From assembly GCF_009936035.1 (NCBI RefSeq), contig NZ_QWEO01000003.1:62001-126000 (forward strand): a stretch of DNA of 64,000 bases, read 5' to 3'. Each line of letters opens with the position of its first letter. Position 1 is the stretch's first letter. Positions 1 to 64,000 of the stretch are shown in pieces. Under the pieces are notes generated by a model, which was not told where the DNA came from, did no database searches, and worked only from the letters and a program-made list of their open reading frames with translations. This DNA comes from Neglectibacter sp. X58. GTDB lineage: Bacteria; Bacillota; Clostridia; Oscillospirales; Acutalibacteraceae. Made by a program: the position numbers and the translations under genes.

Positions 1-47
1 CCTTTGCCCGCGGCCAAGCTCCTGCCCTGCCGCGTGTTGCTATGCTT

Positions 48-76
48 ATTGTACCATAATTAGAAGAAAAGTCCAA
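48..76 (-). promoter_or_regulatory. Sigma-A-type promoter reading off the left edge
   Basis: On the minus strand TTGGAC and TACAAT are separated by 17 bp, a good match to the vegetative consensus. It would drive a gene lying beyond the left edge. The remaining bases of 1-178 are AT-rich non-coding DNA in which nothing else is visible. Confidence 0.5.
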
Positions 77-178
77 TGGTTTTTTTCTTTTTTTCATAAA
101 TCCCCATTCCTTCCCGCTAAAAAAGTTACCACCCCCATATAGGCAGGGCAGGAAAAAGCCCTTAAATTCTTTCCTGTT

Positions 179-285
179 TATAGTTAACGCAGTTCAAAAG
201 AGACAGAAACCCTCTTTTGAACCAGGTGGCTCAGCCGCTCAACTTGAAAATCGGGATGTACCGATTTTCAAGTGCGTTTACTATA
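179..285. mobile_element. 107-bp MITE-like element, family A, copy 1
   Basis: The element starts TATAGTTAACGCA and ends with the near-complement TGCGTTTACTATA. It contains an inverted pair TTCAAAAGAG/CTCTTTTGAA and a second inverted pair TTGAAAATCGG/CCGATTTTCAA flanking a GGCTCAGCC core. A second copy of the same length lies in opposite orientation at 38760-38866. No coding capacity is credible. It lies downstream of the nifJ terminator. Confidence 0.8.
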
Positions 286-339
286 TTAGACGGCGGATGG
301 GAAGCTTTGGCAACATGCCTTGAAAAAATTTTTCCCGGC

Positions 340-382
340 AAAAAGCAGAGGGGCCTGCCCGGCGAACCAGACAAGCCCCTCT
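340..382 (-). terminator. Rho-independent terminator of nifJ
   Basis: Reading minus, AGAGGGGC and GGCCCCTCT form a stem over a roughly 20-nt loop, followed by GCTTTTT. It begins about 40 bp after the nifJ stop codon. Confidence 0.75.
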
Positions 383-420
383 TTCAGGAGACATATAGAT
401 TTAAAAGGAAATTTTTCCCA

Positions 421-3400
421 TTATTCCGCCATCTTCTTCAGCTTCGCATACTTCTCTGCTGCATACTTCTCAGCGTTTGCGAACAGCGTCTCGGCGCGCT
501 CCGGGAAGGAACGGGTCAGGCTGTTATAGCGCACTTCGCCCATGATAAAGTCGCGGTAGGAAGCGGAAGGCTCCTTGCTGTCGAGCTGGAAGGGGTTCTC
601 CCCTGCGTCAGCCCGGCGGGGGTCGAAGCGGAAGTTGTGCCAGTAGCCAGCGGCCACGGCCTTCTTCTCTTCTACCATGGAAACGCCCATGCCGCCTTTG
701 ATGCCATGGTTGATGCAGGGCGCGTAAGCCAGGATGATGGAGGGGCCATTGTAGCTCTCAGCCTCGGAGAAGGCTTTGATGCACTGGTTCATGTCGGCGC
801 CCATGGCAACCTGGGCCACGTACACATAGCCATAGCTCATGGCGATAGCCGCCAGATCCTTCTTCTTCTGGGCCTTGCCAGTAGCGGCAAACTGGGCTAC
901 AGAGCCGCAGGGAGTGGACTTGCTGGCCTGTCCGCCGGTGTTGGAGTACACCTCGGTGTCGAACACCAGGATGTTGATGTTCTCGCCGGAAGCCAGGGCA
1001 TGGTCAACGCCGCCGAAGCCGATATCATAGGCCCAGCCGTCGCCGCCCAGAATCCACATGGACTTCTTGGCAAGGTAATCCTTGTCCTTCAAAATCTCCA
1101 GAGCCAGGGTGCAGGCTTCGCAGTCGCAATACTTCTCGCCTGCGGCCTTGCGGGCCTGGGCATGTGCCAGGAACTCGGGAGCCTTGTCACCAAAGACTTC
1201 CTGAGCCTTGGGAGAGCTGGCAAAAGCGATGTTCTCGTCCACAGTCATCACGCCGTTCTCCAGGGCCGCGATATAAGCCTCGGCAGCGGGGCCGTTGGAC
1301 TTGCTGTCCCACATGGTGTCCATCCAGGCTTTGGCGGCTTCCTTGATTTCGGGCACGCAATATTCAATGGCGCACAGCTTCTCGGTCAGCTCCTTGAGGC
1401 GGCCGCGCACGGCGTTCTGGGCCAGGGTCATGCCCAGGCCGAACTCGGCGTTGTCCTCAAACAGGGAGTTTTCCCAAGCGGGGCCGTGGCCCTTCTTGTT
1501 GACAGTGTAGGGAGTGGCAGGTGCGGAACCGCCCCAGATGGAAGAGCAGCCGGTAGCGTTGGCGATAAACATCTTGTCGCCAAAGAGCTGTGTGGCCAGC
1601 TTCGCATAGGGAGTCTCGCCGCAGCCGCCGCAGGCGCCGGAGAACTCCAGCAGGGGCTGCTTGAACTGGCTGCCCTTGACGGAAGTCTCTTTGAACTTCT
1701 CGGAAACAGCTTCCTTAACAGGCAGGTCGATAGCATAGTTGAACACAGCCTGCTGGGGCCGCTGGGAGTCGATGGGGGCCATCTGCAGGGCCTTGGTCTT
1801 GGCGGGGCAGGTGGTCACGCAGGAGCCGCAGCCTGTGCAGTCCAAGGTGGAGATAACCATGGCAAAGTTCATGCCGGGCACGCCTGTCATGGGCTTGCTC
1901 TTAATGGCCTCAGGCGCGTTCTTCACTTCCTCATCGGTCATGGCGATGGGACGGATAACGGCATGGGGGCACACATAGGAGCACTGGTTGCACTGGATGC
2001 AGTTTTCCGGAATCCACTGGGGCACGTCCACAGCCACGCCGCGCTTCTCGTAAGCGGCGGTGCCCTGGGGGCTGGTGCCGTCGGCATACTTCTCGAAGGT
2101 GGAGACGGGCAGATCCTTGCCGTGGAAGGAGTTCACGGGGAACACCACGTTGTTGACATAATCCACCAGCTCCTGACGGCTGCCTGTGGCAACCTTCTTC
2201 TGGCTGTCGTCTACAGCGTCCTTCCAGGCGGCGGGCACGTCTACCTTCACATAGCCGGTAGCGCCACGGTCGATAGCGTCGTGGTTCATCTTGACCACGG
2301 CCTCGCCCTTGCGTCCATAGGACTTCTGGGCCGCGTCCTTCATATACTGGATGGCATCCTCAGCGGGGATGATCTTGGCGATGGAGAAGAAAGCGGACTG
2401 GAGCACGGTGTTGGTGCGGGTGCCCAGGCCCAGCTCCTTGCCGATGGCAAAGGCGTCGATGGTGTAGAAGTTGATGTCATTGTCGGCAATGAACTTCTTC
2501 ACCTTGCCGGGCAGGCGGTCGTTGAGCTCCTCGGCGTTCCAGGCGCAGTTGAGCAGGAAGCTGCCGCCCTTCTTCAGATCCTGCACCATGTCATAAGTCT
2601 CCAGGTAAGCAGGGTTGGAGCAGGCCACGAAGTCCGCCTTGGAGATATAGTAGGTGGACTTGATGGGGGTGTGGCCGAAGCGCAGGTGGCTGATGGTAAG
2701 TCCCCCGGACTTCTTGGAGTCATAGTCGAAGTAGCCCTGGGCATACATGTCGGTGTGGTCGCCGATGATCTTGATGGAGTTCTTGTTGGCGCCCACAGTG
2801 CCGTCGGAACCCAGGCCCCAGAACTTGCAGGAGGTGGTGCCCGCGGGAGCGGTATCCGGGTCTTCCTTCACTTCCAGAGACAGATGGGTCACATCGTCCA
2901 CAATGCCGATGGTGAAGCGCTTCTTGGGTTCGGCGCTCTCCATGTTGCGGTATACGGCGATGATGTCGCTGGGCTTGGTGTCCTTGCTGCCCAGGCCGTA
3001 GCGGCCGGAGTATACGGGGCACACGCCGAACTGGGTGCCGTTGATGGCGGCCAGCACGTCCAGGTACAGAGGCTCGCCGATGGAGCCGGGCTCCTTGGTG
3101 CGGTCCAGCACGGAGATGGTCTTCACCGTCTCAGGCAGCACGTCCAGCAGGTACTTTGCCACGAAGGGGCGGTACAGGTGGACTTTCACCAGGCCAACCT
3201 TCTCCCCGGCGGCCATCAGGTAGTCGATGACTTCCTCGATAGTCTCGCAGGCGGAACCCATGGCGATGATGACCTTGTCGGCATCGGGAGCGCCGTAATA
3301 GTTGAAGGGCTTGTAATCTGTGCCGATCTTCTCGTTGACCCTGTTCATGTAGTCAACCACAACCTGGGGCACAGCGTCATAATACTTGTTGCAGGCTTCA

Positions 3401-4086
3401 CGGGCCTGGAAGAAGATGTCGCCGTTCTGGGCCTGGCCCCGGAGCACGGGGTGCTCAGGATTCAGGGCATTACGGCGGAACTCGTTTACAGCGTCCCAGT
3501 CCAGCATCTCGCCCAGATCCTCATAGTCCCAGGTCTCGATCTTCTGCACTTCGTGGGAGGTGCGGAAACCGTCAAAGAAATGGAGGAAAGGCACCTTGCC
3601 CTTAATGGCGGACAGGTGGGCCACAGCGCCCAGATCCATAACCTCCTGGGGGGAGTTGGCGCACAGCATGGCATAGCCGGTCTGGCGGCAGGCATACACG
3701 TCGGAGTGGTCGCCGAAGATGTTCAGGGCATGGGTGGCCACGGTACGGGCGGAGACGTGGATGACGCTGGGTAGCAGCTCGCCGGCGATCTTGTACATGT
3801 TGGGGATCATCAGCAGCAGGCCCTGGCTGGCTGTGTAGGTGGTGGTCAGCGCGCCGGCGGCAAGGGAGCCGTGGACAGCGCCGGCGGCGCCGGCCTCAGA
3901 CTGCATCTCGGTGACGCGCACCTCACGGCCGAACAGGTTCTTCCGCCCGGCGGCGGCATACTTGTCGGTTTCGTCAGCCATCACGGAAGAGGGCGTGATG
4001 GGGTAGATGGCGGCAACGTCTGTAAAGGCATAAGAGACATGCGCGGCGGCGTTGTTGCCATCCATGGTTTTCATTTTTCTTGCCAT
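421..4086 (-). CDS. nifJ: Pyruvate:ferredoxin (flavodoxin) oxidoreductase
   Basis: Cytosolic enzyme that converts pyruvate and CoA to acetyl-CoA and CO2 and passes the electrons to ferredoxin or flavodoxin. The 1221 residues contain every domain of the single-chain family. The N-terminal domain opens with YPITPSS near residue 29. Two 4Fe-4S motifs, CIQCNQCSYVCP near 694 and CTGCGSCVTTCP near 750, are present. A further cysteine pair CGGCGE lies near 820, and the thiamine diphosphate region GGDGWAYDIG lies near 1015. The start follows AAAAGGAGG at good spacing. It is monocistronic, with its own promoter and terminator. A very long open frame on the opposite strand is a by-product of GC-rich codon use. 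Confidence 0.97.
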   Translation of the reverse strand: MARKMKTMDGNNAAAHVSYAFTDVAAIYPITPSSVMADETDKYAAAGRKNLFGREVRVTEMQSEAGAAGAVHGSLAAGALTTTYTASQGLLLMIPNMYKIAGELLPSVIHVSARTVATHALNIFGDHSDVYACRQTGYAMLCANSPQEVMDLGAVAHLSAIKGKVPFLHFFDGFRTSHEVQKIETWDYEDLGEMLDWDAVNEFRRNALNPEHPVLRGQAQNGDIFFQAREACNKYYDAVPQVVVDYMNRVNEKIGTDYKPFNYYGAPDADKVIIAMGSACETIEEVIDYLMAAGEKVGLVKVHLYRPFVAKYLLDVLPETVKTISVLDRTKEPGSIGEPLYLDVLAAINGTQFGVCPVYSGRYGLGSKDTKPSDIIAVYRNMESAEPKKRFTIGIVDDVTHLSLEVKEDPDTAPAGTTSCKFWGLGSDGTVGANKNSIKIIGDHTDMYAQGYFDYDSKKSGGLTISHLRFGHTPIKSTYYISKADFVACSNPAYLETYDMVQDLKKGGSFLLNCAWNAEELNDRLPGKVKKFIADNDINFYTIDAFAIGKELGLGTRTNTVLQSAFFSIAKIIPAEDAIQYMKDAAQKSYGRKGEAVVKMNHDAIDRGATGYVKVDVPAAWKDAVDDSQKKVATGSRQELVDYVNNVVFPVNSFHGKDLPVSTFEKYADGTSPQGTAAYEKRGVAVDVPQWIPENCIQCNQCSYVCPHAVIRPIAMTDEEVKNAPEAIKSKPMTGVPGMNFAMVISTLDCTGCGSCVTTCPAKTKALQMAPIDSQRPQQAVFNYAIDLPVKEAVSEKFKETSVKGSQFKQPLLEFSGACGGCGETPYAKLATQLFGDKMFIANATGCSSIWGGSAPATPYTVNKKGHGPAWENSLFEDNAEFGLGMTLAQNAVRGRLKELTEKLCAIEYCVPEIKEAAKAWMDTMWDSKSNGPAAEAYIAALENGVMTVDENIAFASSPKAQEVFGDKAPEFLAHAQARKAAGEKYCDCEACTLALEILKDKDYLAKKSMWILGGDGWAYDIGFGGVDHALASGENINILVFDTEVYSNTGGQASKSTPCGSVAQFAATGKAQKKKDLAAIAMSYGYVYVAQVAMGADMNQCIKAFSEAESYNGPSIILAYAPCINHGIKGGMGVSMVEEKKAVAAGYWHNFRFDPRRADAGENPFQLDSKEPSASYRDFIMGEVRYNSLTRSFPERAETLFANAEKYAAEKYAKLKKMAE

Positions 4087-4175
4087 AATAACGATTTCCT
4101 CCTTTTAGGATGATCGGAACTGCTCCATCGGGCATTTGGGCGCGACAAAACGCCGGGACATGCCCGTGTTGTTTT

Positions 4176-4204
4176 ATTCTACCATTTTTTTCGAGTGCTG
4201 TAAA
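4176..4204 (-). promoter_or_regulatory. Probable nifJ promoter
   Basis: TTTACA, 17 bp, TAGAAT on the minus strand, about 85 bp upstream of the nifJ start. The leader between them shows no obvious riboswitch. Confidence 0.6.
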
Positions 4205-4321
4205 GGCAAAAATCAGCCTTTTGCAAAATTTTTACGGAAGGCTGCGGGGCTCATCCTGCCTGCCGCGCTTTTCCTCATTATTGCAGAAACAGGACGGCTT
4301 CCCCGCCCCCTCCCGCTTTGT

Positions 4322-4564
4322 TTACGGTTTCTTTTCCAAACTTTTCAAAATCCTCCGGCCTGCCTCCTGGGAAACGAGATCCGGCAAAGCCGCCACATAG
4401 ACGCACCCACAGAACCCGCACACCGCGCACAGCACCAAGCCGATGGCGCGAACCCTCCCGCGGCCATAGCCTTTGTCCTCCATAGCCTGGTTCATAGCTA
4501 TGACAATCGTAATGTGGACTGCCAGCGCCAGTATCACCAGCGCAATTATAAAACCTGTGCTCAT
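4322..4564 (-). CDS. Small two-helix membrane protein, unknown function
   Basis: An 80-residue protein with a hydrophobic segment at about residues 5-24, a short basic loop (GYGRGRVR) and a second segment at about 39-58 containing several cysteines (LCAVCGFCGC). It ends in a basic tail. The ATG chosen is preceded by AAAGGGGACAGG, and the longer in-frame extension upstream has no ribosome binding site. It is transcribed divergently from the XRE pair and has its own promoter. No family is recognised. The cysteine pairs could bind metal or form disulfides, but that is speculation. Confidence 0.65.
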   Translation of the reverse strand: MSTGFIIALVILALAVHITIVIAMNQAMEDKGYGRGRVRAIGLVLCAVCGFCGCVYVAALPDLVSQEAGRRILKSLEKKP

Positions 4565-4601
4565 GTTCCTGTCCCCTTTCTGGAATAAAAATCTCCCAAT
4601 T

Positions 4602-4631
4602 ATCATAAACCATTTTGGTATCTATTGTCAA
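4602..4631 (-). promoter_or_regulatory. Promoter for the small membrane protein
   Basis: TTGACA, 18 bp, TATGAT on the minus strand, about 40 bp upstream of the chosen start. Confidence 0.6.
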
Positions 4632-4694
4632 TATGCCATTTTGTCATGTCTATACTTTCTGGTAAAGACCCAATACAAAAATGGGAGATGGACT

Positions 4695-4937
4695 ATGCTT
4701 CAGAGGATAAAAGACTTACGGGAAGATCATGATTTATTCCAAAAGGACGTGGCGGCATACCTGCAATGCTCGCAGGTATGCTATTCCCGCTACGAACGCG
4801 GTGACCGTGAGATTCCTTTAAATGTGCTCATCAAATTGAGCCAGTTTTATAACACCAGCACAGACTATTTGTTGGGCCTCACCGATGAGCCAAAGCCTTA
4901 CCCAAGAAGGCCCCCTAAAAAGACCTATCTGCCGTAA
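4695..4937 (+). CDS. XRE-family helix-turn-helix regulator, copy 1
   Basis: An 80-residue Cro/CI-type DNA-binding protein. The HTH spans about residues 4-60 (KDLREDHDLFQKDVAAYLQ then SQVCYSRYERG), followed by the conserved IPLNVLIKLSQFYNTSTDYLLG segment and a proline-rich basic tail. The start is set by GGGAGATGG just upstream. Longer in-frame upstream sequence overlaps the divergent promoter. It is followed 26 bp later by a paralogue of similar length, so the two form one transcription unit and may heterodimerise (inference). Confidence 0.85.
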   Translation: MLQRIKDLREDHDLFQKDVAAYLQCSQVCYSRYERGDREIPLNVLIKLSQFYNTSTDYLLGLTDEPKPYPRRPPKKTYLP

Positions 4938-4963
4938 GACAGTTAAGGAGGGAGGGCGTATTT

Positions 4964-5194
4964 ATGTACCAGAAGATTCGGGATTTGCGTGAAGATATGG
5001 ACTTGAAGCAGCAGGCTTTAGCAACCTACCTCCACTGTACACAAGCTTGCTACTCAAATTATGAACTGGGCTATCGGGACATTCCTACAGAAGTGCTCAT
5101 CAAACTCAGCGAATTTTACAACACCAGCGTGGATTACCTGCTGGAACTAACTGACGAGCCAAAGCCTTATCCCCGGAAAAAGCGCAGACGCTAA
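4964..5194 (+). CDS. XRE-family helix-turn-helix regulator, copy 2
   Basis: A 76-residue paralogue of the preceding gene. It shares the KIRDLREDMDLKQ opening, the VLIKLSEFYNTSVDYLL segment and the TDEPKPYPR end. The ribosome binding site is GGAGGGAGG. The DNA-recognition part differs more (TQACYSNYELGYR against SQVCYSRYERGDR), so the two may read different half-sites. A strong terminator follows directly. Confidence 0.85.
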   Translation: MYQKIRDLREDMDLKQQALATYLHCTQACYSNYELGYRDIPTEVLIKLSEFYNTSVDYLLELTDEPKPYPRKKRRR

Positions 5195-5230
5195 AAAGGG
5201 TGGCAGCTATGCTGCCACCCTTTTTATTTT
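5193..5230 (+). terminator. Terminator of the XRE pair
   Basis: GGGTGGCAGC and GCTGCCACCC form a perfect 10-bp stem with a three-base loop, followed by a T-rich run. The A-run on the other side lets it also act for the minus-strand gene ending nearby. Confidence 0.9.
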
Positions 5231-5245
5231 CAACAAGTTTTAAGG

Positions 5246-6229
5246 TTAAGCCCATTTAAAAAAGGGCTTACAGGGTGTGGGACGCTCTCCCACGACTTTA
5301 CGCAAAATCCTGTGATAACCTGGCTCATCCTTCTCCGGCTGGGTGACAGCCTCCAAAAGGCCCGCCCGGATAAAGGCTTCTATGCGCCTTGCCACCCAGC
5401 CGTCGCCTATCCCCAGCCGGTATCTGCCCAGCACGCGCCCCACCACCACAGCCTCCTGGAATTCCCTGCCCTGAACCGCGATTTCCCGGGCAATAAAGGG
5501 GTCGTAAAACTCCTCCGGCACGCTTACCAGCCGGCCGTTCACCACCGCCCGCAGCGGCGCGTTTTCCTCCTGCAGCTCCCCCCAGCGGTTTTGGAGCATC
5601 CTGGCCCAGGCCGTGGAAAGCTTCCTCCCCTCCCCCGCCAGCCGCCCCCACTGATGCGGCTCCGCCTCCGCCCAGGACTGGTACGCCGTCAGCGTCCCCG
5701 CTTCCCACTCCCTGCATGGCGGCAGGGGCACGCAGGTGCATGAGAGGCTTTCCAGCCCCAAAGGCCGGAGCTGTTCCAAGAGCCAGCAGAGGCCGCAGGC
5801 TTCGTCCGGGCTTCCGCTGGCCCACACCCGGAAAGGCTCTCCCAGGGCAGCCCCCTCTAAAAGCCGCTTCAGGCTCTGCCGCCCGGTTTCCGCCATTGCC
5901 TGTGCCGCTTCCGCCCCTTCCGGGCAGGTTCCCAGAAGCTCTTTCAGCACCTGCTCCCGCTGGGGGCCTATGTCCTCTCCAGAAATGTCCCCCACGCTTT
6001 CGCACAGGGGGAAGCACAGCACGTCTCCAGGGCTTCCCTCCAGAGGCACAGCCTGTTCCCAGGCCCTGCGCTCTTGCTCCCGGGCCTGCTGTATTAGCGC
6101 ACGCTGTTCCGCTTTTGTCAGGCCGTCTCCCCCGATAATGCCTATAACGTGGCTTTCTGTCACGTCTTTGCGGGCCAGGGCGCATTTCAGGCTTCCGGCG
6201 GCGCTATCGCTGAACACAACCTCCATCAT
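5246..6229 (-). CDS. DUF1835-family protein
   Basis: A 327-residue protein resembling DUF1835 proteins. The N-terminus MMEVVFSDSAAGSLKCA and the segment EGSPGDVLCFPLCESVGDI are typical. A C-terminal region (about 190-320) contains the AWARMLQNRWGELQEENAPLR and FYDPFIA segments seen in the DUF3658 partner domain. The biochemical function of the family is not established. The start follows GAGGAGGG. The last dozen residues (ERPTPCKPFFKWA) appear to be encoded by a hairpin-rich repeat rather than by conserved protein sequence, so the true C-terminus may have been replaced. It is monocistronic and oriented away from the next gene. Confidence 0.8.
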   Translation of the reverse strand: MMEVVFSDSAAGSLKCALARKDVTESHVIGIIGGDGLTKAEQRALIQQAREQERRAWEQAVPLEGSPGDVLCFPLCESVGDISGEDIGPQREQVLKELLGTCPEGAEAAQAMAETGRQSLKRLLEGAALGEPFRVWASGSPDEACGLCWLLEQLRPLGLESLSCTCVPLPPCREWEAGTLTAYQSWAEAEPHQWGRLAGEGRKLSTAWARMLQNRWGELQEENAPLRAVVNGRLVSVPEEFYDPFIAREIAVQGREFQEAVVVGRVLGRYRLGIGDGWVARRIEAFIRAGLLEAVTQPEKDEPGYHRILRKVVGERPTPCKPFFKWA

Positions 6230-6355
6230 GGCTGTTTCCCTCCTCTTAGCTCCGTTTATTAATTATTAGTATAGCATTTTTAACGGGCACAGGCAAGGAA
6301 AGCCGCGCTTTTTAAGCTTTTTAAACAGTATATCATGCCCTTTTGCGGAGAACAT

Positions 6356-6384
6356 TTGACAAACCCTGGCCTTTCCTGTAAAAT
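6356..6384 (+). promoter_or_regulatory. Consensus sigma-A promoter
   Basis: A perfect TTGACA, 17 bp, TAAAAT, about 45 bp upstream of the CorC-like gene. Confidence 0.85.
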
Positions 6385-6429
6385 AAACGCAAAGCAACTA
6401 AATTTCACCCCGAAAGGAGTTTCCTTTTC

Positions 6430-7752
6430 ATGCCTCCCGAACCTGACGGTACGCTTGCCGTTTCCACTGTGCTCACAGTCTTATGCCTGCTGCTTGCCGC
6501 GCTGTACGCGGCGGGGGAATCTGCTGTGGGGTGCTTATCCCCCTCCCAGGTGAAAAAAGACGCTGAGTCCGGCGACAAAAAGGCTCAAACCCTCCTAAAG
6601 GTTTTGCAGGCCCAAAATGGCGCCGTTACCCCCTTGCAGCTAGGGCTTTTCTTTTGCGGGCTTTTAGGGCTGAGCTTGTGCATCAGCGGCTTCTGGCCCC
6701 CGGCCCAAGAGGGCCTGCAGCCTTTGAAGCTGGCCCCTGTCCTCTCCTGCCTGCTGGTATCCCTGTGTTACATGCTGGTGTTTTTCCTCTTTGCCGATCT
6801 GCTCCCTAAAAAGAGCGCCCGCCACGGGGCTGAAAGCTTTTGTAAGCGCTGGGCCAGCCTTATCTGGGTGCTTTCCTGTCTGGCGCGGCCCCTGCTCCTG
6901 CTTTCCACCTGGATTGCAAACGGCCTTTTGCGCCTGTTCCACATCGATCCCCATGCCCTGGAGGACGCTATGACCGAGGAGGAAATCCTCCAGATGGTGG
7001 GCAAGGGCGAGGAGCGGGGCGTTATTGAGGAGACAGAAAAGGATATGATAGCCAATATACTGGACTTTAATGACACCACCGCCGGGGAAACCATGACACA
7101 CCGCACAGACATTATCGCTGTGGAGGACACCGCCCCTATCCGGGAGCTGGTGGAAGCTGCCGTAGAGCATGGGTGTTCCCGCCTGCCGGTATACCATGAG
7201 GATATCGACTCTGTGGTGGGCATCTGCTATGCCAAGGATTTGCTGCCCTATGTAGGGGCGGACATCCCCCAGGGCCTCTCCCTTACAGACTTTATGCGCC
7301 CTGCCTACTTTATCCCGGAAACAAAGAAGTGCAGTTCCCTTTTTACGGAAATGACGGAGCGCAAGGTGCAGATAGCCATTGTGGTGGATGAATACGGCGG
7401 CACGGCAGGGCTTATTACCCTGGAAGATCTGATGGAATCCATTGTGGGGAACATACAGGACGAGTATGACAACGAGGAGGACGAATTTTTCCGACTCTCC
7501 GAGAGGGCCTTTACAGTGGACGGTTCTGCCGCCATTGACGAGGTGTCGGATTTGGCCGGGGTGGAGCTGCCCGAAGGAGACTATGACACCATCGCCGGGC
7601 TTGTAACAGAGTTGCTGGGCCGCATCCCCAAGGAAGGGGAGCGCCCCCAGGTGCAGGTGGCGGGGCTGACGGTTACCGTACTGAAAATTGAGGATCAGCG
7701 CCTTTCCCGGCTGCTGCTGGTAAAGGATCTTCCTGTCCCCCAGGAGAAATAG
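6430..7752 (+). CDS. Hemolysin/CorC/CNNM-family transporter
   Basis: A 440-residue membrane protein of the family thought to handle divalent cations such as Mg2+ or Co2+. An N-terminal DUF21 domain with about four membrane segments covers residues 10-190. A pair of CBS domains follows at about 200-330 (MTHRTDIIAVEDTAPI; VVDEYGGTAGLITLEDLMESIVG), then a C-terminal CorC_HlyC domain at about 345-430 (VDGSAAIDEVSDL, TIAGLVTELLGRIP). The ATG lies after GAAAGGAG. Domain order and length are normal for the family. Some members are called hemolysins by tradition, and nothing here indicates a toxin. Confidence 0.9.
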   Translation: MPPEPDGTLAVSTVLTVLCLLLAALYAAGESAVGCLSPSQVKKDAESGDKKAQTLLKVLQAQNGAVTPLQLGLFFCGLLGLSLCISGFWPPAQEGLQPLKLAPVLSCLLVSLCYMLVFFLFADLLPKKSARHGAESFCKRWASLIWVLSCLARPLLLLSTWIANGLLRLFHIDPHALEDAMTEEEILQMVGKGEERGVIEETEKDMIANILDFNDTTAGETMTHRTDIIAVEDTAPIRELVEAAVEHGCSRLPVYHEDIDSVVGICYAKDLLPYVGADIPQGLSLTDFMRPAYFIPETKKCSSLFTEMTERKVQIAIVVDEYGGTAGLITLEDLMESIVGNIQDEYDNEEDEFFRLSERAFTVDGSAAIDEVSDLAGVELPEGDYDTIAGLVTELLGRIPKEGERPQVQVAGLTVTVLKIEDQRLSRLLLVKDLPVPQEK

Positions 7753-7770
7753 ATGTCCGCTTAAAAGCTT

Positions 7771-7810
7771 AAAGGCAAGACAGACCCTGGCGGTTTGTCT
7801 TGCCTTTTTA
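7771..7810 (+). terminator. Terminator after the CorC-like gene
   Basis: GGCAAGACA and TGTCTTGCC form a 9-bp stem followed by TTTTT. Confidence 0.85.
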
Positions 7811-7904
7811 GTGCTGTGCAGCCTGCTATTAAAGTTATCAATAAAAGAACCGTTCAAAAGAAGCCTACTGCTGCTGACGAAGAAAAGCGCTTTAAAAAAT
7901 ACGG

Positions 7905-9113
7905 TTATGCGGTCTTTTGAAAACGCCGGGAAAGAAGCAGGCACAGGATAAGCACCATGGGGAACAGGGCTGCCCCCAGCATACCGGCCTTCAATCCCCA
8001 CTGCTCCCCGCGTCCCAGCCCCAGGGCGATGTCGCTTACAGCGCCTGTAAGGGCAGGGCCTAAGGAGCAGCCGATGTCCCCGCACACTGCCAGCACGCCA
8101 AACATGGCCGTGCCCCCTTTGGGATAGGCGGCGGCAGTGGCGCTGAGAACCCCGGGCCACATCAGGCTGATGGAAAACCCACACAGGGAACAGCACAGCA
8201 GGGAAACCAGGGGTATGGAAAACAGGGCTGCTCCCAGATAGCACCCTGCGCAGAGGCAGGCGGTACACAGCAAGGCCCGGTTTAAATCCAGCTTTTCCCC
8301 CCAGATTCCGTAAATAGTACGCCCAATCCCCATGAATACGGCGAAAAGGCAGGGGCCAAGCAGATCGCCCATGACCTTGGGCACCCCCAGGGCCTTTTCC
8401 GCGAAAAGGGAACTCCACTGGCTCATGGCCAGCTCGGAGGCCCCGGCGCACAGCATAAGCATCATGGCGGTTATAAAAACGCCGGATCGGAACAGGGTTT
8501 TTAAGGGGGACTTTTCCTCCTCCGGCACAGTAGGCCGCAGGGGCACTGTGGCAAAGGCCACGCAGTTATAGGCAGGCAGCAAGGCCCAGAAAAGGGGCAG
8601 CACCCACCACAGCCCCTCTCCCAGCAGGCGCACTGCCAGGGTGGTCAGCAGCACCACTGCCACCTGGCCCCAGCAGTAGAAGGAGTGGAGCAGGCTCATT
8701 TTGGCGTCCTTGGCGTCTGAGGGCAGGGAGTCGATAATGGGGCTAATAATCACCTCTACCATGCCGCCGCCAATGGCGCTGACCGCCGTGGCGATGGCAA
8801 GGCCCGCAAAGGGAGAAGGCAGCACCCGGGGCAGAAGCCCCAGCAGCGTAAGCCCTAAAGCGCTGCACACATGGGCCATGACAGCGGCGGCCCGGTAGCC
8901 CATTTTGTCGACAAAGCGCACGCACAGCAGGTCTACCAGGATTTGGGTGACAAAGTTAAAGAGGATCAGGGAGGAAATCATGGCGTAGGAAACGCCGAAT
9001 TCCTTTTGGAAAATGACGAAAAGCAGGGGGCTTATGTTGTTGACAATCCCTTGGACAATGTATCCCCGGTAACAGGCCATCCGGGTGCTTTTATAGGAGA
9101 TGGTTTCAGGCAT
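7905..9113 (-). CDS. Major facilitator superfamily transporter
   Basis: A 402-residue protein with about 12 hydrophobic helices and the MFS loop between helices 2 and 3 (VRFVDKMGYRAAAV). The substrate cannot be read from the sequence. The overall look (SPIIDSLPSDAKDAKMSLLHSFYCWGQ) is that of the FucP/sugar-like MFS proteins found in Clostridia. The start at MPETISYKS is preferred over an in-frame ATG 11 codons earlier because AAAGGA sits 8 bp before it. It is convergent with the preceding gene and separated from it by a terminator. Confidence 0.88.
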   Translation of the reverse strand: MPETISYKSTRMACYRGYIVQGIVNNISPLLFVIFQKEFGVSYAMISSLILFNFVTQILVDLLCVRFVDKMGYRAAAVMAHVCSALGLTLLGLLPRVLPSPFAGLAIATAVSAIGGGMVEVIISPIIDSLPSDAKDAKMSLLHSFYCWGQVAVVLLTTLAVRLLGEGLWWVLPLFWALLPAYNCVAFATVPLRPTVPEEEKSPLKTLFRSGVFITAMMLMLCAGASELAMSQWSSLFAEKALGVPKVMGDLLGPCLFAVFMGIGRTIYGIWGEKLDLNRALLCTACLCAGCYLGAALFSIPLVSLLCCSLCGFSISLMWPGVLSATAAAYPKGGTAMFGVLAVCGDIGCSLGPALTGAVSDIALGLGRGEQWGLKAGMLGAALFPMVLILCLLLSRRFQKTA

Positions 9114-9201
9114 AAAGGCAGTCCTTTCCCGGTCATTTTGAAGCATACTATTCTATTATAGTCAAAAACCGGAAATTTGGGAACTGCCTGGAGCCAGAAA
9201 A

Positions 9202-9693
9202 TCAGGGGGCAAGCGCGGAGAAATCCACAAGGAAATCTTCAAAATTTTGTATATAATACCGGATATTCTTCCTCCCCCGCTGCAGAACCCTGTGGCCCTC
9301 TGCCTCCAGCTTTTCCTTCTGGGCCAACACGCCGCCAGGATATTTGGGGTTCAGCTCCCCATCGGCTTTCAAGGTGCGCCAGTAGGGCGTTTCGTCCCCC
9401 TGCCGCTGGAAGCTGGCCCAGGCCGCGATGGAGACAAAAATACCCGCTGTAATAGGCTCGGTAAAGTCTGCACTGTTTATCCGGGCCAGGTGTTCCCGCA
9501 AAGCCCCCACTGTAGTGAGCCTGCCAAAGGGCACCAGCCGCATCAGGCGGTCATACTCCAGGGGCGGAGCGAAAAACATGTTGTCCCCGCCATACTTCTC
9601 AATGCTTTTCCGGTCTGTAAGCTTCTGGAATTTGGGCATGTCCTTGCTGTCCTGCAGCATGGCGTTAAAATCTTTTTTATCCTCGTTTGCCAA
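9202..9693 (-). CDS. Alkyltransferase-like (MGMT DNA-binding domain) protein
   Basis: A 163-residue protein related to the C-terminal domain of O6-methylguanine-DNA methyltransferase. It has PFGRLTTVGALREHLA (helix-turn-helix start), AAWASF, and PYWRTLKADGELNPKYPGG. The PCHR active-site motif with the alkyl-accepting cysteine is absent at the matching place. This fits the ATL group, which binds alkylated guanines and hands them to nucleotide excision repair (family knowledge). The start is TTG, placed after GGAGG. An N-terminal extension of about 45 residues precedes the domain. Confidence 0.75.
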   Translation of the reverse strand: MANEDKKDFNAMLQDSKDMPKFQKLTDRKSIEKYGGDNMFFAPPLEYDRLMRLVPFGRLTTVGALREHLARINSADFTEPITAGIFVSIAAWASFQRQGDETPYWRTLKADGELNPKYPGGVLAQKEKLEAEGHRVLQRGRKNIRYYIQNFEDFLVDFSALAP

Positions 9694-9826
9694 TTTGCAT
9701 CGCCTCCATCACCAGTATACCCCTCTTTTAGCAGCAGTGCAATGAGGCTGTTTTCTTTTTTGCATCTGCTGCAGCCTGAGAGATGAAAATATTTGTGCGG
9801 GCTGGAAGGTTTTTTCAAAAATGGGA

Positions 9827-9855
9827 TTGCTTTTTTTGGTGGGAATCTATATAAT
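9827..9855 (+). promoter_or_regulatory. Promoter for the isomerase-like gene
   Basis: TTGCTT, 17 bp, TATAAT, about 65 bp upstream of the start codon. Confidence 0.75.
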
Positions 9856-9919
9856 AAAACTAAATAGGACAGAGAAAGCTTTCTGCCCCATCATAAAACA
9901 ATAAGGAGTGTACCGCGTT

Positions 9920-10897
9920 ATGAAATTAGGCGTACTCACGAACGTCATCGGCTCCACCCCCCTTAAAGAGGCCCTGGCCTACCTGAAGGGCCTGGGCGCC
10001 CAGATGGTAGAGATCGGCTGCGGCGGTTATCCCGGCAAGCAGCACTGCGATCCCGGCGTGCTGCTGCACGATGAAGCCAAGTTCAATGAATTTGTAGAAA
10101 CTATCAAGGAGTCTGGCTTGGAGATCAGCGCTTTAAGCTGCCATGGCAACCCTGTGCATCCTAACAAGGAAATTGCCAAGCAGTTTGACGACGATCTGCA
10201 CAACGCCATTCTCATGGCCGAGAAGCTGGGCATCCACCAGATCAACACCTTCTCTGGCTGCCCTGGCGACTGCCCCGAGTCCAAGAACCCCAACTGGATC
10301 GTGTGCAACTGGCCCACCGAGTATCCCGAAACCCTGGAGTGGCAGTGGAACGAAGTCCTCATTCCCTATTGGAAAGATTTCATAGCCTTCGCAAAAGAGC
10401 ATGGCGTGAACAAAATTGCTTTGGAAATGCACCAGGGCTTCTGCGTCCACAACACCCGCACCCTGCTCCGCCTTCGTGAGGCTGTCGGCCCCGAAATCGG
10501 CGCCAACCTGGATCCCAGCCACCTGTTCTGGCAGGGCATGGATCCCCTGAAGGTTATCCGCGCCCTGGGCGGCGAAGCCATCTTCCATGTACATGCCAAG
10601 GACGCTATTATCGACAACATCAATAGCCCTGTAAACGGCAACTTGGATACTTTGTCCTACGCCGACATGAGCAAGCGCTCCTGGATCTTCCGCAGCATTG
10701 GCTATGGCCACGACGAGCTGTTCTGGAAGGAGTTCTGCAGTCAGCTCCGCCTGGTGGGCTATGATTATGTGCTGTCCATTGAGCACGAAGATGCCATGCT
10801 GAGCACCAACGAGGGCTTGGTAAAGGCCTGCGATGTGTTGAAGCGCGCTATCCCCTTTGAGGATACAGCGGACATGAGCAAGCTGCACTGGGTTTAA
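9920..10897 (+). CDS. Sugar phosphate isomerase/epimerase-like TIM barrel
   Basis: A 325-residue protein of the AP-endonuclease-2/xylose-isomerase-like barrel superfamily. Likely metal ligands are EMHQGFC, NLDPSHLFWQG, HVHAKDA and the terminal YVLSIEHED. The run of metal-binding His, Asp and Glu residues and the MKLGVLTNVIG opening fit bacterial sugar isomerases that act on ketoses or inositol-type substrates, but the substrate is unknown. The start is the ATG 11 bp after AAGGAG. A GTG four codons earlier overlaps the ribosome binding site. It is monocistronic with its own promoter and terminator. Confidence 0.85.
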   Translation: MKLGVLTNVIGSTPLKEALAYLKGLGAQMVEIGCGGYPGKQHCDPGVLLHDEAKFNEFVETIKESGLEISALSCHGNPVHPNKEIAKQFDDDLHNAILMAEKLGIHQINTFSGCPGDCPESKNPNWIVCNWPTEYPETLEWQWNEVLIPYWKDFIAFAKEHGVNKIALEMHQGFCVHNTRTLLRLREAVGPEIGANLDPSHLFWQGMDPLKVIRALGGEAIFHVHAKDAIIDNINSPVNGNLDTLSYADMSKRSWIFRSIGYGHDELFWKEFCSQLRLVGYDYVLSIEHEDAMLSTNEGLVKACDVLKRAIPFEDTADMSKLHWV

Positions 10898-10978
10898 TGT
10901 TCTAAAATAACCGGACAGGCTATAGGCCCCGCCCGGCGGATCTTTTGGATGAGTTGCGAAAAGTCGCATAGAGCGAGT

Positions 10979-11014
10979 GGGGCGGCACGGCATTTAGGCT
11001 GTGCCGCCCTTTAC
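10979..11014 (+). terminator. Terminator after the isomerase-like gene
   Basis: GGGCGGCAC and GTGCCGCCC form a 9-bp stem followed by TTT. Confidence 0.75.
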
Positions 11015-11242
11015 CTGTGGTATGTAAGCCGCAGGTTATAAAATATACTTATCCTATACTTTGCTGCGGATGCCCTATGATATTTGCAATTCCACTTCGT
11101 AATGCGCAAGCATAACCTCCTGGCACTAGCTTTTGCTGTCCTCCATCTGGCCATCCCTCTTTCAGTGTTTTGCCAGGCTGCAACGTAATCTACTACCAAA
11201 AGGCGTTTTTCTTTCTACACCATCGCCAGAAGCCTTCCCTTG

Positions 11243-11265
11243 AACCACTCGCCTAGCGAGTGGTT
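11243..11265. repeat. Perfect 10-bp inverted repeat
   Basis: AACCACTCGC, a three-base loop, then GCGAGTGGTT. It sits in a 420-bp stretch (10898-11320) that otherwise holds only the two terminators at its ends and no supportable gene. It could be a protein-binding site or a third terminator. Confidence 0.5.
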
Positions 11266-11275
11266 TGTTATAGAC

Positions 11276-11313
11276 AAAAAGGCTGCGCTCCTCTTAGTGG
11301 GGCGCGGCCTTTT
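11276..11313 (-). terminator. Terminator of the 218-residue unknown gene
   Basis: GGCCGCGCCCC and GGAGCGCAGCC pair with one mismatch on the minus strand and are followed by TTTTT. It starts just after the stop codon of the next gene. Confidence 0.8.
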
Positions 11314-11320
11314 CCTTTGT

Positions 11321-11977
11321 TTAAGACACCTTCCGGCTGGTTAACAGGTTCAGCGCAGATTCCACCTCTGCGGCAGCGCTTTGCTGTTCCTTTTTGTAAG
11401 CCTCCCGTTGGCGGAACGTTTCCCGGACTTTGCCTGTCATCTCATACAGCTTGTCCAGCGTGGGGCACCGGGAAATATTGGCGTGGGTAAAGAATTCGTT
11501 CCATCTGGAGATAGCCGGATCAAGCCCTATAGGCTCGGCCATAACCGGAACAATCTCCTTTAGACTGACAATGCTTATATTAAACTCGTTTACCCCAATC
11601 GTTTCCCGCATTTCCTCCTCTGTAATCATCCCCATCTCCCGCATTGTGTCCAGAGCATAGATCCTGTCCATGACAGAAAGCTGTCCGGAGAAATTCCGGC
11701 GCAGGAACGCGCGGTTTTCCTCTGTATCTCCTTTGCTTTCCGGCAGGTAGCGCTGGGACTGCACAGCCTTCCAGGCATAATAGTCCTGCATTAGCTGCTC
11801 TTTTGGGTTTGACGCCGCATATTTAACCGTACCGTCCACGTTGCGCATCAAATCCATGAAGGTGACACCGGACAGGTTTTCCCAATCCCTCATGCGGTTA
11901 AAGCCCGCCTTGGCAACGCCGGAACACAAGGAATATACATCCCACATCCGCTGGGAAAGGAAGCTGAGGTCTATCAT
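11321..11977 (-). CDS. Hypothetical protein
   Basis: A 218-residue soluble, mostly helical protein without signal peptide or membrane segment. I do not recognise a family. It opens MIDLSFLSQRMWDVYS and has charged helices throughout (KEQLMQDYYAWKAVQSQRYLPESK; TFRQREAYKKEQQSAAAEVESAL). The start is well supported by CCAAAAGGAG. It is monocistronic, with a terminator directly behind it and the terminator of prmA in front. Confidence 0.75.
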   Translation of the reverse strand: MIDLSFLSQRMWDVYSLCSGVAKAGFNRMRDWENLSGVTFMDLMRNVDGTVKYAASNPKEQLMQDYYAWKAVQSQRYLPESKGDTEENRAFLRRNFSGQLSVMDRIYALDTMREMGMITEEEMRETIGVNEFNISIVSLKEIVPVMAEPIGLDPAISRWNEFFTHANISRCPTLDKLYEMTGKVRETFRQREAYKKEQQSAAAEVESALNLLTSRKVS

Positions 11978-12049
11978 ACTAAAAACTCCTTTTGGCGCGA
12001 TCCTCGCAAGTTATTGTATCCTTATCTACTCTATCGGCACCAAAGCTGG

Positions 12050-12088
12050 AAAAATAAGAGAACCCGGGAAACCGTTGGATCCCGGGTT
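12050..12088 (-). terminator. Terminator of prmA
   Basis: AACCCGGGA and TCCCGGGTT form a perfect 9-bp stem. On the minus strand it is followed by a TC-rich then T-rich run. Confidence 0.75.
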
Positions 12089-12126
12089 TACGCTTGGAAT
12101 AGCACTGCAAAAGCCTGCCTGGCCCC

Positions 12127-13059
12127 TCAGGCATTCAGGCGCAGGGCCATAGCCACCCAGCCCTTTTCCTCCCGGCGCTCCAGCACGGTGAAGCGGCCGG
12201 AAAGTGCGTCCAGCACATCCTGCTCCCGGGTGTCGATAATGCCGCTGACAATATACACGCTGTCCAGGGTGAGGAACCGGGGGGCATCCTGGCTTAGCAG
12301 GATGACAATATCCGCCACAATATTTGCCGCCGCTACCTGGAATTTCCCTGTCACCTTCTCCCCCAGGTTGCCGCAAATCCCGGTAAAGCGTTCTCCCACG
12401 CCGTTTACCCTGGCATTCTCCACAGCAGTTTTCACAGCCAGGGGGTCAATATCTACACCCACCGCAGACTCTGCCCCCAAAAGCAGGGCTGCCACAGATA
12501 ATATGCCGCTGCCACAGCCCATGTCCAGGAAGCCTGTGCCGGGGGACACATACTTCTCCAGCAGCTCCAGGCACAGGCGGGTGGTTTCATGGGTGCCGGT
12601 GCCAAAGGCCAGGCCCGGCTCCAGATGCAGCACAGTGCGGCCCTGGGGATCGTATTCCTCTTCCCACAGGGGACGGATCAGCAGCTTTTCCCCCACAGGC
12701 ATGGGCTTGAAATATTTTTTCCAATTATTAAGCCAGTCCTCCTCCCGGCAGGCCCCCTGGCTTATCTCGCAGGGGATGCCCACCGCTTCATAGCGCTCCC
12801 GCAAAAAGGACACTGCCTCCGCCGGGTTTTCCTCTGGGCTGATATAGACGTGGATAATGGCTGTGTCCCTGTCCTTTTGCAGCAGCTCTTCGTCTATTAA
12901 ATCTATGTGGGCAATCTCCATGGCTTCCTCTTCTAAATGGGAGTAGTCCTCCATATAAATGCCATAGGGCACCACCATGTTGGCAATGTCCCCGGCCCTC
13001 TCCGCCTCTGGGGCCGGGATTTTTATCTGTATCTCTGTCCAGTTGCTGTCCATGCGCAT
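12127..13059 (-). CDS. prmA: Ribosomal protein L11 methyltransferase
   Basis: A 310-residue SAM-dependent enzyme that trimethylates ribosomal protein L11. The N-terminal L11-recognition domain opens NWTEIQIKIPAPEAE. The C-terminal methyltransferase domain holds FGTGTHETTRLCLELLE, the SAM-binding loop DMGCGSGILSVAALLLGA, VDIDPLAVKTAVENARVNG and the post-I acidic residues. The length matches the family. Two ATGs two codons apart (MRM) are both compatible with the AAGGCAGGA site. The first is given; the second would start at 13053. It is divergent from the flippase gene with under 80 bp between them. Confidence 0.93.
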   Translation of the reverse strand: MRMDSNWTEIQIKIPAPEAERAGDIANMVVPYGIYMEDYSHLEEEAMEIAHIDLIDEELLQKDRDTAIIHVYISPEENPAEAVSFLRERYEAVGIPCEISQGACREEDWLNNWKKYFKPMPVGEKLLIRPLWEEEYDPQGRTVLHLEPGLAFGTGTHETTRLCLELLEKYVSPGTGFLDMGCGSGILSVAALLLGAESAVGVDIDPLAVKTAVENARVNGVGERFTGICGNLGEKVTGKFQVAAANIVADIVILLSQDAPRFLTLDSVYIVSGIIDTREQDVLDALSGRFTVLERREEKGWVAMALRLNA

Positions 13060-13137
13060 TCCTGCCTTTCTTTTTTTCTCATTATACACGATTTTCCTGT
13101 TTTTTCAACTGCCTGCCGAAAGGAGCGCTGCTGTCCT

Positions 13138-14661
13138 ATGACCAAAGCTGCCAAACGGAAATTTTTTATACAGGGCGCTGTGCTCACGGCTGTGTCCCTG
13201 TTCCTGCGGGTTACCAATATGGGCTACCGGGCCTATCTGTCCCAAAAAATCGGTTCGGCAGGCATGGGGCTTTACCAGCTTATCCTCTCTGTGTTCCTGC
13301 TGGCAGTCACCCTGTCCACCTCCGGCATCAGCCTGGCTGTGACCCGCATGGTGTCTGCCGCTATTGCCACAGAAAGGCGGGAAACCCTCCGCTCCCTGGT
13401 GGCCCGGTGCTTTGCCTTCTGCCTTTCTCTGAGCCTGGGCATTGCCCTGCTGCTCTTTTTCACCGCCGATTTTGCTGCCGCCGCGTTTCTGGGGAACCCC
13501 CAGGCCGCCCCCTGCCTCCGGATTTTAGGAATTGGCCTGCCTTTTATGTCCCTGTGCACCTGCATGAAGGGGTATTTTCTGGCAGTGGACGAATCCCTTT
13601 CCACTGCTGCCTCCGACACGCTGGAGCAAATCCTCACCATCTGTGCTACGATACTGCTGTTCTGGAAGTTTACCCCCCAGGGCATTGAGGCGGCCTGCAT
13701 GGCGGCTATGGCTGCTTCCACCCTGGGGGAGGCTGTGTCGTTCCTTACAAGCTGGTGGGCTTACCGCCGGAGCCTCAGGCGGCACACCCCGGCCAGACGG
13801 GAAAAAAGCCGCGGCGTGCTTCATGGCCTAGCCCACATCGCCCTGCCCTGCACCCTCAGTTCCGCTGCCCGCAGCTTACTCAATACCGGGGAAAACCTGC
13901 TTATCCCCCGGCAGCTACAGGCATACGGGATGGGGTATCAGGCGTCCCTTTCCCAATATGGCCTGCTCCAGGGCATGGCAATGCCTATGCTCTATTTCCC
14001 CTCTTCCTTCCTGGCTTCCTTCGCTTCCCTGCTTATCCCGCAAATTGCCAGGGAACGGGAGCTTGACCACAAGCGCGCTGTAGCATACATATCCGGCAAG
14101 GCAGTGCGCAGCGCCTTAGCCTACGGGATGTTCTTTGCGGTGCTGTTCGCAGTTTTCGGGGATGACTGGGGCCGCGCCTTCTATCACAGCGAAAGCGCCG
14201 GGGCTTATCTACAGGTGCTCTCCCCCATTGTGCCCCTCATCTATCTGGATGTGGTGGTGGACAGCCTTTTGAAAGGGCTTGACGAGCAGCTTAACTCCAT
14301 GAAATATAATTTTGCCGACTCCTTCCTGCGGGTGACGCTGGTGCTTCTTCTTTTAAGCCGCCTGGGCATGGAAAGCTATGTGGGCATCCTCTTTTTCAGC
14401 ACGATATTCAACGCTGCCTTGAGCCTGCGCCGGCTGATGAAAGTCAGCGCCCTGCGGCTCTCCCTGTGGACGCATGTAGCCCTGCCCCTTGCCTGGGCCG
14501 TAGCCTGCGTGCTTCTGGGAGAATGGGCCATGGCACGGCTGGCCCTGGAAAGCCCCTTCCTTCTTATCGGCCTGGAAACCTTTTTCTGCGGCGGGCTGTT
14601 TGCGGCAGGATATGGGTTCATCTGCCGCTGGGAGAAAAAAAGGATGGAAGGGAAAGGGTAA
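13138..14661 (+). CDS. SpoVB-like polysaccharide flippase (MATE/MVF superfamily)
   Basis: A 507-residue protein with about 14 hydrophobic helices. It belongs to the oligosaccharide-flippase group that includes SpoVB, MurJ and YtgP and moves lipid-linked cell-wall precursors across the membrane. Typical segments are RVTNMGYRAYLSQKIGSAGMGLYQLI and TSGISLAVTRMVSAAIA near the N-terminus. The presence of a SpoVB-type protein fits a spore former but does not prove it, since such genomes usually carry several paralogues. The start ATG follows GAAAGGAG. In-frame sequence upstream overlaps prmA and lacks a binding site. Confidence 0.85.
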   Translation: MTKAAKRKFFIQGAVLTAVSLFLRVTNMGYRAYLSQKIGSAGMGLYQLILSVFLLAVTLSTSGISLAVTRMVSAAIATERRETLRSLVARCFAFCLSLSLGIALLLFFTADFAAAAFLGNPQAAPCLRILGIGLPFMSLCTCMKGYFLAVDESLSTAASDTLEQILTICATILLFWKFTPQGIEAACMAAMAASTLGEAVSFLTSWWAYRRSLRRHTPARREKSRGVLHGLAHIALPCTLSSAARSLLNTGENLLIPRQLQAYGMGYQASLSQYGLLQGMAMPMLYFPSSFLASFASLLIPQIARERELDHKRAVAYISGKAVRSALAYGMFFAVLFAVFGDDWGRAFYHSESAGAYLQVLSPIVPLIYLDVVVDSLLKGLDEQLNSMKYNFADSFLRVTLVLLLLSRLGMESYVGILFFSTIFNAALSLRRLMKVSALRLSLWTHVALPLAWAVACVLLGEWAMARLALESPFLLIGLETFFCGGLFAAGYGFICRWEKKRMEGKG

Positions 14662-14684
14662 TGGCGGGGGTGTGCCTCTGCCAC

Positions 14685-14713
14685 TTGCAGCGGAAAGGAA
14701 TTCGGGGTATAAT
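14685..14713 (+). promoter_or_regulatory. Promoter of the esterase genes
   Basis: TTGCAG, 17 bp, TATAAT. The 140-nt leader that follows holds the palindrome CTGCATATGCAG near 14790. Confidence 0.75.
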
Positions 14714-14854
14714 AAGAATGGGTTCACACCAAGCAATCATACGCATCTTTTCGGGTTATTCTTGAAGCACACAAAATCCCCCGATAATCTGCATATGCAG
14801 CTTGTGTGAACGCGCTTTGGAAAAAAGCTAAATTTCTTTTTAGGAGGATGTATT

Positions 14855-15697
14855 ATGGCGCTGATTCAATGCAATTTCTTTTCAAGCTGCCTGAACCGCA
14901 CTGTGCCCATTCAGGTTGTACTGCCTACAGACAAGCGTGTGTTCGGCCCGGAGGGCAGGCCGGCCCTGCAGGAGGAACGCCCCCTTAAAACCCTTTACCT
15001 GCTCCACGGGCTTTTCGGGAACTATACCGACTGGGTCAGCGGCACCCGGGTGCAGGCTTGGGCGCAGGATCACGATTTGGCGGTGGTCTGCCCTAGTGGG
15101 GACAACAGCTTCTATGTGGACAACACAAAGTCCGGGAACCTGTACAGCACCTTTATCGGGCAGGAGCTGGTAGAGTTCACCCGGCGCTCCTTCCCCCTCT
15201 CCCGCAGGCGGGAGGATACCTTTATCGGCGGGCTTTCCATGGGCGGCTATGGCGCCACTATAAATGGCCTGCGGTTTGCGGACACCTTCAGCCATGTGGT
15301 GGCCCTGTCCTCCGCCTATATCATTGACACAAATTTTGCCCAGGCCACAGAATATACGGACAATATTTTCACCAACAAAGGCTATGGGGAATCTATTTTC
15401 AACGACATGAGCACAGTGAAGGGCGGCGAATATGATTATGACGCCCTGGCAAAAAGAGTGGCGAACAATCCCAACAAGCCCAAGTTCTACATGGCCTGCG
15501 GCACAGAGGACGAGCTTATCGGTTCCAACCGGGAATACCGGGATTTGCTGCTCTCCCTGGGCTACCAGGTATCCTGGCACGAAGGCCCCGGCGGCCACGA
15601 CTGGGTTTTCTGGGACAAGCATATTGGGGAATGTATGGAATGGCTGCCCTTAGGCAACGCTGTGGAAGGCCTTAGCTCCGGACACATTGGGGAATAG
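14855..15697 (+). CDS. Esterase D/tributyrin-esterase-like alpha/beta hydrolase, copy 1
   Basis: A 280-residue cytosolic hydrolase (no signal peptide) of the putative-esterase family. The oxyanion motif is HGLFGNYTDW at 51-60, the nucleophile is Ser128 in GGLSMGGYG, and the acid/His end is CGTEDELIG and GGHDWVFWD. Family members hydrolyse short-chain esters, including acetyl groups on sugars; the true substrate is unknown. The start follows TAGGAGGATG at good spacing. It is followed 74 bp later by a paralogue, with a shared sequence TAATCTGCATAT in front of both. Confidence 0.88.
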   Translation: MALIQCNFFSSCLNRTVPIQVVLPTDKRVFGPEGRPALQEERPLKTLYLLHGLFGNYTDWVSGTRVQAWAQDHDLAVVCPSGDNSFYVDNTKSGNLYSTFIGQELVEFTRRSFPLSRRREDTFIGGLSMGGYGATINGLRFADTFSHVVALSSAYIIDTNFAQATEYTDNIFTNKGYGESIFNDMSTVKGGEYDYDALAKRVANNPNKPKFYMACGTEDELIGSNREYRDLLLSLGYQVSWHEGPGGHDWVFWDKHIGECMEWLPLGNAVEGLSSGHIGE

Positions 15698-15771
15698 GCC
15701 GGAAAAGCATCTGCACATGTTTGAAGGCGCACAAATAATCTGCATATATTATAAGGAGGGTATTTGGGAAT

Positions 15772-16623
15772 ATGGCACTGGTGCATATAAACTTTGAAAG
15801 CGAATTCCTCGCCACCAACACAGACGTAAACATTATCCTGCCGGACAAGCCTCGGGAAAAAACGCCGGCCCAGTTTTACGGCAGCGGCGCGAAATACAAG
15901 GTATTGTGGCTGCTTCACGGCACCTTTGGAGATTATACCGACTGGATTCGCAAGAGCAACATTGAGCTGTATGCCTGCGAAAAAGATCTGATTGTGGTGA
16001 TGCCCAGCGGGAACAACGCAAACTATGTAAACTGGCCCACCTTCTGCACAGGATACAACGCCTGGGACTATCTTTTTGAAGAACTGATGCCTTTAATATA
16101 CAACTGGTTCCCGGCTTCCTCCAAGCGGGAAGATAACTTCATCGCCGGGCTTTCCATGGGCGGCAGCGGGGCCATGCAGTATGCTGCCGGGCATCCGGAA
16201 AAGTTTGCCGGGGCTGCCAGCCTGTCCAATGCCCCTGTGGATTTAAAGCAGATGCAGGAGCTAAAGTATGATGGCGGCGGTGACGGCAACCAGTCTGCCT
16301 TTAACCGGCGTGTGCAGAATGTGGTTGCTGCCTTTGGCGGTTTAGACGCTTATAAAAACTCTGTGGTGAATGTCTGGGATCGCCTGCCCAAGCTGATGGA
16401 GGAGGGCATCCTGCCCAAGCTTTACTTCTGCTGCGGCACAGAGGACACGCTCATTTGGAAAAGATACTGCGAATTCAAGGCGTATGCAGAAAAGATTGGC
16501 CTGCCCGCCACCTTTGAGGAGAGCGAGGGCTTTACTCATGAGTGGCGTTTCTGGGATTTGTTCATTCAAAAGGCGCTGGCTTTCTTTGGGCTGGATGAGG
16601 AAGGCCAGGGAAATCCCTTCTAG
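15772..16623 (+). CDS. Esterase D/tributyrin-esterase-like alpha/beta hydrolase, copy 2
   Basis: A 283-residue paralogue of the preceding gene with the same layout: HGTFGDYTDW, nucleophile Ser128 in AGLSMGGSG, CGTEDTLIW and the His in GFTHEWRFWD. The surface loops differ strongly from copy 1, so the two probably act on different esters. The start follows AAGGAGGG. The TAG stop codon belongs to the terminal repeat of an inserted MITE-like element, so the last residues may differ from the ancestral protein. The two genes are probably one operon ending at the terminator at 16824. Confidence 0.87.
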   Translation: MALVHINFESEFLATNTDVNIILPDKPREKTPAQFYGSGAKYKVLWLLHGTFGDYTDWIRKSNIELYACEKDLIVVMPSGNNANYVNWPTFCTGYNAWDYLFEELMPLIYNWFPASSKREDNFIAGLSMGGSGAMQYAAGHPEKFAGAASLSNAPVDLKQMQELKYDGGGDGNQSAFNRRVQNVVAAFGGLDAYKNSVVNVWDRLPKLMEEGILPKLYFCCGTEDTLIWKRYCEFKAYAEKIGLPATFEESEGFTHEWRFWDLFIQKALAFFGLDEEGQGNPF

Positions 16624-16804
16624 GGCTTGTTTGAAAATAGAGGAAATACCGGAATTTTTGTTCCAAAGGGAGCGGTTTCAAGGCGGAAACCGCAAGAAAT
16701 ACTGTCGCATTTCGAGGATTTCCAACACAGAGAACCGCAGGCGCATACATGCGTCCCGTTTGGGGCAAAAAGAGGGTGTTTACGGTTTTTCAAACAAGCC
16801 CTAG
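16620..16804. mobile_element. 185-bp MITE-like element, family B, copy 1
   Basis: Ends are CTAGGGCTTGTTTGAAAA and its complement TTTTCAAACAAGCCCTAG. The interior is an imperfect long palindrome. An almost identical element lies at 24523-24706, and a diverged left half lies at 45982. The palindromic CTAG at both ends suggests a CTAG or TA target. Its left end supplies the stop codon of the esterase. No transposase is encoded. Confidence 0.88.
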
Positions 16805-16823
16805 TTTTGTGACATCTGTACAG

Positions 16824-16858
16824 AAAAGCGGCGCGGAGGTTTTCGCGCCGCTTTTTGC
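16824..16858 (+). terminator. Terminator of the esterase operon
   Basis: AAGCGGCGCG and CGCGCCGCTT form a perfect 10-bp stem followed by TTT. It lies beyond the inserted element, so transcripts of the esterase run through the MITE. Confidence 0.85.
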
Positions 16859-16911
16859 ATATCTTTTTCCGTCTGGCTATAAGCCTTTTGCAAAATATGT
16901 GCAGATAGGCC

Positions 16912-16940
16912 TTGCTTTCTGCCGTTGCAGGAGGTATACT
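16912..16940 (+). promoter_or_regulatory. Promoter of the Fic-like gene
   Basis: TTGCTT, 17 bp, TATACT, about 60 bp before the start codon. Confidence 0.7.
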
Positions 16941-16997
16941 ATATGTAGTGTAAAAGAGCGGTTTCCTCCTCCATTTTCAGGAAAGGCGGCTGGCAGC

Positions 16998-17978
16998 ATG
17001 ATGGATCTGCATATGTTTGACTATTCCTTTCTTCAGGATACTCCTCCCCAGGGTGTTTCCCTGCTGCTGCGGGAAACTTCCCGCCTGCAGGCCCGGCTGC
17101 TGGATCAAAAGCGGGCCTATCCTGCCATATACAGCGCCCTGGAAAGCGCCGGGCGGGTGCGTTCCCTGCTGTCTGCCTGTCGGGCTGGGAACATGGAGAG
17201 CCGCGCGGCTGAGATTTGCGCCCGCAATTCCCCTCCCATCACCCAGGCAGAAAGGGACATGGCAGACTATCGTGACGCCCTCTTCGAGGTGGAAATGGGC
17301 CATCCTGCTGTGGAGCCATGCCGCCGGGATCTGCTGCGCCTGCACACTCTGCTGCTGGCCCGGACGCCGGGGTGTGCTGGAGGCCGGTATCGGGAAAGTC
17401 CTGGCTTTTCCCCTGTTCCTTCACAAGAGATTCCCGAGGCCATGGAGCTGTGGGAGCAGGCTCTGGTTACTGCTTACGGAGAAAAAAACTATCCCCCGCT
17501 GCTGCTTATTCCCTGCCTTGTGGCAGACTTTACCTGCATATGCCCCTTCTCCCCTGGCGGGCGGCGGACGGCTTATCTGCTCACCCGGCTTCTGCTCCAA
17601 CGGGCTGGATATGTCCTTCCTGTCTCCTGGGAGGAGCAGGTATGCCGCTATAATGCCTTTTATGTACATGCCCTCCGGCAGGTACAGGAGCGGCAGGATT
17701 ATTGGCCCTTTATTGAAGTTTTCCTCACCCTGCTCTATCTGTGCGCCTGTCAGGCGGAAAAGGCCTTTGCCCTGCTTCCCGGCCGGAAAATGACAAAAAA
17801 ATCCCGGGTGGAGGCTGTAATAGCAGGCAGCCCTGTGCCCATTTCCAAAGGGGAAATCTGTAAACTGCTGCCAGATGTAAGCCCTACTACTGTGGAGGCC
17901 GCTTTGGGGGAACTGGTGAAAAGCGGGCAGGCCCTGCGCCGGGGATCTGCCAGGACAGCGCGGTATGAGCTGGCATAG
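16998..17978 (+). CDS. Fic-domain-like protein with degenerate active site
   Basis: A 326-residue soluble protein with the layout of Fic/DOC AMP-transferases: a helical N-terminal part, a Fic core at about 105-250 and a C-terminal winged-helix at about 285-326 (SKGEICKLLPDVSPTTVEAALGELVKSG). The catalytic motif HPFxxGNGRxxR is replaced by CPFSPGGRRTAY at residues 182-193. The catalytic His is Cys, the Asn is Gly and the second Arg is Tyr. Normal AMP transfer is therefore unlikely. It may be a regulator, or use other chemistry, or be decaying. ATG at 16998 follows AGGAAAGGCGG. Earlier in-frame codons lie in the MITE. Confidence 0.7.
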   Translation: MMDLHMFDYSFLQDTPPQGVSLLLRETSRLQARLLDQKRAYPAIYSALESAGRVRSLLSACRAGNMESRAAEICARNSPPITQAERDMADYRDALFEVEMGHPAVEPCRRDLLRLHTLLLARTPGCAGGRYRESPGFSPVPSQEIPEAMELWEQALVTAYGEKNYPPLLLIPCLVADFTCICPFSPGGRRTAYLLTRLLLQRAGYVLPVSWEEQVCRYNAFYVHALRQVQERQDYWPFIEVFLTLLYLCACQAEKAFALLPGRKMTKKSRVEAVIAGSPVPISKGEICKLLPDVSPTTVEAALGELVKSGQALRRGSARTARYELA

Positions 17979-17993
17979 CTTGGGGACAAGCTC

Positions 17994-18091
17994 TAGGGCA
18001 ACACCGCACAATTCCCCGCTACCGCCTTAAGCGGCATCTCGCGGGATCTTTTTTCGCGATATACCACTTAAAATCATGCGGTATTGCCTTA
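17994..18091. mobile_element. 98-bp MITE-like element, family C
   Basis: The left end TAGGGCAACACCGCACAATT and the complement of the right end (TAAGGCAATACCGCATGATT) match at about 16 of 20 positions. The interior has small hairpins. It starts 16 bp after the stop codon of the Fic-like gene. There is only one copy in the window. Confidence 0.6.
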
Positions 18092-18199
18092 GGTTTTCGT
18101 TCATCCGGACAGAAAAACAGAAGGCGCCGCATATTTGAATCCTGCCGGCGGAAAAATAGGCCTATACTACATTTTTCTATCCGGAAAGGAAGTTTTGCC

Positions 18200-18517
18200 A
18201 TGAAACAGGAAAAAAACGGCAGGATAGGCAATCTGCCCGCCAACATCAACATTATGAATCCGGTGCCTAACAAGGACGCAAAATCTATTGTGAAGCTGGT
18301 GCGCAAGGACGGCAAGGTGTCCGGCTATGAGCTTTCAGACGGCCAGGTGCTCTCCAAGCGAGAGGGCGTGCAGCTTGCCAAGCAGGGAGGCATCCGGGGC
18401 GTAGCCATTGCCAGCCGCAATGGCAACGAATACCTCCGCTCCCTGCCGGACGGGGACGAAAGCAACAATCTGGGAGATCTGCCCAGCACGCCGCAAGGGC
18501 CTCAGGTTCTCTCATAA
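18200..18517 (+). CDS. DUF3892-family protein
   Basis: A 105-residue protein matching DUF3892. It has IVKLVRKDGKVSGYELSDGQVLSKREGVQLAKQGGIRGVAIASRNGNEYLRSLPDGDESNNLGDLP with the family's conserved GYELSDG, GVAIA and NEYLRSLPD elements. The role is unknown; family members are small soluble proteins common in Firmicutes. The start follows GGAAAGGAAG. It is monocistronic with its own terminator. Confidence 0.85.
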   Translation: MKQEKNGRIGNLPANINIMNPVPNKDAKSIVKLVRKDGKVSGYELSDGQVLSKREGVQLAKQGGIRGVAIASRNGNEYLRSLPDGDESNNLGDLPSTPQGPQVLS

Positions 18518-18544
18518 GGCTTTAAGCCTGCTTTACAAGCCTGC

Positions 18545-18577
18545 AAAAGGGCCGCTTTTTACAGCGGCCCTTTCCTT
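18545..18577 (+). terminator. Terminator after the DUF3892 gene
   Basis: AAAGGGCCGCT and AGCGGCCCTTT form a perfect 11-bp stem. The A-run and T-run on either side make it usable from both strands, so it probably also ends the minus-strand sugar operon. Confidence 0.85.
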
Positions 18578-18611
18578 GTGCTTATTCAAGCATCCTGTAT
18601 CCAGGACTTCT

Positions 18612-19715
18612 CTACAGGCAGGAACGGAAGGGAATATTCTGGGGCGCTTCAAAGCAGTCCTCAAAGCCCCGGCGGTGATGGTAGGCCCGTTTATCCTTGT
18701 CTGTAGGATAGACGTATCTGCCGCCCACCTCCCAGAAGAAGGGATGAAACTGATAATCCAGCCTGTCTTTCTTCATATCATACAGCACCCAGATTTCATT
18801 GATGTCTGCCATGAAGTTTGTCCACACGTCATAATGGATGGGGATAACCACCTTGCACCGCAGGGCCTCTGCCATGCGCAGGATGTCGCAGGAGGTCATT
18901 TTGTCCGCCATGCCTACAGGATTCTCGCCATAAGATCCAAAGGCCACGTCCACATCATAGTCTTTGCCATGCTTGGCAAAATAGATGGAATAGTGGGAAT
19001 CGCCGCTGTGGTAGATGTTGCCGCCTGGGGTTTTCAGCAGGTAGTTTACCGCCTTTTCGTCCATGTCCGTAGGGCATATACCAGTAAGCTCTTCCCGGTT
19101 TTCCGTGGTGTCGTCTGTAGTGACAAGGCAGGTGCGGTCGAAGGAATCCAGCACCACAATCTCTATATCCTTGATTTTAATGGTATCCCCTGGCTTTACG
19201 ATAATGCAGCGCTCTGCGGGCACCCCCCATTTCTGCCATAAGGCCACGCTCTTTTCCGGGCCGATGAACGGTACGGGGATTTCCCTGCCGCTTTCGTCTG
19301 TGGTGGTCATGCCGCTTTGTATCACATGGGCGGCAAACTCGGCGCTCATGTGATCCTGGTGGTAGTGGGTGGCCAGCACCGCATCCACCTGCTTTACGGC
19401 AAAGGGATCCAGCACAAAGGGCACAGCCCGTAGGTTGGGCTGCATGGCCCTGGCCCCGCACATGTTGGCCATCTGGTGTCCTGGGGCCATTTTGCCGTTT
19501 CCATGGGTGCGCTTGCCGTTGCCGCACCACAGGTCTACCGTAACATTAGCGCCTCCGGGGGTTTTAAACCAGATGCCTGTACAGCCCAACCACCACATGG
19601 CAACTGTGCCCGGCTCTACCTTTGTCTCCTCAATTTCCTCGTTAAGCCACGTCCCCCACTCCGGGAAGGTGCTCATAATCCAGCTTTCCCTGCTTATTTC
19701 GTCAATTTTGCTCAT
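18612..19715 (-). CDS. ulaG: UlaG-like L-ascorbate-6-phosphate lactonase
   Basis: A 367-residue metallo-beta-lactamase-fold hydrolase. In the Ula pathway UlaG opens L-ascorbate 6-phosphate to 3-keto-L-gulonate 6-phosphate. The metal motif is [12 protein letters not shown], with further His ligands in YHSGDSHYS and PIHYDVW, and the family start [12 protein letters not shown] is present. ATG at 19715 follows AGAAAGGATGG; upstream in-frame codons lie in a hairpin repeat. It is the last gene of a minus-strand operon that also encodes UlaF-like and UlaE-like epimerases and a kinase. UlaD (the decarboxylase) and the UlaABC uptake system are not in the window, so the substrate may differ. Confidence 0.88.
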
Positions 19716-19740
19716 CCAAACCATCCTTTCTGCTGTTCTC

Positions 19741-19805
19741 TGCAAGCGGGGCTTGCCGCCCCGCACCCCGCCCAAAGGGACTTTTTTATAAAAAAGTCCC
19801 TTTGG
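19741..19805. repeat. Hairpin-rich intergenic repeat
   Basis: CCAAAGGGACTTTTTT and its complement form a perfect 16-bp stem (19772-19805), next to a GC-rich stem GCGGGGC/GCCCCGC. The layout recalls the triple hairpin at 34776-34852. It lies between the UlaF-like and UlaG-like genes and may reduce transcription into ulaG. Confidence 0.65.
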
Positions 19806-19873
19806 AATCCTCAAAAAATTTCCACTCTTTATCCACAAACCATCAGTTCAAGCGGGCGAACATGGATGCAGCG

Positions 19874-20566
19874 TCACGTTGCCTGCCCGTAATAGGCATT
19901 GGCTCCATGCTTACGGTAATAGTGCTTGTCCTGCATGGCCTGGGGGGCGGGCTGTATCTGGGGGTTCAGCGTTTCCGCCCGGGCCGCCATTTTGGCGACC
20001 TCCTCCAGCACCACAGCGTTATGCACAGCCTCTGCCCCATCCTTGCCCCAGGTGAAGGGTCCATGGTTTTTGCACAGCACAGCAGGCATGGACTCATAAT
20101 CCTTCCCGGCAAAGTATTCCACAATGGAAAGCCCTGTGTTTTTCTCATAGGCCTCCTGGATTTCCGCCTCTGTCAGGTTGCGCACGCAGGGGATCTCCCC
20201 ATACATATAGTCAGCGTGAGTGGTGCCGTAGCAGGGGATGCCCCGGCCCGCCTGGGCCCAGCTTGTGGCCCAGCTTGAATGGGTGTGGACAACCCCCCCG
20301 ATTTTCGGGAAAGCCTTATAAAGCTCGATGTGGGTGGCGGTGTCGGAAGATGGATTGTAGCGCCCCTCCACTTTATGGCCCTGCAAGTCCATCAGCACCA
20401 TGTCCTCCGGGCGCAGCTTGTCATAGTCCACCCCGCTGGGCTTGATGGCGAAAATCCCTGCCCCCCGGTCAATTTCGCTTACATTCCCCCAGGTGAAGGT
20501 GACAAGGCCATGTGCAGGCAGCAGCATGTTGGCCCTGTATACCCGTTCTTTCAACTCTTCCAGCAT
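19874..20566 (-). CDS. araD: L-ribulose-5-phosphate 4-epimerase
   Basis: A 230-residue class II aldolase/epimerase that interconverts L-ribulose 5-phosphate and D-xylulose 5-phosphate. Zinc ligands are seen in VVHTHSSWATSWAQ and GTTHADYMYGE. The phosphate-binding part is TWGNVSEIDR and IKPSGVDYDKL, and NHGPFTWGKD is the C-terminal signature. The length is that of AraD, UlaF and SgbE, which cannot be told apart by eye. The L-ascorbate-type neighbours favour a UlaF role. The stop is 73 bp from the hairpin repeat. The start follows GCGGAAGGATG. Confidence 0.92.
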   Translation of the reverse strand: MLEELKERVYRANMLLPAHGLVTFTWGNVSEIDRGAGIFAIKPSGVDYDKLRPEDMVLMDLQGHKVEGRYNPSSDTATHIELYKAFPKIGGVVHTHSSWATSWAQAGRGIPCYGTTHADYMYGEIPCVRNLTEAEIQEAYEKNTGLSIVEYFAGKDYESMPAVLCKNHGPFTWGKDGAEAVHNAVVLEEVAKMAARAETLNPQIQPAPQAMQDKHYYRKHGANAYYGQAT

Positions 20567-20570
20567 AGTT

Positions 20571-21011
20571 TCATCCTTCCGCTAAAAATTTCTTTATGTA
20601 CCCAATCTGCGTGGGCATGATATTGTCCGGCAGCCTGTCAAGGGGAAACCACTTTAATTCCGTGCTCTCCCTGTCAGGCTCCGGCGTCCCGGTATATTTT
20701 TCCACGATGTACACCACATCCGTATAATATACCTCATCCCCGTTGGGGTATACCATATGCACCCCTGCCTGCACATCAAAGAGCACAGGATCCGCTATCT
20801 CCAAGGAAGTTTCTTCCCTCACCTCCCGGCGGAGGGCCTGCTCTAAAGTTTCCCCCAGTTCCAGCCCCCCGCCGGGCACACACCATGTACCGTCATCGGA
20901 ACGCTTCTCCAGCAAAAGCCCCTTCTCCCTGTCGTACAAGATGCACATGGCGGCTGTCATCATAATGGGGCTGTGGCCTATAAGCTTCCGTATGTCCGAA
21001 ATATATCCCAT
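20571..21011 (-). CDS. NUDIX hydrolase
   Basis: A 146-residue pyrophosphohydrolase. The NUDIX box is complete: GGGLELGETLEQALRREVREETSLEI with all catalytic Glu and Arg residues. The N-terminus MGYISDIRKLIGHSPIMM is typical of Gram-positive ADP-ribose/nucleotide NUDIX proteins. The start lies after GAGGAGGCG, just past the stop of the upstream gene. The link between a NUDIX enzyme and pentose metabolism is unclear; it may be housekeeping carried in the operon. Confidence 0.9.
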   Translation of the reverse strand: MGYISDIRKLIGHSPIMMTAAMCILYDREKGLLLEKRSDDGTWCVPGGGLELGETLEQALRREVREETSLEIADPVLFDVQAGVHMVYPNGDEVYYTDVVYIVEKYTGTPEPDRESTELKWFPLDRLPDNIMPTQIGYIKKFLAEG

Positions 21012-21022
21012 AACGCGCCTCC

Positions 21023-22054
21023 TCAAAAATCATAGTACATGGCAACCTCGTCTGTCTCTCGGTTGCAGGCAATGAGGATGTCCTGCCCCTCTATCCGGCA
21101 GCCGTAGACGTTTGCAGGGCCGCAGTCCTCGTCCAGGGTTTTGAAGCGGTAAGCCCCGTCCTCAAAGGTAAAAGCCAAAAGCCGCCTGGCTCCCTGCCTG
21201 TGGCCGATAACGGCGGCGGACCTGCCCGCAAGGCTGCCTCCCCATATGGCGTGGAGGAACAGAAGCTTCTCCGGATATGCATACACAGCTTCCCAGGCCT
21301 TGCCCTCCTGCCGGTAGATAGTCAGGGTATCCCCATGGAAGGGGGACATAACGATAAGCTCTTTTTTGCCGTCCCCGTCCAAATCTATCAGCAGGGCGTC
21401 GCTGGCAGGGGTTTCGAGAAGCTGCTCCTCCTGCCAGGACTCTCCCGACCCGCTGGGCGGCGTAAAGCGGAAAACCCCGTTTTCCCCGCACACCAAAGCC
21501 GCGTCCCCTCCGGTTTCCGAAAACCGACAGTAGCCATGGTTTTTCAGCACACACTCTTTGATGGGGACAAGAGGAAGCTGGTTTTCCGGGCCATAGGGGG
21601 ATAAATCCTCCGGCAGCTCTGCGGCATACACCTTGCCGGGGCTGCTCCAGTCGTCCTTATGGGCGTGGGCGGATTTTAGAGTGCATGCAATGAGATACCG
21701 CCTGCCATCCCTTTGCAGGATATCAAACCTGTGGACAAAGGGCAAGTCCGCTATGGTACGCACAGACCACTCTTCCCCTTCCGGCTGGGCCAACACAATG
21801 CGGGCCTTAGCGGAATCGTTGGGGGAATAGAACTCGTGGGTGGCTAAAAACTGCCCGTCCGTTCCCGGCACCTGCACCATGCTCATCACGCCGCCGGGTC
21901 CTTCCCATATGGTGGCCTGCTCCCTGCCCTCCCTGTCAAAGAGGATGCACCTGTCGTGCTTTTCCGCCGCCACCAGGAAGTGGGGCCTGCCCTGATACAG
22001 CAGGGGGGCCACTGAATAGCATTTGGAAAGCTTTGCCAAAACTTTTTTCTGCAT
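21023..22054 (-). CDS. VCBS/FG-GAP-like beta-propeller protein, cytosolic
   Basis: A 343-residue protein made of repeated beta-rich blades. One calcium-loop-like unit LLIDLDGDGKKELIVMSPFHGDTLTIY is of the FG-GAP/VCBS kind. There is no signal peptide, which is unusual for such propellers. The start is the ATG after AAAAGGAG; 41 upstream in-frame codons overlap the epimerase gene. It lies inside the sugar operon between two enzymes, so it may bind a sugar or act as a scaffold. That is inference only. Confidence 0.65.
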   Translation of the reverse strand: MQKKVLAKLSKCYSVAPLLYQGRPHFLVAAEKHDRCILFDREGREQATIWEGPGGVMSMVQVPGTDGQFLATHEFYSPNDSAKARIVLAQPEGEEWSVRTIADLPFVHRFDILQRDGRRYLIACTLKSAHAHKDDWSSPGKVYAAELPEDLSPYGPENQLPLVPIKECVLKNHGYCRFSETGGDAALVCGENGVFRFTPPSGSGESWQEEQLLETPASDALLIDLDGDGKKELIVMSPFHGDTLTIYRQEGKAWEAVYAYPEKLLFLHAIWGGSLAGRSAAVIGHRQGARRLLAFTFEDGAYRFKTLDEDCGPANVYGCRIEGQDILIACNRETDEVAMYYDF

Positions 22055-22068
22055 TTGCCACACTCCTT

Positions 22069-22935
22069 TTAGAGGGCCATGCCGCCCTGCTTCATTTTCT
22101 CTGTCACATAGCTTCTGGCTTTGGCGATATGGGCCGCCGCTTCCTCCACAGTCTGGCTGCGGGAATTGTCCGCCCACATCTCCAAGAGGAACATGCCCTG
22201 GTAGCCTAAACTGTGAAGGGCCTGGAAGATGCCTGCAAAATCCACGGCCCCTTCCCCGAATTCCAAGTCCCGGAACACCCCGGGCTTTGTTTCCTTGACA
22301 TGCAGGGCCACAATCTCCCCCAGCCCCAGGGCCAGCTCCCCGGGCACATTCTCTGTGAAATTGCTCAGGTTGCCGATGTCCGGGTAAATTTTAAAATAAG
22401 GCGAAGGGATTTTTTTCAGATATTCCATGGCCCTGGTGATGGTGCCCATATAGGGGGTGTCCATAATCTCCATGGCAAGCACCACCCCGGCCCGGGCCGC
22501 CATCTGCACGGCCTTCCTCATGCCCGCAATAAACAAAGCGTCGGTTTCCTCGTCGGAAGGCTCGTAATACACGTCATAGGCCGCAAGCTGGATGCACCGT
22601 ACCCCCAGCTTTACTGCCAGCAGGATAGCTTTCTCCATAATTTCCATGGCCTTCTGGCGGGTTTCCGGATTTTTGCTGCCAAAAGGGTATTTCCTGTGCC
22701 CGCTCAAGCACATAGTGGGGAAAACTATCCCTTCTTTTGCCATAAGCCTTCGCAAATCTTCGATTTCCCTGTCCGTCCAGTCCAGCCGTTTAAGCCGTTC
22801 GTCAGACTCATCCACAGAGATTTCCATGTAATCAAAGCCAGCAAGGCGCGCCGCCCGGAATTTTTCCTCCCAGGCAAAGGCGTTAGGCAGGGCCTTTTCG
22901 TATATGCCTATGGGGTTTTTGCGTATACTATACAT
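22069..22935 (-). CDS. ulaE: L-ribulose-5-phosphate 3-epimerase (UlaE/SgbU-like)
   Basis: A 288-residue TIM-barrel epimerase that converts L-xylulose 5-phosphate to L-ribulose 5-phosphate in the ascorbate/pentose route. Family features are GIYEKALP, FDYMEISVDESDERLKRLDW, the metal residues in AMEIMDTPYMG and YPDIGNL, and HVKETKPG with the terminal FLLEMW. The start follows GAGGAGGAAAAC. Spacing to the kinase gene is 11 bp, which indicates translation coupling. Confidence 0.9.
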   Translation of the reverse strand: MYSIRKNPIGIYEKALPNAFAWEEKFRAARLAGFDYMEISVDESDERLKRLDWTDREIEDLRRLMAKEGIVFPTMCLSGHRKYPFGSKNPETRQKAMEIMEKAILLAVKLGVRCIQLAAYDVYYEPSDEETDALFIAGMRKAVQMAARAGVVLAMEIMDTPYMGTITRAMEYLKKIPSPYFKIYPDIGNLSNFTENVPGELALGLGEIVALHVKETKPGVFRDLEFGEGAVDFAGIFQALHSLGYQGMFLLEMWADNSRSQTVEEAAAHIAKARSYVTEKMKQGGMAL

Positions 22936-22946
22936 TGTTTTCCTCC

Positions 22947-24422
22947 TCACTGAACAGGGGGCCACAGCAGGCGGTACAGCCTGTCAGACTGCTCCCGCAG
23001 CAGGCGGTAGGCCTCCCTGTTTTCCTTTTGGGGCGTATAAGCCTGTGCCGGATCATTCCGGCTGACAGCGGCACAAGCCTCCCCTATACTGCCATACGCT
23101 CCCAAAGCGCAAGCCGCCACCATCAGCGCCCCTCTGGCGGCAGCGTCTGCCCTGCCCCGGCGCAGGAGAGGCAGGCCGCAGGCATCGCTTAACATCTGGT
23201 TAAAAGGCCTGCTGTTGGTAAGGCCCCCATTGATGGTGATTTCCCCTATGGGCGCATAGCCCTCCATCACCTCCACGCCTCTGGCAAGCTCCAGGGCAAT
23301 GCCTTCCAGCAAGGCCCGCAGCATATCCTGCCGCCGGGTGGAGAGGGTTACGTTCTGGAACAGGGCGGTGGCGGCGGTGTTCCAGTCCGGGGTGGAACGA
23401 CCCTGGAAATAGGGCAGGCAGATACAGCCCCCCGCCCCTGCAGGGGACTCCTCCGCTTCCTTATCCAGTTGGGCGGGGGTGGCATCCGGGCCATAAAACT
23501 CCCTGCGGAACCAGTCGAAAGCCGAACAGCAGGTAAGGACGCTGGATTCTAAAATATACTGCCCGGGGATAGCGGCGCAGTTGCACAGCACATCGTCCCG
23601 GAGGCTTTCCGGAATTTTTTCCGCCCCGGCGACAAGGTATCCCCCGGTGCCCGCTGTGATGGAAACAGCCCCAGCCTTTGCCACCCCCTGGCCAATGGCC
23701 CCGCACTGCTGGTCGCCCCCGGCCGTAACAACAGGCAGGCCCTGAGAAAGCCCGGTTCGGGCGGCGGCCTCTTTCGTCAGGACGCCGCAGACAGATCCAG
23801 GCTCTATAAGGGGGCACAGCTTTTCCTCCCCAACCCCGAAAAGGGCCAGCAAATCCCTGTCCCATTGGCGGGTGCGCAGGTTCATCAACAGGGAACGGCT
23901 GCCGTATGTATGGTCTGTGGCAAGCCGCCCGGTAAGCAGCCAGAGCAGGTAATCGGGCACTGCCAGAAGCTTATAGGCCTTTTTATAGAGATCCGGGCGC
24001 TCCCGCCGCAGCCAAGCCATTTTCGTGCCGGAAAACACCGGGTTTACCCGGGAACCACAGCGTGTAAACACCCAGTTATTTTCCCTCTCCAACTCCCGGC
24101 ACAGAGGCTCTACCCGCTTGTCCTGCCACATGATGGCATTGCACAAGGGGCGCATATCCTTATCCACCGGAATAATAGAGGATCGCTGGGAGGTGAGGGC
24201 AATGGCGTCAAGGCCCCAGCCGCCTGCCCCAGCCGCCTCCGCCGCCTGGGACAGCAGCGCGAAAAGGGCGGATTCCCAGTCTGCCGGCTCCTGCTCTACC
24301 CAGCCGTTTTGCAGGAATAAAGGCTGATATGCCCTCTGCCCGGAAAAAAGCGCCCTCCCCTCCTGGGTGAACACAATTCCCCGCATACTGGAGGTGCCCA
24401 CATCCACCGTCAAAATATGCAC
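22947..24422 (-). CDS. FGGY-family carbohydrate kinase (L-xylulose or L-ribulose kinase type)
   Basis: A 491-residue ATP-dependent sugar kinase. The N-terminal ATP phosphate loop is VDVGTSSMRGIVF. The sugar-binding segment is IMWQDKR. The FGGY C-terminal half holds GGDQQCGAIGQG, SITAGTGGYL and the adenosine-binding GEITINGGLTNSRPFNQM. Pairing with 3- and 4-epimerases of L-pentulose 5-phosphates suggests L-xylulose as substrate (LyxK-like), but this is context, not proof. The start is GTG after GGGGAGGGC. It is the first gene of the six-gene operon. Confidence 0.88.
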   Translation of the reverse strand: MHILTVDVGTSSMRGIVFTQEGRALFSGQRAYQPLFLQNGWVEQEPADWESALFALLSQAAEAAGAGGWGLDAIALTSQRSSIIPVDKDMRPLCNAIMWQDKRVEPLCRELERENNWVFTRCGSRVNPVFSGTKMAWLRRERPDLYKKAYKLLAVPDYLLWLLTGRLATDHTYGSRSLLMNLRTRQWDRDLLALFGVGEEKLCPLIEPGSVCGVLTKEAAARTGLSQGLPVVTAGGDQQCGAIGQGVAKAGAVSITAGTGGYLVAGAEKIPESLRDDVLCNCAAIPGQYILESSVLTCCSAFDWFRREFYGPDATPAQLDKEAEESPAGAGGCICLPYFQGRSTPDWNTAATALFQNVTLSTRRQDMLRALLEGIALELARGVEVMEGYAPIGEITINGGLTNSRPFNQMLSDACGLPLLRRGRADAAARGALMVAACALGAYGSIGEACAAVSRNDPAQAYTPQKENREAYRLLREQSDRLYRLLWPPVQ

Positions 24423-24455
24423 GCCCTGCCCTCCCCATCTTTTTCTTTTAGAAAT

Positions 24456-24484
24456 ATTTTATCATGCCAGGGGATTGATTGCAA
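24456..24484 (-). promoter_or_regulatory. Promoter of the sugar operon
   Basis: TTGCAA, 17 bp, TAAAAT on the minus strand, about 35 bp upstream of the kinase start. A MITE-like element begins about 40 bp upstream of the -35 box and may have displaced upstream regulatory sites. Confidence 0.75.
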
Positions 24485-24522
24485 GATTTTTGTGCAGGAT
24501 TCCTTTTTCCAGCAAAGCAAAC

Positions 24523-24706
24523 CTAGGGCTTGTTTGAAAATAGAGGAGTGCCGGAATTTTTGTTCCAAAGGGAGCGGTTTCAAGGCGGAAACCGCAAGAA
24601 ATACTGTCGTATTTCGAGGATTCCCAACACAGAGAACCGCAGGCGCATACATGCGTCCCGTTTGGGGCAAAAAGACAGTGTTTACGATTTTTCAAACAAG
24701 CCCTAG
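24523..24706. mobile_element. 184-bp MITE-like element, family B, copy 2
   Basis: It has the same CTAGGGCTTGTTTGAAAA ends and nearly the same interior as the element at 16620-16804, in the same orientation. The few differences include the central and 3' parts. It lies between the sugar operon promoter and cysK. Confidence 0.88.
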
Positions 24707-24736
24707 AATCCGCACAAAACACAGCCACACCTACCA

Positions 24737-25666
24737 TTATTCTCCGAACAGCGCTGTGGAAAGGTACCGGTCGCCTGTGTCGGGCAGCAGCACCGCCAGC
24801 GTCTTTCCCTGATAGGCGCTTTCCCCTGCAAGGGTTTTCGCGGCGCTGAGGGCCGCGCCGGAAGATATCCCCACCAGGATACCCTCCCTGGTAGCAAAAG
24901 CCCGGCTGGCGCCATAGGCCTCTTCCTCGGTGACAGCCAGCACCCGGTCATAGACGCCTGTGTCCAGCAAATCCGGCACAAAGCCTGCCCCAATCCCCTG
25001 AAGGCCGTGGGGGCCTGCCTTTCCCTCGGAGAGCACCGGGGATCCTGCCGGCTCCACTGCCACCACCTCAATTTGCGGGTTCTGCTCTTTCAGATACCGC
25101 CCGATGCCTGTGATGGTGCCGCCTGTGCCCACCCCGGCAATAAACACGTCTATTTTCTCTCCAGCCTGCCTCCAAAGCTCCGGGCCGGTGGTTTCATAAT
25201 GGGCCTGGGCATTGGCGGGATTTACAAACTGGCCGGCCAGGATGCTGCCTGGATTTTCCCTTTGCAGCTCCTCTGCCCTTTCAATGGCCCCTGCCATGCC
25301 CTTTTCCCCAGGAGTCAGCACAATTTGCGCCCCATAAGCCTTCAATAAGGCCCGGCGCTCCATGCTCATGGTTTCCGGCATGGTGAGCAGCACCCTGTAG
25401 CCCCAGGCTGCCGCCACTGCCGCCAGGCCAATGCCTGTGTTGCCGGAGGTTGGCTCAATGATAAGCCCGCCGGGGCGGAGCCTTCCTGTACGCTTTGCAT
25501 CCTCTATCATGTACAGGGCCGCGCGATCCTTCACACTGCCTGCCGGATTCAGATATTCCAGCTTGGCTAAAAGCCTGCATCCGCCATGCCCCGCCAAAAA
25601 ACGGCTGGCCTCCAGCAGGGGGGTATTGCCTATCAGGTCTGTCATACTGCGGGTTGTCTGTTCCAT
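24737..25666 (-). CDS. cysK: Cysteine synthase A (O-acetylserine sulfhydrylase)
   Basis: A 309-residue PLP-dependent enzyme making L-cysteine from O-acetylserine and sulfide. The PLP-binding lysine is in NPAGSVKDRAA, substrate-loop PTSGNTGIGLA, phosphate cradle GVGTGGTITGIGRY and C-terminal GISSGAAL. The length is exactly family-typical. The start follows AGGAAAGG. It is monocistronic; no terminator is evident before the MITE that follows its stop codon. Confidence 0.95.
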   Translation of the reverse strand: MEQTTRSMTDLIGNTPLLEASRFLAGHGGCRLLAKLEYLNPAGSVKDRAALYMIEDAKRTGRLRPGGLIIEPTSGNTGIGLAAVAAAWGYRVLLTMPETMSMERRALLKAYGAQIVLTPGEKGMAGAIERAEELQRENPGSILAGQFVNPANAQAHYETTGPELWRQAGEKIDVFIAGVGTGGTITGIGRYLKEQNPQIEVVAVEPAGSPVLSEGKAGPHGLQGIGAGFVPDLLDTGVYDRVLAVTEEEAYGASRAFATREGILVGISSGAALSAAKTLAGESAYQGKTLAVLLPDTGDRYLSTALFGE

Positions 25667-25868
25667 TCACGCTCATTCCTTTCCTGGGCGGTTCTGCTCG
25701 CCGCCGCGTTATACCGCTTCCATCATACTCTTCCCCGCCCTGTTTTGTCAATGGAGGCTTCCTGTGCCAGCACCCCTGCTTGTGGCTTCCTCTGGTGCTT
25801 ATCCAAGGGTTTGTGCCTGTTCATATATTTCTAAATTCTTAACAATGCGTGAATGACGCAAAAAAACA

Positions 25869-25897
25869 TTGCCATAGCGGCCTTTGGGGGGTATAAT
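25869..25897 (+). promoter_or_regulatory. Promoter of the export operon
   Basis: TTGCCA, 17 bp, TATAAT. The 360-bp gap between cysK and the adaptor gene (25667-26028) holds this promoter, a small inverted repeat near 25850 and a 130-nt leader with AAGGAAGGAG about 60 nt before the start codon. Confidence 0.75.
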
Positions 25898-26028
25898 ATA
25901 AAAGTATGCAGAAATGCTGTTTGTGGTTTTGCCCTTGCTTTAAAACGGGCGACCTGTGAAAATACGAAAGGAAGGAGCGGTACCAGCGGGCAGAACTGTC
26001 TGGCTTTGCGTACCGCGCGGCGTTTGCT

Positions 26029-27468
26029 ATGAAAAACAAGAAAAAGCCCCTCATTATCGTGTTCAGTACCCTGGCAGTCCTGGCGGTATTCTCCGTGTGC
26101 TTCTGGTTCCTGTGGCTGAGGGATTTCCTTACCGCCCAGAACGCCACCCCCGCTTATGTAAACTCTGTCTCCTCTATTGCCGGCATGAACAGCGGCGCTG
26201 TGCCCCGGTATTCCGGCATCGTGGAGCCGCAGAAGATTACCAAGGTCAATAAGGATGAAAACAAGACTGTGGCCCAGGTGCTGGTGGAGGAGGGGGACGA
26301 GGTACATATCGGCGACCCCTTGTTTGCCTATGACACCGATGAAATGCAGCTTTCCTTAAAGCAGGCAGAACTGGAGCTGGAGGGCATCTCCAACCAGATC
26401 AGCACCCTGCAAAAGCAGAAAACCGATTTGGAGGCTTTGAAGAAGAAGGCCGGCAAGGACGAGGAGTATTCCTATACGGTGCAGATACAGTCTGTGGAGC
26501 TGCAGATTAAAAATGAGGAGTACAGCAGCTCGGTGAAGAAGAGCGAGATTGACAAGCTCAACCATTCCCTGCAGAACGCCCAGGTGCTTTCCGAGGTAGA
26601 GGGGACTGTCCAGGAAATCAACACCACCCCCAAGACGGACGCTACCGGGCAGCCCGCCCCCTTTATGAGCATCCTCTCCTCCGGAGAGTTCCGCATTAAG
26701 GGGACGGTTTCCGAGCTGAACATCAGCGCCCTCTATGAAGGGCAGGCCGTGGTGGTGCATTCCCGGGTGGACGAGGATCAGACATGGCCGGGCACAGTGG
26801 AAACCATCGACCGAGAGCCTACCAAGGATCAGAATAACAGCATGATGTATTATGGGAGCGACTCCGGGCAGCAAAGCTCCAAGTATGATTTCTACGTGCT
26901 GCTTTCCGATCTGGACGGCCTGCTTTTAGGCCAGCATGTGTATATCGAGCCGGACATGGGCGACAGCGCCTCTAAGGCCGGGCTGTGGCTCCCCGCTTCC
27001 TATGTGGCCCACGATGACACCGGCAGCTTTGTTTGGGCCAGAGATGAAAATGAAAAGCTGGAGCGGCGCATGGTCACCCTGGGGGAATACGATTCGGAAA
27101 ACGATCTGTATGAAATAACCGGCGGGCTTTCCACCCTGGACTATATCGCCTATCCCAGCGACAATCTGGTGCCTGGCGGACCGACCACCATGGACGCCTC
27201 CCAGCAGACTGAGGGGGAGGATCCCACTATGCCGGGGACAGACTTTGACAACGGCGGGATGCTTGACCCTGGCATGGACGTGACGCCTGAAGGCGTGGTT
27301 CCTGAAGGAGAAATCCTTCCTGAAGGCGGGGAAGAAGAAGGCGGCGCCGCTGAGGATGACAGCGCTGTTGTATCGGAAGATGGCGCTTTGTATGAAAGCG
27401 CGGACGCCCCCGCCGATGGCGGCGGGGTGCAGGCGGCTTCCCCTGGAAATCTGTCCCTGCTGCGGTGA
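26029..27468 (+). CDS. HlyD/MacA-type periplasmic-adaptor-like protein, first copy
   Basis: A 479-residue membrane-anchored adaptor for an ABC exporter. One membrane segment lies at about 8-29. A biotinyl-lipoyl-like half motif (VAQVLVEEGDEVHIGDPLFAYD) and a coiled coil of about 70 residues follow (LKQAELELEGISNQISTLQKQK). The second lipoyl half (AQVLSEVEGTVQEIN) and a beta-barrel domain come next. The C-terminal 80 residues are acidic and Gly/Pro-rich without repeats. The ATG has no close Shine-Dalgarno, so translation may be weak. It is the first gene of a four- to six-gene operon. Confidence 0.85.
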   Translation: MKNKKKPLIIVFSTLAVLAVFSVCFWFLWLRDFLTAQNATPAYVNSVSSIAGMNSGAVPRYSGIVEPQKITKVNKDENKTVAQVLVEEGDEVHIGDPLFAYDTDEMQLSLKQAELELEGISNQISTLQKQKTDLEALKKKAGKDEEYSYTVQIQSVELQIKNEEYSSSVKKSEIDKLNHSLQNAQVLSEVEGTVQEINTTPKTDATGQPAPFMSILSSGEFRIKGTVSELNISALYEGQAVVVHSRVDEDQTWPGTVETIDREPTKDQNNSMMYYGSDSGQQSSKYDFYVLLSDLDGLLLGQHVYIEPDMGDSASKAGLWLPASYVAHDDTGSFVWARDENEKLERRMVTLGEYDSENDLYEITGGLSTLDYIAYPSDNLVPGGPTTMDASQQTEGEDPTMPGTDFDNGGMLDPGMDVTPEGVVPEGEILPEGGEEEGGAAEDDSAVVSEDGALYESADAPADGGGVQAASPGNLSLLR

Positions 27469-27543
27469 GCCTGCTGGACGGAGACTGTTTGAATCTTTTG
27501 AAAGGAACGGTGCGGGGAAGCCCGCGCCCCGGTTTGACAGCTT

Positions 27544-28332
27544 ATGATGCTGGAACTGCGGAATATCTGCAAAACCTATTTGCAGGGGCGCATGGAGGTG
27601 CCTGTGCTCAAGGACATTTCCCTCTCTGTGGAGGAAGGGGAATATCTGGCGATTATGGGGCCTTCCGGCTCCGGCAAAACAACCCTGATGAACATTATTG
27701 GATGCCTGGACGCTCCCACCTCCGGAGCCTACTTGCTGGAGGGGGAGGACATTGCCGGGCTGGGAGACTCAAAAATGTCGGATGTGCGCCTGCACAGCAT
27801 TGGCTTTGTGTTCCAAAGCTTTTACCTGCTGTCCAGGCAGTCTGCCCAGGACAACGTGGCCCTGCCCCTGCTGTATGCCGGGGTGCGCCGCCGGGAGCGC
27901 CAGGAAATGGCGCGGCAGGCCCTGGAGCGGGTTGGGCTGGGGGATCGCACTAGCTTCAAGCCCACCCAGCTTTCCGGCGGGCAGTGCCAGCGGGTAGCCA
28001 TCGCCAGGGCCATTGTAAACAGCCCTAAAATTTTGCTGGCAGACGAGCCTACCGGCGCTTTGGACACGAAATCCGGCGAGCAGATTATGGAAATATTCCA
28101 GCGCCTCAACGAAGAGGGCGTGACCATTGTAATGATTACCCACGAACCGGAAATTGCCGCCCATGCCAAGCGCACCCTGCACATCCGGGACGGCAGGCTG
28201 GTGGACGCGCAGGGAAAGCCTTTGACGGATTCTCCCCCGGAAGGGGATGTTTCAGAGGGCAGCTTTGGCAGCCCCATCCCCACGGAGGTTACAACCCCCG
28301 TCCCCCTGCTGGGACAGGATACGGCTCTGTAA
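27544..28332 (+). CDS. ABC transporter ATP-binding protein (MacB/LolD-type)
   Basis: A 262-residue ATPase that powers the adjacent FtsX-type permease. Walker A is GPSGSGKTT, the Q-loop is GFVFQSFYLL, the signature is LSGGQCQRVAIARA, Walker B is ILLADEPTGALD and the switch His is in MITHEPEIA. The variant LSGGQCQR has Cys instead of the usual Gln. A C-terminal tail of about 35 residues beyond the ATPase is low-complexity. It sits between two adaptor genes. Confidence 0.95.
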   Translation: MMLELRNICKTYLQGRMEVPVLKDISLSVEEGEYLAIMGPSGSGKTTLMNIIGCLDAPTSGAYLLEGEDIAGLGDSKMSDVRLHSIGFVFQSFYLLSRQSAQDNVALPLLYAGVRRRERQEMARQALERVGLGDRTSFKPTQLSGGQCQRVAIARAIVNSPKILLADEPTGALDTKSGEQIMEIFQRLNEEGVTIVMITHEPEIAAHAKRTLHIRDGRLVDAQGKPLTDSPPEGDVSEGSFGSPIPTEVTTPVPLLGQDTAL

Positions 28333-28365
28333 GGCCGGGCAACAGAAAGGAGTCCTGCACACCCT

Positions 28366-30372
28366 ATGAGCAAGCATTTGAAAGCGCAAGGGCAGAATAA
28401 AAAGCTGCGGAACAGGATACTCATCATTTCCATCACGCTGGTGGTGGTTACTGCCGCCCTGCTGGGGACATGGTTTTTTATACAGTATCGCAATGATCAG
28501 AAAACCGTGGAGGTTATGCCGGTCAGCTATCTCTCCACTTCCTATTGGGGGGATCAGGCAACCTCCTCGGGCACCATCCTCAGCGACTATATGCAGGAGA
28601 TTTTCCCCACCTCCGACAAGGTTATTTCAGAGGTCTTTGTGTCCGAGGGGCAGGAGGTCCACATTGGAGATCCCCTGCTGCAATACGACAAGGCCAAGCT
28701 GGAGCTGGACGTGGAGGCCAAGGAGCTGGCTGTGAAACAGACGGAGCTGAAAATTGACGAGGCGCAGAAGCAGTTGAAAAAGCTGCAGAATACAAAGCCT
28801 TCCTCCACTGCAAAGCCGGTAGTCACACCCAGGCCCACCCAACGGCCCACAAACCGGCCGACCCCTACTCCCACTCCCACCCCGGGGCCTACCGCCATCC
28901 CGCCGGCCGATGTAACCCTTTACAGCCGTTTGGATGAAACCTCCCTCCCCTACTCGGGCAGCGGCACCTCCAGCGACCCTTATGTGTTTCTCTGCACAGA
29001 CGGGTGCGTGATGACAAAGGAATTTTTAATGCTGCTGCTGGGAGCAGGGCAGGAGGATATGCCGGATCCAACGCCGGGGCCTGGTTCCAGCCCGGAGCCG
29101 GACGGGGATGAACCCTCCAGCGAAGCGCCGGATGCTACGCCTTCCCAGGCGGAGCCTGCCGGGAATGAACTGGCTTCCCCTTTCGCGGCCATTTTCGAGG
29201 TGCGCGAAGGGAACTCCAATTACGGGAGCCTTATCTCCTCCTTCAAGCTGGACGGCACCCAGCTTTCCGCCATTATTCAGACAATGGCCCCCTTAGAGGA
29301 CAGCACCATGGAGGACATCCAGGATGTGCTTCTGGACGCTACCCCCACCCCCACGCCGAACCCCAACAATTACGATGACATGGGATATACCTCCTCCCAG
29401 CTAAAGGAAGAGATAGAAAAGAAAAAGACGGAAATCCGGGATTTGCAGTATGCCTTGAAGCAGGCTAAGCTGAACCTGGAAATCGCCCAGCGCGCCCTGG
29501 ACAATTCCACTGTTCTCAGCAATGTGGATGGGCGGGTGCGCACTTTGATAGACCTGGAGCTGGCTGTGGCAGAAAGCAAGCCCTTTATGGTGGTGTCCGG
29601 GGATGACAAGTTCTATATTTCCGGCTCTTTGAGCGAGGGCCTGCTGGGCAGCATAGCTGTAGGGGACACAGTGAGCGCTATGTCCTGGATGAACGGCATG
29701 AGCTACTCTGCCCAGATTGTCAGCATCTCCGACTTCCCTATGGACAATTCCTCGGGATACGGCTATTACGGCGCGGGAAATCCCAACAGCTCCAGCTATG
29801 AGTTTACCGCTGTGGTAGAGGACGGGGACGACAGCCTGGAAAATGGCATGGGAGTGGAAATTACCATGAACGTGCAGGACACAGCGGATGGCGGCGCCCT
29901 CTATCTGGATAAGCCCTACCTGCGGGAAGACGACGCGGGCTTCTATGTTATGAAGGCAGGCCGCGACAACCGCCTGCACAAGCAGTATGTGCAGACAGGC
30001 AAAACCATCTACAGCGGCAGCTATCTGGAGATAAAGTCCGGCCTGACTGCTGAGGATTTCATTGCTTTCCCTTATGGCGTTGACACCAAGGAGGGCGTGC
30101 GGGTCATCCTGCAGGACAGCGAAGATCCCCCCTACCCTGAGGAAGGGGAGCAGGGCGAAGGCAGCAGCCTGCTGGAAAGCGGAGCTGGCGAAAGCCTTCC
30201 CTCTGCTACAGAAGGAGACGCCAGCACCCTGGAGGAAGAAAGCAGCGGGGACGGGACGGAGACCCCCGGCATTGTGGAGCCTAACCTGCCGGATGGGGCT
30301 GTTATTACAGGCCGGGATGAAAACGGCACCTATTTTGAAACAGAAAACGGAGGGGGAGTCATCCTTGATTGA
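28366..30372 (+). CDS. HlyD/MacA-type adaptor-like protein, second copy with long insert
   Basis: A 668-residue membrane-anchored adaptor (membrane segment about 20-42). The first lipoyl half (ISEVFVSEGQEVHIGDPLLQYD) and first coiled-coil arm end near 145. About 200 residues of insert follow: a Thr/Pro tract of TPTPTP type, a globular part and an acidic Pro-rich stretch. The second coiled-coil arm (LKEEIEKKKTEIRDLQYALK) and barrel domain then resume, and the C-terminus is again acidic. The insert splits the hairpin where family members have a short turn, so an added extracellular domain is likely. The start follows GAAAGGAG. Confidence 0.82.
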   Translation: MSKHLKAQGQNKKLRNRILIISITLVVVTAALLGTWFFIQYRNDQKTVEVMPVSYLSTSYWGDQATSSGTILSDYMQEIFPTSDKVISEVFVSEGQEVHIGDPLLQYDKAKLELDVEAKELAVKQTELKIDEAQKQLKKLQNTKPSSTAKPVVTPRPTQRPTNRPTPTPTPTPGPTAIPPADVTLYSRLDETSLPYSGSGTSSDPYVFLCTDGCVMTKEFLMLLLGAGQEDMPDPTPGPGSSPEPDGDEPSSEAPDATPSQAEPAGNELASPFAAIFEVREGNSNYGSLISSFKLDGTQLSAIIQTMAPLEDSTMEDIQDVLLDATPTPTPNPNNYDDMGYTSSQLKEEIEKKKTEIRDLQYALKQAKLNLEIAQRALDNSTVLSNVDGRVRTLIDLELAVAESKPFMVVSGDDKFYISGSLSEGLLGSIAVGDTVSAMSWMNGMSYSAQIVSISDFPMDNSSGYGYYGAGNPNSSSYEFTAVVEDGDDSLENGMGVEITMNVQDTADGGALYLDKPYLREDDAGFYVMKAGRDNRLHKQYVQTGKTIYSGSYLEIKSGLTAEDFIAFPYGVDTKEGVRVILQDSEDPPYPEEGEQGEGSSLLESGAGESLPSATEGDASTLEEESSGDGTETPGIVEPNLPDGAVITGRDENGTYFETENGGGVILD

Positions 30373-31624
30373 GAATATACGCCTGTCCTTTCAGGGCATC
30401 TGGTCCCACAAGATGCGCTCCTTTTTAACCATGCTGGGTATCATTATCGGCATTGCCGCCATTATTTCCATCGTGTCCACCATCAAGGGCACCAACGAGC
30501 AGATTAAGCAGAACCTGATAGGTTCTGGCAATAACGTAACCCGGGTGCAGCTTTACCAACAGGAATATGACAGCCCCTACCAGATGGAGTTTGAGGGTAT
30601 CCCCGAGGGGGTGCTCCCTGTAAGCAGCGACGTGTATAACGCCATTCTGGATCTGCCTGACGTGGTGTCTGCCGCTGCTTACAACCGCCGCACCAGCTAC
30701 GACAGCTCCTTCTATTATAGCAATACGGAAATATCCGGCTGCGAGATATACGGCATTGACAACGCCTATTTTTCCACCTGCAGCTATTCTGTGAAAAAAG
30801 GCCGGGCCTTTGTGCCCAGGGATTTTACCGACTTCCGGCATGTGGCCATTCTGGACACCAGCGCCGCCCAGATGTTCTTCCAGGGCGCCGACCCCATTGG
30901 CAAGACCATTGAGTTCAAGTCCACCGCGCTGGTGGTGGTGGGCGTGGTGGAGCCTGACAGGAAATTCGAGCCGATTATCAATACCATTGAAGATTACTAC
31001 ACCTATGCCGGCGCCCAGACCGGCGGGTCTGTGTTTGTGCCGGAAAATATCTGGCCCTCCTTTTTCGCCTATGACGAGCCTCAGGAAATAGCCGTACAGG
31101 TGTCCCACACAGAGGCCATGTCCACTGTGGGCGAGGCTGTAGCGGCCCTGCTGAACAGCCAGGTTACCAGCGAAAGGGTGCTTTATAAGTCGGAGGACAC
31201 ATTAAAGCAGGCCCAGGAGCTGCAGGATTTAAACAACGCCACTAACCAGCAGCTTATCTGGATAGCCAGTATCTCCCTTTTGGTGGGCGGTATTGGCGTT
31301 ATGAACATCATGCTGGTATCTGTTACAGAACGTACCAGGGAAATCGGCCTGAAAAAGGCCATCGGCGCAAAAAAAGGACGGATTTTGTGGCAGTTTTTGA
31401 CGGAAGCCGCTGTGCTCACAGGCTTGGGCGGGCTTTTGGGTGTAGGCGCGGGTATTGGCATGGCAGAGCTTATCTCCCATCTGACCTCTGCCCCGGTGTC
31501 TATCAGCATCCCCTTCATCATCCTGGCAGTGATTTTCTCCATGGCTATCGGCATCCTTTTCGGGCTGCTGCCTTCTGTAAAGGCTTCCAACTTAAACCCC
31601 ATTGACGCTCTGCGCCACGAATAA
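30365..31624 (+). CDS. MacB/FtsX-type ABC transporter permease
   Basis: A 419-residue permease. The first membrane helix follows IRLSFQGIWSHKMRSFLTMLGIIIGIAAIISIVS. A periplasmic-type MacB_PCD domain comes next, then three C-terminal helices with the FtsX motif GIGVMNIMLVSVTERTREIGLKKAIGAKK. The start is TTG, 8 bp inside the previous gene, placed after GGAGGGGGAG. This overlap indicates coupled translation. Together with the ATPase and adaptors it forms a MacAB-like exporter of peptides or small molecules; the cargo is unknown. Confidence 0.92.
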   Translation: MIENIRLSFQGIWSHKMRSFLTMLGIIIGIAAIISIVSTIKGTNEQIKQNLIGSGNNVTRVQLYQQEYDSPYQMEFEGIPEGVLPVSSDVYNAILDLPDVVSAAAYNRRTSYDSSFYYSNTEISGCEIYGIDNAYFSTCSYSVKKGRAFVPRDFTDFRHVAILDTSAAQMFFQGADPIGKTIEFKSTALVVVGVVEPDRKFEPIINTIEDYYTYAGAQTGGSVFVPENIWPSFFAYDEPQEIAVQVSHTEAMSTVGEAVAALLNSQVTSERVLYKSEDTLKQAQELQDLNNATNQQLIWIASISLLVGGIGVMNIMLVSVTERTREIGLKKAIGAKKGRILWQFLTEAAVLTGLGGLLGVGAGIGMAELISHLTSAPVSISIPFIILAVIFSMAIGILFGLLPSVKASNLNPIDALRHE

Positions 31625-31655
31625 AGCCTTTCCTTTGTCCCAAAAGGAGGTTTTT

Positions 31656-32042
31656 ATGAAAAAGCTTTGCCCCCACCTGCTTTTTGTTCTGGCCGCTGCT
31701 GCCTGTGTCTACCTGCCCCTTCTGGCTATGCTGATAGTCCGGGAAGGGCCTGTAAGCTTTGTCCTGTTCTGTTTCCCTCCCATCACCTCCATCCCCCTTT
31801 TCGCGTTGGGGCTGGGGGCCGGGGCGGGAAAGAACGTCAGGCGGTACTGGTATGTGCCGGCCCTCGTGTCCCTCTGCTTTTTCCTCAGCCTATACGGACG
31901 GGTCTTGCTGACGGAAATGCTTCTGAAGCTGCTGGCACTGTACCTTCTGCTGGGAGCAGGCGGCATGCTCCTCTGCTATTTCATCCGAAAATTTATTGGC
32001 TTAAAGCCAGGAGAAGCCCCTCATGAAAAAGACATGGTATAA
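31656..32042 (+). CDS. Small four-helix membrane protein
   Basis: A 128-residue hydrophobic protein with about four membrane segments and a charged C-terminus (LKPGEAPHEKDMV). No family is recognised. The start follows AAAAGGAGG, 32 bp after the permease stop, so it belongs to the export operon. It resembles the next gene in size and in motifs (FALGLGAGAGKNVRRYWYVPAL against FALGIGIAAGWDMRRFWYAPLL), so the two are paralogues. Confidence 0.75.
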   Translation: MKKLCPHLLFVLAAAACVYLPLLAMLIVREGPVSFVLFCFPPITSIPLFALGLGAGAGKNVRRYWYVPALVSLCFFLSLYGRVLLTEMLLKLLALYLLLGAGGMLLCYFIRKFIGLKPGEAPHEKDMV

Positions 32043-32379
32043 GCACCTGAAAATAGTCCTGCCCTGCGCGGGGGCCATGCTCCTGCCGCCATGGCTGGTT
32101 TCCTTTCTGCCCTCTGACGCGTTCCTGGGGGCTGTTGTGCTCCTGTTCCTGCTTATCAATCCCCTTTTCGCGCTGGGGATTGGCATTGCCGCCGGGTGGG
32201 ACATGAGGCGCTTCTGGTATGCGCCTTTGCTGGCGGCGCTACTCTACTGGCCGGGGGCGTGCCTGTTTATAACGGGCTGGGATGCCTCCATCCTGATCTA
32301 TGTGTTCATTTACCTGCTGATTGGCGGGGCGGCTATGGTTATCACGCACCTTGTGCGGCAGTACCGTAAGAGAAGCTGA
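32023..32379 (+). CDS. Small four-helix membrane protein, paralogue
   Basis: A 118-residue protein whose start overlaps the previous gene by 20 bp. It shares the FALGIG, RRFWYAPLL and terminal IGGAAMVITHLVRQY layout with its neighbour. Function unknown. Paired paralogues next to a MacAB-like exporter could be immunity or accessory proteins, but nothing in the sequence proves this. Confidence 0.72.
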   Translation: MKKTWYKHLKIVLPCAGAMLLPPWLVSFLPSDAFLGAVVLLFLLINPLFALGIGIAAGWDMRRFWYAPLLAALLYWPGACLFITGWDASILIYVFIYLLIGGAAMVITHLVRQYRKRS

Positions 32380-32475
32380 AAGCGTATGCTTCGGCTTCTT
32401 TTTTTGATTTAAAAGCCTTTTGCCTGGAAATTTATGAAAGATTTGTTAAAAGTCAAAAAATATGGGGAAAGGGTA

Positions 32476-32504
32476 TTGACTTTTCCTGACCATGTGGCTA
32501 GAAT
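32476..32504 (+). promoter_or_regulatory. groESL promoter
   Basis: TTGACT, 17 bp, TAGAAT, directly followed by the CIRCE operator. Confidence 0.9.
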
Positions 32505-32509
32505 ATGTG

Positions 32510-32536
32510 TTAGCACTTGAGATTCACGAGTGCTAA
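32510..32536 (+). promoter_or_regulatory. CIRCE operator (HrcA binding site)
   Basis: TTAGCACTT, nine bases, GAGTGCTAA: the heat-shock inverted repeat bound by the HrcA repressor, with one mismatch from TTAGCACTC. It overlaps the expected transcription start. hrcA itself is not in the window. The 286-bp gap 32380-32665 otherwise holds only the leader. Confidence 0.95.
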
Positions 32537-32665
32537 AACAAATTTCTGTGTTGATTTTTTCGCGGGTTCCCGCGGTTTTCACGCCTTTCCCCGGCAGGCG
32601 CGAAAACGATAGCGCCGGGGAGAAAGGATTGGCCCGTTTAAAACAGGGCCTGAAGGTGACGAATT

Positions 32666-32953
32666 ATGAAAGTGAAACCTCTTCTGGACAGAGTGCTCAT
32701 CAAAACCGAGGAAGCCGAGGAGACTACCAAGAGCGGCATTGTGCTGGCTGCCAAAAGCCAGGAGAAGCCCCAGATTGCCCGGGTGGTGGCAGTTGGCCCC
32801 GGCGGCGAGGTAGACGGCAAGGAAATCAAGATGTATCTCAAGGAAGGCGACCGGGTAATTTCCGCCAAGTATACCGGCACAGAAGTGAAGGTAGACGGCG
32901 AGGAGTACACCATTGTCAAGCAGTCTGACATCCTGGCAGTGGTGGAGGACTAA
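32666..32953 (+). CDS. groES: Co-chaperonin GroES
   Basis: A 95-residue subunit of the heptameric lid of the GroEL chamber. MKVKPLLDRVLIKTEEAEETTKSGIVLAAKSQEKPQ contains the mobile loop, and the C-terminal half includes VISAKYTGTEVKVDGEEYTIVKQSDILAVVE. The length is normal. The ribosome binding site GAAGGTG is moderate. It is first in the CIRCE-controlled operon. Confidence 0.98.
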   Translation: MKVKPLLDRVLIKTEEAEETTKSGIVLAAKSQEKPQIARVVAVGPGGEVDGKEIKMYLKEGDRVISAKYTGTEVKVDGEEYTIVKQSDILAVVED

Positions 32954-32976
32954 GGCTCCGTTCTCAAATCGTTTGA

Positions 32977-34638
<1,662 letters not shown>

Positions 34639-34660
34639 TAATATAGGATAAGCAGCATAG

Positions 34661-34706
34661 AAAAGAGGGCAGGTTTGGAGGAATCCACGCCTGCCCTTGT
34701 TTTCTT
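34661..34706 (+). terminator. groESL terminator
   Basis: AGGGCAGG and CCTGCCCT form a stem over a 16-base loop, followed by TGTTTTCTT. Confidence 0.75.
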
Positions 34707-34775
34707 ACAGGAATGCTCCCTTATGCTGCTGCAGGAGACAATATGGCAGACCCGGCTTTATTGGTTTTAGGATCA

Positions 34776-34852
34776 AAACATTCCCAAAGGGAATGTTTCC
34801 CCTTCTTTTAAAAGGGGTTGTGGGGTTTGGGACAAAACCCCATAGGTGTGCA
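34776..34852. repeat. Three consecutive hairpins, repeat-like
   Basis: AAACATTCCC/GGGAATGTTT, CCCCTT/AAGGGG and GGGGTTT/AAAACCCC follow one another. The layout resembles 19741-19805 and the 3' end of the DUF1835 gene, which suggests a dispersed intergenic repeat. It lies in the 330-bp gap between groEL and htpG, which also holds the two flanking signals. Confidence 0.6.
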
Positions 34853-34901
34853 CCGTAGATATAAACTGCGTGTTCGGACACTCCCCCCTCCCTGCCAGGG
34901 C

Positions 34902-34930
34902 TTGCACAAAACAGAAAATTGTATTACAAT
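34902..34930 (+). promoter_or_regulatory. htpG promoter
   Basis: TTGCAC, 17 bp, TACAAT, about 40 bp upstream of the start. No CIRCE is visible here. Confidence 0.8.
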
Positions 34931-34968
34931 AAAAACATCATGAGAATGGGAAAGGAAGTTTTCAGCAC

Positions 34969-36861
34969 ATGGCTTTAAAGGAATTTCAGGCAGAATCAAA
35001 ACGGCTGATGGACTTGATGATAAACTCCATCTACACCCACAAGGAAATCTTTTTGCGGGAGCTTATCTCCAATGCCAGCGACGCCATAGACAAGCTTTAT
35101 TACCGCACCCTGGAGGATGGGGCCACAGGCCTTTCCCGGGAGGACTTCTTCATCCGCATTGATGCGGACAAGGAGGCGCGCACCATCACCATCTCTGACA
35201 ACGGCGTGGGTATGACCCAGGAGGAGCTGGACGCAAACCTGGGGGTTATTGCCAAAAGCGGATCTTTGCAGTTTAAGACTGAAAAGGAACAGAAAGAGGA
35301 CGTGGATATTATCGGCCAGTTCGGCGTGGGGTTCTATTCCGCCTTTATGGTAAGCAGCCGGGTGCGGGTGGAAAGCCGGGCCTTTGGGGCGGACAGCGCC
35401 TACTGCTGGGAATCCGCGGGCCTGGAAGGGTATGAAATTGCCCCCTGCGATAAAGCCGAGCATGGCACCACCGTCACCCTTTGGCTGAAGGAGGACACAG
35501 AGGACGAAAAGTATACCGAGTTTGCCGACCAATACCGGGTGCGCCAGCTCGTAAAGCGCTATTCCGACTATATCCGCTACCCCATCCGCATGGAGATGCA
35601 GAAAAGCCGCCTGAAAGAGGGCACAGGTACAGAGGGGAAGGAGCCGGAGTATGAGACATACTTTGAAACGGACACCTTAAACAGCATGGTGCCCATTTGG
35701 AAGAAGGCCAAGAGCGAGGTATCCGATGAGGAGATGCACGCTTTCTACAAAGAAAAGTTTTACGACTGGCAGGATCCCCTGCGGATAATCCGCACCTCCA
35801 CTGAGGGTGCCGCCACATACAGCGCTTTGCTGTTCATCCCCAAAACCCCGCCTATGGATTACTACACCCGGGAGTTTGAAAAGGGCCTGCAGCTCTACGC
35901 CAGCGGCGTGCTGATTATGGAGAAATGCGGGGATCTGCTGCCGGACTGCTTCAGCTTCGTAAAGGGCCTGGTGGATTCCCAGGATTTGTCCCTGAACATC
36001 TCCCGGGAAATGCTCCAGCACGACAGGCAGCTCAAGCTGATTGCCGGGCGGCTGGAGAAAAAAATTGCCAGCGAACTGAAATCCATGCTCACGAATGACC
36101 GGGAAAAGTATGAAGAATTTTGGAAAAGCTTTGGCCTGCAGCTAAAGTTTGGCATGTATAACGATTACGGCGCCAAAAAGGACGAGCTGAAGGATCTGGT
36201 GCTGTTCACCACCTCCAAGGAGAAAAAGCTTGCCACCCTCCAGGAATACACCGACAGGATACCAGCGGATCAGCCTGTTATTTATTATGGCTGCGGCGAA
36301 ACCCCAGAACGGATCTTAAGCCTGCCCCAGGCCGAGGCCATTTTGGAAAAAGGCTATGAAATCCTGTGCCTGACAGACAACGTGGACGAATTTGCCCTGC
36401 GGGTGCTGGAAAAATATAACGAGAAAGAATTTAAAAATATCGCTTCTGATGACCTGGATCTGGAAAACCCTGAAGAAAAGGAAAAGACCCAGAAGCTTTC
36501 AGAGGATCACAAGGACATGCTGGCAGCAATGAAAGAGGCTTTGGGGGACAAGGTGAAGGAAGTGAAGGTTTCCGCCAAGCTGAAAAGCCATCCAGTATGC
36601 ATCTCTACAGACGGGATGATTTCCACTGAAATGGAAAAGGTGCTCAACGCTATGCCTGCCCAGGAGAAAATCAAGGCCCAACGGGTGCTGGAACTGAACC
36701 CGGAACATCCCCTGTTCACAAAGCTGCAGGGCCTTTATGAGGCGGACAAGGACAAACTAAAGCTGTACGCGGAGATATTATACGATCAGGCCCTGCTCAT
36801 TGAGGGCATTGCCTTGGACAACCCGGCGGACTATGTGCAAAAGGTCTGCGGTATCCTGTAA
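34969..36861 (+). CDS. htpG: Molecular chaperone HtpG (Hsp90)
   Basis: A 630-residue Hsp90-type chaperone dimer. The GHKL ATPase domain at 1-220 has ELISNASDAIDKL, DNGVGMT and GQFGVGFYSAFMVS. The middle domain (about 230-490) has the conserved arginine in LNISREMLQ. The C-terminal dimerisation domain ends normally and lacks the eukaryotic MEEVD tail. The start ATG follows GGGAAAGGAAG. It lies next to groESL, making a heat-shock cluster. Confidence 0.97.
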   Translation: MALKEFQAESKRLMDLMINSIYTHKEIFLRELISNASDAIDKLYYRTLEDGATGLSREDFFIRIDADKEARTITISDNGVGMTQEELDANLGVIAKSGSLQFKTEKEQKEDVDIIGQFGVGFYSAFMVSSRVRVESRAFGADSAYCWESAGLEGYEIAPCDKAEHGTTVTLWLKEDTEDEKYTEFADQYRVRQLVKRYSDYIRYPIRMEMQKSRLKEGTGTEGKEPEYETYFETDTLNSMVPIWKKAKSEVSDEEMHAFYKEKFYDWQDPLRIIRTSTEGAATYSALLFIPKTPPMDYYTREFEKGLQLYASGVLIMEKCGDLLPDCFSFVKGLVDSQDLSLNISREMLQHDRQLKLIAGRLEKKIASELKSMLTNDREKYEEFWKSFGLQLKFGMYNDYGAKKDELKDLVLFTTSKEKKLATLQEYTDRIPADQPVIYYGCGETPERILSLPQAEAILEKGYEILCLTDNVDEFALRVLEKYNEKEFKNIASDDLDLENPEEKEKTQKLSEDHKDMLAAMKEALGDKVKEVKVSAKLKSHPVCISTDGMISTEMEKVLNAMPAQEKIKAQRVLELNPEHPLFTKLQGLYEADKDKLKLYAEILYDQALLIEGIALDNPADYVQKVCGIL

Positions 36862-36879
36862 AACTGGGAGGAAAAGCCT

Positions 36880-38280
36880 ATGACTAACCCCTATCCATCT
36901 CCTGCACCTCAGGGGTACTATCCCCCGCAGAGCGCTGTGCCCGGGGCTACGCCCCAGGGGTACTATCCTCCGCAGGGCGCTGTGCCCGGGGCTGCGCCCC
37001 AGGGGTACTATCCCCAACAGGGCGCTGTGCCCGGGGCTGCGCCTCAGGGGTACTATCCCCCACAGGGCGCTGTGCCCGGGGCCGCGTCTCAGGGATACTA
37101 TCCCCAGCAGGGCGCTGTGCCCGGGGCCGCGCCCCAGGGATACTATCCCCAGCAGGGCACTGCGCCCGGGGCTGCGCCCCAGGGGTACTATCCCCTACAG
37201 AGCGCTGTGCCCGGGGCTGCGCCCCAGGGGTATTCCGTCCCCCCTGCACAGGGCTGGATCCAGCCCTGCTATTACCCGCAGCCTGCCCAACCTGCCCCCC
37301 CTGTCTTTACGGGGCCTGGGCCGGTAAAGGATCCGCTGGGGAAAGCCGCCAGCAGGGATATGAACCGCATGTCCCTGCTGGCCCTGGCCCAGATGGCCCT
37401 TTCAGCTGGATGGGGGTATATCTTAGGCATCCTGTGCGTTGTTCTGGGGATAAACCTTTTCGCCTCTGACAGCTATGGCATGTCTATGATTACCGGCCTT
37501 ATTGTGGTGCTTTCCACCGGCCTTGTCCCCTTCCTGTTCTTCGTGGCAGGACGCAAAAACACGGCAGATTACCTGAAATTCCAAAAGACCGGCTTTTTCC
37601 CCAGCCTTCTATGCGTGCTGGCAGGTTCAGCCCTGATGATTCTGGGCAATATCCTTGCAAATATCCTTTACACAGTGCTGGAAGGTGCAGACTACCAGCC
37701 AACGGTGCTGGAAACCAGCGAGGATATAGGCACTTGGCTGGGATTCCTCATAGACTTTGCCACCATCGCTGTTTTAGGCCCTATGCTGGAGGAGGTCATG
37801 GACAGGGGGATTTTCATCGGCACCCTGCGCAAATATGGCATTGGGTTTTCCGTTGCCGCCTCTGCCCTGCTTTTCGGGCTGGCCCATCTGGAACTTGGCA
37901 CAGTGGTATTTGCTATAAACGCCGGGCTGGTGCTGGGCTTTCTCTATGCCCGCACGAACAACCTGTGGCTGACTATCTGGATACACATGATAAATAACGG
38001 GGCTGTCATCCTCACCCGTTACAGCGGGCTTATTTGCCCTCAAAATCCGGATCTGTTCTCTGCCGTACTGGAGCTTTCCCTGCTGGGGCTGGGGGGACTC
38101 AGCCTGCTTCTGCTGCTGATTTTCTACCGCAGAATCTTCATCACCCGCCGTTCCCCCCAGTATGACGGTCCACAACAGCCCCTAAGCTTTGGGCGCGCCG
38201 CAGCGGCTATTGCAAAAGCCCCCCTGTTCTGGGCGCTTGCGGCTATTGTGGCAGTGTACTTTATCGTACTTCTGGTGTAA
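36880..38280 (+). CDS. CPBP/CAAX-type intramembrane protease with repetitive N-terminus
   Basis: A 466-residue membrane protein. Residues 11-115 are seven 15-residue repeats of the form QGYYPPQGAVPGAAP. A spacer leads to about eight membrane helices from 165 on. The protease motifs are present as EEVMDRG (for EExxxR), FGLAHLE and a late WIHMINN, the residues thought to bind the catalytic metal. Family members cleave prenyl-type or bacteriocin-related substrates. The Tyr/Pro/Gln tail is exposed and may bind proteins. The start follows GGGAGG, 18 bp after htpG, so it is probably co-transcribed. Confidence 0.85.
   Translation: MTNPYPSPAPQGYYPPQSAVPGATPQGYYPPQGAVPGAAPQGYYPQQGAVPGAAPQGYYPPQGAVPGAASQGYYPQQGAVPGAAPQGYYPQQGTAPGAAPQGYYPLQSAVPGAAPQGYSVPPAQGWIQPCYYPQPAQPAPPVFTGPGPVKDPLGKAASRDMNRMSLLALAQMALSAGWGYILGILCVVLGINLFASDSYGMSMITGLIVVLSTGLVPFLFFVAGRKNTADYLKFQKTGFFPSLLCVLAGSALMILGNILANILYTVLEGADYQPTVLETSEDIGTWLGFLIDFATIAVLGPMLEEVMDRGIFIGTLRKYGIGFSVAASALLFGLAHLELGTVVFAINAGLVLGFLYARTNNLWLTIWIHMINNGAVILTRYSGLICPQNPDLFSAVLELSLLGLGGLSLLLLLIFYRRIFITRRSPQYDGPQQPLSFGRAAAAIAKAPLFWALAAIVAVYFIVLLV
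36910..37224 (+). repeat. Seven 45-bp tandem coding repeats
   Basis: Each unit encodes QGYYPxQ(G/S)AVPGAA(P/S). Units are nearly identical in DNA, differing by a few silent or single-residue changes, which suggests recent expansion and possible length variation between strains. It is in frame throughout. Confidence 0.95.
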
Positions 38281-38284
38281 ATCC

Positions 38285-38767
38285 ATGGAACTGGCCTTTA
38301 TCCCCAAAAGAGAATATATGCTGGAGGCCCTTGCCCTTGCCATGGAGGCAGGCTTGGCAGGGGAAGTGCCTGTGGGGGCGGTAGTGGTAAAGGAAGGCCA
38401 GGTGATAGGCCGGGGCCGGAACCGCCGGGAATCCGCCCAAACGGCCCTGGCTCATGCGGAGCTGGAGGCCATACACCAGGCTTGCTCCGCTTTGAAAAGC
38501 TGGAGGCTCCAGGGGTGCCAGCTTTATGTAACCCTGGAGCCTTGCCCTATGTGTACAGGGGCCATTATCAACGCCCATATAGACACAGTGGTATATGGCC
38601 CGGACGATCCCAGAGCTGGATGCACTGGCACAGCCTGTGATCTCTTTTCCCTGCCCATCAGCCACCGCCCGGAGCTTTACCGGGGTTTTCTGGAAGAAGA
38701 ATGCCGCGCCCTGCTGCAGGATTTTTTCCAGGAGCTGCGGAAGAAGGGCGGCAGGCATATATCGTAA
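38285..38767 (+). CDS. tadA: tRNA-specific adenosine deaminase TadA
   Basis: A 160-residue zinc enzyme that converts wobble adenosine 34 to inosine in tRNA-Arg(ACG). Catalytic HAE (AHAELEAI) and zinc cysteines PCPMC are both present in the usual order (EVPVGAVVV, then TLEPCPMCTGAIINA). The ATG lies 4 bp after the protease stop. The last codons and the TAA stop fall inside the terminal repeat of a MITE-like element, so the natural end may have been altered. Confidence 0.95.
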   Translation: MELAFIPKREYMLEALALAMEAGLAGEVPVGAVVVKEGQVIGRGRNRRESAQTALAHAELEAIHQACSALKSWRLQGCQLYVTLEPCPMCTGAIINAHIDTVVYGPDDPRAGCTGTACDLFSLPISHRPELYRGFLEEECRALLQDFFQELRKKGGRHIS

Positions 38768-38866
38768 ACGCACTTGAAAATCGGTACATCCCCGTTTTCA
38801 GGTTGAGCGGCTGAGCCGCCTGGTTCAAAAGAAGGTTTCTACCTCTTTTGAATTGCGTTAACTATA
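38760..38866. mobile_element. 107-bp MITE-like element, family A, copy 2
   Basis: It is the reverse complement of the element at 179-285, with the same length, hairpins and TATAGTTAACGCA end. Its left end covers the stop codon of tadA. The two copies enclose 38.5 kb of core chromosome in inverted orientation. The accessory island starts right after it. Confidence 0.82.
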
Positions 38867-38979
38867 AAAGCAGGCGCGTCCCTTTTTAATGAGGTTCCGT
38901 AACGATGGTTTCAAAAAATGTAGTAAAGACAGTCGATACGATGTATTGCAGAAAATCTGAACAAACGGAGGAATCTGCA

Positions 38980-39351
38980 ATGAAGTCATTATTTGAAGAA
39001 CTGGGCGGCACCTATCATCAGGAAGGCAATTATTTCCTGCCCGATTTGTCTCTACCTGAAACCGCTCCCGTTGGTATCTGGGGGCAACGGCGGAGACACT
39101 ACCTGACAACACAACACAGGCCACTCTACAATGCCCTGCTTCTCGGCGGCAAGCTGAATGACCATTTGATTGCGGTTGATACCCAGGCAGAAGCTATGTT
39201 TTTTCAGCTGGTTAAACAACTGGCAGAACAGGAGGGTATCACAGAACAGTTTAAAGCCGAAAATCAGATGGAGTGGGTTGGTAGGATGAATAATATCCGA
39301 AATCAGGTAGAGGGAATTATTTACAATGGGTTTATTTACACCTCACCGTAA
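38980..39351 (+). CDS. tnpV: TnpV-like transposon protein
   Basis: A 123-residue protein like TnpV of Tn4451-type mobilisable elements, whose exact role is unclear (Xis-like by some accounts). Typical features are the start MKSLFEELGGTYHQEGNYFLPDL, the segment IGVWGQRRRHYLTTQHRPLYNALLLGGKLNDHL in a slightly varied form, and the end NQVEGIIYNGFIY. The start follows CGGAGGAA. It marks the left part of the accessory island. Its own terminator follows. Confidence 0.85.
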   Translation: MKSLFEELGGTYHQEGNYFLPDLSLPETAPVGIWGQRRRHYLTTQHRPLYNALLLGGKLNDHLIAVDTQAEAMFFQLVKQLAEQEGITEQFKAENQMEWVGRMNNIRNQVEGIIYNGFIYTSP

Positions 39352-39393
39352 AAAGCCTGGGAGCATGATTTTAACCATGCTCCCAGACTTCTT
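39351..39393 (+). terminator. Terminator of tnpV
   Basis: CTGGGAGCATG and CATGCTCCCAG form a perfect 11-bp stem, followed by ACTTCTT. Confidence 0.85.
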
Positions 39394-39476
39394 ATATAGG
39401 AAAGGTAGGCTGCTGCTGTCACTTTTCTTCAAATAACTCAGAATATTTATTGTAAAATGAAGTTGAAAACCAATTT

Positions 39477-40043
39477 CTATTCAATTCCTTCAAGCTGAGC
39501 GGGAGTTTCTGCCTGATTTTGAACATTCAAAGATACGTTGATTAGCCCTTGGATTACTTTAATAGCCCTATTTGATGCCAAGATATTAGTTACAGTACTT
39601 TCCAATTCGTTTTTTGTTTGTATTTCAAAAATATAATTCGCATCTTCCTGCTTAAATATCTCATCTGCAAGTCCTTGTTCCAGAACAATTTTCACCGGAT
39701 AACCACCTAACCCATATTCAAAAAACATTACCCTGAATTTATAGTTAGGAAGTTTAGATGATGCAAGGTAGAACTCAAATTTGAACAACTCATAGCCAAT
39801 TTCCCCAAGGTCATTCTGAATGTTGTACTTTTGCGATGTTCCAAGGGCTGCAACTATAGATGCCATTCCACTTAAAGTATTATATGACTCTATTGGCCCA
39901 TCGTACTCATTTACAACTCCTTTTACAAGCCCATTTGTAACATCCTCAAGTTGAGTTCCAATCTCGGCAATAGCTTTGTCAGGACATATTAATTCGGTCG
40001 CATCAAATCTAAGTTTATCGCCTATATCCAATTTCTCACTCAT
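39477..40043 (-). CDS. Hypothetical protein paired with an EEP-fold gene
   Basis: A 188-residue soluble acidic protein, family not recognised. It opens MSEKLDIGDKLRFDATELICPDKAIAEIG and includes a Phe/Tyr-rich central sheet-like part (YKFRVMFFEYGLGGYPVKIVLEQ). It starts 2 bp after the stop codon of the upstream gene, and its binding site AGGAGGG lies within the last codons of that gene, so translation is coupled. AT-rich codon use differs from the core genes, which points to transfer. It may be a partner or inhibitor of the nuclease-like neighbour (inference). Confidence 0.7.
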   Translation of the reverse strand: MSEKLDIGDKLRFDATELICPDKAIAEIGTQLEDVTNGLVKGVVNEYDGPIESYNTLSGMASIVAALGTSQKYNIQNDLGEIGYELFKFEFYLASSKLPNYKFRVMFFEYGLGGYPVKIVLEQGLADEIFKQEDANYIFEIQTKNELESTVTNILASNRAIKVIQGLINVSLNVQNQAETPAQLEGIE

Positions 40044-40045
40044 GA

Positions 40046-40825
40046 TTAGCCCTCCTGTATTTCAAAGACTATTGGTAGATGATCGCTATATTCTTTGTTT
40101 GGTTGCCCTTTTTCATTTAATAATGTTCTTTCACCAACTTTTACTATAATTTCCAGGCTATCTTTTATAAATTCACTTTTCAAACAGGAACGAATCATTA
40201 CTTGATCAAAGATATGCCAATATGAGCATTTGGGGTCGCTTCCAGCATAGTAATAAGTTCCAGGTGGTGAATTGAAATCGCCAAACAAGCTCCACATGGG
40301 ATTATAAAACATTTCAAACTGCTTGCCTTCTATTGTTCTATAATTCTTTAGAGTATCATTCAAACAAGGTAACCCATGAAAGTTTGTTGCGGATAAGCAG
40401 CCATCTTCATAAGGATCTTCATTAAAATCTCCGAGTATAATACTGCGCTTTGTTCCCAGCTTTTCTTCAACATCTTGAATATCTTTTAAAATTGTCCGAA
40501 TAACTATATTCCTTCTTTCCTGATGTCCACTACTCATTTGGCTCGGAAGGTGTATGGCACATAAAATATACTTATTCTCAATAATTTGAATGGAATACCG
40601 AATTCCTTGTATCCCAGGTTCAACGCCTTTTTTTCTGCCTATTATTTTAATTCGGTCACAACCAAGAGTAACATAAGGCTGCATATTTAGGGCACCAATT
40701 AAATTCTGAATATCATCTTGATACTCAGCTAAAACAATAATATCAACATCTTTTTCTCTTGCAATTTCACATATTACCTGATTTATCGACGTGTTTTTGT
40801 ATGTATTCCAAAACATTATTTTCAT
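40046..40825 (-). CDS. Endonuclease/exonuclease/phosphatase-family protein
   Basis: A 259-residue EEP-fold protein. Catalytic motifs are MFWNTYKN at the start, VLAEYQ with the metal-binding Glu, GDFNEDP near 140 and SDHLPIVF at the end. The full set of residues suggests an active Mg2+-dependent nuclease or phosphodiesterase. ATG at 40825 matches the family start; a GTG four codons earlier has AAGGGAAG closer by and is an alternative. AT-rich. Forms a two-gene unit with the downstream unknown gene. Confidence 0.82.
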   Translation of the reverse strand: MKIMFWNTYKNTSINQVICEIAREKDVDIIVLAEYQDDIQNLIGALNMQPYVTLGCDRIKIIGRKKGVEPGIQGIRYSIQIIENKYILCAIHLPSQMSSGHQERRNIVIRTILKDIQDVEEKLGTKRSIILGDFNEDPYEDGCLSATNFHGLPCLNDTLKNYRTIEGKQFEMFYNPMWSLFGDFNSPPGTYYYAGSDPKCSYWHIFDQVMIRSCLKSEFIKDSLEIIVKVGERTLLNEKGQPNKEYSDHLPIVFEIQEG

Positions 40826-40882
40826 TATGAAGTACACGCTTCCCTTTTGAACGTTATCTCTAAAATCATCGTGCTTAGTTTC

Positions 40883-42520
40883 TTATTCTACTAACGCCTG
40901 GTACATCCTCATCAACTCCGCCACACAGCTTGTCTCTGTGGTAGTCGCCACGTCAAACCCATACGCCTGCATGACGGCCCGGTCATTTTGCTGGTGGGCC
41001 TTCCGCAGCTCCGGGGGCATGGCGACCTCATCGTAGAGGTCGGCAAGGGAGCAGTCCGGGTAGAGGGCGCGGGCGTCCAGGATGGCCTGGGCGGTCTGCT
41101 CGATTTTGTCCTGCTGTGCGTCGGTGGGGGTGGGCCAGGGGAAGTTGTTGTAGACAACATCCTTGGAGTAGCGGTAATCGCTTTTCAGCCGTCCGCATAC
41201 TGCCCGCATCCAGGCCATGTGGACATTGGAAGTCAGCACACCAAAATGGTAAAGCTGTGCGTCTGGAATCGTTATCACAAGATTTGTTGCTATTGTATTT
41301 TTGTCAAGAAACCCAATCGGCACATACCGCCTTCGTTCAGAAGAAACGGCAGGAACAACCACAAATGTATCTGGATTGTTGATTTCTCGGAACTGTGTAG
41401 GGCGCTCTGCCAGCTTTCGGCGTCCAGCATCGGGCGCATTTTCACGGTCTGCTTTACACGCTTCCACCCGTTGAAGCACCAGCGGCATTTTTCGTAATTC
41501 TGCTGGGCTAATTCCGACAAGCCATAGGCACCAGCGTTTCTTGTTATTGATAAACTCTGCGGCACCAACCAGTCTTTTGATATATGGCAGCGCATTAGGC
41601 TCTTTTGCAATAAATTCATCATACTCGTCAGCTTCAATAATCAAATGTCCCCCATCGGCAGGTCGATTTCCTGTTGTCATCAGTGGAACATCACAAATTG
41701 GTTTGTTTCGGCTATCAACAAACGCATTGGGGGCATCAAGCAAATAAGGATTGATATTCTCGGCTTCCTGGTACCGCTCCATTGTATAAATGCGTTTAGG
41801 GGCTTGATTAGGGGCAGAACTGAATCCCACGATCACACAATGGACATGGGCTTTGATACTGGCCTCGCTGTCCCAGCGGAATGTCCGATGGGCAAAATCA
41901 ATATGAATCCCAAATCGGTCATAGAGCGGCTTCCAAACGCCCGCCACCTGTTCCCCCTGAGTGATGGAGTTCGTGGACACAAACGCCGTCCGAATATCTG
42001 TCCCCTGCATCAACTGAGCGGCTTTGAAATACCAGCCGGAAACATAGTCGATCTTTCCCGCTGTCTTATAGGACTTGCCCTTTTCATCCACATAAACGGA
42101 AAGAATATCTTCCTTTTGCCCCTTGTTTTGCAAGGAATAGCCCACAAACGGCGGATTTCCCATGATATAGTTCAACTTGTCCTTGGGCACCACACTCTCC
42201 CAATCCAGCCGCAGGGCGTTGCCCTCGGTGATATTGGCGTAGGATTTCAGCGGCAGGAAGTCCAGGGACATATGCACCACGTCCTCGGTCTCCTTCATCA
42301 TCTGGCTCTCCGCGATCCACAGGGCGGTCTTTGCCACGGTCACGGCGAAGTCGTTGATCTCAATGCCGTAGAACTGACCGATGGACACCTGGATGATGCC
42401 CTCCATATCCATGCTGATTTGGTCGGTGGAGCACCGCAAGACCTCGTTTTCCAGCTTCCGCAGGGACAGGTAGGTCTCCGTCAGGAAATTGCCGGAGCCG
42501 CAGGCCGGATCGGTTACCAT
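40883..42520 (-). pseudogene. DNA methyltransferase, N-terminally truncated
   Basis: A 545-residue remainder of a large N6-adenine-type DNA methyltransferase of the MmeI/YeeA-like kind. It begins at motif I (DPACGSGNFL) and has the catalytic NPPFVGYS, a target-recognition region and the C-terminal helical part. Intact relatives have about 300-400 more residues in front, which carry the helical or nuclease part; those are missing. In front of the break lies unrelated DNA with inverted repeats, so a deletion or insertion has removed the 5' end. Activity is unlikely, though the SAM and catalytic motifs survive. Confidence 0.8.
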
Positions 42521-42563
42521 CCCATAAATGATACAATGTAACGAAGCTAGCCGTGAACCCTCT

Positions 42564-42629
42564 TAACGATGCACCTATGCAGGGTGCAAAATGCACCACC
42601 CTCATAACGATTTGGGTGCAATCGTTATG
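42564..42629. repeat. Cluster of short inverted repeats next to the truncated methyltransferase
   Basis: CATAACGAT, nine bases, ATCGTTATG is a perfect 9-9-9 inverted repeat. GGTGCA, three bases, TGCACC lies just beside it, and TTAACGATGCACC repeats parts of both. It could be an operator or a recombination scar. The rest of the gap 42521-42829 holds only the miniature open frame listed next. Confidence 0.6.
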
Positions 42630-42740
42630 GGGGTATTGAAAAAATGTGTTGAACTCTCATCAAGGGCGTGAATGACTCGGCGAACTATTTAACCTTCCGA
42701 GTCTCTTTTGAACCCGATGCAGCCTTTGATAGCACAATCT

Positions 42741-42797
42741 TTAAGAACGCCATAATGGAGCAACATCGACTAAATCAGATATTTCTAGTTGAGGCAT
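42741..42797 (-). CDS. Possible 18-residue peptide or gene fragment
   Basis: MPQLEISDLVDVAPLWRS after a strong AAGGAG with 5-7 nt spacing, starting 33 bp downstream of the WYL gene. It may be the first codons of a gene lost by deletion, or a leader peptide. An AAATCAGATAT/ATATCTGATTT inverted repeat spans its start. Confidence 0.3.
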   Translation of the reverse strand: MPQLEISDLVDVAPLWRS

Positions 42798-42829
42798 ATT
42801 TTTACTCCTTACCAGAGATATCTGATTTA

Positions 42830-43897
42830 TTATTCGTTGTCATACTTCTTTAACGCTTCTCTGTATAAAGATATGAACCTTTCCCGCAGGCGCTTTGGCT
42901 GCACTATTTCCACATCGCGCCCAAACTTAAAAAAATAAAACTCCGCTTGAGCCTCTGTGCAAGAAAACACTAAATCAGTATCGACCTTAATTTCTTCTTT
43001 GGGGGTTTCAAGCTTAGGTCTCAAATGTATTTGACGGCGGTATTTTTGGACTCCTTCCTCTGTCAGTTTAACTGTAATCTTTTCTTCCACACAAGAGAGA
43101 AATTGCACACCACGCAAGGAGATATCATCACGTAACTGCTTCCACTTCTCTTTTTTGAGAAAGGCACTCTTACCCGTCTCTCCAGCAATCGACTTTAGTG
43201 CAGATATTCTAAAAGAACAAGGTCGTTCAGTATCGTCAAGACAATTATTTCGTTTTGAATAGCCAACCAGATAATTTGCTGTAGCAAGAGGATCGCAAAG
43301 AATTTTATATGGATAGATACTGTATTTTCTATCATACCCTGTTGTTATCTTTAGTTGATATTCGCCTTTAATTGCTTGCTCAATTTCTTGTACATAGGGC
43401 GTAAAATATATAAGTTCTCGCTGCACATAGTGTAATCTTGCATATTCCTCAAACACGGCCTTGATATAGCGGCTTCGGTGGTTCTTATAATATTTATCCT
43501 CACCACACTCTGATTGAGGATCAGATAAGTACATGAAATTGTCTTTATTTAGATTAAAATAGAAGCCCTCACCTTTTTCGTCAACATTTGCTGCTTCTTT
43601 AAGGTGATTCCCTTTTTTATCTGACAGACGGGTGATAACTCGTCTTTTAATTTCTTTATCTTTGATAATATCAGAAAGCAACTCATTAAGATCATTTTCA
43701 TATGTGTTTAGAGAAAGTGAAATTGACGCATCCGCTTTAGGGTAATAGTATCTGAAAATTCGATTTAGAAAACCGTCCCGGGTTTCTGCTCCAAAGGCAA
43801 GCATATCACCTTGAATAACCTCATTCGCAAGTATACTGAGATTTAACCGCTGTTTTGGGATTGCTGCACGAATACCGTTTCTATCGTAAAATGCCAT
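42830..43897 (-). CDS. WYL-domain regulator
   Basis: A 355-residue protein with a WYL domain at about residues 170-260 (IKGEYQLKITTGYDRKYSIYPYKILCDPLATANYLVGYSK) and a C-terminal WCX-like part (PKRLRERFISLYREAL). The N-terminal ~100 residues are not a clear winged helix. WYL proteins are ligand-responsive regulators common in defence islands and beside CRISPR or BREX loci. The start follows GAGGTGATAG. It is divergent from the small-protein cluster that begins 210 bp away, so it may control it. Confidence 0.85.
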   Translation of the reverse strand: MAFYDRNGIRAAIPKQRLNLSILANEVIQGDMLAFGAETRDGFLNRIFRYYYPKADASISLSLNTYENDLNELLSDIIKDKEIKRRVITRLSDKKGNHLKEAANVDEKGEGFYFNLNKDNFMYLSDPQSECGEDKYYKNHRSRYIKAVFEEYARLHYVQRELIYFTPYVQEIEQAIKGEYQLKITTGYDRKYSIYPYKILCDPLATANYLVGYSKRNNCLDDTERPCSFRISALKSIAGETGKSAFLKKEKWKQLRDDISLRGVQFLSCVEEKITVKLTEEGVQKYRRQIHLRPKLETPKEEIKVDTDLVFSCTEAQAEFYFFKFGRDVEIVQPKRLRERFISLYREALKKYDNE

Positions 43898-44020
43898 TCT
43901 ATCACCTCGGGGCTATTATACCATGAATTTTCTGGATATTCCATAGGCTGGAATAAAAAAATCCCAAAAAGGTTCAAAAAGTGCCCATAATTGGAATAAA
44001 TGACTTGTACGTCCATCACG

Positions 44021-44048
44021 TTACAACCTGAGCTAAAAATGGTACAAT
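44021..44048 (+). promoter_or_regulatory. Promoter of the small-protein cluster
   Basis: TTACAA, 16 bp, TACAAT, about 60 bp before the first small gene. It faces away from the WYL gene. Confidence 0.65.
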
Positions 44049-44070
44049 AGGCACTGTTGAAGGCAGTAAA

Positions 44071-44108
44071 CCACTTGGGCGGGCCATAAGGCCAGAAAGG
44101 AGTACGTT
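44071..44108 (+). promoter_or_regulatory. Leader with GGCC hairpin, copy 1
   Basis: CCACTTGGGCG then GGCC-ATAA-GGCC then AGAAAGGAGTACGTT before the start codon. Nearly the same leader recurs at 44398-44435, and a shortened version (GGCC-ATAG-GGCC plus GGAAAGGA) at 44674-44701. Confidence 0.6.
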
Positions 44109-44300
44109 ATGGGAGACTTCATCATGACCATCGCTGAGTGCGCAGGTTTAGGTGGCACCCTGGGAGGAGCCATCGGAACTCTATCAGGAGGCGGCGTTGT
44201 TTCCGGAGGTATCGGGGCCGCGATAGGTACCCTGGTAGGGGCTGGAGTAGGCGTAGCAACCAGCGTGGCCGAGAGCATCGAGGAGTGGGTGGAGAGTTAG
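44109..44300 (+). CDS. Glycine-zipper small membrane protein A
   Basis: A 63-residue hydrophobic protein. It starts MGDFIMTIAECAGLGG, then two glycine-zipper helices (GTLGGAIGTLSGGG and GGIGAAIGTLVGAGVG) and an acidic end (AESIEEWVES). Such GxxxG runs pack helices in membranes and occur in pore-forming peptides, holins and two-peptide bacteriocins. A Gly-Gly at 15-16 could be a processing site, but no processing exporter is near. It shares 25 of its first 28 residues with the next gene. The family is not recognised by name. Confidence 0.7.
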   Translation: MGDFIMTIAECAGLGGTLGGAIGTLSGGGVVSGGIGAAIGTLVGAGVGVATSVAESIEEWVES

Positions 44301-44397
44301 CCGCTCCCACATGGGCCATCGTTTGCGTAGTTTTTGCAAACACATCCGGCACACACTGTGGTACTACAGATGCCACAGAGAGGGAAGAACACCTAAA

Positions 44398-44435
44398 CCA
44401 CTTGGACAGGCTATAAGGCCGGGAAGGAGTACGTT
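44398..44435 (+). promoter_or_regulatory. Leader with GGCC hairpin, copy 2
   Basis: CCACTTGGACA then GGCT-ATAA-GGCC then GGGAAGGAGTACGTT. Differs from copy 1 at about six of 38 positions. The intergenic 44301-44397 also holds GTTTGC/GCAAAC, a small hairpin. Confidence 0.6.
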
Positions 44436-44627
44436 ATGGGAGACTTTATCATGACCATCGCTGAGTGCGCAGGATTGGGCGGTGCCCTGGGAGGCGCCAT
44501 CGGAACAGTTGCAGGAGCCAACCCGATTTCAATCGGGGTTGACGCTGCCGTGGGCACTCTGTTGGGTGCTGGGCTCGGTGTAATTGTCAGTGTGGCGGAG
44601 GGAATCGAGGACATGGTTGACGGTTGA
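44436..44627 (+). CDS. Glycine-zipper small membrane protein B
   Basis: A 63-residue paralogue of protein A with identical start MGDFIMTIAECAGLGG. The middle differs (VAGANPISIGVDAAVG against LSGGGVVSGGIGAAIG), and the second zipper LLGAGLGVIVSVAEG and acidic end EDMVDG are kept. The gene plus its leader is a tandem duplicate of the first. Divergence in the turn but not in the ends suggests selection on the turn region. Confidence 0.7.
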   Translation: MGDFIMTIAECAGLGGALGGAIGTVAGANPISIGVDAAVGTLLGAGLGVIVSVAEGIEDMVDG

Positions 44628-44701
44628 GGCAGCCTGTAAGCACATTTGGTATAAGAGGGCAACCCATGAATCAGGCCATAGGGCCGGAAAGGAAGGTTCA
44701 T

Positions 44702-45073
44702 ATGAGTTACATGACATCCGCACAGCAGGCCAAATGCCACGCCATCATCCACACAGCCAGCGCTGCGGCCGGTGCAGTAGGAGGCGGCCTGGCCCAGATC
44801 CCGGCCAGCGACAGTATCGTCATTACGCCTATTCAGCTTGCCATGGTCTTAAGTCTTGGCAAGGTGTTCGACCTGGAGCTGAGCGATAGCGCGGGAATGG
44901 CGTCACTGGCTTCAGCATCTGGCGCGGCAGTTGGCAGGGGCATTTCACAAGTCCTTGTTGGATGGATCCCGGGAATCGGGAATATCATCAACGCGGGAAC
45001 TGCCGCTTCTCTGACTGAGGCAATAGGATGGCTGCTGGCAAATGACTTTGCCAAGGCTTGCTGTTCCCGATGA
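44702..45073 (+). CDS. DUF697-like small membrane protein
   Basis: A 123-residue protein matching the C-terminal membrane domain DUF697 known from YcjF and some bacterial GTPases. IPASDSIVITPIQLAMVLSLGKVFDLEL and VGWIPGIGNIINAGTAASLTEAIGWLL are the family's characteristic parts. Here it is free-standing, without a GTPase domain. A zipper-like AAAGAVGGGLAQ lies near the N-terminus and a Cys pair at the end. The start follows GGAAAGGAAGG. Its role in the cluster is unknown; a GTPase-linked membrane effector part is one idea. Confidence 0.68.
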   Translation: MSYMTSAQQAKCHAIIHTASAAAGAVGGGLAQIPASDSIVITPIQLAMVLSLGKVFDLELSDSAGMASLASASGAAVGRGISQVLVGWIPGIGNIINAGTAASLTEAIGWLLANDFAKACCSR

Positions 45074-45118
45074 GATGTTCCACGATCCATTACTACACTT
45101 TTTGAAAGGGTGATTTCA

Positions 45119-45301
45119 ATGTTCATTTTGTCTCTGATCGCTACAGGTGCAGGTGCTGGGGCATTGATTGGCGAGGCCATTGCAGTTATCGCAGGTACTT
45201 CTGTTTCCACAGGTGCGGCTATAGGGACCCTCACGGGAGGAGGCCTGAGTTTAGCTGCGGGCCTTGTAGAAATGGCCGATGACGATGAATCCTACGACTG
45301 A
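45119..45301 (+). CDS. Glycine-zipper small membrane protein C
   Basis: A 60-residue protein built like A and B. Its two zipper helices are LIATGAGAGALIGEAIAVIAG and GAAIGTLTGGGLSLAAGL, with a turn TSVST and a strongly acidic end (EMADDDESYD). The N-terminal MGDFIMTIAECAG part is missing, so any processing idea based on that motif does not extend to C. The start follows GAAAGGGTG. A GTG three codons earlier overlaps this site and is less likely. Confidence 0.68.
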   Translation: MFILSLIATGAGAGALIGEAIAVIAGTSVSTGAAIGTLTGGGLSLAAGLVEMADDDESYD

Positions 45302-45338
45302 TCCTTCCGAAATGGCCGCAACAGCACACTCATTTGCC

Positions 45339-45354
45339 AGACCTTAAGGTCTGA
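45339..45354 (+). promoter_or_regulatory. 16-bp palindrome in front of the basic small protein
   Basis: CAGACCTTAAGGTCTG is perfectly symmetric and lies 20 bp before the start codon, in the place where genes A, B and the DUF697-like gene have the GGCC hairpin. The GAAAGGAG binding site lies between it and the start. Confidence 0.5.
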
Positions 45355-45374
45355 GATACGAAAGGAGCTTACTT

Positions 45375-45590
45375 ATGGGTTTTTACAAAAATCCCGGCGA
45401 TATGTTTTCCGCAAGAGCCAATCGGTTCAAGCGCGATGGGGACCGGCATTGGGCGATGGCCAAGGGCGGGGAAGGAAACTTCCACTATGGGAAGGCGCGC
45501 TTCTGCTATGAGCAGGCAAAGGTTAATCGCGCCAAAGCTGATAACGCACGGGCTGCGGGAGCAACTTTCCGAAATGGCCGTGCTAAGTGA
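45375..45590 (+). CDS. Basic 71-residue soluble protein
   Basis: A small charged protein, helical by look: MGFYKNPGDMFSARANRFKR, then AMAKGGEGNFHYGKARFCYEQAKVNRAKADNAR. Family not recognised. Regular spacing of Lys, Arg and aromatic residues suggests a helical hairpin that could bind nucleic acid or an acidic partner such as the tails of proteins A-C. The start follows GAAAGGAG. It is 18 bp before the nuclease gene. Confidence 0.65.
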   Translation: MGFYKNPGDMFSARANRFKRDGDRHWAMAKGGEGNFHYGKARFCYEQAKVNRAKADNARAAGATFRNGRAK

Positions 45591-45608
45591 AACTAAGGAG
45601 GGATTGTA

Positions 45609-45902
45609 ATGTCGACATATAAACCTGGCCGCCCCACTAAGTACAACCCATCCACCGGAACGGGAACTAAACCGCCTGCAGCTCCGGGTGAATACCGCAT
45701 CCGTAATAATGATGGCCGCATTACCTACATAGGTGAAACCTGCGACCTCTCCCGGCGCACCCGGGAACATCAACGGAACGGAAGACTGGCGCCCGGTAGT
45801 GGCGGCAGTACTATCGAGTTCAAGGTGGCGGATGGTCGGTCTTCCTCGCGGACCCGTAGGGAGCATGAGCGGCAGAAGATTGCCCAGCACAAGCCGATGT
45901 AG
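45609..45902 (+). CDS. GIY-YIG-type nuclease
   Basis: A 97-residue protein with one GIY-YIG fold. The first motif is seen as EYRIR, the second as ITYIGETCDLSRRTREH, and a basic helix EHERQKIAQHKPM closes it. The leading 25 residues are Pro/Thr-rich and flexible (KPGRPTKYNPSTGTGTKPPAAPG). Members cut DNA at branched or specific sites, and short ones occur in mobile elements and toxins. The conserved metal Glu is not obvious, so activity is uncertain. The start follows AAGGAGG. A strong terminator ends the cluster. Confidence 0.75.
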   Translation: MSTYKPGRPTKYNPSTGTGTKPPAAPGEYRIRNNDGRITYIGETCDLSRRTREHQRNGRLAPGSGGSTIEFKVADGRSSSRTRREHERQKIAQHKPM

Positions 45903-45928
45903 AATCGATCGAAAGGTGGGGAGGGGAG

Positions 45929-45961
45929 AAAGGCAGGGAGGTGACTCCCTGCCTTTCTTTT
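45929..45961 (+). terminator. Terminator of the small-protein cluster
   Basis: AAAGGCAGGGAG, GTGA, CTCCCTGCCTTT: a perfect 12-bp stem with CTTTT after it. Confidence 0.9.
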
Positions 45962-45981
45962 AGCTTTCTTCATATCTTTTT

Positions 45982-46080
45982 AAGGGCTTGTTTGAAAATA
46001 CAGAAAACGATGAATTTCTAACAAAAAAGTGGTCCATTTCAAGGAGATAAATTCTTGAACTGTTATCGCTTCAGCAATAT
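45982..46080. mobile_element. Diverged left half of a family-B MITE
   Basis: AAGGGCTTGTTTGAAAATA matches the family-B end. The next ~80 bp follow the same plan (GAATTT, CAAA, TTTCAAGG, TGTTATCGC) at lower similarity. No right end is found before the next gene, so it is a remnant or a different subfamily. Confidence 0.5.
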
Positions 46081-46085
46081 GTCGC

Positions 46086-47060
46086 TCAAGAACGGTCATC
46101 GTAAGATAATTGCGGGTCATAGCCCCTCTGGGGGTATCCAGCATATTGGTCTACATCATATGCCAGGATGCGGAAGAAAGGACCGCCCGGCAGCGGAGGT
46201 TCGTCACACTCTATTTCATCGCAGTCGTTCCACATTGCCCATTTTGCCGGCCAGTCCCACAGAATATGGTACAGATTGGTACTCTCCAGGCCCGACCCGT
46301 CAGCTGAAAGCCACCGTTGATACCAATTTCTCTCTGGGTCTTTCTCATACAGCCCTCTCAACCATAAGGTAGTCTGAGTTCGAAGGGAAGTACCGGAATG
46401 GCATTTGGGCTTGACTCCGCCGTTTTCGAGATACCATTGGTAGAGTGCAGACATGGTATGCAGAAGGTAGTTGGGGTTTCTCTGGTAGGAGTCGGCAATC
46501 TGCTTGATCCAAAATTTTGTGGCATTATTACGCTTGTGGGCATCGGTTGAATGAATAAGTACGTTCAGTGCGCTTTCTAAATCATCTGCAAAGCTGTTTG
46601 CCGATATCGTTAGCGCCTGCAGCAACGCTTTCCAGTGCGTAGGTCCCAGGTCTTGTAGCGGGAGATCCACATATATGTGGGAGAGGACATATGCTTCAGC
46701 ATTGGAATAGTACTCTTCATTGAGTTGCAGTTTCCTGGAACAGTTATGACAAAAGATACTGCGGAACGCACTGGAGTCAGCCAGCAGTTGATAATAACCA
46801 TCGCACACATTTTGCGTATGCCAGTCTTCCTTGAGGTCGTTCAAAACAGCGCCTAAAAAGGGGCCACAGTCTTTCAGCAAGCCGTACAGATTGATCACAG
46901 CGGTACAAAACCGGGCATGCCAACTCTCATCCTCTCGGTAAGGCTTTGGCTCATAATAAGCGAAGAGAAAAATTCTTCGGTCAATCTGGAACGCGAGATC
47001 GTTCAAGCGATTAACAATATCTGGAGAAAAGCAAATACCCGATTGTAAACTAGACTCCAT
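46086..47060 (-). CDS. Hypothetical partner of the STAND-like NTPase
   Basis: A 324-residue soluble protein, largely helical, family not recognised. It contains a CHNCSRKL cysteine pair near residue 110, Trp-rich segments (FAYYEPKPYREDESWHARF; HILWDWPAKWAMWNDCDE) and an acidic end. The start is the ATG after GAGGAGGGGAG and overlaps the upstream NTPase gene by 11 bp, so the two are translated together. It is probably a subunit or effector for the NTPase. Its stop codon lies just beyond the diverged MITE remnant, so the C-terminus could be altered. Confidence 0.7.
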   Translation of the reverse strand: MESSLQSGICFSPDIVNRLNDLAFQIDRRIFLFAYYEPKPYREDESWHARFCTAVINLYGLLKDCGPFLGAVLNDLKEDWHTQNVCDGYYQLLADSSAFRSIFCHNCSRKLQLNEEYYSNAEAYVLSHIYVDLPLQDLGPTHWKALLQALTISANSFADDLESALNVLIHSTDAHKRNNATKFWIKQIADSYQRNPNYLLHTMSALYQWYLENGGVKPKCHSGTSLRTQTTLWLRGLYEKDPERNWYQRWLSADGSGLESTNLYHILWDWPAKWAMWNDCDEIECDEPPLPGGPFFRILAYDVDQYAGYPQRGYDPQLSYDDRS

Positions 47061-50000
47061 GGTGGCATCTCCCCTCCTCATGGCGCTTGATGGCGCTGAC
47101 ATTAAAGCCACGGAATGAGGTTCCTACGCATAAATCGGGAGCATCGCCACTAGTAGAGGATTTGTTGATGGCCTGCAAGCTCCGATATAGCACATTCATG
47201 CGCATCTCGCGGACATAGATGCGCCGTTCCGTGAGTCTGGGATAATTGAAGGTGCCGTTGAATACAAGCGGGTTCCCGTCCGGGTCACTAAGGATATGCC
47301 AAGTCTTCTGACGCCAGGACGCATAAATGTCCGTCTCTTCCACTTGGTTCCAAAAACGGACGGCACCTTGGTAATCGCCCATCTGCGCACAAGACAGAGC
47401 CGCGATATAGCAGGCTGTCGCCATATACAGGCTATTCATCTGCGTCTCATAGAAATTATTAATAAACCCATCGCAAATCCTTTTCAACAGTTTCCAGGAA
47501 TCATTGCTCATGCGTGTGGTTTGCCGCTCCTGGGCGAAAATTGGTTTAGTGTTGTAGATAAGCCATATGAGGTGCAGGCGCACATACTGGCTAGCAGCAT
47601 GATTTTCAACAATGGATGCATATTGGGGATCCTCCAGAATGGCAAGCGCCTCCTTGCACGCTACCTTTGCCTTTGATCCTGTGAGCTCTTGGGTATAGTC
47701 CACGCCTGCCGACCGAAGAATCGCCCGGGCTTTCATATAGATACCCACCGGAGATCCTTTTTTAAGCAAATCCTGGAAATACTCTTCTGCTCTATTTGTC
47801 TGGCTAAACACCCGGTCAAAGACCTTGAAGAACCTGTACCTCCGATTCTGGTAATACTCATTTTCCTCCACAGCTGGAACGGCAAATTCCGCAGAATCTA
47901 CCACAGGCAGTACATCAGCAAGGCAGGTGAGCATCTGGTCATCGACTGCAACGTTTTCATTCTCATAGGGATACAAGAAGACATCCAGAAACGCGGTGTA
48001 GGGATAGCTGTTCTCTGGCTGAGCGTTAATGATCTCCAACAACTTATCCCGCCGCTCCTCAAAGGAAAGCAGTTGAACTGAACGTTTGATCTTCAACCCC
48101 TGCTCCTCGGCTGATTCATAAAACTTTTCCAGTCGGAGCTCGGAGAAAATACTCTCCACCGCAATGGCATCGATTAGGTTTTCCTGCCAACCGATAGACC
48201 GCTCATCGTTATAGTTGACCATCTCCAAAACTTCTCGGGCAATCTGAATCGCATACTCCAGCCAATGAATCTTGTCACGAAGCGCTCCGTTCTGATTTTT
48301 AAGGAAGTCATTGGAGTCGGAAAGAATATCTCTGGTGGCAAAACACTCCCGGATATAGGTGATTTCCTGGGCGATAAGCTGGGGCTCAACGATACCCTTT
48401 TTTCGTAATCTGTCCAAAGCCTCGATGATCTTTGGAGCGCCAGGACTGTAGCGGGGAGACCAGTCGCTAGAGATACCAAGGGCTTGATTGTCAGGGTCAA
48501 TGGAACAACAACGGCGAACCCATCCGTCCGAGACATCCGGATCTTCGCTGTTGGGGCCAACGACTCGAACCAGCCTCTCTAAAAACCGAATCTCTTCCAT
48601 GTAATAAGTCCCCTGATATTCCCCAATAGCACCAATGATCCTGGCGACCACCTCCAGTTGATCACTCTGTGCGTCCAGTCTGATACTGTTAAGATAAATG
48701 CGCGCATCGGTAGGGCTACGGAAAGACACATAATATTCTCCGGGAGACAGCCTCTCATCATCCATAACACTGTACATCCACGGAGCATCGAAAATCGCGT
48801 TGACATAAGCGGTGCAGTTGACCCCGTCCGGAATATTGAGCAATTTCATAGCCAAGGTCATTGGCATCCGAAGCTTATGCAGGGAAGCTATGGCGAGGTC
48901 CTCTGCAAAGGTCTGAAGACTTTTAATAACCTCTTCCTTTTGCGCTTCATGCCATTCATTAAGGCTTTCTGGGTTGTCCTCCGCTGGGGGGGCCACAAAG
49001 CCTGCCTTGATTAACTGGCGCGCTATTTCCGTCAGGGGATGTGTCAGTTTCTCCTCTTGCGCGGAGCACTTGATACCCCTCACACGTTCTCCGGTCTCTT
49101 TTAGCGCGTTAGTAATTTCTTTTCTGAGACCATGCTCCAGTTGCGGACGAAGTTCGTAAATAAGTTGATACAGCATAGAGAGTAGGCCAGGTTCTTCTGA
49201 ATGGTCTTGCATCCAGTGCTCCACACGGTTCCGCCGGAGAGAGCCCTTTTCTATTATAATTTCCTTGAAGTTCCTTTTTTCATTTTCGGAAAGTTTCTCC
49301 GGTGCTTCAATGACTCGATACCGTTTCCCACAGTTCTCGGCCCGCATTGCACTAACCACAAATAATGCATTATGCCCGCGGTTAACGCAACTGTCTGAGA
49401 TACGCCGGATAAGGTCTGTGCGCTGAATGTTATAGACGGACCAATCCAAAATGACCAGGGCGCGACCACCGAGATCCCGAATCTGCTTTAATATGTTGTC
49501 CAGAGCCCGACCCACGTCCTCATCAAGGCTGCCAAACTTTACGCCGTACTTGTCGTTGTTCGAAAAAAGAACAGGGTATTTTCGCTCCTGGAAGAAACGG
49601 TACGCCAGTGCGGTCAAAGCAATGCTTTTTCCCGTGCTGGTCTGCCCGGCTAGGACGATCGGAGTTTCAAAGTTCTCCTCCAGGCCGTTCTTTGCCACCT
49701 TGTAAAGCTCGTCCTCAAACGCGCGCTGGACGGCAAACCCGTTTCGTCTGACGTACCCGTACCACTGAGGGACATTGGGACTGTTTCGTAGGAACTTATA
49801 GAAATAGTCGGGTTGCATCATGCGGGGGATAGGGCTATAACTCATTTCCTTTGCTGTAAGCACCATTGCGTACCGAGCAAAATCATTGCAGATTTGCCGC
49901 GAGAGGATCTTTGGCTCCCCGTTGACATAGACGGTATATTTTAAGTCCTCCGCTTCCGGGATGACATCTCCTGGGGCATCCTCGTTGAGAGCCGGCAGGG

Positions 50001-50622
50001 AAAGCTTTTCCCAGGCTGCGCCCAAATCCTGGGAAAAGACGGTTATCATGCCTGCCGCCTCCATTTCCCTGATATACTTGTGGTTTTCCTGCTCCGGATC
50101 GACACCATAGAAACTTGCGTGGGGGCCATCTCCCCCCACGTCAGCCAAAATGACAGCCAGATCCTCAGGAGAGATTTCATCTCGGTTGTACGGGTCATAG
50201 CCCACGACTACCAATTCAACCATCAGGTTGGCTTTCAAAATCTTTGCCAGCGTTTCTTGGAGCTCCCTGCGATTCTTATTCCGTATGAGCGCCGCCTTGA
50301 AATCTTCCGTGCCGTCACAAGCATCTTGGGTGCCGTTAAATTGAATGATCATAGGATTACCGTGATCCAGCACTGAAACGGCAACCGCAGCGTCGTAGGC
50401 ATCCTTTGTGGTGATCTGCCGCACCTGTCGGTCTTCTAAGCTGAACGCATCAGGAAAATTCACTGAGCGGCTGGCTGTATAGATACACCGCCAGCTCTTG
50501 GAACACAAGGTCGGTGCTTTCAACATGTCGCAATTCGTGCCAACATACAAAATACGCTGCATACCGCGCATGGTTCGATCTAATTCTTTGACGTGATTAT
50601 AGAAATTGATTTTAGTTGCCAT
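47050..50622 (-). CDS. SIR2-like/STAND-like P-loop NTPase, defence-type
   Basis: A 1190-residue protein. Residues 1-210 look like a degenerate SIR2 domain (MIIQFNGTQDACDG; LVVVGYDPYNRDEISPEDLAVIL), but the NAD-binding glycine motif is not evident. A P-loop domain follows: Walker A GQTSTGKS at 326-333, Walker B ALVILDWS at 388-395. The rest, about 600-1190, is helical and repeat-like, with segments recalling TPR or other sensor repeats. This is the layout of STAND antiphage proteins such as the Avs and DSR groups. The start after GGGAGACG is preferred over a GTG four codons earlier. Not proven experimentally. Confidence 0.7.
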   Translation of the reverse strand: MATKINFYNHVKELDRTMRGMQRILYVGTNCDMLKAPTLCSKSWRCIYTASRSVNFPDAFSLEDRQVRQITTKDAYDAAVAVSVLDHGNPMIIQFNGTQDACDGTEDFKAALIRNKNRRELQETLAKILKANLMVELVVVGYDPYNRDEISPEDLAVILADVGGDGPHASFYGVDPEQENHKYIREMEAAGMITVFSQDLGAAWEKLSLPALNEDAPGDVIPEAEDLKYTVYVNGEPKILSRQICNDFARYAMVLTAKEMSYSPIPRMMQPDYFYKFLRNSPNVPQWYGYVRRNGFAVQRAFEDELYKVAKNGLEENFETPIVLAGQTSTGKSIALTALAYRFFQERKYPVLFSNNDKYGVKFGSLDEDVGRALDNILKQIRDLGGRALVILDWSVYNIQRTDLIRRISDSCVNRGHNALFVVSAMRAENCGKRYRVIEAPEKLSENEKRNFKEIIIEKGSLRRNRVEHWMQDHSEEPGLLSMLYQLIYELRPQLEHGLRKEITNALKETGERVRGIKCSAQEEKLTHPLTEIARQLIKAGFVAPPAEDNPESLNEWHEAQKEEVIKSLQTFAEDLAIASLHKLRMPMTLAMKLLNIPDGVNCTAYVNAIFDAPWMYSVMDDERLSPGEYYVSFRSPTDARIYLNSIRLDAQSDQLEVVARIIGAIGEYQGTYYMEEIRFLERLVRVVGPNSEDPDVSDGWVRRCCSIDPDNQALGISSDWSPRYSPGAPKIIEALDRLRKKGIVEPQLIAQEITYIRECFATRDILSDSNDFLKNQNGALRDKIHWLEYAIQIAREVLEMVNYNDERSIGWQENLIDAIAVESIFSELRLEKFYESAEEQGLKIKRSVQLLSFEERRDKLLEIINAQPENSYPYTAFLDVFLYPYENENVAVDDQMLTCLADVLPVVDSAEFAVPAVEENEYYQNRRYRFFKVFDRVFSQTNRAEEYFQDLLKKGSPVGIYMKARAILRSAGVDYTQELTGSKAKVACKEALAILEDPQYASIVENHAASQYVRLHLIWLIYNTKPIFAQERQTTRMSNDSWKLLKRICDGFINNFYETQMNSLYMATACYIAALSCAQMGDYQGAVRFWNQVEETDIYASWRQKTWHILSDPDGNPLVFNGTFNYPRLTERRIYVREMRMNVLYRSLQAINKSSTSGDAPDLCVGTSFRGFNVSAIKRHEEGRCHHGV

Positions 50623-50638
50623 ATCGTCTCCCACGCTA

Positions 50639-50975
<337 letters not shown>

Positions 50976-51166
50976 AATAACTAACTCCCTTTTTTGATGA
51001 TAATGACTTTAGCCTTTTGTCGCAAGGAAATCAATTTTTTCAAGCCACAAAAGGCACAAAACTATTACCCGTTGATTTCTAGGCCATATAAGCAGAGAGC
51101 GCAGAGCCTGTATTTCAATCGAAACTCAAGCTCTGTGTTCTCTGTTTGGGGCTTTCCATACTCTAT

Positions 51167-52741
51167 TTATACTTCTATCTCACTTCCATCCCGAAATGTA
51201 ATCACAAGTTTCCTACCCCGTCCAACCGTAACGAACTCCACCATACTGCACCAAAGCCGCTCATCAAACTCGGCCAGGACACCTTCCTGCTCCTGCATAG
51301 TCCGGATGAACTCCAACAGCCGCTCACTCTGAGCAGCCTTTGCGGCGATGGTCTCAACCACCTCATCATACTGCGCTTTGGCGGCATTGTAGCGCCCCAC
51401 CAGAGCGGCATACCGCTCTTGGTACTCAATCTGGTTCTGCGCGATTCTGGCGTTCTCAGCAATAAGTCCCTGCGCCCTTGCTGCCGCTACAGACATCTCC
51501 TCTTCCAGTACACGCTTTTCTGCCTCCAAATTATCCGTCCGGCAGAGCGTTTTGCGGATAATCTCTGCGTTGGCGATGATCTCCTTTTTCTCAGTAGCAA
51601 GCAGATTAAATGCCGTTACGAACGCCGCCTTGACCTCATCCTCGGTAACATGTGGAGTTTGGCATTTCTCACCGGTATACTTGCGGTTGCAGCGGTAGAT
51701 AACCTTCCGGTACTGGTCAGTAGAATGCCAGACCTTGGAGCCGAACCAGCCACCGCAATCCACGCATTTAATCTTGTTGGAAAAGACGCTCACGCCGCTG
51801 TAGCGGGAACTACCACTCCTGCGTTTCTTCAATTCCGCCTGCACCATATCGAACACTGCAGGTGAAATGATGGCTTCATGGTTCCCTTCTACATAATACT
51901 GCGGCACCTGGCCCTCGTTCTTCTTCATCTTCTTGGTAAGGAAGTCCACAGTAAACTCCTTCTGTAAAAGCGCATCGCCCTTGTACTTCTCGTTCGAAAG
52001 CATCCGGCGCACCGTCTGCTGGTTCCACACATCCTTGCCGCCAGGGGTCTTGATGCCCCTTCTGGTGAGTTCCACAGCAATAGAATGAGGACTCATGCCT
52101 TCAAGGAACAGGGAGAAGATAAGCCGCACGATCTCTGCCTGCTCGGCATTTACCACGATGGTGCCGTCAGGCCCCTTGTCCAATCCAAGGACCCGGCTAT
52201 AGGCAAAGCTGACTTTGCCATCGGCGAACCGCTTGCGCTGTCCCCAAGTGACGTTCTCTGAAATGGAGCGGCTTTCCTCCTGAGCCAGCGAGGACATGAT
52301 GGTGATGAGCAGTTCGCCCTTGGAATCCAAGGTCCAGATATTCTCTTTTTCAAAATAAATCTCGATTCCTGCATCCTTCAGCTGGCGCACCGTGGTAAGA
52401 CTGTCCACGGTATTCCGAGCAAAACGGCTCACGCTCTTGGTGATAATGAGGTCAATTTTACCGGCAAGGGCGTCAGCTATCATGGCCTTAAATCCTTCAC
52501 GCTTCTTGGTATTCGTAGCTGAAATGCCCTCGTCCGTGTATATGGAAACGAACTCCCAGTCATCACGGCTCTTGATGTAGTTGGTGTAATAATCCATCTG
52601 CGCCTCATAGCTGGTGGCCTGGTCCTCATGGTCTGTGGAGACACGGGCATAACCTGCAACCCGGCGCTTCTTCATACTGGTGATAGGCGCGGCAGTAAAC
52701 CTGCTGATTGTTGCCGGAATCGCCGTTACTTTTCTTGCCAT
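51167..52741 (-). CDS. Large serine recombinase, second of a tandem pair
   Basis: A 524-residue site-specific recombinase of the TnpX/phiC31 type. The resolvase domain at about 20-165 has GYARVSTDHEDQATS (catalytic Ser) and TKSVSRFARNTVDSL. The recombinase domain is at about 180-300. A zinc ribbon CVDCGGW...CNRKYTGEKC is at about 310-345, followed by a coiled coil of about 90 residues. The start follows GGAAGGAG and overlaps the upstream recombinase gene by 16 bp. Such pairs carry out integration and excision of mobile elements. Confidence 0.93.
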   Translation of the reverse strand: MARKVTAIPATISRFTAAPITSMKKRRVAGYARVSTDHEDQATSYEAQMDYYTNYIKSRDDWEFVSIYTDEGISATNTKKREGFKAMIADALAGKIDLIITKSVSRFARNTVDSLTTVRQLKDAGIEIYFEKENIWTLDSKGELLITIMSSLAQEESRSISENVTWGQRKRFADGKVSFAYSRVLGLDKGPDGTIVVNAEQAEIVRLIFSLFLEGMSPHSIAVELTRRGIKTPGGKDVWNQQTVRRMLSNEKYKGDALLQKEFTVDFLTKKMKKNEGQVPQYYVEGNHEAIISPAVFDMVQAELKKRRSGSSRYSGVSVFSNKIKCVDCGGWFGSKVWHSTDQYRKVIYRCNRKYTGEKCQTPHVTEDEVKAAFVTAFNLLATEKKEIIANAEIIRKTLCRTDNLEAEKRVLEEEMSVAAARAQGLIAENARIAQNQIEYQERYAALVGRYNAAKAQYDEVVETIAAKAAQSERLLEFIRTMQEQEGVLAEFDERLWCSMVEFVTVGRGRKLVITFRDGSEIEV

Positions 52742-54087
52742 TTGCCGCCACGCTCCTTCCACTCATTGAATCCCATACCTGTGCCATTTCTGCCGCCGAG
52801 GTAGTTGTATTCACTCCACAGGGCCTTGCGCTCCGGCGTCCACATGGCTTTCTTGGCGTCAGATTTCCATTTGACGGCTTTTACCTCGCCGCTGTAAAAA
52901 TGGAACTCCATCGTATCTTTTCCGATGATGACGATGCTCTCAATATGCTCCGCAAAGGAGCTCTCATCAAACTCATCAGTGCCAAGCACATCGGCGCATA
53001 CACTTTTTAACAGTTTCTCAGGAATATCCCTCGCACCGCAGCTTTCGGTCCTGCCTTTTTTAGAGCCGCAGGTCCAAATAACGTAACCACCCTGTTTCCG
53101 CGCGGATCGCACAAAGCTCCGTCCACAGTTCCCGCATTTGATTTTGCTGGAAAAGCAGGACAGATTCAGAGCCTTATTCGCAAAACAGCCAAGCTCTCTG
53201 CGCCGCGTCATCTCCTCTTGAACATAGTCAAAAGTGGCCTTGTCGATGATGGCAGGATGCGTGTTTTCAACGTAATACTGCGGTAATTCACCGTGATTTT
53301 TCTTCTTATGCTTGCTGATAGGGTCTTCAATAAACTCCTTCTGCAAAAGCAGATTGCCTGTGTAGGTAATATTAGTGAGGATCATCTTGATGTTGGAATC
53401 CCGCATCACACAGCCATTTATGCTGCGGATGCCCTCCGCCTCAAGCTCCCGCTCGGTTTCCAGCCGGGATTTTCCATCCAGAAAGTTCTGGAAAATCCTA
53501 CGGACAACAGCAGCTTCCTCCGGCACAATTACCAACTCATCACCCTCCCAGCGGTAGCCGAGAATTCTGAAATGCCCGTTGGGAATTCCTTCCGCCATGC
53601 GCTTGCGGATACCCCATTTCACATTGTCGCTGATGGACCGGCTCTCCTCCTGGGCAAAAGACGCCAGAATTGTCAGCATCAATTCACCATCTCCGGTGAA
53701 CGAGCTGATATGCTCCCGCTCGAACCGAACCTCCACGCCGATGTCTTTTAGGTGCCTGACAGTTTCCAGCAAATCAACAGTATTCCTGGCAAACCTGGAA
53801 ATGCTTTTTACCAGAACAATGTCGATCTTCCCGGCCTCACAGTCCGCAAGCATACGGTTGAACTCATCTCGCTTTGCCGTTCCAGTACCGCTCACAAAAT
53901 CGTCCGCGTAAACCCCTGCATATTCCCACTCGGGGTTCTTCTGAATGAGCGAACTGTAGTAGCTAACTTGGGCAGACAGAGAATGGTTCATCTTCTCGCT
54001 TTCGACTGAAACGCGAGCATAGGTGGCAACCTGTTTCCGCTTTTCTAGGCTTGGAGCCTTTGGCTCTACACGGCTTATTTTTGCCAT
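52726..54087 (-). CDS. Large serine recombinase, first of a tandem pair
   Basis: A 453-residue recombinase. It has ATYARVSVESEKMNHS with the catalytic Ser, VKSISRFARNTVDLLETVRHL, a recombinase domain and zinc cysteines CGNCGRSF and CGSKKGRTESC. It has no long C-terminal coiled coil, so it differs from its partner. The start ATG follows GGAAGGAAG. It forms an operon with the SHOCT and HTH genes in front. Both recombinases share an ancestor but are clearly diverged and may act as a heteromer. Confidence 0.92.
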   Translation of the reverse strand: MAKISRVEPKAPSLEKRKQVATYARVSVESEKMNHSLSAQVSYYSSLIQKNPEWEYAGVYADDFVSGTGTAKRDEFNRMLADCEAGKIDIVLVKSISRFARNTVDLLETVRHLKDIGVEVRFEREHISSFTGDGELMLTILASFAQEESRSISDNVKWGIRKRMAEGIPNGHFRILGYRWEGDELVIVPEEAAVVRRIFQNFLDGKSRLETERELEAEGIRSINGCVMRDSNIKMILTNITYTGNLLLQKEFIEDPISKHKKKNHGELPQYYVENTHPAIIDKATFDYVQEEMTRRRELGCFANKALNLSCFSSKIKCGNCGRSFVRSARKQGGYVIWTCGSKKGRTESCGARDIPEKLLKSVCADVLGTDEFDESSFAEHIESIVIIGKDTMEFHFYSGEVKAVKWKSDAKKAMWTPERKALWSEYNYLGGRNGTGMGFNEWKERGGKWQEK

Positions 54088-54121
54088 GAAATCACTTCCT
54101 TCCGCCACTATATATCCCTCT

Positions 54122-54307
54122 TTACGCCCTGGAAGTCAACGACAGATCGGAGAATAATGTGCCGAAAACAGGCCGGTATTTCTCCAGGAAGATCGTATCA
54201 ATCTGACGATACTCTTCCTCCGAAATCAGGCCGTCATGGAGCATTTTTCGTACCATACTCATGGTGGCCTGATAGAGCTTTTCGCTCTGGAAATCATTTC
54301 TGCTCAC
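54122..54307 (-). CDS. Small SHOCT-domain protein of recombinase operon
   Basis: About 61 residues from a GTG after GGAGGTGGG, overlapping the previous gene by 14 bp. The C-terminal helical hairpin MVRKMLHDGLISEEEYRQIDTIFLEKYRPVFG fits the SHOCT domain often found just before tandem recombinases. An upstream start would give up to 91 residues but lacks a binding site. The role is probably to assist recombination; not known. Confidence 0.7.
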   Translation of the reverse strand: MSRNDFQSEKLYQATMSMVRKMLHDGLISEEEYRQIDTIFLEKYRPVFGTLFSDLSLTSRA

Positions 54308-54728
54308 ATTGCCCACCTCCGAACCGATGGCTGATGTAGCACTCATGGGAACAGTATTTTCGATGAGAGTTTCCATAGACTTCAAACTCCCGGCCACAAC
54401 CGGGGCACTTGTATTTGTACACAGCTTTCCGTTTTACGAGGCCGAGGTGTGAATTCCACCACTTGTTCCGGCAGGCATCGGAGCAGAACCGCTTTTTCTT
54501 GTGTCCGAAAATCTGATGTATTTCCTTCCCACAGCATTCGCAGAAACTCGTGCCTGTTTCCAAAGGCTCATCCATTGCCACAGGGGACACGGAGTCAGCG
54601 CCAATGTTATTCCTGCGGCAGTAGGACTTGACCGTATTCGGGGAGATGCCCAGGGCAAGAGCGATTTTGCCGTAGCCATCACCACGACCGCGAAGCTTAA
54701 TGATCTCCTGTTTCTGACTAGCCGTCAT
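54294..54728 (-). CDS. HTH/zinc-finger protein of recombinase operon
   Basis: A 144-residue protein. The N-terminal helix-turn-helix (MTASQKQEIIKLRGRGDGYGKIALALGISPNTVKSYCRRN) is sigma-4-like. Two zinc-finger-like units follow (CECCGKEIHQ...FCSDACRNKWW; CPGCGREFEVYGNSHRKYCSHECY). Genes of this type precede serine recombinases in many Clostridia elements and probably regulate them. The start follows CACGGAGGCG. Confidence 0.8.
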   Translation of the reverse strand: MTASQKQEIIKLRGRGDGYGKIALALGISPNTVKSYCRRNNIGADSVSPVAMDEPLETGTSFCECCGKEIHQIFGHKKKRFCSDACRNKWWNSHLGLVKRKAVYKYKCPGCGREFEVYGNSHRKYCSHECYISHRFGGGQCEQK

Positions 54729-54807
54729 AGAGCATCGCCTCCGTGCAGTACCATTTTACCCTTCAACTTCCTATGGACACTTTTTTGGGGGTTGGACGGA
54801 TTTTTTG

Positions 54808-54844
54808 TAAAAAAATATCCGCCCAGGATCACTCCCGGGCGGAT
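54808..54844 (-). terminator. Minus-strand terminator before recombinase operon
   Basis: ATCCGCCC and GGGCGGAT form an 8-bp stem with a 12-base loop, followed on the minus strand by ATTTTTTT. It separates the lysis genes from the recombinase operon. Confidence 0.8.
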
Positions 54845-54878
54845 CAGCAAGTCAAATATTCGGTCTATCCATAGCCGC

Positions 54879-55163
54879 TGTGACAGTTCCCTCTTGTCAC
54901 TCCATGCTGTTTGTCACGCTGCTTGTCGCAGGAGAAAATCCAGTAATCATGCGGCTTTCCGCGGTTTGTTGTGACAATGTAACATAAAAATCCTTTACGC
55001 GCGAATACGCGTGTGCGCCTTATATGCGCATATATGCTATACTATTATATTTTTATTATATATATAAATCTTGTCACAGTTATCACAGGATGGCCACAAA
55101 CCTAGCAGTATCAAGGCTTCTGGGCGTGTGACAACTCCAGTGACAGCACTGTGACATGACAAG
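54879..55163. other. TGTGACA repeat array around an AT-rich tract
   Basis: TGTGACA or its complement (T)TGTCAC(A), allowing single changes, occurs about ten times: near 54879, 54894, 54911, 54923, 54969, 55071, 55127, 55139, 55150 and 55157. Between 55030 and 55070 lies a nearly pure AT tract. This layout fits an iteron-type origin or a multi-site operator. No gene is supportable in 54845-55222. Confidence 0.55.
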
Positions 55164-55222
55164 CTCCGCTTGGCCTCGCAAGACGAAGCACGGGGTGTAG
55201 CTGCACCACCGCGGCTTGGAGC

Positions 55223-56089
55223 TCAATTTTTATTCCTTTCAATGAACTGCTCGGCCAGCCTCAAAGCCACGACAGCAGACTTAGCCTCGCTCCTGGTAAG
55301 CCCCAGCCTGCCATTTCCAGTGCCCTTTATGGCACTAATGTCCATCAGCTTCTCAATGTCCGTGCGCCAATAGCTGGGCACATCAGCCAAGGTGTTGTAG
55401 GTCGGATTTAGCCTGCTGCACTCGTCTTGGACCAGCTTCTTCACCTGTGCTTCTGTCAATTCAGATTCCTCCTTCTTCGTCCCAGTTATGGCCGGATAAT
55501 CCTTATAAGCCCAATTAGCATCAAAGGGATAACCTCCCACCATGAGCTTATCCGTGAACTGCCAGATGCCGTAGGGCTTCTTGTAGTCACAGGTGGAATT
55601 CCACTGAGCCACCCACCTGTCGTATTTGTCCAAGCGGCTGTCGCTCAACTGGTTGTTGAACCAGCTGAGTGAAGCGTAAATGCCCACATAGTACCCAGCG
55701 CTTTGCAGCTCCCGACAGAAGGTGTCGCAGATATCCACCAGCGTGTTGTTGCTGGGCATCCCTCGCCGAGCCTTGTAATCGTCCGCATCCTCCATATCGA
55801 ACCATACGCCGTATGCAGGGTGGTCTATCTGCCCAAGTAGCCGGAGCGTGTGTGCTGCTTCACTCCTGGCATCGGCCACAGTCAGCGCGTAGGAGTAAAG
55901 GTACACGCCATAGGGAATGCCAGCCGCCTTGGCCTTGCGGACATTTTCAAGGAAGCGGCTGTCATCCTGGCTCACAATGTCGCTGCCATAGCCGCAGCGG
56001 ATCAAAGCAAACTGCACCCCCATAGCCTTCAGCTTCTCAAAATCCACCACGGGATTGTTCTCGCTGATATCCACACCTTTAATCGCCAT
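55223..56089 (-). CDS. GH25 lysozyme (phage endolysin)
   Basis: A 288-residue muramidase that cuts peptidoglycan. The GH25 fold starts KGVDISENNPVVDFEKLKAMGVQFALIRCGYG. The catalytic Asp/Glu pair is in YGVWFDMEDAD, and WVAQWNS with GIWQFTDK closes the domain near 200. A C-terminal region (NTLADVPSYWRTDIEKLMDISAIKGTGNGRLGLTRSEA) is a wall-binding-like repeat domain. There is no signal peptide, so export relies on the holin. The start lies after GGAAGGAG and overlaps the holin stop by 11 bp. Confidence 0.93.
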   Translation of the reverse strand: MAIKGVDISENNPVVDFEKLKAMGVQFALIRCGYGSDIVSQDDSRFLENVRKAKAAGIPYGVYLYSYALTVADARSEAAHTLRLLGQIDHPAYGVWFDMEDADDYKARRGMPSNNTLVDICDTFCRELQSAGYYVGIYASLSWFNNQLSDSRLDKYDRWVAQWNSTCDYKKPYGIWQFTDKLMVGGYPFDANWAYKDYPAITGTKKEESELTEAQVKKLVQDECSRLNPTYNTLADVPSYWRTDIEKLMDISAIKGTGNGRLGLTRSEAKSAVVALRLAEQFIERNKN

Positions 56090-56513
56090 TTTCGTCATTC
56101 TCCTTCCCATCAGATTCACTCCGGTCATGGAGCTGCGCCAGAATGTCTTTCATTTTCTTGGGTATAGGAAGTCCCAGATGCCCTGCATTCTCCAAAAGGC
56201 TCACACCTTCATTGGAAAGGTAAAAGAAAATTACCGCTGTACGCAAGACGCAGCCCGCGCCTATGATATTTGCGTCCAGGATGTTGGCTACCCCCACCAG
56301 CAGGAAAATCAACACCTTCCGGCAGATGCCCCTAAAACCCACCTCGCTGGACAATTGATGGTCAGCTCCCGCGCACATGACGCCGGTTATGTAGTCGATG
56401 ACCACAAATGCAATCAGCGCGTAGAGCAAGCCGTCACAGCCACCCAGAAAGTATCCCAGCCAGCCGCCAATGGCAATAAAAATGAGTTGTGCAGTGTTCC
56501 ATAATTCTTTCAT
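56079..56513 (-). CDS. Phage holin (TcdE/Cph1 type)
   Basis: A 144-residue membrane protein with about three membrane segments (LIFIAIGGWLGYFLGG; LIAFVVIDYITGVM; VLIFLLVGVANILD) and a charged, hydrophilic end. YITGVM and the FRGICRKV segment are typical of the TcdE/phage lysis holin family. It makes holes that let the endolysin reach the wall. It lies directly before the endolysin gene, and both follow the truncated tail-like gene. Confidence 0.92.
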   Translation of the reverse strand: MKELWNTAQLIFIAIGGWLGYFLGGCDGLLYALIAFVVIDYITGVMCAGADHQLSSEVGFRGICRKVLIFLLVGVANILDANIIGAGCVLRTAVIFFYLSNEGVSLLENAGHLGLPIPKKMKDILAQLHDRSESDGKENDENGD

Positions 56514-56516
56514 GAA

Positions 56517-57929
56517 CTATCCCTCCATATAGATTTCAAAATTACCAGAAATGGAAGATACCCAGCAGGCATCCCCATCTTCCGCCCTTCCAACTGTGAC
56601 CCTGACATCCAGGCCGTGCTTTCCAGAAAGGTCAAGGTCATTCACAAAAACATAGACGTTGCCCTGCTCTACTGCATCGGTGCAGTCCTCCCAGACCGGC
56701 TCCGGAGCATATGGATTGTTACAAACCTCCACCTTAAAAGTGCTGCCATCGCTTATATTTCTCTCCACCTCCAGGCGGGCTCTCCGAGGCATCTTTTCCG
56801 CTGGAAATGGCCGGACAGGGGAGACCACAAAGTAATCCGTCTCCTTTTTGAAGCGCAGCATTTTACTCGTACTAGCGCCGTATTTGTCCGTGGCAGTAAT
56901 ATAAGGGGAATAGGTACGTCCATTCCCCGTCAGCACAGCAAACCGCTCCCCGCTCATGTCCAGTTCATACTCCACGCCTGGCTTGGCGGGAAATTCGCGG
57001 ACGGCTGTATACTTGAAAGCAGATGAACTTATCGGTACAGGAATTCTCTCCGTTACTGTCACCGCGTCGCCATCCGGATCTTCTACTATATAGCGGTACA
57101 CAAAGCCCTCGCTCATCGTACCGAAGTCCTCGCTTGTGGCGGTATCCCCATTGATCACTGGCTTGTTGTTCTGTACCACGGTAACTGAGGGTGAAACTGT
57201 ATACCCACTCTCGCTGCCATTGCTGTCTTTAGCCTTGACCCGGTACTGCGCCTTCCCGGCCGTGTGGGAGCTTATGCTGTACTCTGTCTTAGTGCTGCCG
57301 CCTATCAGCAGGCTGAATTTACCTCCGTTCACGGAGCGCTCCAAGGTGTAGGAAACCTTATCGCCATCCGGGTCCTCCACAGCATCCCAGCTCAAAGTGA
57401 GCTTCTCAGTGCTGCGAATGCGCTTGCTGGAGACGGCCAGCTTGGCGGGAGCAGGCGGAGGGCGGTTGTCCAGAAGGTTCCCGTCGTCGTCCAGCCAAAG
57501 GCCGCTGCCGTCCAGAATAAGCATGGGCCGGATGCCTCGAGTGACAATGACTTTCGCCGAATCCCAGCTGCCGCTCTCGTCTGTGTAATTGACCCAATCG
57601 CGAGGAGCAGCTATGCTGTGTATTTGGGTGCGCTGCCAGAACGCGACGGGCATACCGTCCAGCGTGGCCTTGCGCAAGGCCGCAGCCTCATCGCTGTCGC
57701 CCTGCAGGAAGTAGGCCAAGCAGGCACCGTCTACAGGCATCTTCCCGGCATAATAATCATGGGTGTGGCCCAGTTCGTGCATAGAGGGGATAAAAACCTT
57801 GGTCGTTAAGCCGTTGGCCTTGGTCTGGTCAGAACCGTCCGCACCACCTTTGCGGTATGGGATTTTTACGTTCTTTATATGGGACTGCACCTTGGGATCT
57901 ATCCCTAAGAAGAACTCACCGTTCCTCGA
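56517..57929 (-). pseudogene. Phage tail/adsorption-like protein, 5' truncated
   Basis: The remaining 457-plus residues start within a DUF6273-like part (HIKNVKIPYRKGG; WVNYTDESGSWDSAKVIVTRGIRPMLIL) and contain a fibronectin type III unit (PAKLAVSSKRIRSTEKLTLSWDAVEDPDGDKVSYTLERSVNGG), followed by two further beta-rich units. The frame is open for 13 codons beyond the GTG at 57890, up to an in-frame stop, and reads as coding (NGEFFLGIDPK), so the start is missing. It is the upstream member of a lysis cassette; the rest of the phage structural genes are absent. Confidence 0.75.
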
Positions 57930-57947
57930 CTAATACACACCAGCTTC

Positions 57948-57975
57948 GAGCGGGTGGCTTGAACGCCACCCGCTC
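57948..57975. repeat. Perfect 11-bp inverted repeat
   Basis: GAGCGGGTGGC, TTGAAC, GCCACCCGCTC. No T-run follows. It lies between the truncated tail gene and the mini-gene, at the junction of oppositely oriented phage blocks. Confidence 0.7.
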
Positions 57976-57999
57976 CATTCATGAAGGAGATAAATTATC

Positions 58000-58080
58000 A
58001 TGGAAAACTACACCTTTATGATCCAGCCAACCTGCGTCATCAGGGGCAATCGGCTCAAATTCGAGCCGATTGCCTTGTGA
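58000..58080 (+). CDS. 26-residue leader-type peptide before the phage polymerase
   Basis: A short gene after GAAGGAGATAAATT, starting MENYTFMIQPTCVIRG and ending KFEPIAL. Its 3' half is a perfect 12-bp inverted repeat, GGCAATCGGCTC, six bases, GAGCCGATTGCC (58045-58074), directly before the GGAGG of the polymerase gene. Translation of the peptide would open or close this hairpin, so it could act as a translational leader. This is inference from layout. Confidence 0.5.
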   Translation: MENYTFMIQPTCVIRGNRLKFEPIAL

Positions 58081-58094
58081 GGAGGTGCTGAAAA

Positions 58095-59340
58095 TTGACT
58101 GCAATAAAAATCCTGGCTCTTGACTTGGAAACCTTTTCAGATGTGGACTTGAAAAAATCCGGCGTGTACCCCTATGCAGAATCGCCTAGCTTTGAAATCC
58201 TGCTCCTGGGTTACAGCGTGAACGACGGCAAAATCCAAGTGGTCGATATCGCCCGCGGCGAGACTGTCCCGGACGAGGTGCTGGCAGCTTTGGCGGATAG
58301 CTCTGTGGAGAAATGGGCGTATAACGCACAGTTCGAGCGTGTCTGCTTGTCCGTCTGGCTCCGGCGAAACCATCCGCAGTACTTTCAGAGCTACAGCAGT
58401 CCAGAGGATACCGTTGGAAACTACCTGGACCCCTCATCCTGGAAATGCTCCCGCATTTGGGGCGCATATATGGGACTTCCCCTCTCTTTGAAAGGCATCG
58501 GTGCCGTGCTGAAACTGGATGAGCAGAAAATGGAGGAAGGCGCTGACCTTATCAAGTATTGTTGCTGATTTCTCTGCTATCGAAGCCAGGGTACTCAGCT
58601 TCCTTGCTGGGGAGCAATGGCGCATTGATGTGTTCAAGGATGGGAAAGACATTTACTGCGAAAGCGCAAGCAAAATGTTCCATATTCCTGTGGTCAAGAA
58701 TGGTATCAACGGCCACCTCCGGCAAAAGGGTAAAATTGCGGAACTGGCCCTCGGCTACGGCGGTTCAGTTGGCGCTTTGAAAGCGATGGGTGCGTTGGAA
58801 ATGGGGCTGGCAGAGGAGGAGCTTCAGCCGCTGGTGGATGCGTGGCGGCAGTCCAACCCGAACATCACTCGTTTCTGGTGGGATATCGATGCCGCTGTCA
58901 AAAAGGCGGTTTTATACAAGACCGCCACAGAAACCCACAGCTTTCGGATTTACTATAAGAGCGGAATGCTGTTTATCAATTTGCTCTCTGGTAGACGGCT
59001 GTGCTATGTCAAGCCCCGTATGGGTATCAACCAGTTTGGCAGCGACTCCGTGACCTACGAGGGTACAACTACGGGCAAGTGGGGGCGGATTGAAAGTTAT
59101 GGCCCAAAATTCGTAGAAAATATTGTCCAGGCGGTCAGCAGGGACATTCTCGCCTATGCTATGAAAACGCTCCGCCACTGTTTCATAGTCGGCCATGTCC
59201 ATGATGAGCTTATCATCGAGTGTAGCCCAGCCGTTTCCTTGGACGCTGTTTGTGAGCAGATGGGTAGAACGCCGCCTTGGATTAAAGGGCTGTTGCTTCG
59301 GGCGGATGGGTACGAGTGTGAATTTTATCAAAAACAATAA
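58095..59340 (+). pseudogene. Phage family-A DNA polymerase with internal deletion
   Basis: The first part (from TTG) encodes the 3'-5' exonuclease start (ILALDLETFSDVDL; WAYNAQFERVCL) up to LIKY. At about 58556 it jumps, with a frame change, to polymerase motif A (VADFSAIEARVLSFLAGE), then motif B (KIAELALGYGGSVGALKAMG) and motif C (VGHVHDELIIE). About 230 residues between exonuclease and palm are missing. The product cannot be a normal polymerase. A terminator follows. Confidence 0.88.
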
Positions 59341-59341
59341 A

Positions 59342-59380
59342 AATACCCCAGAGTGTGCAATTGTGCTCTCTGGGGTATCG
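59342..59380 (+). terminator. Terminator after polymerase remnant
   Basis: ATACCCCAGAG and CTCTGGGGTAT form a perfect 11-bp stem with a loop of about 14 bases. Confidence 0.8.
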
Positions 59381-59440
59381 TTATTGTTGTGTGTATTGAT
59401 TAGAAATGACAAGAAACAGCAGCAAATCGCAGCAAACCCA

Positions 59441-59469
59441 TTGCAAATTGCGCCGACATATGATATAAT
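59441..59469 (+). promoter_or_regulatory. Promoter of the restriction-modification operon
   Basis: TTGCAA, 17 bp, TATAAT, about 40 bp before the HTH gene. Confidence 0.85.
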
Positions 59470-59477
59470 ATAGAATG

Positions 59478-59493
59478 GTTTATTATAATAAAC
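59478..59493 (+). promoter_or_regulatory. 16-bp palindromic operator
   Basis: GTTTATTATAATAAAC is perfectly symmetric and lies at the expected transcription start, 8 bp after the -10 box. It probably binds a dimeric repressor; the adjacent small HTH protein is a candidate. Confidence 0.6.
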
Positions 59494-59509
59494 ACTCGGA
59501 GGTGCAGAG

Positions 59510-59704
59510 ATGGCAGATGTCACTAACGATAAATGGATAAACATTGATGAAGCTGCAAAATATCTGGGGGTCAAGCCTGGGACTATTCGTGATTGGATTA
59601 GAAAGGACAAAGGTATTCCAGCCCACAAGATAGGAAAACAGTGGAAATTCAAATGCTCCGAATTAGACGATTGGGTTGCAAGCGGAAAAAGCGCAATGGA
59701 ATGA
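59510..59704 (+). CDS. Excisionase-like HTH protein
   Basis: A 64-residue DNA-binding protein of the MerR/excisionase fold. WINIDEAAKYLGVKPGTIRDWIRKDKGIPAHKIGKQWKFKCSELDDWVASG is the whole helix-turn-helix plus wing. It is first in the operon with two methyltransferases, so a controller role (like C proteins) is likelier than excision. It differs from classical C proteins, which are XRE-like. The start follows CGGAGGTGC. Confidence 0.85.
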   Translation: MADVTNDKWINIDEAAKYLGVKPGTIRDWIRKDKGIPAHKIGKQWKFKCSELDDWVASGKSAME

Positions 59705-59743
59705 ATGGCGTTGTATCTAACTCGAGAAGGAATGGTATGTAGC

Positions 59744-60760
59744 ATGATTCGATACGCGGAGTTTTGTACAGGAGTTGGCGGTTTCCGACTTGGGATAGAG
59801 GCATCCGGGTTAAGGGCTGCATCCGTCTATACAAACGAAATTGACAACAATTGTGAAAAGACTTATAAGAAGAACTTCGGGCTTGGCTTTGACTCCAAGG
59901 ATATTTTTGAGGTTGATCCATCTGCTTTGCCTGATTTTGATATGCTGTGCGCAGGCTTTCCATGCCAGCCATTCTCAGTTGCGGGAAAAGAACTCGGATT
60001 CAGGGATTCACGAGGAACAATCTTTTTTAAGCTGCTATCCGTGATTGAAACGAAAAAGCCGCAAATAGTTTTTTTAGAGAATGTTCCAAACTTGGTGAGA
60101 CATGACAAAGGTAGAACATTTCGAGTCATAACTGAAAAGCTGACGGATGCGGGATATAGCATATCTTCTGCCATATTGGATAGTGCATACTTTGGAATTC
60201 CTCAAAGTCGCTCCCGTATCTATATCGTGGGATTGCGTAAGGATATCTACGGGGAATGTTTAGTTGCGTTCACGGAGAAACGAACAGAAAAAACATCGTT
60301 TCGATCTTTTATTATTCATGGTGATCGTTCTATTCCTGTCACGAAGAGATGGGATGAGTATATTGACTACTATTTGGGAATCAAGACCATAGAGGAGATG
60401 TCGTTTGAGGTTCCGCGAACAAGGAAGGCATTGGAGCGTATCGCAACTAATTGTGACCTTAACGATTGCGTTTTTCAGGTGAGGTCAAGTGGCGTAAGAG
60501 CATTATCTATTGACAGTCCTCTGCCTACTCTTACAGTCTTGAACTCAGGTGGAGGTGCGCATATTCCGATTCTTTCAAAAGAACGTCGGCACTTGAGCGT
60601 TAACGAAATGAAAAGAGTGATGGGATTCCCTGACGATTATGATTTTAGTGCGGTTTCTCGAACGGATGCCGCTAAACAATTAGCCAACGCTGTTTGCCCA
60701 CCTGTAATTGCGTCCGTGTTCAGGGACATTATAGCAGCAATTGGTTACTGGGAGGAGTAA
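59744..60760 (+). CDS. C5-cytosine DNA methyltransferase 1
   Basis: A 338-residue enzyme that methylates cytosine at carbon 5 in a specific DNA site. Motif I is FCTGVGGFRLGIE, the catalytic motif IV GFPCQPFS, motif VI FLENVP, motif VIII QSRSRIYIVG and motif X QLANAVCPPV. The target-recognition part lies at about 190-270. The ATG chosen begins MIRYAEF as in relatives; earlier in-frame ATGs at 59705 and 59732 are possible. Codons are AT-rich compared with core genes. Confidence 0.92.
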   Translation: MIRYAEFCTGVGGFRLGIEASGLRAASVYTNEIDNNCEKTYKKNFGLGFDSKDIFEVDPSALPDFDMLCAGFPCQPFSVAGKELGFRDSRGTIFFKLLSVIETKKPQIVFLENVPNLVRHDKGRTFRVITEKLTDAGYSISSAILDSAYFGIPQSRSRIYIVGLRKDIYGECLVAFTEKRTEKTSFRSFIIHGDRSIPVTKRWDEYIDYYLGIKTIEEMSFEVPRTRKALERIATNCDLNDCVFQVRSSGVRALSIDSPLPTLTVLNSGGGAHIPILSKERRHLSVNEMKRVMGFPDDYDFSAVSRTDAAKQLANAVCPPVIASVFRDIIAAIGYWEE

Positions 60761-60765
60761 CTGGT

Positions 60766-61815
60766 TTGAGCAAAAAGAACACGAATATTTATCTTCAGAG
60801 ACTGAATTCATTCAGCAAAAAAGTTGAGTATAAATATAACTGCATCAGTCTGTTCAGTGGTGGCGGTGGTCTTGATCTCGGCGCTCATTTTGCTGGGTTT
60901 AAGACGCTCTTAGTGAGCGACATTATTCCATCCTATACGGAAACAATAAAAACAAATCTGCCTCATGTTTCTGTATATAACGATGATGCAATGGATTTGA
61001 CTGCTGAAAAAATCAGAGGCCTGGCTAAAATTAATGGTGATGTAGACCTGATTATTGCCGGGCCACCCTGCCAAGCTTTTAGCATTATGGGAAAAAGGCA
61101 ATCCCTGGATGATCCAAGAGGTAGATTGACAATAAAGTATTTTGAACTTGTTTCCGGCTTAAAACCGAAGGTGTTTCTGTTTGAAAATGTTCCTGGTCTG
61201 ATGACTGTAAACCACGGAGAGGATTTTAATAATCTTTTGGAGTTTATCGAAAACGAAACAAACTATCAACTGTATAGAACCAAGTTAAATGCATCCGACT
61301 TTGGTATTCCGCAAGAAAGGGAGCGGATTTTTATTGTTGGCTTTAGACCTGACATATCATGTGAATCATTTTCTTTTCCAACAAACGCAACCGGATCTTT
61401 ACATGAGCAACTTCCTGATAAAATGCCAAGTAAATTTGCATTGGAAAGTGTAGAGGGCTTACCCAATCAAGTCATAAGAGTTCATACAGAGGCTGTAAGA
61501 AAGCGTTTTGAGGCAGTCCCTCAAGGGGGCAGGGATCGGGGTTCCTACTCAGACAGACTTAGACCGGATATGCCATCGGGTACGGTAATGATTGGTTCCT
61601 CCGCAGGAGGAGCAAGACCGTTTATTCATCCATATGAGCCAAGGGCGCTGACCGTAAGAGAAACTGCGCGCCTGCAGAGCTTTCCTGATTGGTATGAGTT
61701 TTCTGGCTCAAGGACTGAGCAGTATAGACAGGTAGGAAATGCTGTGCCGCCTTTATTAGCGTATGAAATACTATCGGCGATAAAAAAAGTGTTGGAGGGG
61801 AAAAATGTATCCTAA
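60766..61815 (+). CDS. C5-cytosine DNA methyltransferase 2
   Basis: A 349-residue enzyme. Motif I is LFSGGGGLDLGAHFAG, IV AGPPCQAFS, VI FENVPG, VIII QERERIFIVG, X YRQVGNAVPPLLA. It differs clearly from methyltransferase 1, so the two probably methylate different strands of an asymmetric site, as in systems with two C5 enzymes. The start is TTG after GGGAGGAG, 5 bp beyond the stop of the first gene. Its end overlaps the next gene by 11 bp. Confidence 0.92.
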   Translation: MSKKNTNIYLQRLNSFSKKVEYKYNCISLFSGGGGLDLGAHFAGFKTLLVSDIIPSYTETIKTNLPHVSVYNDDAMDLTAEKIRGLAKINGDVDLIIAGPPCQAFSIMGKRQSLDDPRGRLTIKYFELVSGLKPKVFLFENVPGLMTVNHGEDFNNLLEFIENETNYQLYRTKLNASDFGIPQERERIFIVGFRPDISCESFSFPTNATGSLHEQLPDKMPSKFALESVEGLPNQVIRVHTEAVRKRFEAVPQGGRDRGSYSDRLRPDMPSGTVMIGSSAGGARPFIHPYEPRALTVRETARLQSFPDWYEFSGSRTEQYRQVGNAVPPLLAYEILSAIKKVLEGKNVS

Positions 61816-62716
61816 TATTCCATATGAAGGTTTATCGTGGCCAATTACTCAACACGCCGGTGTCCTTAAAGTCGAGGTATTTGACGGCTTACTGAATGCT
61901 TGTCTCCTATGCAAAGGAGATACTGTAGATGCGGAGAAAATAAATGGATACCTCGTTAATAACGGAATCCTTACAGCCAATGTTCGGGCGGATAGCAATC
62001 AAGTCGATGCTTGGAGAGACTATCAGCAGATTTTGAGTGAGTTTGGTCTCATATACTCTACCAGGCTAAGTAAGGTGCTTACACTTACGCCCATAGCAAT
62101 GGCCTATTTGAACCACAGCCTTTCTTACTCCGAATTGATTACATTACAATTGTTAAGATATCAGTACCCGAATGGGCATAAGTCCCAACTAAGCCCATCC
62201 TTGATGCAAAGTTATGGTAAAAACTTTAACTATGAATCTTTCACGGAGTTGCAGGCACATTACAACATACAAGTAAGACCAGCAGTACTGATATGGAAAA
62301 TTCTATATAAACTGTGGGAGAGTGGCGAACAGCCAATATTGTCATTGAATGAAATGCAGGGCTATGCAGTACGGTGTACGGCCATGTCAGACTATTTTTC
62401 TTGCGCTGAAAGCATCATAGAATCTCGGCATGATGGTCAACAGCTTCAGCCATTAACAAGAGCCAGAAGAAATATGGCTGATTGGATGAAATTGCTTTCA
62501 CAAACACTGCTTTTTAATGTCAGCGGGGATGGAAATACCATAGCATTATCCCCATATTCGATAAAGGAAAGAAAAGCTGTAGATTATGTTTGTAGCCGTC
62601 TTTCCGATCCGTTTTCTTTTTGGGAGTACAAGGAAGATAACTACAAACAGGATTGGTTCGATTTTTATGGGGACTACGATAATAGCATCGAATACATCCT
62701 TAAGGAAAGTCAATAA
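61805..62716 (+). CDS. Unknown protein of the restriction-modification operon
   Basis: A 303-residue protein starting 11 bp inside the methyltransferase gene. I do not recognise a domain. It opens YPNIPYEGLSWPITQHAGVL and includes an apparent winged-helix-like part (INGYLVNNGILTANVRADSNQVDAW). Its length and place between two C5 methyltransferases and a large partner recall YdiR of BsuMI (from memory, not tested). It may be a restriction subunit or a specificity factor. The ribosome binding site is GGAGGGG within the previous gene. Confidence 0.75.
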   Translation: MYPNIPYEGLSWPITQHAGVLKVEVFDGLLNACLLCKGDTVDAEKINGYLVNNGILTANVRADSNQVDAWRDYQQILSEFGLIYSTRLSKVLTLTPIAMAYLNHSLSYSELITLQLLRYQYPNGHKSQLSPSLMQSYGKNFNYESFTELQAHYNIQVRPAVLIWKILYKLWESGEQPILSLNEMQGYAVRCTAMSDYFSCAESIIESRHDGQQLQPLTRARRNMADWMKLLSQTLLFNVSGDGNTIALSPYSIKERKAVDYVCSRLSDPFSFWEYKEDNYKQDWFDFYGDYDNSIEYILKESQ

Positions 62717-62730
62717 AGGGGGATTGAATT

Positions 62731-64000
62731 ATGCCACAGGAATCAATGATATATGAACAGGCGGCAAATTTGGTGATGGAATATCCTAATACCCATACCG
62801 TCAAGTTTGAAACCTCTAAGGATGAAATCGTTAGTTTGCTTAACGGCTTTAAAGAGAAATTTGCCCCGGAAGTCCTAAAATCCTTAAGTGACAATGAGTT
62901 GCTTGGCTATCTTTTCTTAACTGTAGATGGCAATAATGACAGCCTATGCTATCATTTGGAGTTTAATCCGAAACTGAAAAGGACGTTCGGAAGCATTTCG
63001 GGTGGCTCGTCCTTTAAGTTCGGTCTCTTCCAGCGTCAAGAAGATGGAACATGGACTACTGGCGCTCCAAAGACACCACAAGTTCTTTCAGAGACAGAAG
63101 CATTGCAGCTTGGCAAGACAATCCGTGACAATCTTGTAAATGCTTGTGAGATGATTCAATCTCAAACGCTTAATTCTGTCGAAGATTATGAAAAGCTGGA
63201 TGATGACTTAAATGCATTGATGGGGAAATTCGCTTCCTACGCATGGGTACAGAAATATTTTCACATGATTTTTCCTGATAAGTTTATCGGTTGGTATGTA
63301 ACCGACTGGCTTAAGCATATTCTGTTTGGGTTTGGGATAAATCCAAGCGAAAAATACTATGGAATGAACGGACAGCTTACTCTTATCAAAAAGAGGACAA
63401 GCTATATGTCGCCCAACTTCCAAGATATCTGCTATGCGATGTTTGGAGAAATACGCCATTTTTACAGATTGGGATCATCTGATGAGTCTGAACACTACGC
63501 CGAAAAATGGAAGGAAAAGGGCATTATTGCTATAGGGTGGAAAGAAACCGGCGACCTACTTAATTATATTAAAAATGGATCTCTTGACAGAGATAAGGTG
63601 TCAGAGGCTTTATTGGCGCATTACTATCATAGCGACAAAAAGACGGCATCACGAAAAGCGGGAGAAATGAAATCTTTCTATGAAACATCCTCCTCTTCCG
63701 TTATAACCGTGATGGATGGCTCTCAATTGATAGCTTTTGTTGATGGCCTGTCCCCGTATTTCTATGATGTGAGCGAGAATATGGCGCATCAAAAATCTGG
63801 AGTTTGGCATTCCTCATTTGATGAATCGGATAGACTCCCGGAGGATGAAGGATACTTAACGACCTGTTACGAGATAAAAGAGCCTGAAAATCTTCTGTTC
63901 TTGTATAAAAAGTATTACTGTTCGAACAAATCAGATGGTTCTGCAACTACGATTGACGAGTGTATCCAAATAAAATTTAACACGGGATATCAGTCATCTT
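62731..64000 (+). CDS. Large restriction-type protein, partial at the window end
   Basis: At least 423 residues, open at the right edge. The start ATG after AAAGGGGG encodes MPQESMIYEQAANLVMEYP. A central region (KYFHMIFPDKFIGWYVTDWLKHILFGFG) and then HYAEKWKEKGIIAIGWKETGDLLNYIK resemble the N-terminal DNA-binding parts of McrB-like and related AAA/GTPase restriction proteins. A P-loop, if present, would lie beyond the window. It is 14 bp after the previous gene and in the same operon. Confidence 0.7.
   Translation, partial: MPQESMIYEQAANLVMEYPNTHTVKFETSKDEIVSLLNGFKEKFAPEVLKSLSDNELLGYLFLTVDGNNDSLCYHLEFNPKLKRTFGSISGGSSFKFGLFQRQEDGTWTTGAPKTPQVLSETEALQLGKTIRDNLVNACEMIQSQTLNSVEDYEKLDDDLNALMGKFASYAWVQKYFHMIFPDKFIGWYVTDWLKHILFGFGINPSEKYYGMNGQLTLIKKRTSYMSPNFQDICYAMFGEIRHFYRLGSSDESEHYAEKWKEKGIIAIGWKETGDLLNYIKNGSLDRDKVSEALLAHYYHSDKKTASRKAGEMKSFYETSSSSVITVMDGSQLIAFVDGLSPYFYDVSENMAHQKSGVWHSSFDESDRLPEDEGYLTTCYEIKEPENLLFLYKKYYCSNKSDGSATTIDECIQIKFNTGYQSS

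What the first reader, a model, noticed from the sequence alone, without database searches (positions are those of the whole stretch)
59441..64000. Two-methyltransferase restriction-modification operon of LlaJI/BsuMI layout
HTH, C5-methyltransferase 1, C5-methyltransferase 2, a 303-residue unknown and a large McrB-like-looking protein lie in one operon with 5-bp gaps or overlaps. LlaJI and BsuMI also combine two C5 methyltransferases with separate restriction subunits. The excisionase-like first gene as controller is a new element compared with those systems as I know them.
Basis: partly seen in the sequence, partly recalled or inferred. Interest (0 to 1): 0.52.

Follow-up and report, generated by a model that had tools for sequence, protein, structure and literature searches.

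The report
DNA-cutting defence with detached reader
A bacterium carries an eight-gene anti-virus gene cluster in which the DNA-reading half of a restriction enzyme appears to have lost its own cutting part and become a separate subunit that aims a larger motor-driven cutting machine, suggesting that such machines are built from exchangeable parts.

Summary
From window 59441 the cluster runs HTH, C5-MTases M1 and M2, a 303-aa protein, a McrB-like AAA+ GTPase and a LlaJI-type McrC nuclease, then hamA-hamB (Hachiman), with a promoter-like site before HTH and a strong terminator-like site after hamB.

New: the 303-aa "unknown" (S303) is homologous to the N-terminal half of ~500-aa restriction enzymes of two-gene M2-R systems. 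A model of such an enzyme matches the BpuJI DNA-recognition domain (Z 21) plus a PD-(D/E)XK nuclease. S303 lacks the nuclease. In 7 of 7 distinct loci stand-alone S303 comes with M1, M2, the same McrB N-terminal region and a McrC-like gene; 0 of 18 loci with the fused form have M1 or McrB in the DNA held. Trees nest the stand-alone form once inside the fused one; S303 dN/dS is about 0.05. The motor/nuclease half is exchanged separately.

Best reading: a LlaJI-like R-M system with a detached specificity subunit. The McrB N-terminal region holds an EVE/YTH-like fold, a possible modified-base reader. No activity was measured.

The parts
59423..59469 (+). Promoter/operator candidate: CAAA direct repeats (59423, 59433, 59444) running into TTGCAA-17-TATAAT (59441-59469)
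   Evidence: TTGCAA-17-TATAAT with TG before the second hexamer (L004 1442-1470), 10 of 12 bases; promoter-like sites in the stretch are little above shuffles (33 against 25.8). CAAA triplet at 10/11-bp steps reached in 0 of 500 dinucleotide shuffles; motif chosen after seeing the alignment.
59510..59704 (+). HTH: 64-aa HTH_17 / excisionase-family DNA-binding protein, proposed controller
   Evidence: HTH_17 E 7.7e-17; excisionase model 2.2e-14, MADS1 model below its cut-off (61.4 of 80 bits); relatives leading other R-M operons.
59744..60760 (+). M1: C5-cytosine DNA methyltransferase (open frame starts at 59705)
   Evidence: PF00145 E 5.3e-75; motifs PCQ, ENV, QSRSR.
60766..61815 (+). M2: C5-cytosine DNA methyltransferase (TTG start; open frame from 60694)
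   Evidence: PF00145 E 9e-70; 46-63% identical to the C5 MTase of the two-gene relatives.
61805..62716 (+). S303: stand-alone target-recognition subunit (proposed), homologue of the N-terminal recognition half of ~500-aa restriction enzymes, nuclease absent
   Evidence: homology, no C-terminal nuclease; relative L015, 56% identical over this region, matches BpuJI recognition domain Z 21.
62731..64000 (+). McrB-like protein, part inside the window (755 aa, runs to L004 6999): residues 1-~400 include an EVE/YTH-like domain (~242-402); AAA+ with Walker A at 432. Beyond the window follow McrC (L004 7014-8447), hamA (8469-9941), hamB (9941-12562), terminator-like site (12581-12610)

Best explanation
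This is a LlaJI-like, motor-driven restriction-modification operon whose specificity domain is a separate protein. M1 and M2 methylate cytosines in the host's target site(s). S303, which keeps a BpuJI/BspD6I-type winged-helix recognition fold but has no nuclease, binds the unmethylated site and recruits the McrB-like AAA+ GTPase through McrB's N-terminal region; McrB translocates and McrC cuts. The McrB N-terminal region holds an EVE/YTH-like domain that may test the methylation state of a flipped cytosine or add recognition of modified phage DNA. The HTH protein autoregulates the operon at the repeats over its promoter. HamAB, probably on the same transcript, senses damaged DNA and would be a second line behind the breaks that restriction makes. 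Shown by sequence or model: gene order, families, absence of the nuclease, single origin of the S303 form, constraint, exchange of halves. Inferred: binding, assembly, translocation, cleavage, control, co-transcription, link to HamAB.
For: Families and catalytic motifs. S303 = N-terminal half of fused enzymes. Structure of the relative L015: BpuJI recognition domain 2vla Z 21.0, rmsd 3.0, 257 of 280 residues; Nt.BspD6I 6qnz Z 20.3, rmsd 3.4, 239 residues over model 6-303; nuclease part 368-481 on XisH Z 9.1, rmsd 3.1, 113 residues. Pairing: 7 of 7 stand-alone loci have M1, M2, the McrB N-terminal region and a McrC-like gene; 0 of 18 fused loci (17, of which one is split into two frames, one cut by its contig end and two are identical; plus one with GmrSD_N) have M1 or McrB in the DNA held. 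Trees of S303 and of M2 both put the 6 stand-alone rows used in one group (100/99) among fused rows. dN/dS of S303 0.043 and 0.050. Exchange of the motor half: the McrB of the second LlaJI-type operon (C10) is 86% identical to L012 McrB only over the AAA part, its McrC 85%; L013 and L014 have PF10117-type McrC instead. Fused heads in the corresponding position: L065-L068; one such head joined to AAA without the EVE-like region in L071.
Against: No activity, methylome or binding data exist for this operon. BpuJI similarity was not found by sequence and rests on a fold match of a relative, not of S303 itself. The loci came from pattern-based scans, so the 7-of-7 and 0-of-18 counts are of what those scans reach. 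The two-gene relatives show one C5 MTase (other MTase types not searched by model), so why the S303 form needs M1 is unexplained. In LlaJI the McrB-like subunit itself reads the site (PMC1459862), and the McrB N-terminal region here could do so. HTH control is untested; 2 of 5 upstream regions do not show the repeats above chance, and L017 has no such small HTH gene. HamAB follows only 1 of the 7 stand-alone-S303 loci.
Confidence: 0.66

Rival explanations
1. Two specificities in one operon: M1 pairs with the site read by the McrB N-terminal region, M2 with the site read by S303; the machine restricts DNA lacking either mark.
For: The fused relatives show one M2-like C5 MTase and no M1, so M2 plus S303 with its nuclease was probably once a complete set; among these loci M1 and the McrB N-terminal region occur only with the stand-alone form.
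Against: The McrB N-terminal region occurs with other C5 MTase pairs and fused heads, and in three McrBC pairs with no C5 MTase relative in the DNA held, so it does not look like a site-specific reader tied to M1.
Confidence: 0.18
2. S303 is a decaying remnant of a restriction enzyme; the McrB N-terminal region alone recognises the site, as R1 does in LlaJI.
For: S303 lacks the nuclease; in LlaJI R1 alone determines specificity (PMC1459862).
Against: Intact frames in 7 of 7 loci, dN/dS 0.04-0.05, nearly the same end point in the six aligned stand-alone rows, one origin.
Confidence: 0.1
3. A modification-dependent (type IV) McrBC in which the EVE-like domain triggers cutting of modified phage DNA, with M1, M2 and S303 forming a separate marking or guarding module.
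For: EVE/YTH-like fold at McrB 242-402 (VcaM4I Z 9.7, rmsd 3.5, 124 residues); relatives of this region in three McrBC pairs with no C5 MTase relative in the DNA held; EVE-McrB is a common modification-dependent architecture (PMC7641849, passages read).
Against: Two MTases in each of the 7 stand-alone-S303 loci; LlaJI and PcaI, with McrBC-like nucleases, act on unmethylated DNA (PMC1459862; PMC8989522, passages read).
Confidence: 0.1

Closest known systems
LlaJI (Lactococcus plasmid pNP40) Type II R-M
   Same: Two C5 MTases, McrB-like and McrC-like restriction subunits in one operon; RE_LlaJI nuclease.
   Different: LlaJI is described with four genes and R1 reads the site itself (PMC1459862). 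Here a separate S303 precedes McrB and the McrB N-terminal region is EVE-like; HTH first, HamAB last.
BsuMI and LlaI (three-ORF restriction cassettes)
   Same: Three restriction-side ORFs (PMC1459862, section 5).
   Different: Their McrB-like subunits are short (343 and 337 aa); here it is 755 aa. Homology of S303 to their remaining subunit was not tested.
BpuJI / Nt.BspD6I / AlwI-type enzymes
   Same: Recognition fold, shown for the S303 relative L015; weak sub-threshold RE_AlwI hit of S303 (E 0.0015).
   Different: S303 has no nuclease domain and stands with McrBC-like subunits.
BrxA of BREX
   Same: Defence protein reported to resemble the BpuJI recognition domain (PMC9240713, passages read).
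   Different: Belongs to BREX, not to a McrB/McrC operon; relation to S303 not tested.
PcaI (Pectobacterium)
   Same: R-M system whose nuclease is McrBC-like and acts on unmethylated DNA (PMC8989522, passages read).
   Different: One MTase and two restriction proteins in the passages seen; no separate recognition gene mentioned there.

Membership tests
LlaJI-type McrBC-like Type II R-M | Two DNA methyltransferases next to the restriction genes | tested here: met
   Two PF00145 proteins
LlaJI-type McrBC-like Type II R-M | McrB-like AAA+ GTPase subunit | tested here: met
   AAA_5 3.8e-9, PDB McrB-like 8.8e-17, GAPGTGKS and MNSAD
LlaJI-type McrBC-like Type II R-M | RE_LlaJI / McrC-like PD-(D/E)XK subunit | tested here: met
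   PF09563 5.5e-49; PD...DAK
LlaJI-type McrBC-like Type II R-M | Specificity in a B3-like N-terminal domain of the McrB-like subunit | tested here: inconclusive
   N-terminal model matches EVE/YTH folds at 242-402; residues 1-240 hardly tested
LlaJI-type McrBC-like Type II R-M | Restriction of unmethylated target DNA | not testable with these tools
   Needs experiment
BsuMI/LlaI three-ORF cassette | Three restriction-side ORFs | tested here: met
   S303, McrB, McrC
BsuMI/LlaI three-ORF cassette | Short McrB-like subunit without N-terminal region | tested here: not met
   755 aa against 337-343
BsuMI/LlaI three-ORF cassette | Homology of S303 to the third BsuMI/LlaI subunit | not tested
   I did not have those sequences
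BpuJI/BspD6I type IIS enzyme | Recognition-domain fold | tested here: met
   Through relative L015, 56% identical to S303: Z 21.0, rmsd 3.0, 257 of 280 residues; S303 itself was not modelled
BpuJI/BspD6I type IIS enzyme | Attached PD-(D/E)XK nuclease | tested here: not met
   S303 ends before it
Type IV McrBC | Modified-base reader domain on McrB | tested here: inconclusive
   EVE/YTH-like fold, Z 9.7 to VcaM4I; Foldseek E 0.12; no binding data
Type IV McrBC | No cognate methyltransferase | tested here: not met
   M1 and M2 in the operon
Hachiman | HamA and HamB adjacent | tested here: met
   PDLC00164 5e-199, PDLC00190 E 0

The most novel reading that the evidence does not exclude
A restriction machine with two DNA readers on different subunits: S303 reads the sequence, and the EVE-like domain of McrB flips the target cytosine and reads its methylation, either vetoing cutting of self or switching the same machine to modified phage DNA; the breaks it makes feed the damage sensor HamAB on the same transcript, giving a two-stage defence from one operon.
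Probability: 0.22. Interest if true: 0.82.

Novelty: new variant of a known kind. Interest (0 to 1): 0.62.

Why it matters
If S303 is the aiming subunit, McrBC-like machines can be re-aimed by swapping a small separate protein, much as type I systems swap HsdS. The family gives natural before-and-after pairs (fused enzyme versus detached reader) and natural hybrids at a junction just before Walker A, which makes the open question of how such machines tell sequence and methylation apart directly testable. The EVE-like domain inside an R-M system is a ready test of whether a 5mC reader can serve self-recognition.

Tried and rejected
Searches for S303 in the host family (1 of 150 genomes, own only) and phylum (1 of 398, own only) found nothing more; relatives came. 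Sequence search of the PDB with the S303/R profile found no real match (best E 0.19), so the BpuJI link rests on the model. Foldseek alone gave no significant match for the McrB N-terminal region (best E 0.12). Comparing the fused head of L065/L066/L071 with the S303 profile gave nothing, but with 3 similar rows this is weak. A search for relatives of L055's McrB region in viral contigs found none. HamAB as a fixed partner of the S303 system is rejected: among the 7 stand-alone-S303 loci it follows only the own copy (L007 and L069 hold the same operon bases); L011 and L014 hold only 460 and 1,267 bases after McrC. A 65% HamA (425 aa, no HamB found) follows McrC in L071 and a protein with 30% identity to HamA's first 168 residues follows in L070, both without S303. 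A role of the HTH for this system alone is rejected, since it also leads a type I R-M operon. dS along the operon does not by itself mark the exchange point: the AAA part and McrC are near or beyond saturation against L011 as well. A first count of HTH-led viral loci (6 of 38) was too low because the ORF picking dropped small genes under longer frames; one search replaces it. Papers on BsuMI: none, fifteen listed, of these only PMC1459862 read in part. 'Not described before' rests only, 105 of an open-access library: listings seen, and passages or sections of PMC1459862, PMC11779793, PMC9240713, PMC11090510, PMC7641849, PMC8989522, PMC12707154 and PMC7897488. PMC12278908 (Hachiman): start of abstract seen only.
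Full report
What is there. The window is G000:C113:62001-126000. I took the contig beyond its end as L004 (window = L004 + 57999). On the + strand, in order: HTH 59510-59704, M1 59744-60760, M2 60766-61815, S303 61805-62716, McrB-like 62731 to L004 6999 (755 aa), McrC-like L004 7014-8447 (477 aa), HamA L004 8469-9941 (490 aa), HamB L004 9941-12562 (873 aa). Pfam: HTH_17, PF00145 twice, AAA_5, RE_LlaJI (5.5e-49), HamA (5.6e-36), DEAD helicase. PADLOC models cover HamA and HamB nearly end to end. Gaps are 5, -11, 14, 14, 21 and -1 bases from M1 on. The pattern scan gives 33 promoter-like and 10 terminator-like sites in L004 1300-13200, little above shuffles (25.8, sd 5.3; 9.2, sd 3.0). The site in front of HTH (TTGCAA-17-TATAAT, TG before it) scores 10 of 12; one site inside hamA scores 11 of 12 and may start a shorter transcript. 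The terminator-like site with the longest stem (13 pairs, run of T) lies right after hamB. One operon is likely from the spacing, not shown.

A P-loop and a nuclease gene were predicted beyond 64000. Walker A GAPGTGKS at residue 432, EEINR and MNSAD in the McrB-like protein, and PDLISIRDGQFIIFDAK in the McrC-like protein are there; PDB McrB-like chains match at 8.8e-17.

What the 303-aa protein is. Pfam gives only a sub-threshold RE_AlwI hit (E 0.0015). A plasmid of Nostoc holds a C5 MTase followed by a 484-aa protein whose first part is 35-37% identical to S303. Scans of viral contigs (4 loci) and of genome contigs (20 loci) and the context of each show two forms. Fused form: one M2-like C5 MTase and a ~490-510-aa protein with S303-like N-terminus and a PD-(D/E)XK C-terminus (DPxSxDL...FExKT): 17 loci (L006, L009, L010, L015, L016, L018-L021, L023-L030; L020 is split into two frames, L026 is cut by its contig end, L027 and L028 have identical genes), plus L022, where the same N-terminus is joined to a GmrSD_N domain with an AAA ATPase gene behind it. 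Stand-alone form: own (= L007, L069), L011, L012, L013, L014, L017 (= viral L008 and L100, same bases), and L082, found later through McrC. All 7 carry M1, M2, stand-alone S303, the McrB N-terminal region and a McrC-like gene; none of the 18 others shows M1 or McrB in the DNA held (some flanks are short). Both sets are what pattern-based scans reach, so they are samples.

Structure. The AlphaFold2 model of the fused relative L015 (56% identical to S303; mean pLDDT 77.9) matches, over residues 1-292, the BpuJI recognition domain (2vla: Z 21.0, rmsd 3.0, 257 of 280 residues), and over 6-303 Nt.BspD6I (6qnz: Z 20.3, rmsd 3.4, 239 residues); residues 368-481 match XisH (2okf: Z 9.1, rmsd 3.1, 113 residues) and other PD-(D/E)XK-type chains. 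Foldseek alone puts Nt.BspD6I first (E 1e-7). No sequence match to these was found, and S303 itself was not modelled. BpuJI is a type IIS enzyme that reads an asymmetric site; BrxA of BREX has been compared with it (PMC9240713, passages).

History. Trees of S303/R N-termini and of M2 (24 rows each, 6 of them stand-alone, L082 not included) both give the stand-alone rows one origin (100/99) with fused rows as the nearest outgroups (L015, L016, L018, L019; L019 is a long branch). The simplest reading is that the nuclease was lost once, when M2-S303 was joined to M1 and a McrBC-like machine. S303 dN/dS is 0.043 (L011) and 0.050 (L012); M1 and M2 range from 0.045 to 0.107. It is not decaying.

Exchange of halves. 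The second LlaJI-type operon of this genome, on C10 (L036; HTH, two other C5 MTases, McrB, McrC, no S303), has a McrB that is 86% identical to that of L012 only over residues 381-716 (the AAA part) and a McrC that is 85% identical, while L012's N-terminal region is 84% identical to ours. Between own and L012 dN is 0.05-0.09 for M1, M2, S303 and the McrB N-terminal region but 0.23 for the AAA part and 0.28 for McrC; dS is less useful, as it is high or saturated for AAA and McrC against L011 too (2.3 and saturated; dN 0.04 and 0.09). L013 and L014 keep the N-terminal region but have diverged AAA parts and PF10117-type McrC proteins. So in L012 and L013 the break lies in McrB before Walker A: a recognition half (M1, M2, S303, McrB N-terminal region) and a motor half (AAA, McrC) can move separately.

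Heads. In viral loci L065-L068 the McrB-like protein is 935-1028 aa: a head of about 190 or 225 aa, then a region 44-46% identical to our McrB 1-400, then AAA. The L065 head (65% identical) also occurs in L071 before an AAA part, without a match to that region. In our form the head is missing from McrB and S303 is encoded just upstream. I infer that S303 takes the head's place. The heads themselves could not be linked to S303. L075 has another separate 450-aa protein between its MTases and McrB; L078 has a similar one before McrB at its contig end.

The McrB N-terminal region. The model (pLDDT 87.1) matches EVE/YTH folds over 242-402: VcaM4I Z 9.7, rmsd 3.5, 124 residues; many YTH chains Z 7.8-8.8. 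Foldseek gives E 0.12 for VcaM4I, so this is a moderate fold match. VcaM4I flips 5mC into a pocket of P24, W82 and Y130 (PMC7897488, abstract and passages). W270, Y317 and W359 are invariant in the alignment that includes relatives from the McrBC pairs L055-L057, in which I saw no C5 MTase relative, but I could not superpose residues. The first 240 residues are mostly helical and hardly tested.

Control. HTH paralogues in this genome lead this operon, the C10 LlaJI-type operon and a type I R-M operon on C103 (HsdM, Methylase_S and HSDR_N by Pfam). Among the 7 stand-alone-S303 loci, own and L011 have this HTH before M1; L012, L013, L014 and L082 have a gene related to a different small HTH (HTH_26 by Pfam in L012 and L082; the L013 and L014 ones by 36% and 55% identity); L017 has neither. 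Among the 38 viral McrC loci, 9 have an HTH_17 relative (L069, L070, L072, L076, L077, L079, L080, L103, L104; L079 and L080 are one operon, L069 is our own copy) and 9 the other kind upstream (L071, L075, L082, L084, L087, L090, L091, L092, L105); several lack upstream DNA. So a small HTH gene in first place is common, and two families fill it. All five upstream regions examined have a TTG-17-TATxxT promoter-like site. CAAA at about 10-bp steps is beyond chance in own (0 of 500 shuffles), C10 (1) and L011 (0), not in C103 (242) or L062 (93). The motif was chosen after the alignment, so this is a lead.

HamAB. Hachiman is reported as a helicase-nuclease pair in which DNA damage frees the nuclease (PMC12278908, start of abstract). 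Behind a restriction system it could act on broken DNA. The link is not conserved: 1 of 7 stand-alone-S303 loci has it.

Comparison with the known. LlaJI: two 5mC-MTases, an asymmetric site, R1 as specificity subunit, R2 as nuclease (PMC1459862). The same paper notes that LlaI and BsuMI have short McrB-like proteins in cassettes of three ORFs, which may be an older example of a detached subunit; I could not test whether it is related to S303. EVE-McrB fusions are common and seen as modification-dependent (PMC7641849, passages); McrB GTPases beside MTases are noted in the McrBC census (PMC11090510, passages). I found no description of a BpuJI-type recognition protein with McrB/McrC in the listings, which cover open-access papers only.

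Verdict. New variant of a known kind; interest 0.62.

Noticed in passing
L036 8566-14243 (G000:C10): Second LlaJI-type operon in the same genome: HTH paralogue, two C5 MTases (50% identical to each other), McrB with a different N-terminal region, McrC; no S303.
   Followed up: partly
L037 6632-13915 (G000:C103): HTH paralogue (76% identical) leads a type I R-M operon (HsdM, Methylase_S, HSDR_N by Pfam); AAACATCA recurs before its promoter.
   Followed up: partly
L022 8992-12221: S303-like recognition half fused to a GmrSD_N (DUF262) domain, followed by an AAA_15/DUF3696 ATPase gene: a third effector type for the same reader.
   Followed up: partly
L075 2696-4048; L078 1-1344: Separate ~450-aa protein just before McrB with an Mrr-like C-terminus by eye (EVDVLF...QCKN).
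   Followed up: no
L070 7470-8597: Protein with 30% identity to the first 168 residues of the 490-aa HamA but no match in the rest, followed by an ATPase-like gene (by eye): the HamA N-terminal extension may be a shared module.
   Followed up: no
L058, L062, L104: LlaJI-type operons with an N6-type plus a C5-type methyltransferase instead of two C5 enzymes.
   Followed up: partly
window 58095-59340: Phage-type DNA polymerase A gene (Pfam for 58519-59337) just upstream of the operon in two overlapping frames, so probably broken; DUF2800 and Enc34-type ssDNA-binding genes follow the operon in L082 and look-alikes lie near several others by eye, which suggests a defence hotspot in one prophage family.
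   Followed up: partly
L082 7813-9666: A ~617-650-aa protein follows McrC in many of these loci (lengths by eye); in L082 it has a weak IrrE/Peptidase_M78 match.
   Followed up: partly
L004 13284-13838: Remnant with a DUF4368 domain (C-terminal part of a serine recombinase by recall) shortly after the operon.
   Followed up: no
L008 5481-5879: Vsr mismatch endonuclease gene in front of the M1-M2-S303-McrB-McrC operon in Succiniclasticum, fitting C5 methylation.
   Followed up: partly
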